Shown here piece by piece: positions 1-46,151 of a DNA stretch of 46,151 nt. The stretch comes from a virus. Location: the IMG/VR virus record IMGVR_UViG_3300030085_004566, positions 1-46,151 of that record; one strand, 5' to 3'. How positions within the stretch are numbered: the first letter of the stretch is position 1; each line of letters opens with the position of its first letter. A program made the position numbers and the translations under genes. The notes beneath the pieces were generated by a model, which did not search any database, had not been told where the DNA came from, and worked only from the letters and a program-made list of their open reading frames with translations.

Positions 1-797
1 TGAAACAACTTACTGAAGAACAATTACTCGGTAATTGGAATAAGTTGTTGCAACTTGTAGAAGATACATTTGAGGGTGAACGAAAAGAGAAACTCTTGGA
101 AATGTACAAGTTCTTTGAAGATAGAATGATAGTTGCACCAGCTAGTGGTAAAGAAGAATATCACTATTGTTACGCAGGTGGTTATGTAAATCATGTTATT
201 CATGTGATTGAAACAGCTTTAGAAGTATCCAAGACCTATGAAAAGGTTGGTGGTCATAAGGATTGGACAGATGAAGAACTCATCTTTTCGGCTATGCATC
301 ACGACTTAGGTAAGGTCGGAGATTTACTTGGTGAGTACTACATTCCACAAGATAATGATTGGAGAAGAAAAACTCTCGGTGAGATATTCACACACAATAC
401 AGAAATAGATAATATGAGAGTAACGGATAGAGCTCTATTCCTACTACAACACTTTGGGGTAAAGGTCAATTTAAAAGAAACTCTTGCTATAAAGTGTTCT
501 GATGGGTTGTATGATGAAGCAAATACATACTATTTAAAAGTATTTGATGCCAGTCGTTCTCTAAAAAATCATCTACCATATATTATACATTGGGCTGACC
601 ACATGGCTACACAAGCTGAATTTGATGAATGGAAACGAGAAGATGAAGATAATAAAGAAGAAATGGAAAGTAGATTGGCTAACATCAAGAATATCAGTAT
701 TGGTAAGAAAGAAAAGAAACCTAAGAAACATAAGGACGAAGTTATGGAAAGTAAACATCAAGATTTATTCGATGAGTTATTTGGAGATAAATCATGA
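1..797 (+). CDS. HD-domain protein (putative metal-dependent phosphohydrolase), 5' end at window edge
   Basis: The reading frame is open from the first base. The window starts with TG followed by AAACAACTT in frame, so the real start is probably an ATG whose A lies just outside, giving about 265 residues; a TTG at 45 is an internal alternative. The protein has the HD signature: His in GGYVNHVIHV (about residue 65), the doublet HHD in MHHDLGKVGD (about 100-102), and a later HWADHMA segment that could supply the last metal ligand. HD proteins hydrolyse phosphate esters such as nucleotides or cyclic nucleotides; the substrate here cannot be told. The C-terminus is a highly charged Lys/Glu tail. 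The stop overlaps the next ATG (ATGA), so it is probably cotranslated with the genes leading to the sigma factor. Confidence 0.8.
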   Translation, partial: KQLTEEQLLGNWNKLLQLVEDTFEGERKEKLLEMYKFFEDRMIVAPASGKEEYHYCYAGGYVNHVIHVIETALEVSKTYEKVGGHKDWTDEELIFSAMHHDLGKVGDLLGEYYIPQDNDWRRKTLGEIFTHNTEIDNMRVTDRALFLLQHFGVKVNLKETLAIKCSDGLYDEANTYYLKVFDASRSLKNHLPYIIHWADHMATQAEFDEWKREDEDNKEEMESRLANIKNISIGKKEKKPKKHKDEVMESKHQDLFDELFGDKS

Positions 798-1054
798 TAA
801 TAGAAATAGTATTAGGAATTACTGTTCTTGTTGAAGGTTATGTTATTTGGAATCTGATGAGAAAGACAGAATTACTCGAAACTTGGGTAGAAGATTTCGG
901 TGATAAAATAGTACGAGTTCAACAAGAATTAAAAGATATAGATTCTACTGGTCATTTTGAAGCAGATGACGAGGTGGGTTCTATATTTGAATCAATTAAA
1001 GAAGTAGTTAATGAATTAAATGACCTAACAGAAGGAGAAGAGATTAGTGAGTAA
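794..1054 (+). CDS. Small membrane-anchored protein upstream of late sigma factor
   Basis: An 86-residue protein whose start overlaps the HD gene stop (ATGA) and whose end overlaps the following sigma-factor gene. Residues 1-20 form one hydrophobic segment (IIEIVLGITVLVEGYVIW), followed by an acidic helical region likely to be a short coiled coil. It looks like a type of small membrane-tethered helical protein rather than an enzyme. No family recognised; the function is unknown. Tight overlaps on both sides support it being a real gene. Confidence 0.7.
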   Translation: MIIEIVLGITVLVEGYVIWNLMRKTELLETWVEDFGDKIVRVQQELKDIDSTGHFEADDEVGSIFESIKEVVNELNDLTEGEEISE

Positions 1055-1781
1055 AGCTAAACAACCAGTAAAGAAAAAGAAGAAACCTAAAAATTATTAC
1101 TTTGACCAAGTGGTTGAGAACGCCATAATTCGTTACAATAATACAGATGATGCCAGATTAAAGAATATTATATATAACGACCATATAGCATTTGCATTTG
1201 ACAAACTTGCAGAAAATATAATTCACACTTTTAAGTTTTATTATTTCGATGTACCATCAGAACAAGTAAAACACGAAGTTGTTTCTTTTCTTGTGATGAA
1301 TATGCATAAGTTTAAGCATGGTAAAGGAAAGGCATTTTCATACTTTAGTATTGTTGCAAAAAACTATTTGATTCTACATAATAATAAGAATTATAAGAAT
1401 TATAAGATTCACGATAAAATGGATGTTCTTGATTATGGTAGAAATATTCGTGAAACACACGATTCAGAAGAAGTTGCTAATTTTAACAAAGAGTATGTAG
1501 ACCAGATGTTACATTATTGGGAAGAAAATCTTCCAAATATATTTAGACGACAGAAAGATATTCTTGTGGCAGATGCTGTATTAGAGATGTTTAGACGAAG
1601 AGAGAACATAGAGAACTTTAACAAGAAGGCACTATACATATTAATTCGTGAGATGACTGGTTCTAAGACACAACATATCACTCGTATTGTTAATGTTATG
1701 AAAAAGTTTAACGCCAATCTCATGAAAGAGTTTCAAGATACTGGCCAGTTAGATACAGCCAATACAGGTTCATTCTTGTAA
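1047..1781 (+). CDS. 55: Late transcription sigma factor, T4 gp55-like
   Basis: The start is GTG at 1047, chosen because GGAG at 1034-1037 sits 9 bases upstream; the gene overlaps the previous one by 8 bases. The 244-residue protein begins with a Lys-rich tail, then a helical core containing MHKFKHGKGKAFSYFSIVAK followed by NYLILHNNKNYK, the pattern I associate with sigma-region-2-like segments of gp55 proteins in marine T4-type phages. gp55 binds host RNA polymerase core and, with the sliding clamp and gp33, directs transcription from late promoters. It is longer than T4 gp55 (185 residues); the extra length is at both ends. The likely target is the TATATTTAT-type element found before many units in this window. 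A terminator follows at 1855. Confidence 0.72.
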   Translation: MSKAKQPVKKKKKPKNYYFDQVVENAIIRYNNTDDARLKNIIYNDHIAFAFDKLAENIIHTFKFYYFDVPSEQVKHEVVSFLVMNMHKFKHGKGKAFSYFSIVAKNYLILHNNKNYKNYKIHDKMDVLDYGRNIRETHDSEEVANFNKEYVDQMLHYWEENLPNIFRRQKDILVADAVLEMFRRRENIENFNKKALYILIREMTGSKTQHITRIVNVMKKFNANLMKEFQDTGQLDTANTGSFL

Positions 1782-1854
1782 CAAAAGAATACATATGTAT
1801 CATTTTGTTATTACATAATGTTACACTTTTAAAAAACTTCTAAAAAAATAAAAG

Positions 1855-1877
1855 ACTACTCATTTGAGTAGTTTTTT
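1855..1877 (+). terminator. Rho-independent terminator after late sigma gene
   Basis: ACTACTC and GAGTAGT form a 7-bp stem around a 4-base loop (ATTT), followed directly by TTTTTT. It lies about 75 bases beyond the sigma-factor stop and separates that operon from the pilin-like genes. Confidence 0.8.
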
Positions 1878-2029
1878 ATTGCCCCCCATAACTTCACAAA
1901 TATAGACACTTAAATTTTTTTTTATTTTTTTTCTCAAAATAGGGTAGTTTGGTATAGTTCTTGTACCATATATAGTAGAAACAAGTTATTAGAATTTGTT
2001 TACAATAATGAAAATGAAGGAGAACTGAG

Positions 2030-2698
2030 ATGTTCGAAACTATAAAAAAACTCGTAAAATCTTTTATGAGAAAAATAAAGAGTAACAAAGGTAATTCACT
2101 AGCTGAATTCGCAGTTACTACCGCAATGATGGCTACATTAGCTACAACAGCCGCTCCAAAATTTGGTGCAGTTGGTGCAGGAGCTAAAGAAAAGAAAACG
2201 ATGGCTAACATCGATAAGATTCTTACAGTAGCTAACAACTATTATAACCAAACCCTATCTGAAGAAGGAAAAGGTCGTTTTCCAGGACAAGAGAAATATG
2301 ATGTCGCCGTTGGTGGTGTCGATTTATCCGAAGGAGCTTCTACTGATGAAACACTTGAAGCTTATGTTGAAACCGTTCTTGACCAAAAAGTATCTTATAC
2401 AGATGACTTGAGTGAATTCGTATATGTGTTCTCACCAGCAGTAGATGATGATGACGCTTTACAAAACGATTGGATGAGTCTTGAAACATCAGTATCATTT
2501 GATGGTAACTCTGAAGTTGGAGCACTTGACTTCAAAAAAGACTTTGGTAACAATGGTTTAACTTCACCATTTCAGGATGGTTCATACGCTTACCTAATTA
2601 TACCAGGAAGTGGTAGTGGTACATCTGCACAAGCACCTGTTCTTGTCGTAATAGATACTGAGAATCCATCTAAACTTCATAAAACTTTAGTACCTTAA
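2030..2698 (+). CDS. Type IV pilin-like protein with prepilin-type signal (first of two)
   Basis: The 222-residue protein has a long basic leader ending KSNKG, then NSLAEFAVTTAMMATLATTA. This matches a class III (prepilin) signal: Gly at -1 (residue 21), Glu at +5 (residue 26), and a hydrophobic helix of about 20 residues; +1 is Asn instead of the usual Phe/Met. The 201-residue mature part is acidic with a GSGSG loop and no clear Cys pair. A strong SD (AAGGAG) precedes ATG 2030. Processing would require a host prepilin peptidase; none is encoded here. It may assemble with, or interfere with, a host type IV pilus or type II secretion pseudopilus. A different N-terminal transmembrane anchor is the alternative reading. 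Confidence 0.65.
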   Translation: MFETIKKLVKSFMRKIKSNKGNSLAEFAVTTAMMATLATTAAPKFGAVGAGAKEKKTMANIDKILTVANNYYNQTLSEEGKGRFPGQEKYDVAVGGVDLSEGASTDETLEAYVETVLDQKVSYTDDLSEFVYVFSPAVDDDDALQNDWMSLETSVSFDGNSEVGALDFKKDFGNNGLTSPFQDGSYAYLIIPGSGSGTSAQAPVLVVIDTENPSKLHKTLVP

Positions 2699-2725
2699 TA
2701 CACAACAAAACCGAAAGGAAAAACA

Positions 2726-3166
2726 ATGAAGAACATATTAAAGAATACAAGTAAAGGTTTCACATTGATTGAATTAGTAATGGTTACAATCATATTGGGA
2801 ATCTTAGCAGCTGTAGCAATTCCAAGATATCAACAAACGGTTGATAACGCAGAAGCAACTGCAGAGAAAGCATTTGTAGATATGGTATGGGCAGGAGTAG
2901 AACAAGAAGCTTCTGAAAGACTAACTGATACTGGACTTGAGGCATGGCCATATAATCCATTAACAACTATCGGAAGAAGTCGTAACATATCAGTTACACT
3001 ATTCGAAGGAGTACCAGATGAAGATAATGAATGGCAGTTTAGTGTAGATGCAGCTGGTACACCAGCAATCTTTCATCATAGAAGAAATGACGAAATCTAC
3101 TACTACAAATACGATTCATTGACATTTGAGTTAGACGAAGAACCTACACTTTACACAAACGAATAA
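2726..3166 (+). CDS. Type IV pilin / pseudopilin-like protein (second of two)
   Basis: A textbook prepilin N-terminus: a short basic leader ending KNTSKG, then FTLIELVMVTIILGILAAVA and IPRY. The cleavage site is Gly11/Phe12 and Glu16 is the conserved +5 glutamate needed for filament assembly. The mature protein would be 135 residues, short like a minor pilin or pseudopilin such as GspG/GspH, but without a clear calcium-site signature. It follows the first pilin-like gene by 27 bases with SD AAAGG before ATG 2726, so the two are probably cotranscribed. Finding a canonical prepilin in a T4-type virion/late region is unusual; it might decorate or block host pili. Confidence 0.85.
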   Translation: MKNILKNTSKGFTLIELVMVTIILGILAAVAIPRYQQTVDNAEATAEKAFVDMVWAGVEQEASERLTDTGLEAWPYNPLTTIGRSRNISVTLFEGVPDEDNEWQFSVDAAGTPAIFHHRRNDEIYYYKYDSLTFELDEEPTLYTNE

Positions 3167-3171
3167 TTAAT

Positions 3172-3195
3172 GGGGGATTTGAAAATCATTTCCCC
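3172..3195 (+). terminator. Weak terminator-like hairpin after pilin-like genes
   Basis: GGGGGA and TTCCCC can form a 6-bp stem (one G-U pair) with a 12-base loop, followed by TATTTATT rather than a pure T-run. It may attenuate readthrough from the pilin-like genes. The structure is weak. Confidence 0.35.
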
Positions 3196-3205
3196 TATTT
3201 ATTAT
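3196..3205 (+). promoter_or_regulatory. Possible late-promoter element before 3217 gene
   Basis: TATTTATTAT lies 12 bases before the ATG at 3217 and partly matches the recurrent TATATTTAT(A/T) element seen elsewhere. It lacks the leading TA of the fuller copies. Confidence 0.25.
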
Positions 3206-3216
3206 AAAGAGGTATT

Positions 3217-3660
3217 ATGAGATTTAAACTCACAAATGATATTTTAGAAATTATCTTATTTGGATCGATAATGATTACTTTAGGGTTCGTCTTTTTTCAA
3301 AGTAACGAGCCCATTAAAGTGCAAAGTGAACCATCGATTCAAGACTTTAACGAGTATCCATTACAGGCATGGCAAACCTTAGATAGAAAAGGTGGAGAGT
3401 GTGTAAAGGTTCGTTATCGTGTAGAGAAAAATCAAACTCGTCTATACATGATAAATGCTAATGGGAAGAAAGTTCACACACAACCGATATCTTTAAGTCC
3501 ACACAAAGATGGTAGAGATAGAGTAGAAACATATGTTTGGAAACTCTATCGAACCGAGTGGACGGATAAGATACCACCTGGTGAATACTTGATTATAGTT
3601 GGAACAGATTACGATAAATCAGCATCAAGAAATCTTACTCTTGAAATAGATATAATGTAA
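3217..3660 (+). CDS. Membrane-anchored protein with possible Ig-like domain
   Basis: A 147-residue protein with one N-terminal hydrophobic helix (about residues 9-27, LEIILFGSIMITLGFVFF) and a soluble, presumably periplasmic, remainder. The C-terminal half runs KKVHTQPISLS ... IPPGEYLIIVGTDYDKSASR and looks like the final strands of a beta-sandwich of the FlgD-Ig / secretion-tail type, in which a PxGxY turn precedes an edge strand. That is a pattern impression, not a firm family match. SD GAGG precedes the start. Its stop (TAA) overlaps the ATG of the next microprotein. It lies in the cassette with the pilin-like genes, so an envelope role is likely. Confidence 0.6.
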   Translation: MRFKLTNDILEIILFGSIMITLGFVFFQSNEPIKVQSEPSIQDFNEYPLQAWQTLDRKGGECVKVRYRVEKNQTRLYMINANGKKVHTQPISLSPHKDGRDRVETYVWKLYRTEWTDKIPPGEYLIIVGTDYDKSASRNLTLEIDIM

Positions 3661-3779
3661 TGTGGATGCCACTTGTTATAATAACATTAGGTGTTTGTCT
3701 TATATGGGAATTGGACGAAAGACAAACAATAAAGAAATACAAAAAGAAAAAGAAAATTGAACAACGAGAGAAAAAATGA
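3660..3779 (+). CDS. 39-residue single-pass basic membrane microprotein
   Basis: ATG at 3660 overlaps the previous stop (TAATG), and the TGA at 3777-3779 overlaps the next ATG (ATGA), so it is linked to both neighbours by translational coupling. The peptide has a hydrophobic segment (PLVIITLGVCLIWEL) then a strongly basic tail rich in Lys (KKYKKKKKIEQREKK), i.e. a single membrane helix with a positively charged cytoplasmic end. Such small proteins in phages include spanin- or holin-associated components and membrane-modulating peptides, but no specific family is recognised. Confidence 0.6.
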   Translation: MWMPLVIITLGVCLIWELDERQTIKKYKKKKKIEQREKK

Positions 3780-4372
3780 GATACTTACCTTTATTATTAG
3801 CAAGTGTTATATATTCACAAGATATTCAAAGAACCTCTGAGTTCAAACGAGATGTTGCGTATGGACAAGATTGTGATGATACAGAATACAGAGATTATAA
3901 GGGTTCACCTGCTTGGAAAGGTTATGGTGGGTGGTTATCTGAATGTGATTCAATCCGTTCTGTAAATTTAGATAGAGAGTTTGCTGAAAGGGCTAAAATA
4001 AGAAAGAGAGAAAAGGCAATTCAAGATAGTATTGATATGGTAGAAATAGAATCTATGGATTTAGATTTAGATGCTATGTGGGAAAATACGGTATGGGAAG
4101 AAATACAAGATATCGGAGAAGAAATAGTTTACGAAACAGAACAGATAACGGCAGTTGCTGGTGTTCGTGGTGCTGAGGCAGAAGATGAAGCACTTGACCA
4201 TTTATATTACAGAAGAAGTATGAAAGGTTTAGCTCTAATAGATTTACAAAAAGCTTATGGTAAATTGATAAACACAAAAGATAAACTAATTGAAAAAAAT
4301 CCTAATCATCCTAAACTTGAAAAGATAAATAATCTAATTATTCAATTAGAAAATAAAATGAAAAAAGTGTAA
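3776..4372 (+). CDS. Secreted helical protein of unknown function
   Basis: 198 residues with a Sec-type signal peptide (MRYLPLLLASVIYSQ; likely cleavage after Ser14). The mature protein has two cysteines early on (in GQDCDD and LSECDS), a charged middle rich in Glu/Asp, and a C-terminal heptad-like helical region (KAYGKLINTKDKLIEKNPNH onward) likely to form a coiled coil. It is therefore predicted periplasmic. No family recognised. The start overlaps the microprotein stop, so its translation is probably coupled. It could be a periplasmic partner of the membrane microprotein, for example a spanin-like pair, but the lipobox expected of an outer-membrane spanin is absent. Confidence 0.6.
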   Translation: MRYLPLLLASVIYSQDIQRTSEFKRDVAYGQDCDDTEYRDYKGSPAWKGYGGWLSECDSIRSVNLDREFAERAKIRKREKAIQDSIDMVEIESMDLDLDAMWENTVWEEIQDIGEEIVYETEQITAVAGVRGAEAEDEALDHLYYRRSMKGLALIDLQKAYGKLINTKDKLIEKNPNHPKLEKINNLIIQLENKMKKV

Positions 4373-4430
4373 TTCTAACAAAAAACTAACAAAAAAGTCG
4401 TGTTATTTCTAATAATTTAAGATATTTAGT

Positions 4431-4455
4431 ATTGAAAGGTGATGACACTTTCAAT
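4431..4455 (+). promoter_or_regulatory. Perfect 8-bp hairpin in leader of TonB-domain gene
   Basis: ATTGAAAG and CTTTCAAT form a perfect 8-bp stem around a 9-base loop (GTGATGACA), about 30 bases before ATG 4487. No T-run follows, so it is not a standard terminator; it could be an RNA stability or regulatory element, or an operator. A degenerate promoter-like GATATTTAGT lies just upstream (4421-4430). Confidence 0.4.
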
Positions 4456-4486
4456 CAAACTTATCATTTAACTTAGGAGAATACAC

Positions 4487-4813
4487 ATGAAGCGACTAAT
4501 GTGTTTGTTACTAATGGGCATGGTTTCTGCCCAAACAATAACACAATCATACCCGAAACCAAAAGAACCATTCGTTCTAACATACCACGACATTAGAGAA
4601 GATATACTTGAAAAAACGCCACACGGAAAAATTATAGTAGATTTTTATATTAATGAGAAGGGGGAAGTAGAGGATCCAGTTATCATGGATACTTTTAATA
4701 TATCTCTCAATGATGTGGTGTTGGATAAAATAAAACAATCGTCTTACTATCCAGCAACTCAGAACGGAAGGCCAGTCAGGATAAAATATACATTACCAAT
4801 ATTATTTAAATAA
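4487..4813 (+). CDS. Secreted stand-alone TonB C-terminal domain protein
   Basis: 108 residues. A signal peptide (MKRLMCLLLMGMVSAQ, cleavage likely after Ala15) is followed by a short Pro/Lys linker and a domain matching TonB_C: GKIIVDFYINEKGEVEDPVI, then a helix with LDKIKQSSYYPATQNGRPVR and a last strand IKYTLPILF. In TonB this domain sits in the periplasm and binds the TonB box of outer-membrane receptors. Here the N-terminal membrane anchor that couples TonB to ExbB/ExbD is replaced by a cleavable signal, so the protein would be a soluble periplasmic domain unable to transduce energy itself. A plausible role is competing for TonB-dependent receptors, for example to block superinfection; that is inference. 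SD AGGAG is present. Confidence 0.82.
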   Translation: MKRLMCLLLMGMVSAQTITQSYPKPKEPFVLTYHDIREDILEKTPHGKIIVDFYINEKGEVEDPVIMDTFNISLNDVVLDKIKQSSYYPATQNGRPVRIKYTLPILFK

Positions 4814-4823
4814 CGGAGGCACA

Positions 4824-4910
4824 ATGGATATCACATTGACATTCGGATTAATAGTATCATTCTTTATTATAGGATTAACATTTGTTCTATATTGGGATGA
4901 TATAAAATAA
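4824..4910 (+). CDS. 28-residue single-pass membrane microprotein
   Basis: A strong SD (CGGAGG) sits 7 bases before ATG 4824. The peptide is almost entirely one hydrophobic helix (TFGLIVSFFIIGLTFVLYW) with a short acidic start and a DDIK end. It follows the TonB-domain gene by 10 bases and is the last gene before the terminator at 4921. The strong ribosome site and a clean TM helix support a real gene; function unknown. Confidence 0.6.
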   Translation: MDITLTFGLIVSFFIIGLTFVLYWDDIK

Positions 4911-4920
4911 GCCAAAAAAA

Positions 4921-4945
4921 AGGGGAACAATAGTTCCCCTTTTTC
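4921..4945. terminator. Bidirectional terminator between convergent units
   Basis: AGGGGAAC and GTTCCCCT form a perfect 8-bp stem with loop AATA. TTTT follows on the plus strand and an A-run (CCAAAAAAAA) precedes it, giving a T-run on the minus strand. It therefore fits as the shared terminator of the plus-strand envelope cassette and the minus-strand gene at 4961-5182. Confidence 0.85.
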
Positions 4946-4960
4946 ATTATCCGATAATAG

Positions 4961-5182
4961 CTATTTACGGAATAAACCCACCAACACCAACAACGCGACT
5001 AATCCAGCGAAACCGGATTCGCCGAATTTATTAATGATTGATGTGAGGTTACCAATAACATTTACACCAAAGACTCCACTTCCGAACAATACTTCACCAA
5101 CGGCTCCTATTGCTACAAAAGATACGAGTAGGTGAACTAAATCGTCCAACCAATCTTTGACTAATGTGATGACTTCCTTCAT
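4961..5182 (-). CDS. Small membrane protein on minus strand
   Basis: The start at 5182 (MKEVITLVKDWLDDLV) is preferred to the in-frame ATG at 5218 because GGGAGA lies just upstream of the former and no SD precedes the latter; this gives 73 residues. There is an amphipathic N-terminal helix, then hydrophobic stretches LVHLLVSFVAIGAVGEVLF and FAGLVALLVLVGLF, ending FRK. Two membrane helices with Gly-rich connection resemble small holin-like or pore-associated phage proteins, but no family is recognised. It is one of only two minus-strand genes seen and has its own TATATTTATT element (minus strand, 5270-5279). Confidence 0.65.
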   Translation of the reverse strand: MKEVITLVKDWLDDLVHLLVSFVAIGAVGEVLFGSGVFGVNVIGNLTSIINKFGESGFAGLVALLVLVGLFRK

Positions 5183-5269
5183 TATGTTATCTCCCGTTTG
5201 TTTCTTATCATTTAACAAAAAAGGGATTTTTAACTTCCGTTTTCTGTTGTCGAAATATCTTTCGACATA

Positions 5270-5279
5270 AATAAATATA
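5270..5279 (-). promoter_or_regulatory. Late-promoter-like element for minus-strand gene 4961-5182
   Basis: Reading the minus strand, the sequence is TATATTTATT, identical in form to the plus-strand elements before other units. It lies about 90 bases upstream of the preferred start at 5182. Its occurrence in the orientation of a divergent gene supports a directional promoter function. Confidence 0.5.
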
Positions 5280-5333
5280 GTATATACATTTTTTCCTTTT
5301 GCAATATATATGCACCAATTTTTTGTTTAGTTA

Positions 5334-5343
5334 ATATTTATTT
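5334..5343 (+). promoter_or_regulatory. Late-promoter-like element for baseplate operon
   Basis: AATATTTATT lies 47 bases before ATG 5391, in the divergent intergenic region 5183-5390, which otherwise holds only AT-rich sequence. Confidence 0.45.
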
Positions 5344-5390
5344 ATGAGTTATAACATCTATTTTTAATCATAATATACAAGGAAATCAAG

Positions 5391-5783
5391 ATGAGTCAAG
5401 ATTACGAATTATTCGAAGGTAAATCACTATCATCACTTTTTGAAGATATTTATAATAATTCTAAGCATAATAAACATCAACTTGAAGTATTGGTAAAAGA
5501 AGTTACGAGTTTTATCAAGGATGGTGATATGGCCATTCAGTTAATACCCATGATAAAAGAATACTTAGAAATCAATGTCAAGAATGATGAACAACTTGTT
5601 AAGTTGGCAACCGTTGTACAACGATTGATTGCAGCAGAATCAAAAGGTGGTAGTGAATCTGAGTTCGGTTTATCTGAAAAAGAAAAGACTCAATTACTCA
5701 CAAGTATAGATGATGTAGTTGTGGACTTACAAAAAAAATCAGATAGTCTTACAGAAGATATAAAATCAGTTAAGGAAAATTAA
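5391..5783 (+). CDS. Helical protein, first gene of baseplate operon
   Basis: A 130-residue, all-helical, acidic protein with an SD (AAGGAAA) and a start overlapping nothing upstream; its stop overlaps the gp5-like gene start (TAATG). It has no signal peptide or membrane segment. Its position just before the central spike gene suggests a baseplate assembly or structural factor, perhaps a chaperone for the spike. No family recognised. Confidence 0.6.
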   Translation: MSQDYELFEGKSLSSLFEDIYNNSKHNKHQLEVLVKEVTSFIKDGDMAIQLIPMIKEYLEINVKNDEQLVKLATVVQRLIAAESKGGSESEFGLSEKEKTQLLTSIDDVVVDLQKKSDSLTEDIKSVKEN

Positions 5784-7000
5784 TGGCCTATAAAATCGAT
5801 AACGAAGATGAACTTATCGTTGTTGGAGATGGACCTGTAACAGAAAATGAAGTTAGGAAAATCTTCAAGCAAACAAATACGCCTGAGTTCTATGAATTAG
5901 AGGCTGCCGAAGTAATTGAATGCCTACTTGATGATTCAGATTTACCACTAATTCCAAACTCAAGTCCACCCACAAGAGATTACTCTACTTATGGTCATGT
6001 AAGATGTAGGATGGTTGTCAGTAACAAAGGTTCGCAAGATATTATACAAGCGGCACCACTTGATGCCGATATTAAAACATATCCTTATCCAGGTGAATAT
6101 GTAATTGTTGCAAAATATCTTGGTGAATTTTTTTATACTCAAAAAATAAATTTAAAAAATAGAACAGATTCTAATAAATTAAGTGGGTTAAGTAAAGTAC
6201 AACATGCTTTCCAAATAGAATCTTATAAAAAAAATCTACCACGAATTGAAAATAGTAAAATACGAATGTTAGATGCAGAAGAAGGTGATATTTCACTTGA
6301 GGGGAGATTTGGAAATACTATCAGATTAGGTAGTAATGTAAAAAGTACAATAACAGATGATGGTGGGGTAGATGATACTACGGGTAAGGCAAATTCACCC
6401 AATGTAATAATAAGAGCAGGTCAAGGTGTAGATGAACAGATACACCTAAAGCCAGTTAAAGAAGATATTAATTTAGATGGTAGTTCTTTGTGGATGACGA
6501 CAGACCAAACTGTTGATTTTAGTTCACATTATAAAAGTAAAGTTGGTGATTTAGATCCTAAAGTATTTGAAGGTAAACAAATCTTAATAAATTCTGATAG
6601 GATAGTTTTTAATTCCAGACAAGACTCATATTTATATTCGTCACGAGATATAAATTTAGTTAGTAAGAATCGGATTGTATTGGAAGGACATGAAAAAGTT
6701 TTTCTTGGTAATGCACCAAAACAAGGAGAGGATGTTGGATGGACTAGCTTTAAGAATCCATCAATTCAACCTGTACTGAAAGGTGACCAAACAATGGATA
6801 TTATCAAATCATTAATTGGATATTTAGAACAATTTGCTGGAGATTTATCACCAGCCAAAGGTGGTGGTAATTGGGGGATGGTAGTTCCGTTGACAGATGT
6901 AATAACATCTTGTCTTAATTTAAAAGGAAGTCTTTCAGAATTAAAAACTCGATTAGATGAACCAAAAAGTGATGTGGTATATGTTGGAGATAAGAGGTAA
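5783..7000 (+). CDS. 5: Baseplate central spike / hub protein, T4 gp5-like
   Basis: 405 residues. The first ~130 residues contain an OB-fold-like region (GHVRCRMVVSN ... YPYPGEYVIVAKYLG), and EGRFGNTIRLGSN near residue 175 is the typical start of the gp5/VgrG-type beta-helix region. The C-terminal half has alternating short strands (e.g. KQILINSDRIVFNSRQDSYL) consistent with a trimeric beta-prism needle. No lysozyme domain like that of T4 gp5 is visible. The protein would sit at the tail tip and pierce the outer membrane. It is coupled to the preceding gene and followed after 4 bases by the next. Confidence 0.8.
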   Translation: MAYKIDNEDELIVVGDGPVTENEVRKIFKQTNTPEFYELEAAEVIECLLDDSDLPLIPNSSPPTRDYSTYGHVRCRMVVSNKGSQDIIQAAPLDADIKTYPYPGEYVIVAKYLGEFFYTQKINLKNRTDSNKLSGLSKVQHAFQIESYKKNLPRIENSKIRMLDAEEGDISLEGRFGNTIRLGSNVKSTITDDGGVDDTTGKANSPNVIIRAGQGVDEQIHLKPVKEDINLDGSSLWMTTDQTVDFSSHYKSKVGDLDPKVFEGKQILINSDRIVFNSRQDSYLYSSRDINLVSKNRIVLEGHEKVFLGNAPKQGEDVGWTSFKNPSIQPVLKGDQTMDIIKSLIGYLEQFAGDLSPAKGGGNWGMVVPLTDVITSCLNLKGSLSELKTRLDEPKSDVVYVGDKR

Positions 7001-7004
7001 TTAG

Positions 7005-8249
7005 ATGCCAATAAGATGTAGATCAATAGCTGGACAAAGAGTAGCGTTAGGGCCAGGTGAACCAATTATAGCAGGATGTGAACTCATAGATGGAAGTGGA
7101 ATCTTTGATAATAAAGAAGAATTTCCAATGAGATTTTGTGAAATAGATGGTGTGGCCGGAGATGATGGGGCAGTGGTAATATGGCCCGATACAGGAAATG
7201 ATTTACTTAAATATGGAGAGGGTGAAGATGTTCCCGTAGGAACTGTACTTCATGTTGGATGTGTAATAGAGAATGGTGAAATAAAATGTGCACCATACAC
7301 CACACAAGCTTCATCTACTGCAACAAGTAAAGATGGTAGTGACATAACAGGTGAAGATGTTGATGAGGGAGAAGAAAAAGGATTTTGTGTTGGTTCAGGA
7401 AATGTTAATTTACCTGACGATGAAGATTTTCTTTCTCAATTAGCTAACTTTGAAATTCCTGATTTACAGGCATTTGCACTTAGTGGGTTTACCGCAAAAA
7501 TACAAGAGATGATGGGTAAACTAAATCAAATATTAGGTAAGTTAAATGCTGAAGTTGATAAAATAATGTCACAGGCAGTTATCGATCCTGAAGATGTTTG
7601 TACACCACCTGTAAAGGCTGCTATAAGAAATATGTTAAAGATAATGGCAGCAATAATGAAGGTCATGCCAGTATTACAAAAAATAATACAAGTTATTAAA
7701 ATTATTAGAAAGGTCATAAAGTTAGTAAGAAAGATTTTAAAGTGGACACCACCATTTGTTGTACCGATTATTGAAGGGTTGATGAAAGTCTTAAACATAA
7801 TGGGATTAGTTGATATGTGTGTTTCTACATTGTTAAAGACCGTTGGAAGATTTACATCATTAGTACCAATTTTACAGGCACAACTTATGAGTATTTTAGC
7901 ACAATGTGCAGGACAGGAAAATTTAAAGTCTAAAGAAGAATGTGAAGCAGCAGGTGGTACTTGGATAGATCCACAAGACCTAAAAGATTTACAAGATATG
8001 TATGATAAGATATCAAACGAGTCAGAAAATTTAATGAGTGATGATACTATCGGATTTTGTTCAATTACAGAACACTTGACAAAAGAAGAATGTGAAGCAG
8101 CAGGTGGTACTTGGACAGATTTAGATACTGATACCGACTTTGGTGAAGTAGATACATCAGCACTATCAAAAGAACTCGCGAAACAAATGGAAGAATTAGA
8201 TAGGTGTTTTGCAGACGAAGAATTAAATTCCTATCTAAGAGGTTTTTAA
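7005..8249 (+). CDS. Cys-containing structural protein next to spike, unknown family
   Basis: 414 residues, SD GAGG before ATG 7005. The N-terminal ~105 residues (GPGEPIIAGCELIDGSG, CEIDGVAGDDGAVV) are beta-rich and contain several cysteines. The middle (about 150-310) is a long stretch of amphipathic and hydrophobic helices rich in Ile, Lys and Met. The C-terminus carries two copies of KEECEAAGGTW (about residues 310 and 360), each preceded by another cysteine, which look like small disulphide or metal knuckles. The position directly after the spike gene suggests a tip-associated or injected protein. The helical core could be membrane-active; this is inference. Confidence 0.6.
   Translation: MPIRCRSIAGQRVALGPGEPIIAGCELIDGSGIFDNKEEFPMRFCEIDGVAGDDGAVVIWPDTGNDLLKYGEGEDVPVGTVLHVGCVIENGEIKCAPYTTQASSTATSKDGSDITGEDVDEGEEKGFCVGSGNVNLPDDEDFLSQLANFEIPDLQAFALSGFTAKIQEMMGKLNQILGKLNAEVDKIMSQAVIDPEDVCTPPVKAAIRNMLKIMAAIMKVMPVLQKIIQVIKIIRKVIKLVRKILKWTPPFVVPIIEGLMKVLNIMGLVDMCVSTLLKTVGRFTSLVPILQAQLMSILAQCAGQENLKSKEECEAAGGTWIDPQDLKDLQDMYDKISNESENLMSDDTIGFCSITEHLTKEECEAAGGTWTDLDTDTDFGEVDTSALSKELAKQMEELDRCFADEELNSYLRGF
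7932..8115 (+). repeat. 34-bp direct repeat encoding KEECEAAGGTW
   Basis: Bases 7932-7965 and 8082-8115 are identical over 34 bp and lie 150 bp apart in the same frame, so the two protein motifs are recently duplicated or under strong conservation at the DNA level. Confidence 0.85.
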
Positions 8250-8263
8250 CAAAGGAGATAACA

Positions 8264-8746
8264 ATGAAAAAACAAGAACTAATAAAGATAATTGAATTAG
8301 TAGTTCGTAAAGAAGTGAAGAAACAGGTAAACGAGATATTTATTAAGGAGAATAATAAAACTCAGGAACCATCACTTACCGAGTTAGTTTCAGAACCAAT
8401 CAATGAAGTTGAAACAAAACCTAAAAAGGAAGTACACTATACAGAAAATCAAGAACTAAATAAAGTTCTGAATGAAACTGCTGGTGGTATTCCACAAGGA
8501 GAAGGTGGATATGAAACTATGGGTGGTGGAGTATATGATACTTCAAGAATGGCCGAAATGTTGGGATATGGAAATTTAGGTGGTGATAAGGAAACGAAAA
8601 GAAAAGTAGCAGCAGTTGATACTATTAAAAAGGCTGGTGTTGATGTTGACCAAGTTCCTGACCATGTTCAAAACGCATTAACAAAGGATTATTCTAAAGT
8701 AATGAAAGCCATTGACCAAAAGAAAAATGGTGGATATAGACCATAG
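8264..8746 (+). CDS. Small helical structural protein of baseplate operon
   Basis: The start at ATG 8264 (MKKQELIKIIELVVRKEV) has a perfect SD AAAGGAGA; an in-frame extension back to 8204 overlaps the upstream gene and lacks support. 160 residues: a basic amphipathic N-terminal helix, a Glu-rich linker, a Gly-rich central segment (AGGIPQGEGGYETMGGG) and a compact helical C-terminus (VAAVDTIKKAGVDVDQVPDH). No family recognised, but the pattern of an N-terminal coiled coil and Gly-rich loop suggests a virion protein. Confidence 0.6.
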   Translation: MKKQELIKIIELVVRKEVKKQVNEIFIKENNKTQEPSLTELVSEPINEVETKPKKEVHYTENQELNKVLNETAGGIPQGEGGYETMGGGVYDTSRMAEMLGYGNLGGDKETKRKVAAVDTIKKAGVDVDQVPDHVQNALTKDYSKVMKAIDQKKNGGYRP

Positions 8747-8756
8747 AGGTAATTAG

Positions 8757-9398
8757 ATGGCATTAGATAAAGAGTTTTTAAAGTATAAACTTGAAAAAAT
8801 TAAAAATGATAGAATTTTTAAAGAACAAGATACTGAAACTAAAAAGAGAATAAGAAAAGAAAATGCAAAATTAGCGAAAGAAGAAGCTGATGCAATACAT
8901 TCTTATTTGACTGGTGAAGATGATATTGATAGACTTGACAATAAATCTTTTTTAGAAAATAGAGCACCTGGTAATTTATTCTTAACACCAAAAAGAGTTA
9001 AGGAAGGAAAAGGAACTAAGATAACGGCTACTCTTAATGTAAAACAAGTTCAGTCAGATCCTAAAACTAAAAAGAATTCATTATCAAAATTATTAAAAAG
9101 ATTTAGAACGGTATCTAAATTCAATTTAGATTTTGGAAAACAACTTATAATATTTAAGAAAATTTTTGATAAATTAAATCTTAACTTTAGTAATGATGAG
9201 ATTAAATTTAATGGTCACATGAACGCGGAAGGATATAGAACAGTTGAAGATGAATCTGAATTTGAAGGTATATCAGATGAATTTCAAGTAAGTGATGTTG
9301 ATTTAGATGATAATGGTAATATAGTACCAAATTCATATAGAAGGGCAATATTAGTTGTCAAGAATGGTTTAATAGTAGAGGTTAGGAGAGTAACATAA
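8757..9398 (+). CDS. Baseplate-operon protein of unknown function upstream of gp25
   Basis: 213 residues, very Lys/Glu-rich at the N-terminus, then a region with LSKLLKRFRTVSKFNLDFGK and an acidic, beta-rich C-terminal part ending RRAILVVKNGLIVEVRRV. SD GAGG before ATG 8757; the end overlaps the gp25 start. No membrane segment or signal peptide. Its tight linkage to gp25 implies a baseplate role. No family recognised. Confidence 0.6.
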   Translation: MALDKEFLKYKLEKIKNDRIFKEQDTETKKRIRKENAKLAKEEADAIHSYLTGEDDIDRLDNKSFLENRAPGNLFLTPKRVKEGKGTKITATLNVKQVQSDPKTKKNSLSKLLKRFRTVSKFNLDFGKQLIIFKKIFDKLNLNFSNDEIKFNGHMNAEGYRTVEDESEFEGISDEFQVSDVDLDDNGNIVPNSYRRAILVVKNGLIVEVRRVT

Positions 9399-9826
9399 TG
9401 GGAGCAAGAGAAAAAGATTTAAATCCAGATGTCTTTATAGGACTTGAGTTGCCTTTAGGATATTCCGATACGGGCCACTTCAAACAAACCAAAACCACAT
9501 TTGAACAGGCAAAATATAATATAATAAATTTAATGAAAACAATACCTGGTGAAAGACTTGGACAGCCAGGATTTGGTTCAGATTTACATACTAAATTATT
9601 TGAACCGATGACTGAAACCTTTAATGATGAATTGGATGATGCTATTCGAACTTCCTTATCTACTTGGTTACCATATATAAACATTAAAAAAATAGATATA
9701 ACAAAACCAGATTATAACCTCAATAGAATAAATATTGATATAGATTTTGGGTTGTCATTTGAACCAAATAGATTTGAATCAGTTTCTATAAGTTTTGACC
9801 AGTTTGAATCAGCCGTAAAACAATAG
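9398..9826 (+). CDS. 25: Baseplate wedge protein gp25-like (GPW/gp25 family)
   Basis: 142 residues, close to T4 gp25 (132) and P2 gpW. The family core is visible: TTFEQAKYNIINLMKTIPGE followed by RLGQPGFGSDLHTKLFEP, the EPR-like motif region with LGQPGFGSDLH, then a helix pair and strands. gp25 joins the baseplate wedge to the tail sheath and acts with gp6. It lies immediately before gp6-like 9837, the same order as W-J in P2-like phages. Start overlaps the previous stop (TAATG). Confidence 0.88.
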   Translation: MGAREKDLNPDVFIGLELPLGYSDTGHFKQTKTTFEQAKYNIINLMKTIPGERLGQPGFGSDLHTKLFEPMTETFNDELDDAIRTSLSTWLPYINIKKIDITKPDYNLNRINIDIDFGLSFEPNRFESVSISFDQFESAVKQ

Positions 9827-9836
9827 GAGAATTTAG

Positions 9837-11759
9837 ATGGCTAAAAAGAGTGTCAGTAAAGATGTAAAATATTTAAACAAAGATTTTTCTGCTTTTAGAG
9901 ATGGTCTTATAGAATTTGCTAAAACATATTTTCCAAATACCTATAACGATTTCAACGAATCAGATCCAGGTATGATGTTTATTGAAATGGCATCTTATGT
10001 AGGAGATACTTTATCTTATTATATGGATGAACAATTTAAAGAAAGTTTATTATCTTTTGCAGAAGAAAAGAAAACCATATATGAAATAGCACAAGGATAC
10101 GGATATAAACCAAGATTATCATCACCTGCCAGTGTGGTATTGGATGTTTACCAAACCGTACCTGCAACACCTGCACCAAATTCCTTACCTGATGAAAATT
10201 ATTGTCTTAATGTAATGGCAGGTATGGAAGTAACATCAACAAATGGAACTGTATTTAGAACTATTGATGATGTAATTTTTTCAGATTCAAGTTCAATGAG
10301 TCCAAGAGAAGATAGTATAGCAGAAATTGATGATGACCAAAATGTATCAAAGTGGTTGTTAAAAAAATCGGTAAAGGCAGTTAGTGGAAATGTAACCACA
10401 GAAACTATTTCGTTTGGTGCAGCTGAAAAGTATAAAAGAATTGCTTTAGCAAATTATCCTGTATTAGAAATAATGTCCGTAACAGATAGTGATAATAACA
10501 AATATTATGAAGTTCCGTTTTTGGCACAAGATACGGTTTATGGTGATTTTCAAAATAACGAAAAAAATTCACCTGATTTAGTAGATGGTAGAAATTTTGC
10601 ACCATTCTTGTTAAAACTTATTAAGACATCTAAAAGATTTAAAACTTATATTAGAACAGATGGTAAAACCGAAATGAGATTTGGTTCAGGAGTTGCAGCA
10701 GAAAGTGATGAAGAAATTATTCCAAATCCAAGTAATGTTGGTTCAAGTTTACCAGGTACACCAAGTTTTCTTGATACTGCATTTGATCCTGCAAACTTTT
10801 TAAATACCGACACTTACGGTCAATGTCCAACCAATACCACTCTTACGATAAAGTATTCATATGGTGGTGGTATTGATGACAATGTAGCATCCAATCAGAT
10901 TATAAATATTACAAAACAAACTGCAGAAACGGATACCTCAGTTTCATTAAATGACAATTTAAGATTACAATCATTAAATTCTGTAGCGGCTATTAATGTA
11001 AACCCAGCAACAGGAGGTGGTGGAGCAGAAACACTTGAGAATGTTAGAATAAATGCAACAGCATATTTTCAGGCACAAGGAAGGGCAGTAACTAAAGATG
11101 ATTTTATAACTCGTGTTTATTCTTTACCACCAAAATATGGTAATATAGCAAAAGTATTTATGTTACAAGATGAACAAGTGGCTGGGAATGAACAAAATGA
11201 AGGAGATCCAACATATCAGGCAAATCCATTAGCATTGAATATGTATATGTTGGGATATGACAACAACAAAAAATTAGTTCAATTAAATCAAGCAGTAAAA
11301 GAAAATATACAAGTCTATTTAAGTCAGTATAGAATGATGACAGATGCAATACAATTAAAAGATGCTTGGATTTGTAATATAGGTCTTGATTTTGCCATAT
11401 ATACAAAACGAGGATTTAATAAACACGAAGTACTTTTAGCATGTGTAACACAATTAAAAAAATATTTTCAAATAGATAAATGGCAAATAAACCAACCAAT
11501 TATTTTGGCCGATGTTGTATCTGAAATACTTGGAGTTGAGGGAGTTGCAACCGTAGTAAAACCAAGAGAGGATAGTACAGAATTAATTCAGATACATAAT
11601 AAGTTTGGTACAATAAACAATCTTACTTATTCTGATAACATATATGATGTAGCGTCTGCAACATTTAATAGTGTAGTTTATCCATCTGTGGATCCTGCAG
11701 TATTTGAAATTAAATATCCTGATACCGATATTAGGGGTAGGGTGATGGGAGACTTATAA
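9837..11759 (+). CDS. 6: Baseplate wedge protein gp6 / J-like
   Basis: 640 residues, similar to T4 gp6 (660). The N-terminal part has FNESDPGMMFIEMASYVGDTLSYYMDEQFKESLL, the hallmark of gp6/Baseplate_J proteins, and the C-terminal third contains NATAYFQAQGRAVTKDDFITRVYS, the corresponding J-family core motif, followed by a helix-strand repeat up to IRGRVMGDL. In the baseplate gp6 dimers form the ring joining wedges. SD AGGAG before ATG 9837; its stop overlaps the next start (TAATG). Confidence 0.88.
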   Translation: MAKKSVSKDVKYLNKDFSAFRDGLIEFAKTYFPNTYNDFNESDPGMMFIEMASYVGDTLSYYMDEQFKESLLSFAEEKKTIYEIAQGYGYKPRLSSPASVVLDVYQTVPATPAPNSLPDENYCLNVMAGMEVTSTNGTVFRTIDDVIFSDSSSMSPREDSIAEIDDDQNVSKWLLKKSVKAVSGNVTTETISFGAAEKYKRIALANYPVLEIMSVTDSDNNKYYEVPFLAQDTVYGDFQNNEKNSPDLVDGRNFAPFLLKLIKTSKRFKTYIRTDGKTEMRFGSGVAAESDEEIIPNPSNVGSSLPGTPSFLDTAFDPANFLNTDTYGQCPTNTTLTIKYSYGGGIDDNVASNQIINITKQTAETDTSVSLNDNLRLQSLNSVAAINVNPATGGGGAETLENVRINATAYFQAQGRAVTKDDFITRVYSLPPKYGNIAKVFMLQDEQVAGNEQNEGDPTYQANPLALNMYMLGYDNNKKLVQLNQAVKENIQVYLSQYRMMTDAIQLKDAWICNIGLDFAIYTKRGFNKHEVLLACVTQLKKYFQIDKWQINQPIILADVVSEILGVEGVATVVKPREDSTELIQIHNKFGTINNLTYSDNIYDVASATFNSVVYPSVDPAVFEIKYPDTDIRGRVMGDL

Positions 11760-13276
11760 TGCATTATTTTGAATTCGCAACAAAAGACACAACAATATAT
11801 GAAGCTAGTCAGAGTTTGAACTCAGGATTGGATGAGATACTTGAGGTACGAAAGGACATAAATCCTGATGGTACTATTACTAATGTTTCTCGAGCACTTT
11901 TAAAATTTGATTTATCTTATATTTCAGAGTCTATTGTAAATGGTTTAATAACAAGTCCAAGATTCTTTTTAAACTTATATGATGCTAATTCAGAAGCGTT
12001 AGCTACATCTGATATGTTATGGGCATATCCTGTAAGTCAATCTTGGGAGATGGGTTCTGGTAGAAGTGATTCATATCCAAGAATTGGAAATGGTGCAAAT
12101 TGGAAATACAGAGATGGTTCACCAACCGAAACTGCTTGGTTTGGTAGTTATTCAACATTACAAGGTAGTACTTTTGCAAGTGGAACACTTTCTATTAGTG
12201 ATGGAAATTATATAAATCAAGAATTGACTATTGGTAGTGTTGACTTTATGTTTGTAAATGATGGAACTAATTTTGATAATTCAGCATCAGAATTATATAT
12301 TGTTTCTGCATCAACAACTGGCAGTTCGTTACAAAATTTAGCAGGAGCAATAAACGATAGTAGTTCATTACATGGATTGTCAATTTCAGCAAGTGTAGAT
12401 TTATCTGTTGAAGGTGGGGGACAAATAATATTATCAGGAAGTGCTAGAGGAACTACATCAAACTACGCAGCAGCATCTTCATCTGGATTATTTGTTTTTG
12501 GAAGTGGAGATAATGCATTAGAAGGTGGAACAGATGAAACCATATCCCTATCAGGTGGTGGTGGAACTTGGTATAGTGGTAGTGGATATGAAGCATCACA
12601 ATCATTTAATCATGAAGCAGCCGACCTTAGAATGGATGTTACTAACATTGTTAATAGTTGGTTAGGTGGTAGTACTAAAATTACAAATGAAGGATTTATA
12701 CTAAAAAGAAGTGGTAGTATGGGAAATACTGATACAAGTTTGGCCGAAGGTAATACTGATCACTTAGGTAATTTTAAATTTTTTAGTAGAGAAACCCATA
12801 CGGTTTTTCCACCAAAATTAGAAGTAGTTTGGGATGATTCCTCTTGGAGTACGGGTTCATTAAGTCCACTAACATCTGATAATTTACAAGATATGATTCT
12901 TTATATGAGAGGACTAAGACCAGAATACAGAGAAAAATCAAAGGTAAAATTTAGAGTTACGGGTAGAGAAAGATATCCTGAAAAGTCATATTCAACAAGT
13001 GGATATAGTACAGGATATACAACCGTAAAATATCTACCGAGTGGAAGTTCATATTATCAAATAAGAGATGCATATACAGAGGATATTATTGTTCCATTTG
13101 GTGATGGTACAAAGTTAAGTTGTGATTCAACAGGAAACTATTTTAATTTGTGGATGGATGGATTACAGGCAGAAAGGTTTTACAGAGTAGAGTATAAAAT
13201 TGTAAGTGGAAGTGGAACATCAGATGAAACGGTAGAATTTTATGATGAGAAACATTCATTCAAAGTAGTAAGATAA
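11759..13276 (+). CDS. Structural protein with DNRLRE-like beta-sandwich and inserted domain
   Basis: 505 residues. The N-terminus ([20 protein letters not shown], then [10 protein letters not shown]) and later segments ([34 protein letters not shown]) fit a DNRLRE/CBM96-type beta-sandwich, which in secreted proteins binds carbohydrate or builds stalks. Residues about 135-258 interrupt it with a separate Ser/Gly-rich module ([14 protein letters not shown] ... [13 protein letters not shown]) similar in style to small domains inserted in phage tail and flagellar proteins. A further beta domain completes the C-terminus. It is placed between gp6 and the ferredoxin; a baseplate-periphery or host-binding role is likely. 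Confidence 0.6.
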
Positions 13277-13286
13277 AGGAGAAAAA

Positions 13287-13589
13287 ATGCCATACATAAT
13301 AGCAGAACCATGTGTAGGAACTTGTGATACAGCATGTGTTGAGGTTTGTCCAGTAGATTGTATCCACGGCCCATACGACAAAGAGGGTAGAGGTGAAGAA
13401 GCAAAAGTAGATGGGTTTGTCCCAAAAGAAACTGATTCACTTTACATCGATCCTGATGAGTGTATTGATTGTGGTGCATGTGAACCTGAATGTCCTGTGG
13501 AAGCAATTTTCGAAGAAAGTGAAGTTCCAGCAGAATGGGAAAAATATATAAAATTAAATTATGACTTTTTTGGTAGGGAGATGGGATAA
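13287..13589 (+). CDS. Two-cluster ferredoxin inside the baseplate operon
   Basis: 100 residues with the bacterial 7Fe/8Fe ferredoxin pattern. Cysteines are at 9, 13, 17, 21, 25, 59, 62, 65 and 69: C9-x7-C17-x3-C21-P for the first cluster and C59-x2-C62-x2-C65-x3-C69-P for a [4Fe-4S] cluster; C13 and C25 are extra. The first cluster may be [3Fe-4S]. An insertion (about residues 28-52) separates the two halves, as in ferredoxins of the form MPYIIAEPC. It has a strong SD (AAAGGAG) and its stop overlaps the next gene, so it belongs to the tail operon. Role there unknown: a host-metabolism gene or an iron-sulphur virion component. Confidence 0.9.
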
Positions 13590-13891
13590 TGCCATATACT
13601 AAAAATGAATTAGACGAACTTCCTTTTTATCAAGAGTTGACGACTAAAGATGAGTCAAGTTACTTGGATATGATAAATGAGAAAACCGAAAATGGATTAG
13701 TTACAGATGGTATTTTAAGAGATAAAAATTCTAAAAAAATTTTATTATTCGAAAAAATAATACCAGGTCAAGGAACTGATGAATCAAGTTATCCTGAAAA
13801 TTATATGATATCTTGGACGGAACAATATTTTAAATACGAAAAAACAGAAGAAATTAATAAAGTAATCAAACGAGAATTTACGGAATTCTAA
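13589..13891 (+). CDS. 100-residue protein of baseplate operon, unknown
   Basis: A soluble, acidic protein without signal or membrane segment, coupled by TAATG overlaps to the ferredoxin before it and the giant structural gene after it. Contains YPENYMISWTEQYFKYEKT. No family recognised. Co-translation with the ferredoxin makes it a candidate partner, but nothing in the sequence shows that. Confidence 0.6.
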   Translation: MPYTKNELDELPFYQELTTKDESSYLDMINEKTENGLVTDGILRDKNSKKILLFEKIIPGQGTDESSYPENYMISWTEQYFKYEKTEEINKVIKREFTEF

Positions 13892-16800
13892 TGGCAAAGA
13901 AAAAACTAACACTTGATCCACAATCAGGAAAATTATCGAGATTAAATGAACAAGATTTACCATTAATAGCTATTGATGGATTACACGATGGTGATCCTGT
14001 TGTGCCTTTTGGAACTTCACCTAATGATATAATTCAGTATTGTGTCTATGATATGGAGGATAATTATTTAGCATCAGGTGAACTTGAATTTCCATTACCA
14101 ACAAGTTTGGATGTAGGAGCTCATGTTAGAAATCTTGGTTTTGAACGAGGTAATTATCAATTAAAATATAATTTTTTAAGAAGAATAGGTGGTTCTGATA
14201 ATGTAGTATTGACAAAAAAATCAGATAAAAGTCTCTTTAATGGTCAATATGTAATTGAGCCAGATGGTAGGATATTTGCCAGTCATTCACCTACACCAGA
14301 TTCTAACATACCAATAATTGACGAGAATGGTGAATTAATCGAGTTGTTAGTACAAGAGGACAAATATTGGTTACAAGAAATTTCTCCATCAAGAACAGAA
14401 ATTAGAATTCGTCCAAATCCAGCTATTGTTGATTTAGATTGGTTTGAAAAATTTCGATTATTAGGTTTTACTTGTTTATCCTTTTCTGATGTTAATGGTG
14501 AATCACATATTACATTTAGTGATGATGGAAAAGTTGCAACTATCAATAATAGTAATTTACAACTCGACCAATCAATGGTCGGTGGAACTCTAAAAATAAG
14601 AGAAGCATTTGTAATAGATTATGAAGAAACAAGACAAGAAATAACAAATTATACACCAGTAGTTGATTTGGTAACTTTACCAGTAACACCAAACTTAGTT
14701 ACAAATGGTGACTTTTCAAATGGTGATGGAATTAAAGAAGTAGGACAAACTTCAGGTAATCACGATTTCCCAAATGATGTTGAAAATCCTGGTAATAGTA
14801 AATATATTCTACAAACCGAATCCGATGGTTCACGAAATAATTACACACTTTTATTAGATGGTATTCCTGGTGAAAATTATATAATTAGTTGTTGGGCTTA
14901 TTGGACAGAAGATTGGCCTGATTCACAAAAACAATTACTTACTGGTGGTATTGAAAATAATAATACCTTTACAAATTTCAATGATACTGATAGACAAATA
15001 TCAAGTGTTAAAATAATAGATGATAAACAATGGAATCAGTATTATAAAGTAATTACAATACCTGAAAATTCTAATGGAACTATAAAATTAAATTTAGGTA
15101 TGACCAATTCATCTACTGATACGGGTACTCGTTGGATTACAAATGTTCAGGTAGAAGCTGGAAGTTTAAATGGAGCTCCAACACCATTTATAGTTGATGA
15201 GAGAGCAGAGGAAACAGATTCACCAACATCAGGTTTAATAACATTTATTAGTGACAACAGAGTTCAAGCAACTCTTACTTCAGAAGATGAAGGTTTTGTA
15301 CCGACAATGGCAGGAGAAGTCGTTGATGGTGTGATGGTAAGAAATCGTGGTATTCTTACAATTCGAGATGCATATGTGGTCGATGAAACATTTAGTCAAA
15401 ACGAAGATTTAATTGTTGTTGATGAGATACCATTAAAAAATCCTGATGGTTCGGATATTAGTAAATCAGAAAGAGAATTTAGAGTAAGTCCTTATCACGG
15501 AATGGGTGATGAAAACTTTATTACTTTACAGGTTGATAATCAATTTGATTTATTTGCAACTACTGATGATGGTAATGAAACTCTCATAGGTTCAGGAGAT
15601 GATTGGAGAGTAGCACAAACATTCGACTTACCAAATCAATTGGCAAGTTTAAGAATCGTAACTACAAATGATGGAGGTCCTGCCGCCTTTATAGCAAAAA
15701 TAATTTATAGTGGAACAGAGATAAAGACAGGTGATGCTAGTCTTGAGTATGAAGGTATACTGAGAGATTGGCAACGAAGAACATTATCTGGTGAGGTAGA
15801 TCTCCCACCTGCAATAGAACGAGTAGGTCCTTGGTCAATTATAAGTAATTCTACTTCAGAGAGTACGATAGGAAATGCTTGGAAAACTTTAGCTAGAGCA
15901 GGTAAAGGGCCGTGGGGGGATAATGTAGATGACGATTTAAGAGATTGTAAATGGATTTGGTCATCAAATTTAGGAGATAATCAAGAGTTACAATGGGAGT
16001 GGAACGCAGGAGATAGTGTAACAGAAAAAATTTGGCAGTTTCCAGATCCTGATATTTGGTCGGATGCAGTAAAACCCGAAGGATGGAGTGATGGATTCAA
16101 TTCATTTAATTGGGGTGGTAATGATGATAGAAGATTAGATAGGTCAAGATGGCATAGTGGTTGGTTAGGATATCACGCTAAATGGGTAGATGGTGAAGGT
16201 GAATTTGGTGGCACAGCAATAAAAATGATTGATAAGAATTCTCAATTTGGTGCACCAAACCATGACGAATACGAAGGGATACACAAAACTGGATTTAACA
16301 CAGATGTAAATCAACCAACAACATTAGTTCATAGATGGATGGGTATAAGTCAAACACTACCACATAAGATGGTGGCACAAGGTGTAGAGGTAGGTGACCA
16401 AATTACGGTCACTTGGACTCAGAAATCCGATACTCCTAATAAGGGTGCAATGGTTGGATTGTATCATTATAGAAAGAGTAATGGTCAATCAACTTGGGGA
16501 CCTAATTTAGAAAATCATCCTGCAACAATTGGTGATGATGAAAATGGAATCCCCATGAATGCTGCATTTGAACGAGAGTTTTTAAGATATATACCAATTT
16601 CAAAGGTTGGTGAATGGGAACAAGTAAGTTGGACAGGTACGGTTGAAGAAGATTGGGATTTAACAAAACCAACCGTAATTTACATATATGGTCATTATGG
16701 ACCTGAAGGTATAACTTGGGTAGAAAATGTTTCCGTAGCTAAAACAGAAGTGGATTCTTCTATTCATATCAATCCAACTACAGCTCCGTTAGTAGCACAG

Positions 16801-19800
16801 ATTACAGAAGTCAATGGAGATATACTCACATTAAATGGTACTTACGAAGGATTGGCACCAGATGGTGCAGTATTAGATAATGATGCAAACATAAGGTCGT
16901 TCCAAGATTTTACAGACTTTTCAATTATGTACACATCTTCTTTAGCAGAGAAAAGTCCAGTATATGGTTCTTTAAGAGGTGATATACAACAGATAGTTGG
17001 AAACAATATTTTTCTTACGGATAGTTACGAGTTACTTGGTCAAGAATCAGACCATGATTTCTCAAATGATTTAGACATAACCGTAGGTTCACATTTTCCA
17101 AAATGGTTTATACAATATCCAAACGATAGTAGTCAAGATTTAAGTAAATTAGTTAAAACAGGTCCTGATGATTATCATTTGATATCTAATTTTAAAATTG
17201 ATACACAGACCTATGAGGATTATCCACACGCAGTTGCTTATAAATTATATGAACCACTTCCTAATGAAGTAAAGGAAAAAGATTTTGTTACCATCGTTAG
17301 AGAGATGATACCACCAATCGAAGAAAACATTGAATTATTTCCTTTTGTTGAAGAATCGATTAGTGACATAGTTTTAAGAACACCTGAATTTCAAAATTTA
17401 AATAGTCCGATTGGTGCAGGTATTACAGAATTTCAAAGCTACAATAATTTAGTTTCTAATGATCCTGGAATAAAAGAGGAAATTGAAAACGAATTAATTA
17501 GTGGTAGTTTTACTGCAGATATTAATGTTGATTATGGTAGATTTGAAAACTTTATTCACTTTAGTTCTGCTGAACAACGACTTAAAAACTTTAAATATAA
17601 ATTAGATTTAATAGAATCATATACTGATAGAAGTGCTTCGTTAGCAGGTGCAGGTAGTGGTTCTACTGGTAGATATAAGGTAAAGGCAGATCCTGGAAAT
17701 GGTGCATATCTAATAGTTTCAGAATCAGGAGCAGCAAATCCATCGTTTGTTCCTGTTAGTGGTTCTGTTTCTCAAATACAACATTGGGAAAATAAAAGAC
17801 GAGAAGTCATTACTAACTTTGATAATTTCGAAAAGTATATGTTCAATCAGACTTCATCTTTTACAACTTCGTCTATTGGTTTGGTTCATGAAAATGCATG
17901 GCCAAAAGAAAGTGGAGCTGGTACATATTCAAGTCCGTATGTTTTATATAGAACATCACAATCACTTGCAGATACTTGGTACTCCAATCAATTAGTGTCC
18001 GCTTCAAATTACGATAAGTCCAATAAACATAGATTACAAGGTCATCTTCCAATGTTTATTCAAGATGATGAGTCAAATAGTGTCATGTTAAAATTCATAG
18101 ATATGATGGGACATCACTTTGATGATATTTGGACATTCGTAAAGGCCATGACAGATGTTCATGATAAAAGAGATAAGTTAACAGAAGGTATCGCTAAAAA
18201 TTTATTACATCCAGTTGCACAATCACTTGGATGGGAAGTATTTGATGGTAAAGATTTAATATCATTACCACAATATATGTTTGGAATGTCAGTAAGTGGT
18301 TCTGAAACACCACATGAATATTCTGTAACACCAGATAGAGATATATCAAGAGAGATATGGAGTCGTATTGTAAGTAACATACCTTACTTTTTAAAGACAA
18401 AAGGAACTTCACGAGCAATTAAAGGATTGATAAGTTGTTATGGTATACCTTCTACTATACTAAGAGTTATGGAGTATGGAGGACCTAAGTTACCAGACCA
18501 ACCTTCTGATTTTCAAATAACAAGAAAATTTACAAAGGCGTTAAATTTCTTTGGTGCACCACATAACACATATGTAGAATATGATGCATGGACACCATCC
18601 ACACAAGGTGAAGCACCAACGGACAGACATCCAGATACTATCGAATTTAGATTCAGAGCCGCTAGTGGTTCAAATCAAGTATTGGTAAGACGAGGTACAG
18701 ATTGGGCAATTAGATTAAAAGATAATGGTTCTTCGGATAGATATGGTCATGTATCGTTTATGTTAAGTGGTAGTAATGGATATAGTGAAGTTTCTTCATC
18801 TGAATTACCTGTTTACGATGGTGACTATTGGTCTGTAATGTTAACACGAACCTTGAAAACTGGTGGTTATTTAGAAAGTAATTTCTCTGGTTCTGATGTC
18901 AATTACAATTTATACACCAAACAATATGATTCGGGTAGAAGTAAAATAGTATACGAATCAGAACAGACTATGTTAATAAGTGGTTCTATGTCTGTGGCAT
19001 CAGCATCATATAACTTATCATATTCTGGAAGTGGAACAACCGTAACGATAGGTGGTCCTGAAGAAAATACATTTTTTGGTGAATCGTTTAGTGGTTCTAT
19101 GATGGAGTACAGAAATTGGACTACACCATTGTTTGAATCAGCATTTGATAATCATGTTGCCGCTCCAATATCTTTTGATGGTAATTCTATTTCTGCATCC
19201 TATGTGGATTTAGTTACTCGATATTCGTTTGATGATGATAAAGATTTAAGTGATAGTTCAAATCAATGGTTTCAAGATTCATCAGCTGACCAAACTTATA
19301 CATCATCTGCAGCACCACATAATTATACAAGTTTATTATCACCACATTTTGTATCTGTCGTAGATGAAAATAAATTTAAAGTTCCTAATTTAGGCCCAAG
19401 TTCAAAGTCAGCAAAAAAATTAAGAATAGAGGCAGATGAGAGAATTGATAAAGTTGGAAATCCTGTATTAAAATTTGGTGAAAGTATTACAATACCAGCA
19501 TATGATAATGCACCAGTTGATAGTAATAAACTTGGTATATTCTTTTCACCATCTGCAGCAATAGATGAAGATATTATATCATCGTTTCCAAATATTGATT
19601 TTGACCAATACATTGGTGATCCAAGAGACCAATACAAAGAACAATACACGGGATTACAAACTGCAAGAAATTTATATTGGAAAAAATACGCAGGACCTAA
19701 TAACTTTTGGGATTATTTAAGATTATTAAAATATTACGATAGTTCGTTGTACAAACAAGTCAAGTCTTTAATACCTGCTCGTGCAAATGCTACAGTTGGT

Positions 19801-20754
19801 ATATTGATAGAACCTACTATTTTTGAACGAGATAAAGTAATTATAGGAAAAGTACCGACATTAGAACCATCACATCATGTTACAAGAATTGATGTATCAA
19901 ATGAATACTCAGAATCTGCTGATTTTAAAATGTTTGAGGATAAAATGAATTGGTCTAATCCATTTGGAATTAATAAAGAAAAAATGGTTACTGGTTCTTA
20001 TCTTTCTTCTTCTGCAGCATATGAAACATTTGAAACAAATTTAACCTATGTGGATCCGTTTAGAGTAAATTATTATACACAACAGAGTGGTTCAGAACCA
20101 AGAGGTTTTATATCAGCTTCTGCTGAAGATATAACTCCGTGGGGATTAAATACCGCACCATTAAACTTTCGTGATCCGTTTAGAAGAAATCAACAAACAC
20201 AAGAAACTGGATCTGGTATCGTACTAACAGCAGATTTTGTTTCATTCAGTGCTCCAAGTGAGACCTTATCAGAACAAGCAGCAGGAACTGGTTCATTTGT
20301 ACTGAAACATATTTTAGAAAGACCAGCATTATATGGTATTGGTGATAGAGATACAAGTGGTTATTATGGTAGTGATTATTTTGGTTCAACAATACAAAAA
20401 GGTAGTGTTAAGACTATATTTGAAGAAGTTTTGATGCCTCGTGTAGAGGATAATGTTTTATCAAAAAACAATATGGAAGTAATGTATTTTTATACTTCTT
20501 CCGTAGATGCAGCAAGACACATGCCAAACTCATCGAGTTTTATTTTATCTGATTTGGATAATAAATGGGATGAAGCAATAGGAACTAACAGATTGTTTTA
20601 TGAAGGATGTGTTTTAACCGAAGATGATACAATACAAGATTCGAATAATGATTATGCAGAAAATTCACCTGCATTTGAAACATTTCTTGTTTCACCAACT
20701 AAGTTAGTAACGGGTGACAAAACTACAACTAAGTTAGAAGTAAAGAATAAATAA
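13891..20754 (+). CDS. 7: Giant baseplate/tail protein with gp7/P2-I-like segment and carbohydrate-binding-like modules
   Basis: 2287 residues, start overlapping the previous stop. A CBM-like jelly roll begins near residue 268 (NLVTNGDFSNGDG) and ends near 425; a second Trp-rich jelly-roll-like module lies at about 815-955. Around 1390-1535 comes MLKFIDMMGHHFDDIWTFVK and then IPYFLKTKGTSRAIKGLISC, resembling the Tail_P2_I pattern; P2 I and T4 gp7 occupy the position after J/gp6, as here. A LamG/concanavalin-like fold follows at about 1585-1765 (IEFRFRAASGSNQ ... DYWSVMLTR). The C-terminal part carries repeated short motifs such as YVDPFRVNYYTQ and NFRDPFRRNQQT. It is probably the large wedge protein and may bind glycans; gene symbol tentative. 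Confidence 0.65.
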   Translation: MAKKKLTLDPQSGKLSRLNEQDLPLIAIDGLHDGDPVVPFGTSPNDIIQYCVYDMEDNYLASGELEFPLPTSLDVGAHVRNLGFERGNYQLKYNFLRRIGGSDNVVLTKKSDKSLFNGQYVIEPDGRIFASHSPTPDSNIPIIDENGELIELLVQEDKYWLQEISPSRTEIRIRPNPAIVDLDWFEKFRLLGFTCLSFSDVNGESHITFSDDGKVATINNSNLQLDQSMVGGTLKIREAFVIDYEETRQEITNYTPVVDLVTLPVTPNLVTNGDFSNGDGIKEVGQTSGNHDFPNDVENPGNSKYILQTESDGSRNNYTLLLDGIPGENYIISCWAYWTEDWPDSQKQLLTGGIENNNTFTNFNDTDRQISSVKIIDDKQWNQYYKVITIPENSNGTIKLNLGMTNSSTDTGTRWITNVQVEAGSLNGAPTPFIVDERAEETDSPTSGLITFISDNRVQATLTSEDEGFVPTMAGEVVDGVMVRNRGILTIRDAYVVDETFSQNEDLIVVDEIPLKNPDGSDISKSEREFRVSPYHGMGDENFITLQVDNQFDLFATTDDGNETLIGSGDDWRVAQTFDLPNQLASLRIVTTNDGGPAAFIAKIIYSGTEIKTGDASLEYEGILRDWQRRTLSGEVDLPPAIERVGPWSIISNSTSESTIGNAWKTLARAGKGPWGDNVDDDLRDCKWIWSSNLGDNQELQWEWNAGDSVTEKIWQFPDPDIWSDAVKPEGWSDGFNSFNWGGNDDRRLDRSRWHSGWLGYHAKWVDGEGEFGGTAIKMIDKNSQFGAPNHDEYEGIHKTGFNTDVNQPTTLVHRWMGISQTLPHKMVAQGVEVGDQITVTWTQKSDTPNKGAMVGLYHYRKSNGQSTWGPNLENHPATIGDDENGIPMNAAFEREFLRYIPISKVGEWEQVSWTGTVEEDWDLTKPTVIYIYGHYGPEGITWVENVSVAKTEVDSSIHINPTTAPLVAQITEVNGDILTLNGTYEGLAPDGAVLDNDANIRSFQDFTDFSIMYTSSLAEKSPVYGSLRGDIQQIVGNNIFLTDSYELLGQESDHDFSNDLDITVGSHFPKWFIQYPNDSSQDLSKLVKTGPDDYHLISNFKIDTQTYEDYPHAVAYKLYEPLPNEVKEKDFVTIVREMIPPIEENIELFPFVEESISDIVLRTPEFQNLNSPIGAGITEFQSYNNLVSNDPGIKEEIENELISGSFTADINVDYGRFENFIHFSSAEQRLKNFKYKLDLIESYTDRSASLAGAGSGSTGRYKVKADPGNGAYLIVSESGAANPSFVPVSGSVSQIQHWENKRREVITNFDNFEKYMFNQTSSFTTSSIGLVHENAWPKESGAGTYSSPYVLYRTSQSLADTWYSNQLVSASNYDKSNKHRLQGHLPMFIQDDESNSVMLKFIDMMGHHFDDIWTFVKAMTDVHDKRDKLTEGIAKNLLHPVAQSLGWEVFDGKDLISLPQYMFGMSVSGSETPHEYSVTPDRDISREIWSRIVSNIPYFLKTKGTSRAIKGLISCYGIPSTILRVMEYGGPKLPDQPSDFQITRKFTKALNFFGAPHNTYVEYDAWTPSTQGEAPTDRHPDTIEFRFRAASGSNQVLVRRGTDWAIRLKDNGSSDRYGHVSFMLSGSNGYSEVSSSELPVYDGDYWSVMLTRTLKTGGYLESNFSGSDVNYNLYTKQYDSGRSKIVYESEQTMLISGSMSVASASYNLSYSGSGTTVTIGGPEENTFFGESFSGSMMEYRNWTTPLFESAFDNHVAAPISFDGNSISASYVDLVTRYSFDDDKDLSDSSNQWFQDSSADQTYTSSAAPHNYTSLLSPHFVSVVDENKFKVPNLGPSSKSAKKLRIEADERIDKVGNPVLKFGESITIPAYDNAPVDSNKLGIFFSPSAAIDEDIISSFPNIDFDQYIGDPRDQYKEQYTGLQTARNLYWKKYAGPNNFWDYLRLLKYYDSSLYKQVKSLIPARANATVGILIEPTIFERDKVIIGKVPTLEPSHHVTRIDVSNEYSESADFKMFEDKMNWSNPFGINKEKMVTGSYLSSSAAYETFETNLTYVDPFRVNYYTQQSGSEPRGFISASAEDITPWGLNTAPLNFRDPFRRNQQTQETGSGIVLTADFVSFSAPSETLSEQAAGTGSFVLKHILERPALYGIGDRDTSGYYGSDYFGSTIQKGSVKTIFEEVLMPRVEDNVLSKNNMEVMYFYTSSVDAARHMPNSSSFILSDLDNKWDEAIGTNRLFYEGCVLTEDDTIQDSNNDYAENSPAFETFLVSPTKLVTGDKTTTKLEVKNK

Positions 20755-20774
20755 TACAAAAAATTAAAAAGGAT

Positions 20775-20784
20775 TATATTTATA
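20775..20784 (+). promoter_or_regulatory. Late-promoter-like element before first paralogue cluster
   Basis: TATATTTATA lies 63 bases before ATG 20848 in the 93-base gap after the giant gene. It matches the full element exactly. Confidence 0.5.
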
Positions 20785-20847
20785 GATGAACAATAAGTTA
20801 TATTATATCGAATCTAAAAATAAAATCCGTACATAGGAGATAATAAA

Positions 20848-21681
20848 ATGGGATATTTAAATAATACGAGCAGAGTTTTGGACGCTATATTGACAAAGAA
20901 AGGACGAGAGATTTTGTCAAGTGGTGGTGACTTTGCTGTAACAAAGTTTGCACTTGGTGATGATGAGATAGATTATTCTCTTTGGGATACTACTCATACA
21001 AATGGAACTGATTTCTATGGTGCAGTAATTGATAATCTACCAGCACTTGAACCTTTCAATGATCCTTCCGAGATTATGAAATATAAACTCGTAACAAGGT
21101 CACCTGGAACAGGAGCTATGGAAAAGATAATAGATGGTGGTAATACTGCCACTAATTTAGTTGGATTAAAATTTTACGCTGACGAGGGTGAGGGTGGTAC
21201 GAATAGAATCACCGTAAATAGTGACCTCGTTACTACAAAATTGGGACATGGTACAAATGGTAATGCACTAATTAACATTACTAAAATAGCCAATGTAGAA
21301 AATGGTAACTTAGACCATCCTTTATTTTCAAACGAACTATATACCGTAACATTGTTAGATTCGAGTGTTGCAATTTTAGGACCTACATATGACCTCATAG
21401 ATGGTAATAATGTGATTAACCTTCAAAACGATGATGGTACACTTTCTCCAACAGATAGAAAATGGGTGCCTTTCGTAGATAATGTACAACATATATCACA
21501 AACCGTATCGGGTTGTATACTTGGTAGTGGTAATAATTTGAACATTGGAACACCTGGAAATACATCTAATCTTAGAATATATCCAAAGAGATTGACGGCA
21601 ACCACGAGTACTTCAATAATAATAACTGGTGAATCATCAGGAGCAGTATTAGAGTTTCCAATAACAATTACTTATTCTTAA
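20848..21681 (+). CDS. Structural paralogue family A, member 1
   Basis: 277 residues. The N-terminus (MGYLNNTSRVLDAILTKKGR, then FAVTKFALGDDEIDYSLWD) recurs in the next three family members. The N-terminal ~85 residues are the conserved module; the C-terminus ends in a short beta domain (TSIIITGESSGAVLEFPITI) that also recurs. The middle is variable. SD TAGGAGA before ATG 20848. Family members occur as tandem copies in distant T4-type phages and are presumed virion proteins; the exact location (neck, tail fibre or collar) cannot be told. Confidence 0.65.
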   Translation: MGYLNNTSRVLDAILTKKGREILSSGGDFAVTKFALGDDEIDYSLWDTTHTNGTDFYGAVIDNLPALEPFNDPSEIMKYKLVTRSPGTGAMEKIIDGGNTATNLVGLKFYADEGEGGTNRITVNSDLVTTKLGHGTNGNALINITKIANVENGNLDHPLFSNELYTVTLLDSSVAILGPTYDLIDGNNVINLQNDDGTLSPTDRKWVPFVDNVQHISQTVSGCILGSGNNLNIGTPGNTSNLRIYPKRLTATTSTSIIITGESSGAVLEFPITITYS

Positions 21682-21694
21682 AGGATAAACCATA

Positions 21695-22393
21695 ATGGGA
21701 TTTATAAATAATACTTCACAAATCATAAATGCCGTATTAACCAAAAAGGGTAAACAATATCTTGCAAAAAGTGATGGTAAGTTTAATATTACCAAATTCG
21801 CTTTAAGTGATGACGAAATAGATTACACCTTATGGGATACAGCACATCCAAAAGGAACGGATTATTTTGGGGCGGTGATTGAAAGTACTCCTATGTTAGA
21901 ACCTTGTGTAGATCCTGAAGTGGTGATGAAATATAGATTGTTTACGATGCCAGTTGGAACTAAGGCGTTACCATATATTAATAATGTGACACCGAGTTCA
22001 TTACTTGGAGATAACGCCTTGACTACTGGATATAATCCAGATAATCAACCAAATTACGCACTTGAAGATCATGTGATAAATCCACACACACAAGGAGCGG
22101 AAGGTGCGTTCACCAATGAAAATTATAGTTTCTTAGTGTTAAATAAGAATGTGGTTGATATTGGTATCGGTCAAGGTGATGCAGTAGACTATAATGTTGG
22201 AGCAACTTATAGTGAAGAAAGTGGAAGGTTGGTTAAAAAAGTTGTTGGTAGAGTGGCCACAATAACAACCGCAATAGGTACTCCTGGAACATCGAGGGAA
22301 ACCTCAATTATCATAACTGGTCAGATGTCAGGAGCAATATATGTTTTACCAGTTAAAGTAAATTATGTAGATAATACACCAACGGGTGGATAA
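21695..22393 (+). CDS. Structural paralogue family A, member 2
   Basis: 232 residues with the same module order as member 1: MGFINNTSQIINAVLTKKGK, FNITKFALSDDEIDYTLWD, a variable middle, and a final strand pair TSIIITGQMSGAIYVLPVKV. It follows member 1 by 13 bases. The shorter middle region is the main difference. Confidence 0.65.
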   Translation: MGFINNTSQIINAVLTKKGKQYLAKSDGKFNITKFALSDDEIDYTLWDTAHPKGTDYFGAVIESTPMLEPCVDPEVVMKYRLFTMPVGTKALPYINNVTPSSLLGDNALTTGYNPDNQPNYALEDHVINPHTQGAEGAFTNENYSFLVLNKNVVDIGIGQGDAVDYNVGATYSEESGRLVKKVVGRVATITTAIGTPGTSRETSIIITGQMSGAIYVLPVKVNYVDNTPTGG

Positions 22394-22394
22394 A

Positions 22395-22820
22395 ATGGGA
22401 TTTATAGATAAAAGTGATTTAGTTATAGATGCAATATTAACCAATAAGGGTAGAGATTATTTAAGAAAGGCGGTATTTGGACAAAACCAAAACCAAGAGC
22501 ATGTCATCACTAAATTTGCACTATCAGATGATGAAATAGATTATGGATTATGGGATGAAACCGTTGAAGATGGAGATATAACTTTTACTAAACAATATGG
22601 TAAGGTAATTGATAATCAACCAGTAACAGAACCGAATGTAAATTGGAGAAGTCCAAGTGATAGTGAGGTGATGAGATATTTACTTTTTAAAAGGATTATA
22701 GAGAAGAATGATGATTCTACCTCGACATATAATCCAAATAAAGAAGGGAATGATGAAACACCATACCAAGTGGGAAAGGAAAATCCTAAAGGTGATGGTC
22801 TTTCATTTGAAAAGACATAA
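22395..22820 (+). CDS. Structural paralogue family A, member 3 (N-terminal part)
   Basis: The start at ATG 22395 (MGFIDKSDLVIDAILTNKGR) matches the family N-terminus; an in-frame GTG at 22386 lies inside the upstream gene. 141 residues covering the conserved module (HVITKFALSDDEIDYGLWDE) and part of the middle, then a stop (TAA) overlapping ATG 22820. It lacks the C-terminal beta domain, which is encoded by the next reading frame. The pair therefore corresponds to one family protein split into two. Confidence 0.6.
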   Translation: MGFIDKSDLVIDAILTNKGRDYLRKAVFGQNQNQEHVITKFALSDDEIDYGLWDETVEDGDITFTKQYGKVIDNQPVTEPNVNWRSPSDSEVMRYLLFKRIIEKNDDSTSTYNPNKEGNDETPYQVGKENPKGDGLSFEKT

Positions 22821-23098
22821 TGCCAAAAGTAAAAGTAAAACAAGATGGAAAAGATGGTAAGGGAAAACCCTTAACCTTAACTGCCAAATCAATAAGAGTA
22901 AAGGCAAAGGAAGTTCAGACTGCTAGAAATTCAAGTATAAAGGTTACTGGTTTAAAAAGTGGAGCAGTATTCTACATTGATTTGATTGTAAACAATGGAG
23001 ATAAAGTAAAAGGATTTTATCAACCTGCTGTCACATTAACAAATCCAAATGTACCTACGGCTGGATTTGATTATAGGATTATTGGTGGAGGAAAATAA
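22820..23098 (+). CDS. Structural paralogue family A, member 3 (C-terminal part)
   Basis: 92 residues beginning MPKVKVKQDGKDGKGKPL. The segment SSIKVTGLKSGAVFYIDLIV aligns with the C-terminal strands of members 1 and 2, so this supplies the part missing from the preceding gene. The start overlaps the stop (TAATG) and has only a weak SD, favouring translational coupling. The end, VPTAGFDYRIIGGGK, resembles the first strand of a PKD domain. The stop overlaps member 4 start (TAATG). Confidence 0.6.
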   Translation: MPKVKVKQDGKDGKGKPLTLTAKSIRVKAKEVQTARNSSIKVTGLKSGAVFYIDLIVNNGDKVKGFYQPAVTLTNPNVPTAGFDYRIIGGGK

Positions 23099-23871
23099 TG
23101 GGATATTTAGACAAATCTAAAAGAACCGTTACAGCACATTTTACAAAGAGAGGTAGAGAATTATTAGCAAATGCTATAGCTGGTGATACGAGTGGTGATT
23201 ATATAATTACACAATATGCACTTGGAGATGATGAAATTGATTACTCTTTATACGATGAAACTTTATCATCTAATTTGATGGGTAGAGTTATTGAAAATGC
23301 ACCTATTCTTGAATCATTTTTAAGTGACCAAGAACAAATGAATTTTTTTATACATAGAGAAACACCACCCATTACACAACAATCTACGGTATCCAATGTA
23401 CCAGCACAAATTGTGTTGAAAGGACAAGGAGATGTGTTTGATATAGAACCCGTAACTGAAAATTTTGTTGGGGGAGAAGATTATGAATTTGTACTTGAAC
23501 ATGATAATATTGTGGAGATGTATGATGGTTCAAATCCACCAGTAGCAGATTTTACTTATTCTATATATGAAGAAGTTAGTGATAATATAGCACCAAAAGA
23601 TGATGTGGTAGATGATAAAGATACACTACCGAAAGAGGAAAAAGATGTTTCACCAACATCTTTTGATGAAGAATTAATAATAAAAGATGAGATTTATAAG
23701 GAAAAAGAAACAAATAAAGAAACAGAAAATTTAAAAGACAAAGAAGAACAAAAAACTATTTCAGATACAGAAAAGGAAATAGTTAAAGAAGTAGAAAAGG
23801 CGATTGAGAAACAAACAGTTGCAACTTATCCACCAATAGCCAATTTTAATTGGTTTGAGGTTACGGAGTAA
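23098..23871 (+). CDS. Structural paralogue family A, member 4, with charged tail
   Basis: 257 residues. The family module is at the N-terminus (MGYLDKSKRTVTAHFTKRGR, YIITQYALGDDEIDYSLYDE). PPVADFTYSIYEEV near residue 147 looks like a PKD first strand; then comes a long Lys/Glu/Asp-rich helical linker, and the protein ends YPPIANFNWFEVTE, a second PKD-like first strand with no domain body after it. The PKD body continues in the next gene. Its unusual linker distinguishes it from the other members. Confidence 0.6.
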   Translation: MGYLDKSKRTVTAHFTKRGRELLANAIAGDTSGDYIITQYALGDDEIDYSLYDETLSSNLMGRVIENAPILESFLSDQEQMNFFIHRETPPITQQSTVSNVPAQIVLKGQGDVFDIEPVTENFVGGEDYEFVLEHDNIVEMYDGSNPPVADFTYSIYEEVSDNIAPKDDVVDDKDTLPKEEKDVSPTSFDEELIIKDEIYKEKETNKETENLKDKEEQKTISDTEKEIVKEVEKAIEKQTVATYPPIANFNWFEVTE

Positions 23872-23885
23872 AAGGAGAATTTTAA

Positions 23886-24164
23886 ATGCCTAATTATAAA
23901 CCATACACCATTCAGATGAATAATACATCTTCAGGAGATAACTTGACTTATCTTTGGGATTTTGGTGATGGTACTACTTCAACAGAGGCCGAACCTCGAC
24001 ATACATTTGATGATGGAGTTTTTACCATAACATTGACAATTGGAAATCAATATGGTACTGCAACAACTTCAGCACAAATAATAGTTGAGGAGCCAGATAC
24101 ATCATTTGAGAATAGTGACGATGATTCCAGTAAAGGTAAATCTTCACCAAAATTAAAAATGTAA
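23886..24164 (+). CDS. PKD-domain protein lacking the first strand (1)
   Basis: 92 residues: PYTIQMNNTSSGDNLTYLWD, FGDGTTSTEAEPRHTF, ITLTIGNQYGTATTS. This is a PKD beta-sandwich with the hallmark WDFGDG, but the usual N-terminal PxAxFxxxP strand is absent. That strand is found at the end of the upstream protein (YPPIANFNWF). SD AAAGGAGA before ATG 23886 shows an independent start, so the break is real in the sequence given. The C-terminus is a short acidic/basic tail. PKD domains are common adhesion or spacer modules. Confidence 0.75.
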   Translation: MPNYKPYTIQMNNTSSGDNLTYLWDFGDGTTSTEAEPRHTFDDGVFTITLTIGNQYGTATTSAQIIVEEPDTSFENSDDDSSKGKSSPKLKM

Positions 24165-24177
24165 AGAGAGATATAAT

Positions 24178-24534
24178 ATGCCAACAGGAACAATGAATTA
24201 CGCACCACTTACTATTTCATTTACAAATACATCAAAAGGAGATGGATTGAAATATAATTGGGATTTTGGAGATGGGGTGACATCAGTAAAACCAAATCCA
24301 ACTCACACTTTTAATGAAGGAGCCCATACCGTAACTTTAACCGTAACAAATGCAAACGGGTCATCTACTACAACAGCACAAATTGTTGCATTACCAACTG
24401 CAAAAGAAAAGGAAGTTGATATACCAGACAAGGGTGGAAAAGATGAGGCATTTCCATTGTTTGATATTGATAAATCAAACATACCAGGAAAAGAAGGAAA
24501 CAACAACAAGGGTGATGTTGAGTTGGAAAAATAA
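24178..24534 (+). CDS. PKD-domain protein lacking the first strand (2)
   Basis: 118 residues: PLTISFTNTSKGDGLKYNWD, FGDGVTSVKPNPTHTF, VTLTVTNANGSSTTT, a PKD domain again missing its first strand, then a charged, Gly/Lys-rich tail of about 45 residues. SD AGAGA lies before ATG 24178. Clearly paralogous to the preceding gene. Likely part of the same tail or fibre assembly. Confidence 0.75.
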   Translation: MPTGTMNYAPLTISFTNTSKGDGLKYNWDFGDGVTSVKPNPTHTFNEGAHTVTLTVTNANGSSTTTAQIVALPTAKEKEVDIPDKGGKDEAFPLFDIDKSNIPGKEGNNNKGDVELEK

Positions 24535-24555
24535 TTAACGAGAATAAATTAAATG

Positions 24556-24565
24556 TATATTTATA
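24556..24565 (+). promoter_or_regulatory. Late-promoter-like element before second paralogue cluster
   Basis: TATATTTATA, identical to the copy at 20775, ends 16 bases before ATG 24582, with AGGAG in between. Confidence 0.5.
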
Positions 24566-24581
24566 CATATAGGAGAATATA

Positions 24582-25670
24582 ATGAGCGACAACACAAACT
24601 TTTTTACAGAACTTACGGGTACGGATAAGAGAACCAATATCCCAAGTACCATATCATCGCCGGTGTGGTCGGGAGGTTCTGCAACCTTAGAATTTACTAC
24701 GGGAAATACTGCAGGAGTAATAACAGCGGTATATACTGGATCTGTTCAGAGTGCTAGTAGTGGGGATTACTACTACGATATCTTTGATAAGGTCGGTAGT
24801 GATACTACACGAGAAGTACAATTTGCAGTAGCGTATGGACATTACGCAGGTAGTGGTTCTTTGAATACCTCAACTGGAAATAACCCATCTAAGGCGATAT
24901 ATAGACAATTTAGAAACATAGGTTTAAGGAACGCAGCAAGTACAGATTTATTTCAGTTTCCTGATGGAAATGCACAATCAACTATTGAGGACATATATGT
25001 AATCAATGTTAACAGAGCTAGATACAGAGAAAAAATCGATCCAGGTAATTGGGAACTTTGGTTAAGTGGTAGTAATGGTGGAAATGGTCAAAATTTAATA
25101 AAATTAATTGACGATAGTGGAGCAACCGCAGATTCTTCAGTAAATGCATCTAAAAGAGTATTTAATGTTGTTAGTGGTTCAATACAAAGTGGAGCATCTG
25201 TAATAAAAACGGAAGCTTCAAGTGAAGGTGTTACATCGGGTTCATATGGATTATTTTATCCTGAATTGGGAATGATTGTATTAAACGCTACTCGTTTAAA
25301 TGTAGCAACTGATTTAAATCTCGGAACGGATAGAACTGCAGATACAAACCAAAATAACGCATTTAAATTAGTTGAGGCTATTCATCGAGGTGGTAAGTTT
25401 CAAGCTCGTAGAGAAGAACAGATTAAATCTTCTCATTATTTTTGTAGGGTAAAATCTGATGAATATAACTTTAGTCAGAATCCAACTTACTATCAAGGAA
25501 CAAATGCAGAATTACAAAATAATACTTTTGTTCAAGATCCTAAATCATACATAACTACGGTTGGACTTTATAACAATAACAATGAATTGTTAGCGGTCGC
25601 CAAACTAAGTCAACCTTTATTGAAATCCAGAGATAGAGAAGCTGTAATTAAAGTACGATTAGACTTTTAG
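24582..25670 (+). CDS. Structural paralogue family B, member 1
   Basis: 362 residues. Shared marks with the two following genes: an N-terminal variable part, FAVAYGHYAGSGS, VNRARYREKIDPGNWELWLSG, LFYPELGMIVLNA, and the C-terminal YITTVGLYNNNNELLAVAKL followed by a basic strand. These are Ser/Gly/Thr-rich beta-proteins without signal or membrane segments. Probably a virion protein (tail or fibre component); it starts a three-gene run under its own promoter-like element. Confidence 0.65.
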   Translation: MSDNTNFFTELTGTDKRTNIPSTISSPVWSGGSATLEFTTGNTAGVITAVYTGSVQSASSGDYYYDIFDKVGSDTTREVQFAVAYGHYAGSGSLNTSTGNNPSKAIYRQFRNIGLRNAASTDLFQFPDGNAQSTIEDIYVINVNRARYREKIDPGNWELWLSGSNGGNGQNLIKLIDDSGATADSSVNASKRVFNVVSGSIQSGASVIKTEASSEGVTSGSYGLFYPELGMIVLNATRLNVATDLNLGTDRTADTNQNNAFKLVEAIHRGGKFQARREEQIKSSHYFCRVKSDEYNFSQNPTYYQGTNAELQNNTFVQDPKSYITTVGLYNNNNELLAVAKLSQPLLKSRDREAVIKVRLDF

Positions 25671-25686
25671 GAAAAGGAGATTTTAA

Positions 25687-26757
25687 ATGGCTTTTAAAGT
25701 TTTCAATCCTGATGAAAAAATAGAAAATTCATATAGTACGGTTGCAGAACCAATGTGGTCTGATAACACTGGTACTTTAACAACTTTTTTCACAGGTTCG
25801 ACTCAAAACACAAACAATGGTAAATACTATAATGATGTCTTTACCACAACTGATGATTCATTAGATTGTCAGTTTTCTGTAACCTATGGTCATAGAACTG
25901 GAAAAGGTTCAGAGGCATCATCCGTTGCTGGTCAAAGTAATCCAACACAAGGTATTTATTCTCAATTAAGACAAGTATTATTACCAGCTGGAACTACTCA
26001 GTTTAATTTTAAGGGTGGTGGTAGTACTGATTATTATAGTGATGATGTATTTGCAATTGTTGTTAATAGGGCTCGTTATAGAGAAAAGATGGATCCGGGT
26101 AATTGGGAATTACATTTAGCAAGTGGAAGTTATACAGGATCAACCGTTGATACTTGGGTCCCTAATACAATCAAATTAATTGATGATAGTCAAGCAAATA
26201 GAAACTCATTATTGGGTGCAACTAAAAGAGAATTTAATGTAGTTAGTGGTTCTATAAATAATGGAATACACACTACTGCATCGGCTACCGCAACAGCAAC
26301 AAATTCAGGTTCTTATGGTTTATTTTATCCTGAAACGGGAATGATTATTTTAAATCCAAACGCGTTAGCATCAGGATCTGGTAAAGTTGCAGCAGCAAAA
26401 TACATTCAAGAAGTTGGTACATCTACTACTGCAAATAACTTTAATCATAGAAAACTATTTGATTCAATAAAGAGTGGTTCACACTTTTCATCTCGTAGAG
26501 AAGAACAAAAAAGAAGTTCTTTTTTCTTTTGTAATGTTCATTCTTTTGAATACAATCATAGTCAAAACCCATCATACTTTACGGGTGATAATGCAACATT
26601 AGTTAATAATTCATATATTAGCGAACCACACACTTACATTACAAGTGTAGGATTGTACAATGATAATAATGAATTGTTAGCAGTAGCAAAATTATCTAAA
26701 CCTTTCAAAAAGGATTCAAATACCGAAGCCCTTATAAAAGTAAGACTTGACTATTAA
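25687..26757 (+). CDS. Structural paralogue family B, member 2
   Basis: 356 residues, SD AAAGGAGA. It shares VNRARYREKMDPGNWELHL, the SGSYGLFYPETGMIILNP block and the C-terminal YITSVGLYNDNNELLAVAKL with member 1, and is the closest relative in the run. Confidence 0.65.
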   Translation: MAFKVFNPDEKIENSYSTVAEPMWSDNTGTLTTFFTGSTQNTNNGKYYNDVFTTTDDSLDCQFSVTYGHRTGKGSEASSVAGQSNPTQGIYSQLRQVLLPAGTTQFNFKGGGSTDYYSDDVFAIVVNRARYREKMDPGNWELHLASGSYTGSTVDTWVPNTIKLIDDSQANRNSLLGATKREFNVVSGSINNGIHTTASATATATNSGSYGLFYPETGMIILNPNALASGSGKVAAAKYIQEVGTSTTANNFNHRKLFDSIKSGSHFSSRREEQKRSSFFFCNVHSFEYNHSQNPSYFTGDNATLVNNSYISEPHTYITSVGLYNDNNELLAVAKLSKPFKKDSNTEALIKVRLDY

Positions 26758-26768
26758 AGGAGATTATA

Positions 26769-27872
26769 ATGTTTAAGGACATTCTTCCTGATGATAGGTC
26801 AATACAAGAATTTAAATCTTACAAAAAATTCACCTTTACAAATGTAGATAGTGGAAGTGGAGTTTATGGTCTCGAAGGACTAAGTGGTAGTTTTCACAAT
26901 TTTCTAACTGGTTCGGCTGCATCCCAAAGTTTTGGTTTGTATAACGCTGAATCTAAATCACTTGGATTAGATTATCGTCATTGGTATCAACATGGAACTT
27001 TTTTCAAAATACCAGTATTCAATATGATAAAAAGTAGTTACTATTTATATGATACTATCCCTAACCCTAAATCCACAACAACAAGATATCCATTATATAG
27101 TGGTGGAAATTGGAGTAGAAAACATCCACATGGTAGAGAGGATTGGGGTGAAGTCGTTCCAAGAGAATTACACGATAGAGTAAATGTCATAACAATTCCA
27201 CAAGAATATTTTGGTGAAGAAGTAAAACCGTATTCGTTTAAATTGGTAGACGATAGTAGTGATGTAACATTAGATATCAGAGATGATGGACACGGACAAC
27301 TATATGATTATAATTACTCATCAAGTTTTGCAGCTGGTACACTTGATGGTAATGGAAGTGGAAGTTGTTTAGGAAATATATTTTACGAACACGGAATAGT
27401 TGCTCTTACAAATACTGGTTCACAATATATTGGAGTTGGTTTAGGGACAAAGGCTAATGGTTGGCAAATAGAATTCAAGGCAACTAAAACATCATACGAA
27501 TATCAATATCTATGTAATGTAGCAGAATATCAATTTAACGCAACTACAAACCCAAGTACCGTACTTAACAGAGCTGGTAGTATTCAAGTTACTCAAAATG
27601 CAAGATTCATTTACAATGATGATATGGACAATCCAAAATACGAAAATACTATGAATTTAGTTTTACCACCTGGTTCAAGTTCATACGCATTATCATACGA
27701 TACGGGTACAGAGTATTTAAATTTCACAACACATTCAGAATTTGGAACATATATTACAAATATAGGTCTATACAACGATACAAATGAGTTAATGGCTATC
27801 GCAAAATTGTCAAATCCAATTAAAAACGATAAAGATTTACCACTTTCATTTTTAATACGATTTGACTCTTAA
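26769..27872 (+). CDS. Structural paralogue family B, member 3 (divergent)
   Basis: 367 residues, SD AAAGGAGA. It keeps the C-terminal YITNIGLYNDTNELMAIAKL and an EYQFNATTNPS segment matching the family, but its N-terminal half (GVYGLEGLSGSFHNFLTG, DYRHWYQHGTFFKIPVFN) differs clearly from members 1 and 2. It may therefore occupy a different site in the same assembly. Confidence 0.6.
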   Translation: MFKDILPDDRSIQEFKSYKKFTFTNVDSGSGVYGLEGLSGSFHNFLTGSAASQSFGLYNAESKSLGLDYRHWYQHGTFFKIPVFNMIKSSYYLYDTIPNPKSTTTRYPLYSGGNWSRKHPHGREDWGEVVPRELHDRVNVITIPQEYFGEEVKPYSFKLVDDSSDVTLDIRDDGHGQLYDYNYSSSFAAGTLDGNGSGSCLGNIFYEHGIVALTNTGSQYIGVGLGTKANGWQIEFKATKTSYEYQYLCNVAEYQFNATTNPSTVLNRAGSIQVTQNARFIYNDDMDNPKYENTMNLVLPPGSSSYALSYDTGTEYLNFTTHSEFGTYITNIGLYNDTNELMAIAKLSNPIKNDKDLPLSFLIRFDS

Positions 27873-27887
27873 TTCCGCCATATATAT

Positions 27888-27897
27888 TATATTTATA
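27888..27897 (+). promoter_or_regulatory. Late-promoter-like element before envelope cassette 2
   Basis: TATATTTATA lies 36 bases before the GTG start at 27934. Confidence 0.5.
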
Positions 27898-27933
27898 TAA
27901 GTAAACATAGAACAATAACATAGGAGAAAACTC

Positions 27934-28287
27934 GTGGACAACCAAGCACAAAGTCTTGTCGAGGGTTTGATAGGACAATATGGTTGGTTATTTTTAGCGG
28001 GAGTATTAACTCTCATATTTCAAAATACCATAAGAGAAGCCGTAGATGGTTTAATGGTTTTTTTAGGTAATGACTATAACGAAGATGATGTCGTTGAGGT
28101 GGATGGAGAACCTGGTAGAATAGTCAGAGTGAGTATGTGGAAAACCGTATTCTTTATTTATCATGTAGTTGATGGTAAAGTAATGGGTGGTTCTAAATTA
28201 GTGGTTGCTAATTCTAAATTAAAAGATTTAAAAATTGAAAAACCACTACCTAATTTAGATTTATCTAAATACTCAAAAAATGATTGA
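27934..28287 (+). CDS. MscS-like mini-protein: one membrane helix plus beta domain
   Basis: GTG start at 27934 with SD AGGAG. 117 residues: a hydrophobic helix (GWLFLAGVLTLIF, about 15-28), an amphipathic segment (NTIREAVDGLMVFL) and then a small beta domain, DDVVEVDGEPGRIVRVSMWK, followed by VVDGKVMGGSKLVVANSKL. In MscS channels the third helix leads into a beta domain with the pattern G-D-V-V-E-V-x-G-x-x-G-x-V and ends with NSKL, as here. The first two membrane helices and the alpha/beta cage are missing, so it resembles a minimal pore-lining helix plus beta ring. It may form a membrane assembly or bind host MscS. Confidence 0.72.
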   Translation: MDNQAQSLVEGLIGQYGWLFLAGVLTLIFQNTIREAVDGLMVFLGNDYNEDDVVEVDGEPGRIVRVSMWKTVFFIYHVVDGKVMGGSKLVVANSKLKDLKIEKPLPNLDLSKYSKND

Positions 28288-28291
28288 AGTT

Positions 28292-28301
28292 GATATTTAT
28301 A
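28292..28301 (+). promoter_or_regulatory. Late-promoter-like element before outer-membrane gene
   Basis: GATATTTATA, one base different from the full copies, lies 32 bases before ATG 28334, directly after the previous stop. Confidence 0.4.
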
Positions 28302-28333
28302 GAGGATAAGAAACGCTATCAATGGAGATAAAG

Positions 28334-29632
28334 ATGAAAAAATTATTAATCGGATTGTTAATTAGTGTAAATCTATTATCAGCCGAGAATGAACTTTGGA
28401 AATTTTTCAAATATTCGACTGCATACGCAAGTTTCAGTCTAAATGCACCAAGACACCAAGATGATAGATTTGCTATTATTGGTGGTCTTAGTACAGGACA
28501 ACTACAAGTTGGTAGAACAGAAAGGGAATTGAAACCAGATTTTCAAACATCATTTGGATTAAGAAAAATTGGTAGATTTAATTATGAACCAAAACGAGGT
28601 GTAAAAAATGCTGGAGTTGGTGGAACTTGGTATGATGGTTCAGAACAAAACGCTAACGAAAGTGCCACACTTGGTCCTGTTAAAGGATGGGAATATCTAC
28701 TTAAATGGTCAGAAGGTAGACAATGGGGAAATGAATATCTAAATCAAGAGTATTGGGTAAGATATACAAGTGATTGGTGGTTGGCTAAAATAGGTTGGAC
28801 TGAATTAGGATTGGAAGATATTGAATATGGTCAAGGTGAGTTAAGATTTAAATGGACACCACCTATTGTAGATGATAAATTTAATTTAAGTATTGGTGTG
28901 AAACACAGACAACATCCTGTTTATGGGTTTGACGCTATGGTATTGGACACCACTTGGTACAAAGGACAATGGTGGGATTTTGCAGAAGATGCTTTTGGTA
29001 TTGATGATAACGCTTGGTTTACTGAAGAATACTACAATGATGGTAATGGTAATCTTGACCAAGACATTCAACTATACGAAATAGATCCTGAAACTGGTGA
29101 GCTTAGAGAAATCGAAGGTGGAGGACCTTTTTGGAATGATGATGGTAGATTTGTCGGAGTTGATTGGTTGTGGAGAGATGAGAATGGAAAAATATTCGCC
29201 TATACAGATAGAGAGTATTTCTTATATCACTTTCCAAGAATGTTAGAAAAGTATATCGGTGGTGTAAAGAAAGATTTAGGATATCAAAGAGAAACATCAA
29301 TTGTAATAGGAGCTGATTTTTATCATTATGATGATTATTGGTGGTTACACGCATGGGGTAATTGGTTACCTTACCATTTTGGACATGATAAATACTCGTA
29401 TCATAACGGAGCACATTATCAAACCCATTTGGAAGAAGGTGGTGAACCTCATAAATTTATGTTTATGGATCCGATGTGGCATAGTTGGCATGACTATGAC
29501 TTTGGTGCTATCTTTGGTGTGAAGATTAAGGATAACTTAGGTGTGTTTGCTGAAGGTCGGTATCTTAATTATTGGGAAAGACCAGCATACGATATTAAGT
29601 TTGGTATGAATTATCAATTTATGGGATTTTAA
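28334..29632 (+). CDS. Putative outer-membrane beta-barrel protein
   Basis: ATG 28334 is preferred over in-frame ATG 28322 because GGAGA lies between them and the protein then starts with a proper signal peptide (MKKLLIGLLISVNLLSAENE; cleavage likely after Ala). About 432 residues. The mature protein is exceptionally rich in Trp/Tyr/Phe and Asp/Gly, with alternating strand patterns, and ends in AYDIKFGMNYQFMGF, a terminal Phe typical of BAM-inserted outer-membrane strands. It would be a phage-encoded porin-like or surface protein, perhaps altering receptors; alternatively a secreted aromatic beta-protein. No specific family recognised. Confidence 0.65.
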   Translation: MKKLLIGLLISVNLLSAENELWKFFKYSTAYASFSLNAPRHQDDRFAIIGGLSTGQLQVGRTERELKPDFQTSFGLRKIGRFNYEPKRGVKNAGVGGTWYDGSEQNANESATLGPVKGWEYLLKWSEGRQWGNEYLNQEYWVRYTSDWWLAKIGWTELGLEDIEYGQGELRFKWTPPIVDDKFNLSIGVKHRQHPVYGFDAMVLDTTWYKGQWWDFAEDAFGIDDNAWFTEEYYNDGNGNLDQDIQLYEIDPETGELREIEGGGPFWNDDGRFVGVDWLWRDENGKIFAYTDREYFLYHFPRMLEKYIGGVKKDLGYQRETSIVIGADFYHYDDYWWLHAWGNWLPYHFGHDKYSYHNGAHYQTHLEEGGEPHKFMFMDPMWHSWHDYDFGAIFGVKIKDNLGVFAEGRYLNYWERPAYDIKFGMNYQFMGF

Positions 29633-29633
29633 A

Positions 29634-30239
29634 ATGAAACACGAAGAAATATATAATAATGTAAGAGTTGTATTAGGTACATTTCTATTATTTGGAATGT
29701 TTATGATACCAAGTTGTGAAGATAACAGAGTAGAAGAACCATTAGAAGAAAGCATTCAAATGTGGGTTAATGGTAGTGAAATTATTGCCCGTGAGTATTA
29801 TGAAAGTATTACTACATATGGTGCTTCTGAAGTACAAGAAGATGGTACTATAAAAAAGATATTCGTACTACACTTCCAAAGGGAAGATGGTAGGGTTACA
29901 CCTGAAAAAGAACATTATGCGTTGATTATGTATGATAACAATGGGGCCGATAACGGACAGCCAATAGATGAAAAACTATATTTAGGTGGTACACAAATGG
30001 ATTCGTTACTATTACAAACAACAAGTGGTAGAATAACATTGGAGATTGTAGGACTATCCGATTACACAGAGTTCTCACAAGCATCAATTGATAAGTATGA
30101 AGATGGTTTGGTAAGTGGTATGGCAGACGGATACTTCTTCAATCCTTACAGAAATCAAATGCAACATGGTGTAATTATTTTTGAAAATTTAGAAGTTGGT
30201 TCAGATCCTGAAGCTACATTCTATCAAGGAGTTTATTAG
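29634..30239 (+). CDS. Putative lipoprotein
   Basis: 201 residues starting 2 bases after the previous stop. N-terminal hydrophobic segment (VVLGTFLLFGMFMIPSC) ends in IPSC, a plausible lipobox, with Cys28 as the lipidated residue followed by acidic EDNRVEEP. The mature domain is a beta-rich protein (IKKIFVLHFQREDGRVT, GRITLEIVGLSDYTEF). Likely a periplasmic or outer-membrane lipoprotein working with the barrel protein upstream; phage lipoproteins often mask receptors, but that is inference. Confidence 0.65.
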   Translation: MKHEEIYNNVRVVLGTFLLFGMFMIPSCEDNRVEEPLEESIQMWVNGSEIIAREYYESITTYGASEVQEDGTIKKIFVLHFQREDGRVTPEKEHYALIMYDNNGADNGQPIDEKLYLGGTQMDSLLLQTTSGRITLEIVGLSDYTEFSQASIDKYEDGLVSGMADGYFFNPYRNQMQHGVIIFENLEVGSDPEATFYQGVY

Positions 30240-30249
30240 GAGAAAAAAT

Positions 30250-30381
30250 ATGAGAGAGTGTGAATGTCACGATTGTCAATGTGAATACGCATGTGAATGT
30301 GGATGTTGTTGTGAATGTGATTGTGAAGTATGTGCATGTGTAGTAATTTGTGAATGTGAGTGTTGTAAGGAAAATGAATAA
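30250..30381 (+). CDS. 43-residue Cys-rich metallothionein-like peptide
   Basis: ATG 30250 follows SD AGGAG; an in-frame extension to 30196 runs into the upstream gene and lacks a ribosome site. 17 of 43 residues are Cys, in CxC, CC and CxxC patterns (C4, C6, C9, C11, C15, C17, C19-21, C23, C25, C28, C30, C34, C36, C38, C39), with Glu/Asp between and one His. There is no signal peptide and only one aromatic residue (Tyr13), as in metallothioneins. This implies thiolate metal binding (Zn, Cu, Cd or FeS). Its stop overlaps the next start (TAATG). Not alignable by eye to a named metallothionein family. Confidence 0.7.
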   Translation: MRECECHDCQCEYACECGCCCECDCEVCACVVICECECCKENE

Positions 30382-30980
30382 TGGCAGAACAAGCAATGAC
30401 AGAACAAGGACAAAGATTAGGACAATTATTATTAGATAGTGATGTCATCACTAAGAGACAGCTGGCCAAGGCCATTCAAAAACAAGTAGCTGGTGATAAG
30501 AGAAAAATAGGAGAGATATTAATCGAGTTAGGATTCTGTACAATAGAAGATTTAACAGACGCGATGTTAGATACACATCACGAAGAAAAAGAAAAAGTTG
30601 TAGAGGAGAAACAAGTGGCAACAGAAATAAGTGAAGAAAAAGTATTGGGTACTAAGTTCACATTATCTGTACAAACAATGATTGCAGCTGGTACTGGTCT
30701 GGCATCATTGATTGGAATGTGGTATGCATTACAGGCAGACATACAAGAAGCAAAAGAACTTCCAAGTTTAGAAAGTCTGTATCAAGCAGAGTATCCATCG
30801 AGACCTGAGGGTTATAATTGGCCAAGGTCTTACGAACAATACAAAGACCAAGTAGGTTCATTACAAGAAGATATGGATGATGTATATGATAGATTGGATG
30901 AATACGAAGAAAAAATTGAAGAACTTGAGAGACTTGTAGCAGATTTACGAGTTGAAGTGGCAAAAAAGAGGAATAAATAG
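30381..30980 (+). CDS. MshEN-domain membrane protein with coiled coil
   Basis: 199 residues. Residues about 10-65 match the MshEN/T2SSE N-terminal domain of type IV pilus and type II secretion ATPases: RLGQLLLDSDVITKRQLAKA followed by IQKQ, then KIGEILIELGFCTIEDLTDA. These two similar half-motifs are those used for c-di-GMP binding in MshE-like proteins; one Gly of the first half is Asp here. A single membrane helix (about 97-116) follows, then a segment PSRPEGYNWP and a C-terminal coiled coil (about 155-197). No ATPase domain. The stand-alone sensor suggests interference with, or sensing of, host c-di-GMP signalling. Coupled to the Cys-rich peptide. Confidence 0.72.
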   Translation: MAEQAMTEQGQRLGQLLLDSDVITKRQLAKAIQKQVAGDKRKIGEILIELGFCTIEDLTDAMLDTHHEEKEKVVEEKQVATEISEEKVLGTKFTLSVQTMIAAGTGLASLIGMWYALQADIQEAKELPSLESLYQAEYPSRPEGYNWPRSYEQYKDQVGSLQEDMDDVYDRLDEYEEKIEELERLVADLRVEVAKKRNK

Positions 30981-30982
30981 TT

Positions 30983-31423
30983 ATGAATTACGAAAAGACA
31001 ATTGGAATTATTTTCAAAACATTATGTGTTATGGGATTGACATTTATATTATGTGGAAATGTTGTAAATGGTCAAGACAAAAAATCAAAGGTAGAGGTTA
31101 TCAACGATGATAACTTTAAGAAAAAAGTGGCAAAAGGATTTGTTCTTGTAAAATTCACATCAGGATATCAGATGTCTAATTTCGATAAAAAGTTATTTGA
31201 TGGAGTTGGTGGATTCGAAGGTTGTGTTATAGTCGAAGTAGATGCTGGAAATGCAAGAAAAGTAATAAAAAAACTTAGAATCAGAAACTACCCATCATTA
31301 GCATTATTTCACAATGGTAAGAAAAAAGAAGTTTGGAAGGCAGATATGGATGGTAAAGTTGATGTCAATAACAAGGGAATCAAAAAGGCCATATCAAACG
31401 CGATAGCAGGTGATGTATTTTAA
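30983..31423 (+). CDS. Exported thioredoxin-fold protein without CxxC
   Basis: 146 residues, SD GAGG. A hydrophobic N-terminus ends VVNGQ, giving a likely signal peptide or anchor. The mature part fits a thioredoxin fold: FVLVKFTSGYQMSNFDKKLF (where a WCxxC motif would be), VIVEVDAGNARKVIKKLRI, RNYPSLALFHNGKK with the conserved cis-Pro loop, and a final helix. The catalytic cysteines are replaced by S-G-Y-Q-M, so it cannot act as a thiol oxidoreductase; it is more likely a binding or chaperone module in the periplasm. Confidence 0.72.
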   Translation: MNYEKTIGIIFKTLCVMGLTFILCGNVVNGQDKKSKVEVINDDNFKKKVAKGFVLVKFTSGYQMSNFDKKLFDGVGGFEGCVIVEVDAGNARKVIKKLRIRNYPSLALFHNGKKKEVWKADMDGKVDVNNKGIKKAISNAIAGDVF

Positions 31424-31426
31424 TGT

Positions 31427-32083
31427 ATGAACATAGCAACAATAGCTGGACACTTGGCGTTTGGATTAATCGCCTTTTCATTTTTAGTAAAGGATATTCT
31501 ATATCTTAGAATCCTTTCAATATTAGCAAGTTTATTTTCAGTATTTTATAATTTTTACATTCCACTTGAACCAATGTGGCTTCCAATAGGATGGAATCTT
31601 GTTTTTGTAGTTGTAAATTTATACCACATAGCGATTATTATATATGAAAAGCGTCCTGTTCATATGGATGACAAAAATACAGAATTATACGAAACTTTAT
31701 TTAAAGAATTAACACCAGTAGAATATTTGAAAATTAGTAAGGCTGCAATTTGGAAAAAATTTAAGCCAGAAGAATTTCTTACAAAACAAAAACATCTTGT
31801 ACCAGATTTGGTACTAATTTATAATGGTACAGTAAATGTATTTGTAAATGGTAAAAAGGTAGCAGAATTAAAAGATGGACAATTCGTAGGTGAGATGTCC
31901 TTTCTTACAGAAAAAGCAGCAACTGCAACTTGTATTGTAAAACATCCTTGTGAATGTTTAGTTTGGAAACAAAGGGAGTTTAAAGAATTGTTAAAACGAA
32001 ACCCATCATTATATTTTACCATTCAATCTTTATTGAGTGCACAAGTTTCAAGTAATCTTGTAAGTAGTTCAAAATCTGAATAA
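31427..32083 (+). CDS. Popeye-like membrane protein with cyclic-nucleotide-binding fold
   Basis: 218 residues. About 75 N-terminal residues form three hydrophobic segments (IAGHLAFGLIAFSFLV, YLRILSILASLFSVFYNFYI, IGWNLVFVVVNLYHIAIII), followed by an amphipathic connector and a cNMP-binding beta-barrel at about 105-205: LVLIYNGTVNVFVNGKKVAE, LKDGQFVGEMSFLTE, ATATCIVKHPCECLVWKQRE. This is the layout of bacterial Popeye-like proteins. The phosphate-binding cassette has GEMSFL but lacks the usual Arg before the following Ala, so ligand binding is uncertain. It is next to the MshEN protein, so two cyclic-nucleotide-sensor folds are adjacent. Confidence 0.78.
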   Translation: MNIATIAGHLAFGLIAFSFLVKDILYLRILSILASLFSVFYNFYIPLEPMWLPIGWNLVFVVVNLYHIAIIIYEKRPVHMDDKNTELYETLFKELTPVEYLKISKAAIWKKFKPEEFLTKQKHLVPDLVLIYNGTVNVFVNGKKVAELKDGQFVGEMSFLTEKAATATCIVKHPCECLVWKQREFKELLKRNPSLYFTIQSLLSAQVSSNLVSSSKSE

Positions 32084-32085
32084 TC

Positions 32086-32095
32086 TATATTTATT
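32086..32095 (+). promoter_or_regulatory. Late-promoter-like element directly before 32099 gene
   Basis: TATATTTATT ends only 3 bases before ATG 32099. If it is a -10-type element, the transcript would start in or near the start codon and be leaderless for this gene; alternatively translation starts further downstream. Confidence 0.35.
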
Positions 32096-32098
32096 ACT

Positions 32099-32491
32099 AT
32101 GTTAAAACTTAAAGACCTACTCGTAGAAAGAATTGATTACCAAGATACTGCTAAAATGTTAGTAAAACATTACGGGCTCCGTTCTAAGGTAAAATTTGGT
32201 AAAGTCAAAGGACAAAACGAAGCAGACTATGATTGGGTAAAGGATGTTATAAATTTAAAACGAAACTATCCAAATGTCAAAGAATTTATTGTTTCAGTAT
32301 TACATGAAATAGACCACGCAAAGATGAGATATAAAATGGGTGCTAAAAAGTATGAGTGGGAATACACTAAGGCAGGTCAAGAGGCATTAGAAAAGGGTGG
32401 TGATTTCCACGATGATAATTTTTACGAAGAACAGGCAGAACGATGGGCACAAGACGAATATAGAAGAAAATGGAAGCGAAAATTTAGATAG
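32099..32491 (+). CDS. HExxH metallopeptidase-like protein
   Basis: 130 residues. H69-E-I-D-H73 in VSVLHEIDHAKM is an HExxH zinc motif, with EEQAERWAQDEY downstream able to give the third ligand (Glu near residue 110). The size and the short spacing recall ImmA/IrrE- or SprT-like minimal domains that are common in phages. The N-terminus MLKLKDLLVERID is the kind of short leader found on several T4-type phage proteins. Substrate unknown. Residue 34 onward (FGKVKGQNEADYDWVKDVIN) forms the preceding strands. An internal ATG at 32156 would still include the zinc motif. Confidence 0.68.
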   Translation: MLKLKDLLVERIDYQDTAKMLVKHYGLRSKVKFGKVKGQNEADYDWVKDVINLKRNYPNVKEFIVSVLHEIDHAKMRYKMGAKKYEWEYTKAGQEALEKGGDFHDDNFYEEQAERWAQDEYRRKWKRKFR

Positions 32492-32504
32492 AGGTAAATA
32501 GGTT

Positions 32505-33275
32505 ATGTTATTAACAAGTGGTTGTAGTTTTACTCGTGGTGCAGGATTACCAAAACACGAAGATAATAATCCACGAAAAAATTGGAGTTATTTTCTTGGT
32601 AAAAAACTGAATATGGATGTGGTAAATTTAGCCAAAAATGGACAAGGAAATTCTTCATCGTTTAGGGATATACTCAGTATATTGTATACTGAGAGTGTAG
32701 ATGGGATTGAGTATAAAATACCACAAATGGTAGTTCTTCAGTTGAGTATGAGCTCTCGAACTCTACGATTTGATGATATTGAACAATCTTGGAAAGTAAG
32801 TACATTAAATCAATGGGAATCAGAATATCACCCAAGTCATATAGCAGATGATTACTATAAATATCTTCATTCAGATTATCAAACTCTCTATGAAACTTTT
32901 ACTAATATATTACATATAAAATCTAAATGTGATTTAGAAGGAATTGAGTTTTATTTGTTTGATGGTATAATGGGATTACAAGAAGAATTTGATGCGTTAA
33001 AACTTGATAAAAATCCACCAGCATTTGAAAACTTAAATAATTTATTCACTAAAATTAAAGATTATAATATACTATTATATGATGGTAAATATAATTGGAA
33101 TCATATAAAATCTGATGAGATTCATTTCGTAGAAAAATTTAAAGAATATTGGTCAAATAGAGAGGGTGAACCAAAATCTGGAGAATGGTCTTTACCTTGT
33201 GACCATCCCTCAGAAGAATCTCATGAATATATGGCAAATGAAATATATAATATGATAATTAGCAATAAAAAATAG
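32505..33275 (+). CDS. SGNH/GDSL-like protein
   Basis: 256 residues, SD GAGGT. TSGCSFTRGAGLPKHED at the N-terminus is a block-I-like motif with Ser in G-C-S-F, NLAKNGQGNSSSFRD is block-II/III-like, and CDHPSEESHEYMANEIYNMI near the C-terminus supplies the late Asp/His region. Such SGNH-like proteins recur in T4-type marine phages. Esterase activity on a glycan or lipid is possible, but the substrate is unknown. A perfect inverted repeat lies within the coding sequence at 32673-32693. Confidence 0.65.
   Translation: MLLTSGCSFTRGAGLPKHEDNNPRKNWSYFLGKKLNMDVVNLAKNGQGNSSSFRDILSILYTESVDGIEYKIPQMVVLQLSMSSRTLRFDDIEQSWKVSTLNQWESEYHPSHIADDYYKYLHSDYQTLYETFTNILHIKSKCDLEGIEFYLFDGIMGLQEEFDALKLDKNPPAFENLNNLFTKIKDYNILLYDGKYNWNHIKSDEIHFVEKFKEYWSNREGEPKSGEWSLPCDHPSEESHEYMANEIYNMIISNKK
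32673..32693 (+). repeat. Perfect 9-bp inverted repeat inside SGNH-like gene
   Basis: CTCAGTATA, loop TTG, TATACTGAG form a perfect hairpin within the coding sequence. No T-run follows. It may be chance or an intragenic regulatory structure. Confidence 0.5.
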
Positions 33276-33294
33276 TAATTTGAAAAAATAGGGT

Positions 33295-33304
33295 TATATT
33301 TATT
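33295..33304 (+). promoter_or_regulatory. Late-promoter-like element before nuclease gene
   Basis: TATATTTATT ends 7 bases before ATG 33312, with AAAGG between. As with 32086, a start just downstream would leave almost no leader. Confidence 0.4.
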
Positions 33305-33311
33305 AAAGGTT

Positions 33312-33656
33312 ATGAAAACACGCTCAGCAAAGGCCAAAGGTCGTAGATTACAAAACAAAATTAGAGATTTACTTCTCGAAGAATTCAAAGAATTAGAACC
33401 AGATGATATCCGTACAGCTATTATGGGTGAAACTGGTGAAGATATTAAGTTATCACCAGCAGCAAGAAAGAAAATACCATATTCATTCGAGTGTAAAAAT
33501 CAAGAAAAAATAAACATATGGGAATCATTAAAACAAGCCGAAGAAAATAGTGGTGATTACCCACCTATCTTGATATTTAAAAGAAACAGAAGTAAAACTT
33601 ATGTTACTTTAGATTTAGAGGAATTTTTAAAATTAATAAATGATAGATCAAAATAA
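33312..33656 (+). CDS. PD-(D/E)xK nuclease-like protein
   Basis: 114 residues. KAKGRRLQNKIRDLLLEEF is a basic N-terminal helix; GEDIKLSP supplies Asp44 and FECKNQEK supplies Glu60-x-Lys62, i.e. the D...ExK metal site of the PD-(D/E)xK superfamily; a final strand YPPILIFKRNRSKTYVTL completes the small fold. The size is close to archaeal Hjc/Hjr-type Holliday junction resolvases. It sits just before the primase and shortly before the Mre11-Rad50 gene, so a recombination or DNA-end-processing role is likely. It overlaps the primase start by 17 bases. Confidence 0.72.
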   Translation: MKTRSAKAKGRRLQNKIRDLLLEEFKELEPDDIRTAIMGETGEDIKLSPAARKKIPYSFECKNQEKINIWESLKQAEENSGDYPPILIFKRNRSKTYVTLDLEEFLKLINDRSK

Positions 33657-34590
33657 ATTAGTATATCTGATTAATAGGGTATTGAGTTCTAAAGGTCAGA
33701 AACTTAAAAAACAAAATGAATATATGTGGTGGAGTCCATTTATTTCACACCATAAACCAAAACTGCAAATAAATATACAAACTCAGAAATGGCATTGTTG
33801 GGTTAGTAGTCAAGGTGGTCATAAGTTATATCAATTATTTAAAAAGGTAAATGCCACACAAGAACAACACAGAGAATTAAAAGAGATAGTAGGTGAGTCC
33901 AAATCACTATCATCAAAGTATGATAAAGTCAAGGAAAAAATGTGTGTGTTACCAAAAGAATTTTTATCATTACATCAACCACACAATTCAACCGTATATA
34001 AACACGCAAAACTTTATCTAAATAAAAGAGGAATAACAAGAGAAGATATATTAAAGTACGATATTGGTTATTGTGAAGAAGGTTTATATTCAAATAGAAT
34101 TATTATTCCGTCTTATGATGAAGATGGACAATTAAACTTTTTTGTAGGACGAGATATATTTGATAGTAAGATGAAATATAGAAATTCACCTACACAAAAA
34201 GACATTATAGGATTTGATTTATTCATCAATTGGGATGAACCTATTGTGTTATGTGAGGGGCCATTTGATGCAATTGCTATCAAAAGAAACGCCATTCCGT
34301 TGTTTGGTAAGACTATTCTACCAAAATTAAAACGGAAGATTATAGAGAAAAAAGTAAAAACTATATATATATCATTAGACACAGATGCGATAGGTGATGC
34401 TATGAAAATGGTAGAAGATTTTATGAATCACAATATCGATGTCTATTTTGTTAAACTAACAGAAAAGGACCCATCAGATTTGGGATTTAAAAAAGTTACT
34501 GAACTTATCAAAGAAACAGATAAGATGAAATTTTCAGATTTGATGAGGATGAGGTTAAATGGTAAAACGAAACGATATATGGAAATTTAA
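33640..34590 (+). CDS. TOPRIM DNA primase (DnaG/gp61-type)
   Basis: 316 residues, start overlapping the nuclease gene, SD GAGG at the right spacing. LYLNKRGITREDILKYDIGY is typical of DnaG-type primases just before the TOPRIM domain, and the TOPRIM domain shows CEGPFDAIAI (conserved Glu) and ISLDTDAIGD (DxD-type metal site). The N-terminal region with KWHCWVSSQGGHKLYQLFKK corresponds to the CHC2 zinc-finger region but keeps only one of the zinc cysteines. It makes RNA primers at the fork, or may be a short phage primase of gp61 type. Overlapped at its end by the next gene. Confidence 0.82.
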   Translation: MIDQNKLVYLINRVLSSKGQKLKKQNEYMWWSPFISHHKPKLQINIQTQKWHCWVSSQGGHKLYQLFKKVNATQEQHRELKEIVGESKSLSSKYDKVKEKMCVLPKEFLSLHQPHNSTVYKHAKLYLNKRGITREDILKYDIGYCEEGLYSNRIIIPSYDEDGQLNFFVGRDIFDSKMKYRNSPTQKDIIGFDLFINWDEPIVLCEGPFDAIAIKRNAIPLFGKTILPKLKRKIIEKKVKTIYISLDTDAIGDAMKMVEDFMNHNIDVYFVKLTEKDPSDLGFKKVTELIKETDKMKFSDLMRMRLNGKTKRYMEI

Positions 34591-34780
34591 TGACGAAGAA
34601 TGGAAGATTCATATTAAAGATGAATCATTAAAGATAAAAGTGCAAGAAAAATTTAATATTGGGAAATCAGGTACTATTTATTATGAGAATGGTAATTTCA
34701 AAGAAGAAACTTCTTGGGATTTGATTGTTCCTAATGATCTTATAAACAAAGTTAAAAAGTACATAAAGGATAATAGTTGA
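34559..34780 (+). CDS. Small protein between primase and Mre11-Rad50 gene
   Basis: 73 residues, overlapping the primase by 32 bases and the next gene by 4 (TTGA). Composition is charged and Trp/Asn-rich (MVKRNDIWKFNDEEWKIHI, SWDLIVPNDLINKVKKYIK); compact soluble fold, no membrane segment. No family recognised. Position suggests a replication accessory. Confidence 0.55.
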   Translation: MVKRNDIWKFNDEEWKIHIKDESLKIKVQEKFNIGKSGTIYYENGNFKEETSWDLIVPNDLINKVKKYIKDNS

Positions 34781-37700
34781 CAAATGTTGTAAAAGTTCCT
34801 TTTCAAAAACTTAAACACATTCACCACATATCGGATATCCAAATCCGAAACCTTAAACGACATACAGAATACGAAGAAGTATTCAATCGTTTATACGAAA
34901 AGGTCAAAGAAAACAAAGACAATGCTGTTGCTTATATCGGTGGTGATATAGCACATTCAAAAACAGAGATGTCACCTGAATTGGTAGACCAACTCTCAAG
35001 GTTATTTAAGAATCTATCTGATATAGTTCCCACAATCATTATTGCTGGAAATCACGATTGTAATCTAAACAATCGTTCTCGTATGGATGTTCTCACTCCA
35101 ATCGTAGAAAACTTAAATCATCCAAACCTACATTACCTAAAGGATAGTGGTGTATACACTTGTGCTGATGTAAAGTTTGTAGTATGGGATTGTTGGACAG
35201 AAGAAAAAGATTTTATAACTTCCGACCAAGTTAAGGGTGATACTAAGATTGTATTATTTCATGGAACGGTAGATAAATGTGAAACCGATTTAGGATTTAA
35301 CTTACCATCAGATGTAAAGATTACAAAGTTTGATGGATACGACATGGGATTACTCGGTGATATTCATAAAAGACAACATCTAAATAAAGAGGAAACAATA
35401 TCCTATTGTGGTTCATTAGTTCAACAGAATCACGGAGAAGGATTAGACCACGGCTATTTACTATGGGATGTTCCTAAGAGAAAATCCACATATATTCAAA
35501 TTCCAAATGATTATGGTTATTACACAATAGACATTAAGAATGGTAAATTTCCTGATGTGGATGATATGCCTAAGAAAGCCAGGTTAAGAGTAAGGGTATC
35601 TGATACCGACTCGGTACAATTAAAGAAGGCCTTGAGTGTAATACAGACGAAATATGGTATAAAGGAGATAGCTGTTAATCGTACAGACAGATTGACAGAA
35701 AGGGTTCGTGATGGTCAAATTGTTGATGTTGGAGATGTTCAGAATCCTGAATATCAATATGAATTAATAGAGGATTATATTGGTAGAAATCATATCGTAG
35801 ATGAAAAAACACTCTTAAAAATAAAAGAGATAAACGATGATTTGAATGGTAATTTACCAGCAGAAGAAATATCTCGTAATGTATTTTGGAAGATAAAAAA
35901 ATTCGAGTGGTCTAATATGTTCAGTTATGGAGAAGATAATGTTATTGATTTCACAAAACTAAATGGTATTATTGGAATGTTCGCACCAAACGCAAGTGGT
36001 AAGTCAGCATTGTTAGATTCTCTTTCATTCTGTTTATTTGATACATCAGCAAGAGCATTTAAAGCAGACAGAGTTATTAACAACAAGAGAGGTAGTTTTA
36101 GTTGTAAAGTAAATTTTGAAATAAACGACACAGAATATTTTATTGAGAGAAAAGGTAAAAGATTAAAAAATGGTCATGTAAAAGTTAATGTAGATTTTTG
36201 GATGTTAGATGATGCTGGTGATATTGTTTCGTTAAATGGTGACCAAAGAAGAACAACAAATTACGCTATCAAAAGGGTTATTGGTTCATATGAAGATTTC
36301 GTCTTAACAGCATTATCTCTACAAAATAATTCTACGGTATTCATAGATAAGACACAAAAAGAAAGAAAAGACTTGTTAGCTCAATTTATGGGTATGGGAA
36401 TATTTGACAGACTCTACACTGCAGCAAATGAAAATATATCAGACATAACAGCACTATTGAGAGATTTTAATAAAACAGATTATGATGTTGATTTGGCTGA
36501 TATCGATAGGAGTGATTCTCAATATAAAGAAGTACAAATAGATTTGAGAAGTCAAAAGAAAAGTCTTACAGATAGGAAAAGAGAATTAACAAAACAGACA
36601 TTTCAATTAACAAAAAAATTAAGACCTGTTGATGAATCAGTTACTAATATTAAAAAGTTAGAGAATGATAGGTTAGAATCTGAAAATACTCTTGATTCGA
36701 TAGATACGAGATTAGGTTCACTTGAATCCAACAAGGAAAAAAATAAAACTAAACTTACTCAGTTAAAAACTAAAATACAAACTTATACCGAATCAAATAT
36801 AAATCAACTATACACCGACCTTTCTGCATTAGAAGTTCAGCGAAAAGAAAGTCAGATTGAAATTGATAAATTAAAAATAGAAGTTCGTGCTAAATTAGAT
36901 AAGATTGATAAGTTGGGTAATTTAGAATGGGATGAAGATTGTGATTTCTGTATGAGTAATCCATTCACATTAGATGCCATAGACACCAAAGAAAAACTAA
37001 ATGAAGATAAAGTGTTGGCAGGTCAATATGTTTCATCTTTAGATTCAATTATAAAGAAAATCGATGAACTTGGAAATGTAGAAGATGATAAAGCTGATTA
37101 CGATAAAGCGATAGAGTCATTAAAAAATATTGAGATTAATCAAAATAAGTTGGAATCTGAAGAAGTATTGTTGAGTGAAAGAAAGAAACATACTTTATCA
37201 CAAATAGCAGTTCAAGAAGATAAAATTGAAAAGTACCACGAGAGTAAAAATGATATTGTTTATAATAAGCAGATAGAAGAAGAAATAGAAAGTCTTAAAA
37301 ATTCTATTGATGATTTAGATTATCAAGTCGATACAATAGATAAAAAAATACAAACTATTCATGGTGAAATACAGATTAATGCTACCAAAAAGAAAACTAT
37401 TTTAGAAACTATGAAACGAGTTCAAGACTTAGAAACAGAACATGAGGCTTATAAATACTACCTTGATGCAATTAAACGAGATGGTATTCCATATGAACTT
37501 ATAGAAAAAGCTTTACCTACAATTGAGGGTGAGGTTAATGATATTCTTGCACAAATGGTTGAGTTTGGTATTGTGTTGGAAATGGATGGTAAGAATATCA
37601 ATACATATTTAGCTTATGATGACGATAATGTTTGGCCTTTAGAATTGTCAAGTGGTATGGAACGATTTATATCAAGTCTTGCAATGAGAGTTGGTTTAAT

Positions 37701-37923
37701 AAATGTTTGTAATTTACCACGAGCTAACTTCTTAGCCATAGATGAGGGATTTGGTAATATGGATTCAGATAATTTGAATTCTGTTTATATGTTATTTCAA
37801 TATCTTAAATCTCAATTCCAATTTGCATTTGTTGTTTCTCATATAGAACAGATGAGAGATACCGTAGATTCACTTCTTGAGATTTCAAAAAGTAATGGAT
37901 TTAGTAAAGTAGATTTTAGTTAG
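34777..37923 (+). CDS. Mre11-Rad50 (gp47-gp46) fusion, DNA repair/recombination nuclease-ATPase
   Basis: TTG start at 34777 overlaps the previous stop (TTGA), SD AAGGA; 1048 residues in one chain. N-terminal ~340 residues are an Mre11/SbcD phosphoesterase: SDIQI (motif I, with Gln in place of the usual His), GGDIAHSK, AGNHDCN, LFHGTVD, GLLGDIHKRQ. Then a Rad50/SbcC ATPase: Walker A in APNASGKSALLD (~400), coiled-coil arms with a CxxC zinc hook (CDFC, ~720), signature LSSGM (~957) and Walker B FLAIDEGFG (~985). T4 has these as two genes, 47 and 46, which degrade host DNA and resect ends for recombination. Here they are one polypeptide. It overlaps the convergent RHH gene by 8 bases. Confidence 0.92.
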   Translation: MTNVVKVPFQKLKHIHHISDIQIRNLKRHTEYEEVFNRLYEKVKENKDNAVAYIGGDIAHSKTEMSPELVDQLSRLFKNLSDIVPTIIIAGNHDCNLNNRSRMDVLTPIVENLNHPNLHYLKDSGVYTCADVKFVVWDCWTEEKDFITSDQVKGDTKIVLFHGTVDKCETDLGFNLPSDVKITKFDGYDMGLLGDIHKRQHLNKEETISYCGSLVQQNHGEGLDHGYLLWDVPKRKSTYIQIPNDYGYYTIDIKNGKFPDVDDMPKKARLRVRVSDTDSVQLKKALSVIQTKYGIKEIAVNRTDRLTERVRDGQIVDVGDVQNPEYQYELIEDYIGRNHIVDEKTLLKIKEINDDLNGNLPAEEISRNVFWKIKKFEWSNMFSYGEDNVIDFTKLNGIIGMFAPNASGKSALLDSLSFCLFDTSARAFKADRVINNKRGSFSCKVNFEINDTEYFIERKGKRLKNGHVKVNVDFWMLDDAGDIVSLNGDQRRTTNYAIKRVIGSYEDFVLTALSLQNNSTVFIDKTQKERKDLLAQFMGMGIFDRLYTAANENISDITALLRDFNKTDYDVDLADIDRSDSQYKEVQIDLRSQKKSLTDRKRELTKQTFQLTKKLRPVDESVTNIKKLENDRLESENTLDSIDTRLGSLESNKEKNKTKLTQLKTKIQTYTESNINQLYTDLSALEVQRKESQIEIDKLKIEVRAKLDKIDKLGNLEWDEDCDFCMSNPFTLDAIDTKEKLNEDKVLAGQYVSSLDSIIKKIDELGNVEDDKADYDKAIESLKNIEINQNKLESEEVLLSERKKHTLSQIAVQEDKIEKYHESKNDIVYNKQIEEEIESLKNSIDDLDYQVDTIDKKIQTIHGEIQINATKKKTILETMKRVQDLETEHEAYKYYLDAIKRDGIPYELIEKALPTIEGEVNDILAQMVEFGIVLEMDGKNINTYLAYDDDNVWPLELSSGMERFISSLAMRVGLINVCNLPRANFLAIDEGFGNMDSDNLNSVYMLFQYLKSQFQFAFVVSHIEQMRDTVDSLLEISKSNGFSKVDFS

Positions 37924-38092
37924 AAGAATGTAATACATTTCTTGGAATAGGACGACCTTCTCGTTCTCGTTTTAAATTTAAAATATATTGATTAATAAGG
38001 GCGGACATAGTAGTATGTTCGTCCTTTGTGTGCAATCTAAACCAATTGATTAAATCTTTGTCTATTGTAAAAGATACTTTTTCTTTTTTCAT
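37916..38092 (-). CDS. Ribbon-helix-helix regulator (Arc/CopG type)
   Basis: Start at 38092 (MKKEKVSFTIDKDLINWFRL) chosen because GGAG lies 9 bases upstream; the in-frame ATG at 38107 has no SD. 58 residues: a short beta strand KVSFTID followed by two helices (LINWFRLHTKDEHTTMSALI, YILNLKRERE), the RHH fold that binds DNA as dimers. It is on the minus strand, converges with the Mre11-Rad50 gene, and its upstream region (38093-38187) faces the giant fibre gene, so it could regulate the divergent pair. Confidence 0.75.
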   Translation of the reverse strand: MKKEKVSFTIDKDLINWFRLHTKDEHTTMSALINQYILNLKREREGRPIPRNVLHSSN

Positions 38093-38146
38093 ACCGATAT
38101 TCTCCATACTTTATACCGATAATAAGTATTAAGAATTTACTAATAT

Positions 38147-38156
38147 GATATTTATT
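38147..38156 (+). promoter_or_regulatory. Late-promoter-like element before giant fibre gene
   Basis: GATATTTATT lies 31 bases upstream of the TTG start at 38188, in the divergent gap between the RHH regulator and the fibre gene. Confidence 0.45.
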
Positions 38157-38187
38157 TAAGAATAAATCTATTCGGAGAAAAAGAACA

Positions 38188-41100
38188 TTGGCCGTTTCAC
38201 AACGAAAATCAGAATACTTAGGATTAAAGGATATAGATGTACTTGTACGAGACACATCGTTTGAGTCAGAGTACTTCAATGTTGTAGATTGCCCATCAGT
38301 ATTAACACAAGGTAAAAGTAGTTTTCTAATATCAGGAGGCGAACGATTAAAACCAGGTGTTGATATTAAGATGGAACTGGTTAATAATCAGACACAAGAA
38401 ACTATATACTTAGAACCAATAAAAGGTCATTTAGAAGGAAGTGCTCGTAGGGTTGCAATTGAAGTTTATGAAAGTGTAACACCAGGAGCACATACATTAT
38501 ATATTCTCGGAGAATTAAATCCTGATTGGTATTTACAAAATATCGGTGAAGAAATTCCGAGTGAATGGAGAAATATATATAATGTAAGATGGACTAAAAG
38601 TATTTCTGTAAATGCGGCAGCTGTAAACACTCAACCCATATTTTTCTATAAACAACCATCAATAAAAGTATCAGAGGTATTTAAGGAATTTGTTCAAGTA
38701 CCAAGTAGTTCTGCAATACCAATTTACTTAACTGGTAGTGGTGTACCGAGAGAAGGTCTTTCCAACATAGTTCCAAGTGAAGTTTCATCCGAAGATGGTT
38801 TTGTTGAATCTTCTTATCCTGAATTAGATTTTCAAAATAAAGCAAAAGAAGCTATAGTTGAAGAAAATAAGGCACTAACTAAATTAAGAGGAACTGGTGG
38901 TGCTTTAGGTGCTAAAGGTAAGTTAGTACAAACTATGTCACCTGTACCTGATGATTATCTGATAACCGTTAATGGTTCACTTGTTGATAGTTTATATGTT
39001 GGAAATACATTTCAGATTAATAATCCTGAAGTAGATGATTCCAAGTTTAGATTAGAAACTTATCACTCAGTTCCAACGGTATATAGTTCCTCTATAATGA
39101 GGGTTTTGGATAATAAGACTTTTGTACCAAAAGATTTATTTTATGTAAATGATAATCGTACAACTCCACCTACTTTAGTTCCTGCACCATTTAAAGAAAC
39201 TTGGCCAATATCTTCAAGTTATTTCAATTTAGGAACACAGGCAACTTCATCTATAAACTTCTTTTCTTTTGCAGATATTACGGTGGGAGATTTAAAAACA
39301 TTTAGTGGTGATGTTCACAAATTTAAAATTTATGCAAAAAGTGAAGGTTCACTCGGAGATTTTGAATTAGTATATGATTCACCATTAGAAAGTACACAAA
39401 TTCTCTATGATAAAAATGAAGCAACATTACTCAATAATATAGGTTATTTTTTAGATGTAGCCAGAATAAACAAATATTGGGATATCTACGAAGGTAAAAA
39501 TGGAAATGGTGGGAGTGGAACATTAGCATACGATTCCAATTATAAGATTGATTCGATGAAAATTTCAGGATCTAACTATGGTGTTGATGAATCAATTCGA
39601 GTTGAACATACAGATTTAGTAGATTTTGTAAAAGGAACTTTATATAGTTTTAAGGCAAAAATTTATGGTATAAAATCTCCAAAACTAAAAAATGACGGAA
39701 CTGAAGAAGCACAGGCAAGTTTTCAAGTTTTTACATTTGGTAATGCATTTGATGGTGATACAAGCGAAGGTTCACATTGGGGATTTGAAAAGTTAAATAT
39801 GCCAGATATTCCTGACGGATTGACGGAATATGATTTTGGTACGGTAGAGGGAAATTTTATAGCAAGTCATACAGGCACTGGAAGAATACAATTCAAAATT
39901 GATTCAGGTATATGGTATGTTTCTGATATTTCTGTAAAAACTGCAACTGATACTGCATTTAATCCTGAATCTGCAAGGGTAACGGCACCATTACCACCAT
40001 TTAAAGACAGACCAGATAGAATGAGATTTTTAGTTGAATTCTATGATGTAAATAATAATATAGCAGATTCAGTAGTATTTAGTGAACCTGTAACATTTCA
40101 AGGTTCGAATATAAACATAGCTGGAACTGATAACATATTAAGTGGTTCTATGTTTATTGGAGATGCACTTGCAAGTGGTGTTGAAATGGCAGGTGTTAAT
40201 TCTGCATACATTAGGTCAATGGGATATCAAGGATTCCGAAGTGGTAGTGGATATGGAAATAATCCAGGAACTGGTGATTATTCAGGATTTATGTTCTTTA
40301 GTGGTTCTGTATTACCTGATAGTGGTGATGATTATAAAGGAGTTGGATTAGAATTAGTTGGACATAGTGGTAGTTATTTTAAATTTAGAACTAATCCGAG
40401 TGAACTCGATATAAGAACTGATTCATTTTTCATTGGACAAGAATCATTACAATTCATAAGTGGTTCTGATGGTAATATTGAAATTAGTTCTTCCTTATTT
40501 CATTTAGATCCTAAAAATGAATTACTTGTTATTGGAGCAGACGCAACAATAAACGCCGATTTAACTGTAAATAATATAAGAACACCAGCCACAATTGGTG
40601 GTTCACCATCTACATTTGCAAACGCATCCGCTTCTATAACTTCAGAAGGTAATGTGGTATTTAGGTCTGGTTCATTTGCAGGTTGGAAAATATTCGGTAA
40701 TAAGTTATCAGGTTCAAATGCAACATTAGACGCTGATGGGGCAGCATTGTATATGTCCACGAAAGGACCTAATACTGATAATAGTGCGGCATTTGATATT
40801 TTAAGAGATGAGTATTACATAGATTTTACACCTGCAGACCAGGGTAACGACAGAAATTATTATGTTAAGTTTGGTCCTAATTTTGCAGTAGATAGTACTG
40901 GTACTCTTATAGCAAGTGGAGCAGTCTTTGAAGGTAAGATAACATCATCTGCTGGATTGATTGGTGGGGCACAGATAGAAAGTACCTCTTTGGCATATCC
41001 ACCACATTGGAGAATATCTTCATCAGCAAATGTAGAAGATCCAGCATCGTTTATTTCATCAAGTCAATTTAAAGTTTCAGCTGGTGGATTAGTTACGGGT

Positions 41101-44100
41101 TCTGCTATCTTATTAGGAGATAAAGGTGGTGGAAATTATTTACAATTCATAGACGATACTTTGACGGTTGAAGGTGATATTACGGTTAATAGTATTAAGA
41201 CACCTGCTACAATTGCTGGAGTTGCATCAACTACTGCAAATGCATCATCAAGTATAGATTCACAAGGTTTTGCAAAATTTGTATCTGCTTCTATTGGTGG
41301 ATTTGAAGTTTCTTCAACTCAAATAAATTCTTCAAATGATAATTTAACACTAAAATCAAGTGGTGAGATAACTGGTTCACAAGTATTATTTACGGGTGGT
41401 AAAATTGCTGGTTTTGATTTTAATTCATCTTATATTTCTAAGGCTATAAGTGGTTCAGCTGCATATCAAGACTTTACGAGAGTTTATATGTCATCTGTTA
41501 ATGACAATGCTAAAAATATTACAGAAGGTTTTACCGTATATAGAAAAGATGAAGATATAAATGATGGAGATGTAAAGGTAGTCAGAGTTGGTGGATTAAG
41601 TGATACTACCAATTTACATGCAAATAATGATTATGGTTTACAGGTATTACAAAAAGATTCAAATAACAATTATTCCAATATTATGTATATTGGTTCGAAT
41701 AGTCAAGAAATATCAAGTTTTTATATTAATCCAATAGCCATCCATTCTTCTGATAAAAGTTTAGTTCTTAGTGGTTCTGGACAAATTACAGGTTCACAAG
41801 TATTATTTACGGGTGGTAAAATTGCGGCATGGGAGATAAGTGGTAATAACATAGCAAGTGTCGGAGATGGTGGAATTAGATTGAATGGTAATGGTGATAA
41901 TGCAGAAATATCTATAAATAGTCATACCTTTGGAAACGAAGGAATCCAAATGGGTTATAATAGTGGAAATCCAAGATTCTACGCTGGTGATGGTTCTCAA
42001 AACTTTATAAAATATGATACAAGTAATGGTGTATCAGTAAAAACAACTCGATTCGAATTAGATGCGACTAATATAGAAATAAGTTCCCTACATGCAAGTA
42101 TGTCATTAGGTGAAGGTAATATTTTATTAGATGGGGCAGCTGGTAAAATTCTTGTTGGTGCTAATAGTTCAAAACGAATTGATATATTTGGAAATAACTC
42201 AAAGGGATATATCGCAACTGGTAAAACAAGTGTAAGTGATACAACTGAGGGATTTTGGTTTGCAAATAATAATGCAAATCCTGAATTTCATATTGGTGAC
42301 GCAACCGATTTTATAAAATTACAACATGGTAACTTAGACATAGCCTCACAGAAACTTGAAGTTTCCGCATCAACAATACAATTATCTACTGCACATTCAA
42401 GTATGAGTTTAGGTCATACTATAGCAAATCCACGAGGTAAGATTATTGTAGAGGGAGTCGGAACACCAACATTTAGAATGGGACCAGATGCACATTTCAT
42501 TAGTTTAACTACTGGTAGTGGTATCTATATGGATGGAGATGGTAATTTCCGTTTCGGAGATGCGGATGGTGGTATATTATTTGAAAATGGAAGTTTTGCA
42601 ATTACTGGTTCTGATGTTGATCTTAATATTACTGATTTGAATATTAGTGCAACAGGATTTAAATTATCTTCACCACATGCTTCAATGTCTTTGGGAACAA
42701 GCCAAGAAATATATATGAAAGGTGGAAATAATAGTCCATATATTGCAATACAACCAGCCGTAGCTATTCCAGATAGAAATTATGGTGAAATGGGAATATT
42801 ATTTGGAGTACAAAGTGGTACAACACCATTATTTTCAGTAGTAGGAACTGGTGGTCATATAAAATTTGATGGAACTGGTATTGATATAGATACTCAAACT
42901 TTTGAACTTGATGCAAATGATGGTGATTTACAGATTTCATCTACACAAAAGTCTATGTCACTTAATGACCAAACAGTTGTGTTAGATGGAGCAAATGCTA
43001 AAATCGTTGTTGGTTCAGCAAATAAAGTTACCATACAAGGTGGAGCTACCGATAACTTTATGACTATGGGAAGTAAAACTTCCTTTACTCATTTTGACCA
43101 ATCTACAGCTGGTATTATTGTTGGTATGGATTCATCTGTACCAAAAATGGAACTTGTGGGAAGTGCCACAAATTACTTATCTTTTGATGGTAGTAACTTT
43201 GACATAAAACTTTCTGAAGGACTTGAATTGGATGCAACCAATATAGAGTTATCTTCAACTCAGGCGAGTATGAGTCTCGGTGAGGGTAAAATTAAGATGG
43301 TTGGGGCATCTACTTCATTTATCCAAATTGGAGCATCAGATTCCATAACACTAAAAGATGATGGTACTGATAGGTTTATGTCTATTGGAAAAACAAGTTT
43401 TTCACACTTTGACCAATCTACAGCAGGATTTATAGTTGGAACGGATAGTGGTACGACTAAATTTGAATTAGCAGGAAGTGCAACAAATTATCTTTCTTTT
43501 GATGGTTCAAATTTTGACATTAAATTATCACAAGGTTTAGAATTAGACGCCTCAAACATAGAATTATCTTCTACACAGGCAAGTATGAGTTTAGGTGAAG
43601 GTAAGATTAAATTAGTAGGTGCATCAACTTCCTTTATTCAGATAGGTGCTTCAAATCCAATAACACTAAAAGATGATGGAAGTGATTCTTTCTTGGTTAT
43701 GGGAAGTAAAACTTCCTTCAGTCATTATGATAAATCTACGGTTGGTCTTATACTTGGAATGGATTCTGCAGTTCCTAAGTTTGAGTTAGCAAAAGATAGT
43801 AAAGATTATATAAGATGGGATAGTACAGACGGACTTGATATAAAAACAAGAAATATGGAAGTAAGTGCTTCTAATATTCAAATATCATCTACAAATGCAA
43901 GTATGAGTATCGGTGATCCTGATTCTTCTGGTGGAGCAATAGTTCTACATGCAGACGGAACTGATAAAATGTTGAAGTTTGGTAGTAAGACAACATTTGA
44001 CCAAGATTCAACAGCAGGATTAATAATGGGAATGGATGGAACTAATCCTGAATTTGATTATACGGTTAGTTCTACTCAATATATTAGAATGACACCATCA

Positions 44101-46151
44101 GGTATTGATATTAAAACACCATCTTTTGTACTCGATACAGATAGGTTGGATATAGATTCGGACAATAGTAGAATCGATGTATATGATGATAGTGGTGGAA
44201 ATGATGGAAGTGATTTAAGAGTTAGAATTGGTGAAGTTGATCCCACAACAGCAAATCATTATGGTATGGTTGTTTATGATGGAACGGGTAGTGGTTCGGC
44301 AGATGAGTTAGTACATTTTAGTGATGCTAAAAATCAAATAGCAAGTTGGTCATTGAGTCCAAATCAAATATCAAGTCAAAATCTTATATTAGATTCAAGT
44401 GGAACTATACAAACATCAGATTTTACAAGTGGTGTTAAGGGATGGAGAATAACATCAGCCAATAATGGTGAGGCAGAATTTGAAAAGATTACCGTTAGGG
44501 GGACATTAGCCACTACGGTATTTGAAAAGGAAAGTGTAAACGCTGTAGGTGGACAACTATATGTAGCCAACTCAACTATCTATACGGGTTCAGCCCAATT
44601 ATCTGCAACAGCCACAACCATGAGTGTTGCAAATGTTGGTGGATTTACTCAAGGAGAAATAATATCTGCTAAGAAAATTTCCGATACTGGTTTTCAAACT
44701 GAGTATATGTTTATTAATAGTGCATCAAGAGACAACCCATCAAGTGAGACAGATTTAAGTGGTAAGTTGTACATTGTTCGTGGATATAGTGGTTCATTAC
44801 CAGGAACACACGATACTGGTTCTCTTGGAGATGCAGCACAATCTTCACAAACTTATGAAAGTGGTCAAGTAATTGTATCAACTGGAAAAGTTGGAACTGG
44901 ATTTATTAGATTAAATGCAAATCCAAACGATACCACAACTCCATACATTGATATTGTCGAAAGAACTGGTTCTGCAATTTACGATATATCATTAAAGGCA
45001 AGACTTGGTGATTTAAGTGGATTATCAAGTGGTTTATTATATGGTGAAACAAATCCTGGATTTGGATTATTTACAGAAAATGTATTTTTAAGTGGTGGAA
45101 TAACTGCGACAACTGGTTCAATCACAGGTAAACTTCATATTAGAACTGATGCATTAAATCAGTTAATTATGGGAACTAATGTTCAAAGTACAAATGACGG
45201 AATTTATTTAAACGATAACAACTATTGGTATACTAATGATAAATTTAGAATTGGTGATACAAATTATTATTTACAATGGGATAGTTCTAATATAACCATT
45301 GTTCCACAGACATTTGAATTGAGTGCTGGTAGTGGTGATATTCAAATCTCATCAACTCAAAAATCTATGTCATTGGGTGATGGGGATATATTATTACATT
45401 CACCAAACTCATCTATTTCTACAATGAGACTTGGTTCTACAACGACCAAGGCAATTTTCATGACAGGTTCATCCACCGTAGGTGCTATTAGAAGTGGTAA
45501 AACATCAGCAGCGGATACTACTGAGGGTTTTTGGTTGGCAAATAATAACGCTGATGCAGAATTTGTAGTTGGAGATGCAACAGATTTCATAAAATTTGAT
45601 GATAACGCTTTAAGTATAGAGACAAGAGCCTTTGAATTAGATGCAAATAGTGGAGATTTAGTATTATCCTCTACTCATAAATCTATGAGTTTAGGTGATA
45701 ATAGAATTAAACTTGTTGGTCAATCTTCACCTTATATACAAGTAGGTTTAACCAATTCCATTACTATCAAAACAGATGGAACAGACCAATTCATAACTAT
45801 GGGTAATAAGAGTAGTTTCTCTGATGAAGGTAGTGGAACTACAGGAATTCTTATCGGTATGGATAGTACAAATGCACAAGCAGAATTTGTAAAGAGTCCT
45901 ACTGATTACTTTATCTTTGATGCTGGTGTTGATATTAAAACATTAAAATTTGAATTAGATACAAGTAATTTAGAATTATCATCTACACATGCCTCAATGA
46001 GTCTTGGTGAGGGTAAGTTAGTATTACAAGGTTCATCCACACCATTCATAACATTAAACTCAGGTAGTGCTAATGATATAAAACTGAAAACAGATGGTAC
46101 TGATGCATTTATGACTATGGGTAGTAAGGATAGTTTTAGTGATGAAGGTAG
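38188..46151 (+). CDS. Giant repeat-containing tail fibre / adhesin, incomplete at 3' end
   Basis: The frame is open from the TTG at 38188 (GGAG 10 bases upstream) to the window end: at least 2654 codons with no stop. The first ~600 residues are a distinct head (AVSQRKSEYLGLKDIDVLVR), probably the virion-attachment part. From about residue 700 on it is Ser/Gly/Thr-rich beta structure: phrases such as SGSQVLFTGGKIA occur twice, and from about 42000 the phrase family SASMSLGEGKIK / SMSLG recurs about ten times at ~90-106-residue intervals. Such architecture is typical of long trimeric tail fibres. No S74 chaperone, adhesin tip or stop is visible, so the end is outside the window. Confidence 0.82.
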   Translation, partial: MAVSQRKSEYLGLKDIDVLVRDTSFESEYFNVVDCPSVLTQGKSSFLISGGERLKPGVDIKMELVNNQTQETIYLEPIKGHLEGSARRVAIEVYESVTPGAHTLYILGELNPDWYLQNIGEEIPSEWRNIYNVRWTKSISVNAAAVNTQPIFFYKQPSIKVSEVFKEFVQVPSSSAIPIYLTGSGVPREGLSNIVPSEVSSEDGFVESSYPELDFQNKAKEAIVEENKALTKLRGTGGALGAKGKLVQTMSPVPDDYLITVNGSLVDSLYVGNTFQINNPEVDDSKFRLETYHSVPTVYSSSIMRVLDNKTFVPKDLFYVNDNRTTPPTLVPAPFKETWPISSSYFNLGTQATSSINFFSFADITVGDLKTFSGDVHKFKIYAKSEGSLGDFELVYDSPLESTQILYDKNEATLLNNIGYFLDVARINKYWDIYEGKNGNGGSGTLAYDSNYKIDSMKISGSNYGVDESIRVEHTDLVDFVKGTLYSFKAKIYGIKSPKLKNDGTEEAQASFQVFTFGNAFDGDTSEGSHWGFEKLNMPDIPDGLTEYDFGTVEGNFIASHTGTGRIQFKIDSGIWYVSDISVKTATDTAFNPESARVTAPLPPFKDRPDRMRFLVEFYDVNNNIADSVVFSEPVTFQGSNINIAGTDNILSGSMFIGDALASGVEMAGVNSAYIRSMGYQGFRSGSGYGNNPGTGDYSGFMFFSGSVLPDSGDDYKGVGLELVGHSGSYFKFRTNPSELDIRTDSFFIGQESLQFISGSDGNIEISSSLFHLDPKNELLVIGADATINADLTVNNIRTPATIGGSPSTFANASASITSEGNVVFRSGSFAGWKIFGNKLSGSNATLDADGAALYMSTKGPNTDNSAAFDILRDEYYIDFTPADQGNDRNYYVKFGPNFAVDSTGTLIASGAVFEGKITSSAGLIGGAQIESTSLAYPPHWRISSSANVEDPASFISSSQFKVSAGGLVTGSAILLGDKGGGNYLQFIDDTLTVEGDITVNSIKTPATIAGVASTTANASSSIDSQGFAKFVSASIGGFEVSSTQINSSNDNLTLKSSGEITGSQVLFTGGKIAGFDFNSSYISKAISGSAAYQDFTRVYMSSVNDNAKNITEGFTVYRKDEDINDGDVKVVRVGGLSDTTNLHANNDYGLQVLQKDSNNNYSNIMYIGSNSQEISSFYINPIAIHSSDKSLVLSGSGQITGSQVLFTGGKIAAWEISGNNIASVGDGGIRLNGNGDNAEISINSHTFGNEGIQMGYNSGNPRFYAGDGSQNFIKYDTSNGVSVKTTRFELDATNIEISSLHASMSLGEGNILLDGAAGKILVGANSSKRIDIFGNNSKGYIATGKTSVSDTTEGFWFANNNANPEFHIGDATDFIKLQHGNLDIASQKLEVSASTIQLSTAHSSMSLGHTIANPRGKIIVEGVGTPTFRMGPDAHFISLTTGSGIYMDGDGNFRFGDADGGILFENGSFAITGSDVDLNITDLNISATGFKLSSPHASMSLGTSQEIYMKGGNNSPYIAIQPAVAIPDRNYGEMGILFGVQSGTTPLFSVVGTGGHIKFDGTGIDIDTQTFELDANDGDLQISSTQKSMSLNDQTVVLDGANAKIVVGSANKVTIQGGATDNFMTMGSKTSFTHFDQSTAGIIVGMDSSVPKMELVGSATNYLSFDGSNFDIKLSEGLELDATNIELSSTQASMSLGEGKIKMVGASTSFIQIGASDSITLKDDGTDRFMSIGKTSFSHFDQSTAGFIVGTDSGTTKFELAGSATNYLSFDGSNFDIKLSQGLELDASNIELSSTQASMSLGEGKIKLVGASTSFIQIGASNPITLKDDGSDSFLVMGSKTSFSHYDKSTVGLILGMDSAVPKFELAKDSKDYIRWDSTDGLDIKTRNMEVSASNIQISSTNASMSIGDPDSSGGAIVLHADGTDKMLKFGSKTTFDQDSTAGLIMGMDGTNPEFDYTVSSTQYIRMTPSGIDIKTPSFVLDTDRLDIDSDNSRIDVYDDSGGNDGSDLRVRIGEVDPTTANHYGMVVYDGTGSGSADELVHFSDAKNQIASWSLSPNQISSQNLILDSSGTIQTSDFTSGVKGWRITSANNGEAEFEKITVRGTLATTVFEKESVNAVGGQLYVANSTIYTGSAQLSATATTMSVANVGGFTQGEIISAKKISDTGFQTEYMFINSASRDNPSSETDLSGKLYIVRGYSGSLPGTHDTGSLGDAAQSSQTYESGQVIVSTGKVGTGFIRLNANPNDTTTPYIDIVERTGSAIYDISLKARLGDLSGLSSGLLYGETNPGFGLFTENVFLSGGITATTGSITGKLHIRTDALNQLIMGTNVQSTNDGIYLNDNNYWYTNDKFRIGDTNYYLQWDSSNITIVPQTFELSAGSGDIQISSTQKSMSLGDGDILLHSPNSSISTMRLGSTTTKAIFMTGSSTVGAIRSGKTSAADTTEGFWLANNNADAEFVVGDATDFIKFDDNALSIETRAFELDANSGDLVLSSTHKSMSLGDNRIKLVGQSSPYIQVGLTNSITIKTDGTDQFITMGNKSSFSDEGSGTTGILIGMDSTNAQAEFVKSPTDYFIFDAGVDIKTLKFELDTSNLELSSTHASMSLGEGKLVLQGSSTPFITLNSGSANDIKLKTDGTDAFMTMGSKDSFSDEG
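42000..46151 (+). repeat. Tandem ~105-codon modules in fibre gene
   Basis: ATG codons of the MSL phrase sit at 42100, 42403, 42685, 42955, 43270, 43585, 43903, 45367, 45685 and 45997. Spacings are 303, 282, 270, 315, 315, 318, then, after a non-repetitive stretch (about 44100-45300), 318 and 312. Copies starting at 43270 and 43585 are the most alike at the DNA level. The spacer block 44100-45300 encodes a different segment, so the array is interrupted. Confidence 0.85.

Follow-up and report, generated by a model that had tools for sequence, protein, structure and literature searches.

A conserved phage gene set for both host membranes and the periplasm, possibly linked to type IV filaments

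Results

Two groups of envelope genes in the window

The window analyzed (the whole stretch of viral DNA, 46,151 nucleotides) carries seven open reading frames, named A to G, all present on the plus strand between positions 27934 and 32083. The gaps from A to G were recomputed as 46, 1, 10, -1, 2, and 3 nt, exactly the spacing range (a 1-base overlap to about 46 bases) given in an earlier, sequence-only reading of this DNA, and the next gene follows G after 15 nt. A search with Rfam revealed no RNA elements under the cassette. Since relatives join the core of this cassette to a type IV prepilin operon, the cassette as first described was incomplete; in the window, the operon is located at 2030-4813. 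The features are listed below.

1949-1965, plus strand: sigma-54-type promoter TTGGTATAGTTCTTGTA before the pilin operon, with a consensus conserved before P1
2030-2698, plus strand: P1, type IV prepilin-like, G/NSLAE cleavage motif, E5 motif conserved
2726-3166, plus strand: P2, type IV prepilin, G/FTLIE cleavage motif, with N_methyl, GspG, and Geobacter pilin matches
3217-3660, plus strand: X, one transmembrane (TM) helix and a soluble domain, operon member in conserved order
3776-4372, plus strand: Y, exported protein, operon member in conserved order
4487-4813, plus strand: T, signal peptide and TonB C-terminal domain, last gene of the operon in relatives
27889-27896, plus strand: promoter-like ATATTTAT motif before A, called from the distribution of its copies in the window and its enrichment before A genes
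27934-28287, plus strand: A, minimal MscS protein with one kinked TM helix and a beta domain, GTG start
28293-28300, plus strand: promoter-like ATATTTAT motif before B, also preceding B genes of relatives
28334-29632, plus strand: B, signal peptide and outer-membrane beta-barrel, anchor gene of the module
29634-30239, plus strand: C, predicted lipoprotein with a Cys after the signal sequence, fast evolving
30250-30381, plus strand: D, Cys-rich micro-peptide of 43 aa, ATG with AGGAGAA
30381-30980, plus strand: E, MshEN (c-di-GMP-type) domain, probable TM helix, and coiled coil
30983-31423, plus strand: F, exported thioredoxin fold without the active-site Cys pair
31427-32083, plus strand: G, three TM helices, Popeye and cyclic-nucleotide-binding domain
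32087-32094, plus strand: promoter-like ATATTTAT motif before the gene after G, likely the downstream edge of the unit

Properties of the seven proteins

The labels given to the seven proteins in the sequence-only reading hold in the light of profiles, structure models, signal sequence, and selection. The start of B was assigned to the ATG at 28334, which has a GGAG Shine-Dalgarno sequence; in a relative with 92% identity, a stop comes after the ATG further upstream, at 28322. Although the structure model of B is weak (pLDDT 62), the Foldseek matches shown were mostly outer-membrane beta-barrels (E 5e-7, prob 1.00), and the protein has an aromatic C-terminus (Phe). Its dN/dS is 0.07. In C, the Cys following the signal sequence is invariant (17/17), and 46 of 64 relatives carry C close to E. 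The D reading frame has an AGGAG Shine-Dalgarno sequence and is under purifying selection (dN/dS 0.11), and similar Cys-rich micro-ORFs are 23-fold enriched beside B.

For A, the MS_channel_2nd profile was matched by 10 of 10 relatives (best 5.3e-6), and the best PDB matches of its AlphaFold model (pLDDT 73) by Foldseek were MscS channels. With these channels A shares the kinked pore helix (TM3a/b) and the beta domain, as seen in the AlphaFold topology. In contrast to them, its 117 aa contain a single TM segment and lack TM1, TM2, and the C-terminal alpha/beta cage. We therefore rejected A as a full MscS protein.

Protein E scored above the curated cut-off of NCBIfam NF053729 (c-di-GMP_motif; 46.4 bits, 2.4e-12, cut-off 38 bits), and PilF (1.1e-9) and PilB (7e-8) were matched among structures. 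In PilB, PilF, and MshE, the MshEN domain binds c-di-GMP and is thought to touch the pilus platform (PMC11656802). E shares this N1 domain with them but lacks the ATPase; instead, the domain is fused to the probable TM helix and the coiled coil. Of its tandem 24-residue motifs, the second is less conserved among relatives, and c-di-GMP binding is a prediction. For F, matches to Pfam Thioredoxin (4.6e-7) and, by profile against PDB, to TXNDC5 (6e-19) were obtained. Because CxxC occurs in none of 67 distinct relatives, a role of F as an oxidoreductase was rejected.

Both Pfam matches of G, POPDC1-3 (1.4e-13) and cNMP_binding (2e-14), are above gathering. G has the same architecture of membrane region and nucleotide domain as POPDC proteins, as do cellular bacterial relatives, but it is phage-encoded and linked to peptidoglycan hydrolases. 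The nucleotide domain is similar to Pycsar effectors (PADLOC PycTIR 1e-12, PDB PycTIR 1.1e-8), and it was the only part matched by PADLOC defense models, none of which matched across the protein. This resemblance raises the question of whether G is a counter-defense protein that sequesters, at the membrane, the signal of the cyclic-nucleotide immunity of the host. We regard this as most improbable: it would account for one gene only, and all 30 phage relatives in the alignment have Ala in place of the canonical phosphate-binding Arg. Because of this missing Arg, which is likewise absent from six cellular Popeye relatives, ligand binding by G is putative. More generally, the metal and nucleotide binding ascribed to cassette proteins is predicted from their sequences.

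A conserved core within a mobile neighborhood

Co-occurrence in relatives, proposed in the sequence-only reading as a test of its cassette, divided the seven genes. When virus-collection loci were selected by E alone or by F alone, B was located upstream in 58/58 and 54/54 of them, respectively; F followed E in 61/61 E-selected loci, and E preceded F in 58/58 F-selected loci. The three genes are also together in a lineage with a B that is only 33% identical. Sequence comparison thus shows that B, usually with C, and then E and F form a fixed core, one conserved unit that D-like micro-peptides usually accompany. A and G, on the other hand, are mobile and often located elsewhere, G mostly next to endolysin or holin genes, so seven genes as a fixed set did not stand. 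Pairwise dN/dS was 0.06-0.2 nearly throughout in all seven genes (C reached 0.50 against one divergent relative), a measure by which all seven are under purifying selection. Given these values and the complete co-occurrence of B, E, and F in the relatives checked, the A-G order is not due to chance, yet it is neither a fixed seven-gene set nor a single transcription unit.

Marine virus contigs that encode E number at least 532. Nevertheless, A, B, E, G, and the pilin P1 had no match in 50,697 named phages, and a near-DNA search of named phages gave nothing. A literature search on phage-encoded pilins, phage Popeye proteins, and phage MscS, which covered few subscription journals, returned nothing relevant. 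These results support the earlier suggestion of an undescribed conserved phage gene set directed at both membranes and the periplasm.

We also considered whether the region is simply permissive for independent host-derived cargo genes, which would help the infected cell with nutrients, turgor, or metals. The mobility of A and G agrees with this, as do chromosomal relatives of G with 49% identity in Bacteriovoracaceae MAGs. However, no relative of B was found in a scan of 84,980 cellular genomes, and the exceptionless co-occurrence of B, E, and F in the tested relatives rejects random cargo as an account of the core. Independently variable cargo could still describe A and G; for the region as a whole we consider it very unlikely.

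A type IV prepilin operon linked to the core

In many relatives, the core continues into an operon of two to four prepilins, X, Y, and T, and several long contigs have the two side by side, arranged as B C E F (G A) P1 P2 X Y T. The order P1 P2 X Y is conserved in relatives. The prepilins have the G/xxxxE cleavage motif and a hydrophobic N-terminus, with Glu +5 kept in most family members. P2 matched N_methyl (3.4e-7), GspG (1.7e-9), and a Geobacter pilin (1.6e-14); T matched TonB_C (3.2e-11). Among 38 relatives with at least 3.5 kb of sequence downstream of E, 14 have prepilins within 6.5 kb downstream, and in the distant A-B-E-F lineage no prepilin was recognized, which indicates that the core can exist without pilins.

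The consensus TTGGYACRN4TTGYA precedes P1 in 27/27 and 51/57 distinct loci, where 0.5 and 0.9 were expected. Its spacing is exactly that of the sigma-54 GG-N10-GC element, with the second element mostly GT and GC in two of the loci listed. Clustered TGTNACA-like sites also precede P1. Like pseudopilin operons of type II secretion systems (T2SS) and type IV pili, the phage operon has several prepilins with the cleavage motif in a row, and a sigma-54-type promoter such as the one before it is also found at many host pilA genes. It differs from those operons in its T4-like phage carrier and in that no assembly machinery was recognized beside it: among the window proteins scanned there was no recognizable pilus ATPase, platform protein, prepilin peptidase, or secretin, and a reading of the gene list of one relative by eye brought none to notice. 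P1 was not found in 125 Cloacimonadota, 192 Bdellovibrionota, and 399 Pseudomonadota genomes.

Promoter-like motifs and neighboring lysis genes

The sequence-only reading placed A to G in one transcription unit. This did not survive the mapping of ATATTTAT: because copies stand before both A and B, at least two units are likely, and from the distribution of the motif the likely arrangement is A, then B-G, then the next gene. Non-coding DNA makes up 4.5% of the window, yet of the 11 copies on its plus strand, eight are found 12-73 bp ahead of a start codon. The motif precedes 64% of A genes (background 2.9% per 100 bp) and 45% of B genes in relatives, as well as 49% of virion gene family s and 52% of SLT genes. 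That A and B share it with virion and endolysin genes suggests late expression. The T4 late promoter TATAAATA was rejected, as its window copies are mostly inside genes.

Late expression fits less well with superinfection exclusion, one possible purpose of the cassette, than with late envelope remodeling or lysis. In a pilus-independent exclusion system at the envelope, B, C, and F would hide or obstruct the receptor, and entry of DNA would be blocked by E and A. The proteins described here span the inner membrane, the periplasm, and the outer membrane, the sites at which known exclusion proteins operate. Still, so large a conserved set would be unusual for exclusion and the pilin link would be left unexplained, and with the likely late promoter class this makes such a system quite unlikely.

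The main rival explanation is a late lysis-linked envelope module that works with holin and endolysin. A and G would then act in the inner membrane, with G tuning the timing, E and C would form a spanin-like bridge, and B would permeabilize the outer membrane. Several observations favor it. Of 69 relatives, 42 have a peptidoglycan hydrolase or holin adjoining G (30 an exported SLT transglycosylase, 6 a GH108 endolysin, 6 the 3TM holin), a holin lies at most six genes from E in 16 of 49 relatives, and the motif before A and B is the one found before SLT and virion genes. E, with its coiled coil after the probable TM helix, and the lipoprotein C could be the two parts of a putative spanin pair, which they resemble in sequence features. 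As in phage lysis cassettes (holin, endolysin, spanins), membrane and envelope proteins thus stand by holin or endolysin genes in many relatives. Yet a search of the window itself recognized neither a holin nor an endolysin homologue, in many relatives E has no lysis gene as a neighbor up to six genes away, and a barrel, micro-peptides, an MshEN protein, and a thioredoxin fold are foreign to known lysis systems. On balance we find a lysis role doubtful.

Discussion

The explanation that we tentatively prefer is that the A-G genes are half of a phage host-envelope module acting on or through the type IV filament (pilus or pseudopilus) machinery of the host. It is supported by the complete co-occurrence of B, E, and F, the purifying selection, and the contiguity of the core with prepilin genes; by Glu +5 of the prepilins, the MshEN domain of E, the sigma-54-type promoter, and the TGTNACA-like sites; and by the lack of matches to A, B, E, G, and P1 in named phages. 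Against it, the core can exist without pilins, the core and the pilin operon are under different promoter types, and the ATATTTAT motif common to virion and endolysin genes and the holin near E favor lysis. The presence of pili on the host is an assumption of this explanation.

In such a module, host enzymes would process and assemble the phage prepilins. E would be anchored in the inner membrane, and its MshEN domain would face the cytoplasm. There the domain may engage, possibly under the control of c-di-GMP, the platform to which the host extension ATPase (PilB/MshE type) normally binds through its N-terminal domain. The periplasmic parts would be F and the coiled coil of E, B and C would form the outer-membrane end, and A and G may be inner-membrane accessories for turgor or signaling. 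The likely outcome would be that pili are replaced, capped, or blocked at the surface of the infected cell, and the changed surface would exclude competing phages or alter adhesion and uptake.

The phage proteins Tip, Aqs1, and Zip disable the host type IV pilus (reviewed in PMC11656802). The proposed target is the same, as they attack the PilB extension ATPase and its partners, but each of them is one small peptide from a temperate Pseudomonas phage, whereas the module described here is multi-gene, with its own MshEN domain, an outer-membrane barrel, and whole prepilins.

With less confidence, we propose that a T4-like phage lineage, frequent among marine virus contigs, carries the genes for a trans-envelope type IV filament kit of its own. 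This kit would comprise sigma-54-type-controlled prepilins, an MshEN docking protein, periplasmic factors, a barrel with a lipoprotein, and Cys-rich micro-peptides, and it would be driven by the host pilus motor and remodel the surface of the infected cell. Its core is present in the at least 532 marine virus contigs noted above, yet A, B, E, G, and P1 are absent from all named phages searched. If this proposal is true, phages bring their own pilus parts and envelope-spanning partners, which goes beyond the use or blocking of pili as receptors. The sigma-54-type promoter would then predict a host with RpoN and type IV filaments, and the module would offer a way to test how these uncultured phages govern the cell surface during infection.

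The cassette and its proteins

The window covers 46,151 of the 47,819 bases of the virus record, and its genes for virion and replication are T4-like. It encodes gp25 (Pfam, 2.8e-11), a primase, and an SMC plus phosphoesterase protein of the gp46/47 type. A gp6-like baseplate protein matches Microcystis phage Mel-JY01 at 44% and Flavobacterium phage immuto at 40%. A ferredoxin-like gene (13287-13589; Fer4, 2.3e-10) lies amid the baseplate genes; only two relatives were seen. The seven cassette genes, A to G, exist with the spacings proposed in the sequence-only reading. The start of B is probably 28334 rather than 28322, because 28334 has a GGAG site ahead of it and the two ATGs are separated by a stop in a 92%-identical relative. 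Directly downstream of G, the short product of gene H (32099-32491) has an HExxH-type motif; many relatives keep this gene close to the primase gene.

A is a minimal MscS, made up of a kinked helix and a beta domain of five strands; its top structural matches are MscS channels. Foldseek classes B as an exported outer-membrane barrel, a call to be taken with caution at the model's pLDDT of 62. C is a predicted lipoprotein, its fold without assignment. D is a Cys-rich peptide of 43 residues. It is no fluke, because Cys-rich micro-ORFs (11-43 residues) are far commoner beside B than elsewhere (47 near versus 8 far; rate ratio, 23); a Shine-Dalgarno site precedes most of these micro-ORFs. In E, an MshEN domain exceeding the curated cutoff is followed by a probable membrane helix and then a coiled coil. 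F is exported and has a thioredoxin fold; CxxC was found in 0/67 distinct relatives. In G, a Popeye membrane region of three helices is joined to a cyclic-nucleotide domain. G lacks the phosphate-binding Arg, as do its cellular bacterial relatives, so that ligand binding by G is putative. In two Bacteriovoracaceae-type MAGs, the chromosome encodes a Popeye-cyclic-nucleotide protein (L159:10001-10690 and L160:9130-9792), adjoining a CBS-domain gene in both. Pairwise dN/dS of the cassette genes was 0.06 to 0.2, except for C versus one divergent relative (0.50).

B, E, and F form a conserved core

The strongest test of the cassette as a unit used loci picked by one gene alone, in which the remaining genes were then looked for. 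E-selected loci had B upstream in 58/58 and F next in 61/61, and F-selected loci had E in 58/58 and B in 54/54; some of these loci come from the same or related contigs and hence are not independent. At least 532 contigs encode E relatives. F follows E in all 68 distinct relatives (median gap, 9 nt), and C was recognized close to E in 46/64. The A-B-E-F unit persists in a lineage in which B is only 33% identical. In the window group and some others, A precedes B, but many genomes have it elsewhere; G lies within or adjoins the core in 22/69 relatives. The proposal of a seven-gene set thus holds for B, E, and F, which co-occur in all tested loci, but not for A and G, whose positions vary.

Transcription and lysis neighbors

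Eight of the 11 plus-strand copies of ATATTTAT in the window lie directly upstream of genes, although non-coding sequence makes up 4.5% of the window; this is far above expectation. Among relatives, against a background of 2.9% per 100 bp, the 100 bp ahead of the gene contain the motif for 64% of A genes, 45% of B genes, 49% of the genes of virion family s, and 52% of SLT genes. The figure for E is 2%, and the motif precedes no F or G gene. This distribution suggests A, B-G, and the next gene as separate transcription units, contrary to the single unit first proposed. These units would share their class with virion and lysis genes and are therefore probably expressed late.

This shared promoter class is consistent with a lysis-linked module, as are holin and endolysin neighbors in relatives; we consider this the main rival explanation, somewhat less likely than the pilus explanation. 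G is near a peptidoglycan hydrolase or holin in 42/69 relatives (exported SLT transglycosylase, 30; GH108 endolysin, 6; 3TM holin, 6, with G also beside E or F), and a holin lies at most six genes from E in 16/49, in loci that were chosen around these same genes and thus offer no unbiased background. Two long contigs (L267:1308-2973 and L260) carry an M107-family small membrane protein, G, and a GH108 endolysin in a row, which suggests that G is part of a lysis cassette there.

A pilin operon is linked to the core in many relatives

In many relatives, the core continues into an operon, P1-(P)-P2-(P)-X-Y-T, encoding two to four proteins with type IV prepilin motifs, a one-helix protein (X), an exported protein (Y), and an exported TonB C-terminal domain (T). 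In one contig, B C E F G A P1 P2 X Y T are consecutive genes, and in a second, B C E F P1 P2 X Y T span the contig ends. Other relatives lack this arrangement: of 38 loci with 3.5 kb or more of sequence after E, 14 have prepilins no farther than 6.5 kb downstream of it. The window contains the operon at:

2030-4813, plus strand, pilin operon

A terminator-like hairpin (1855-1872) closes the unit ahead of it. An M73-family small membrane protein (5009-5182, minus strand), which several relatives encode close to A or T, could be a holin.

TTGGYACRN4TTGYA was present upstream of P1 in 27/27 and 51/57 distinct loci, versus 0.5 and 0.9 expected from shuffles. This sequence is spaced like a sigma-54 promoter, although its second element is mostly GT, not GC. 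In many bacteria, pilA genes are transcribed from sigma-54 promoters. Clustered TGTTACA, TGTAACA, or TGATACA sites lie upstream of this sequence (65 versus 3.3 expected).

Possible role in the host

A, B, E, G, and P1 had no match among 50,697 named phages; for B, none was found among 84,980 cellular genomes, and a search of 716 genomes from three phyla did not find P1. A limited literature search found no description of phage-encoded type IV pilins or of this gene set; the protein families are known, but the system itself is undescribed as far as we found, and its function is putative. Read by eye, the gene list of one relative's genome (G001) showed no gene for a pilus motor, platform, or peptidase.

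MshEN is the c-di-GMP-sensing domain of some pilus extension ATPases, whose N-terminal region is thought to touch the platform protein PilM (PMC11656802). Tip, Aqs1, and Zip are phage peptides that act through PilB or PilZ to disable the pilus (PMC11656802). Non-pilus exclusion, loose cargo, and an anti-Pycsar role of G share the probability left by the lysis-linked and pilus explanations. Because the MshEN protein E is linked to phage-encoded prepilins, we tentatively favor, at somewhat less than even confidence, that the cassette and the pilin operon point to host type IV filament machinery.
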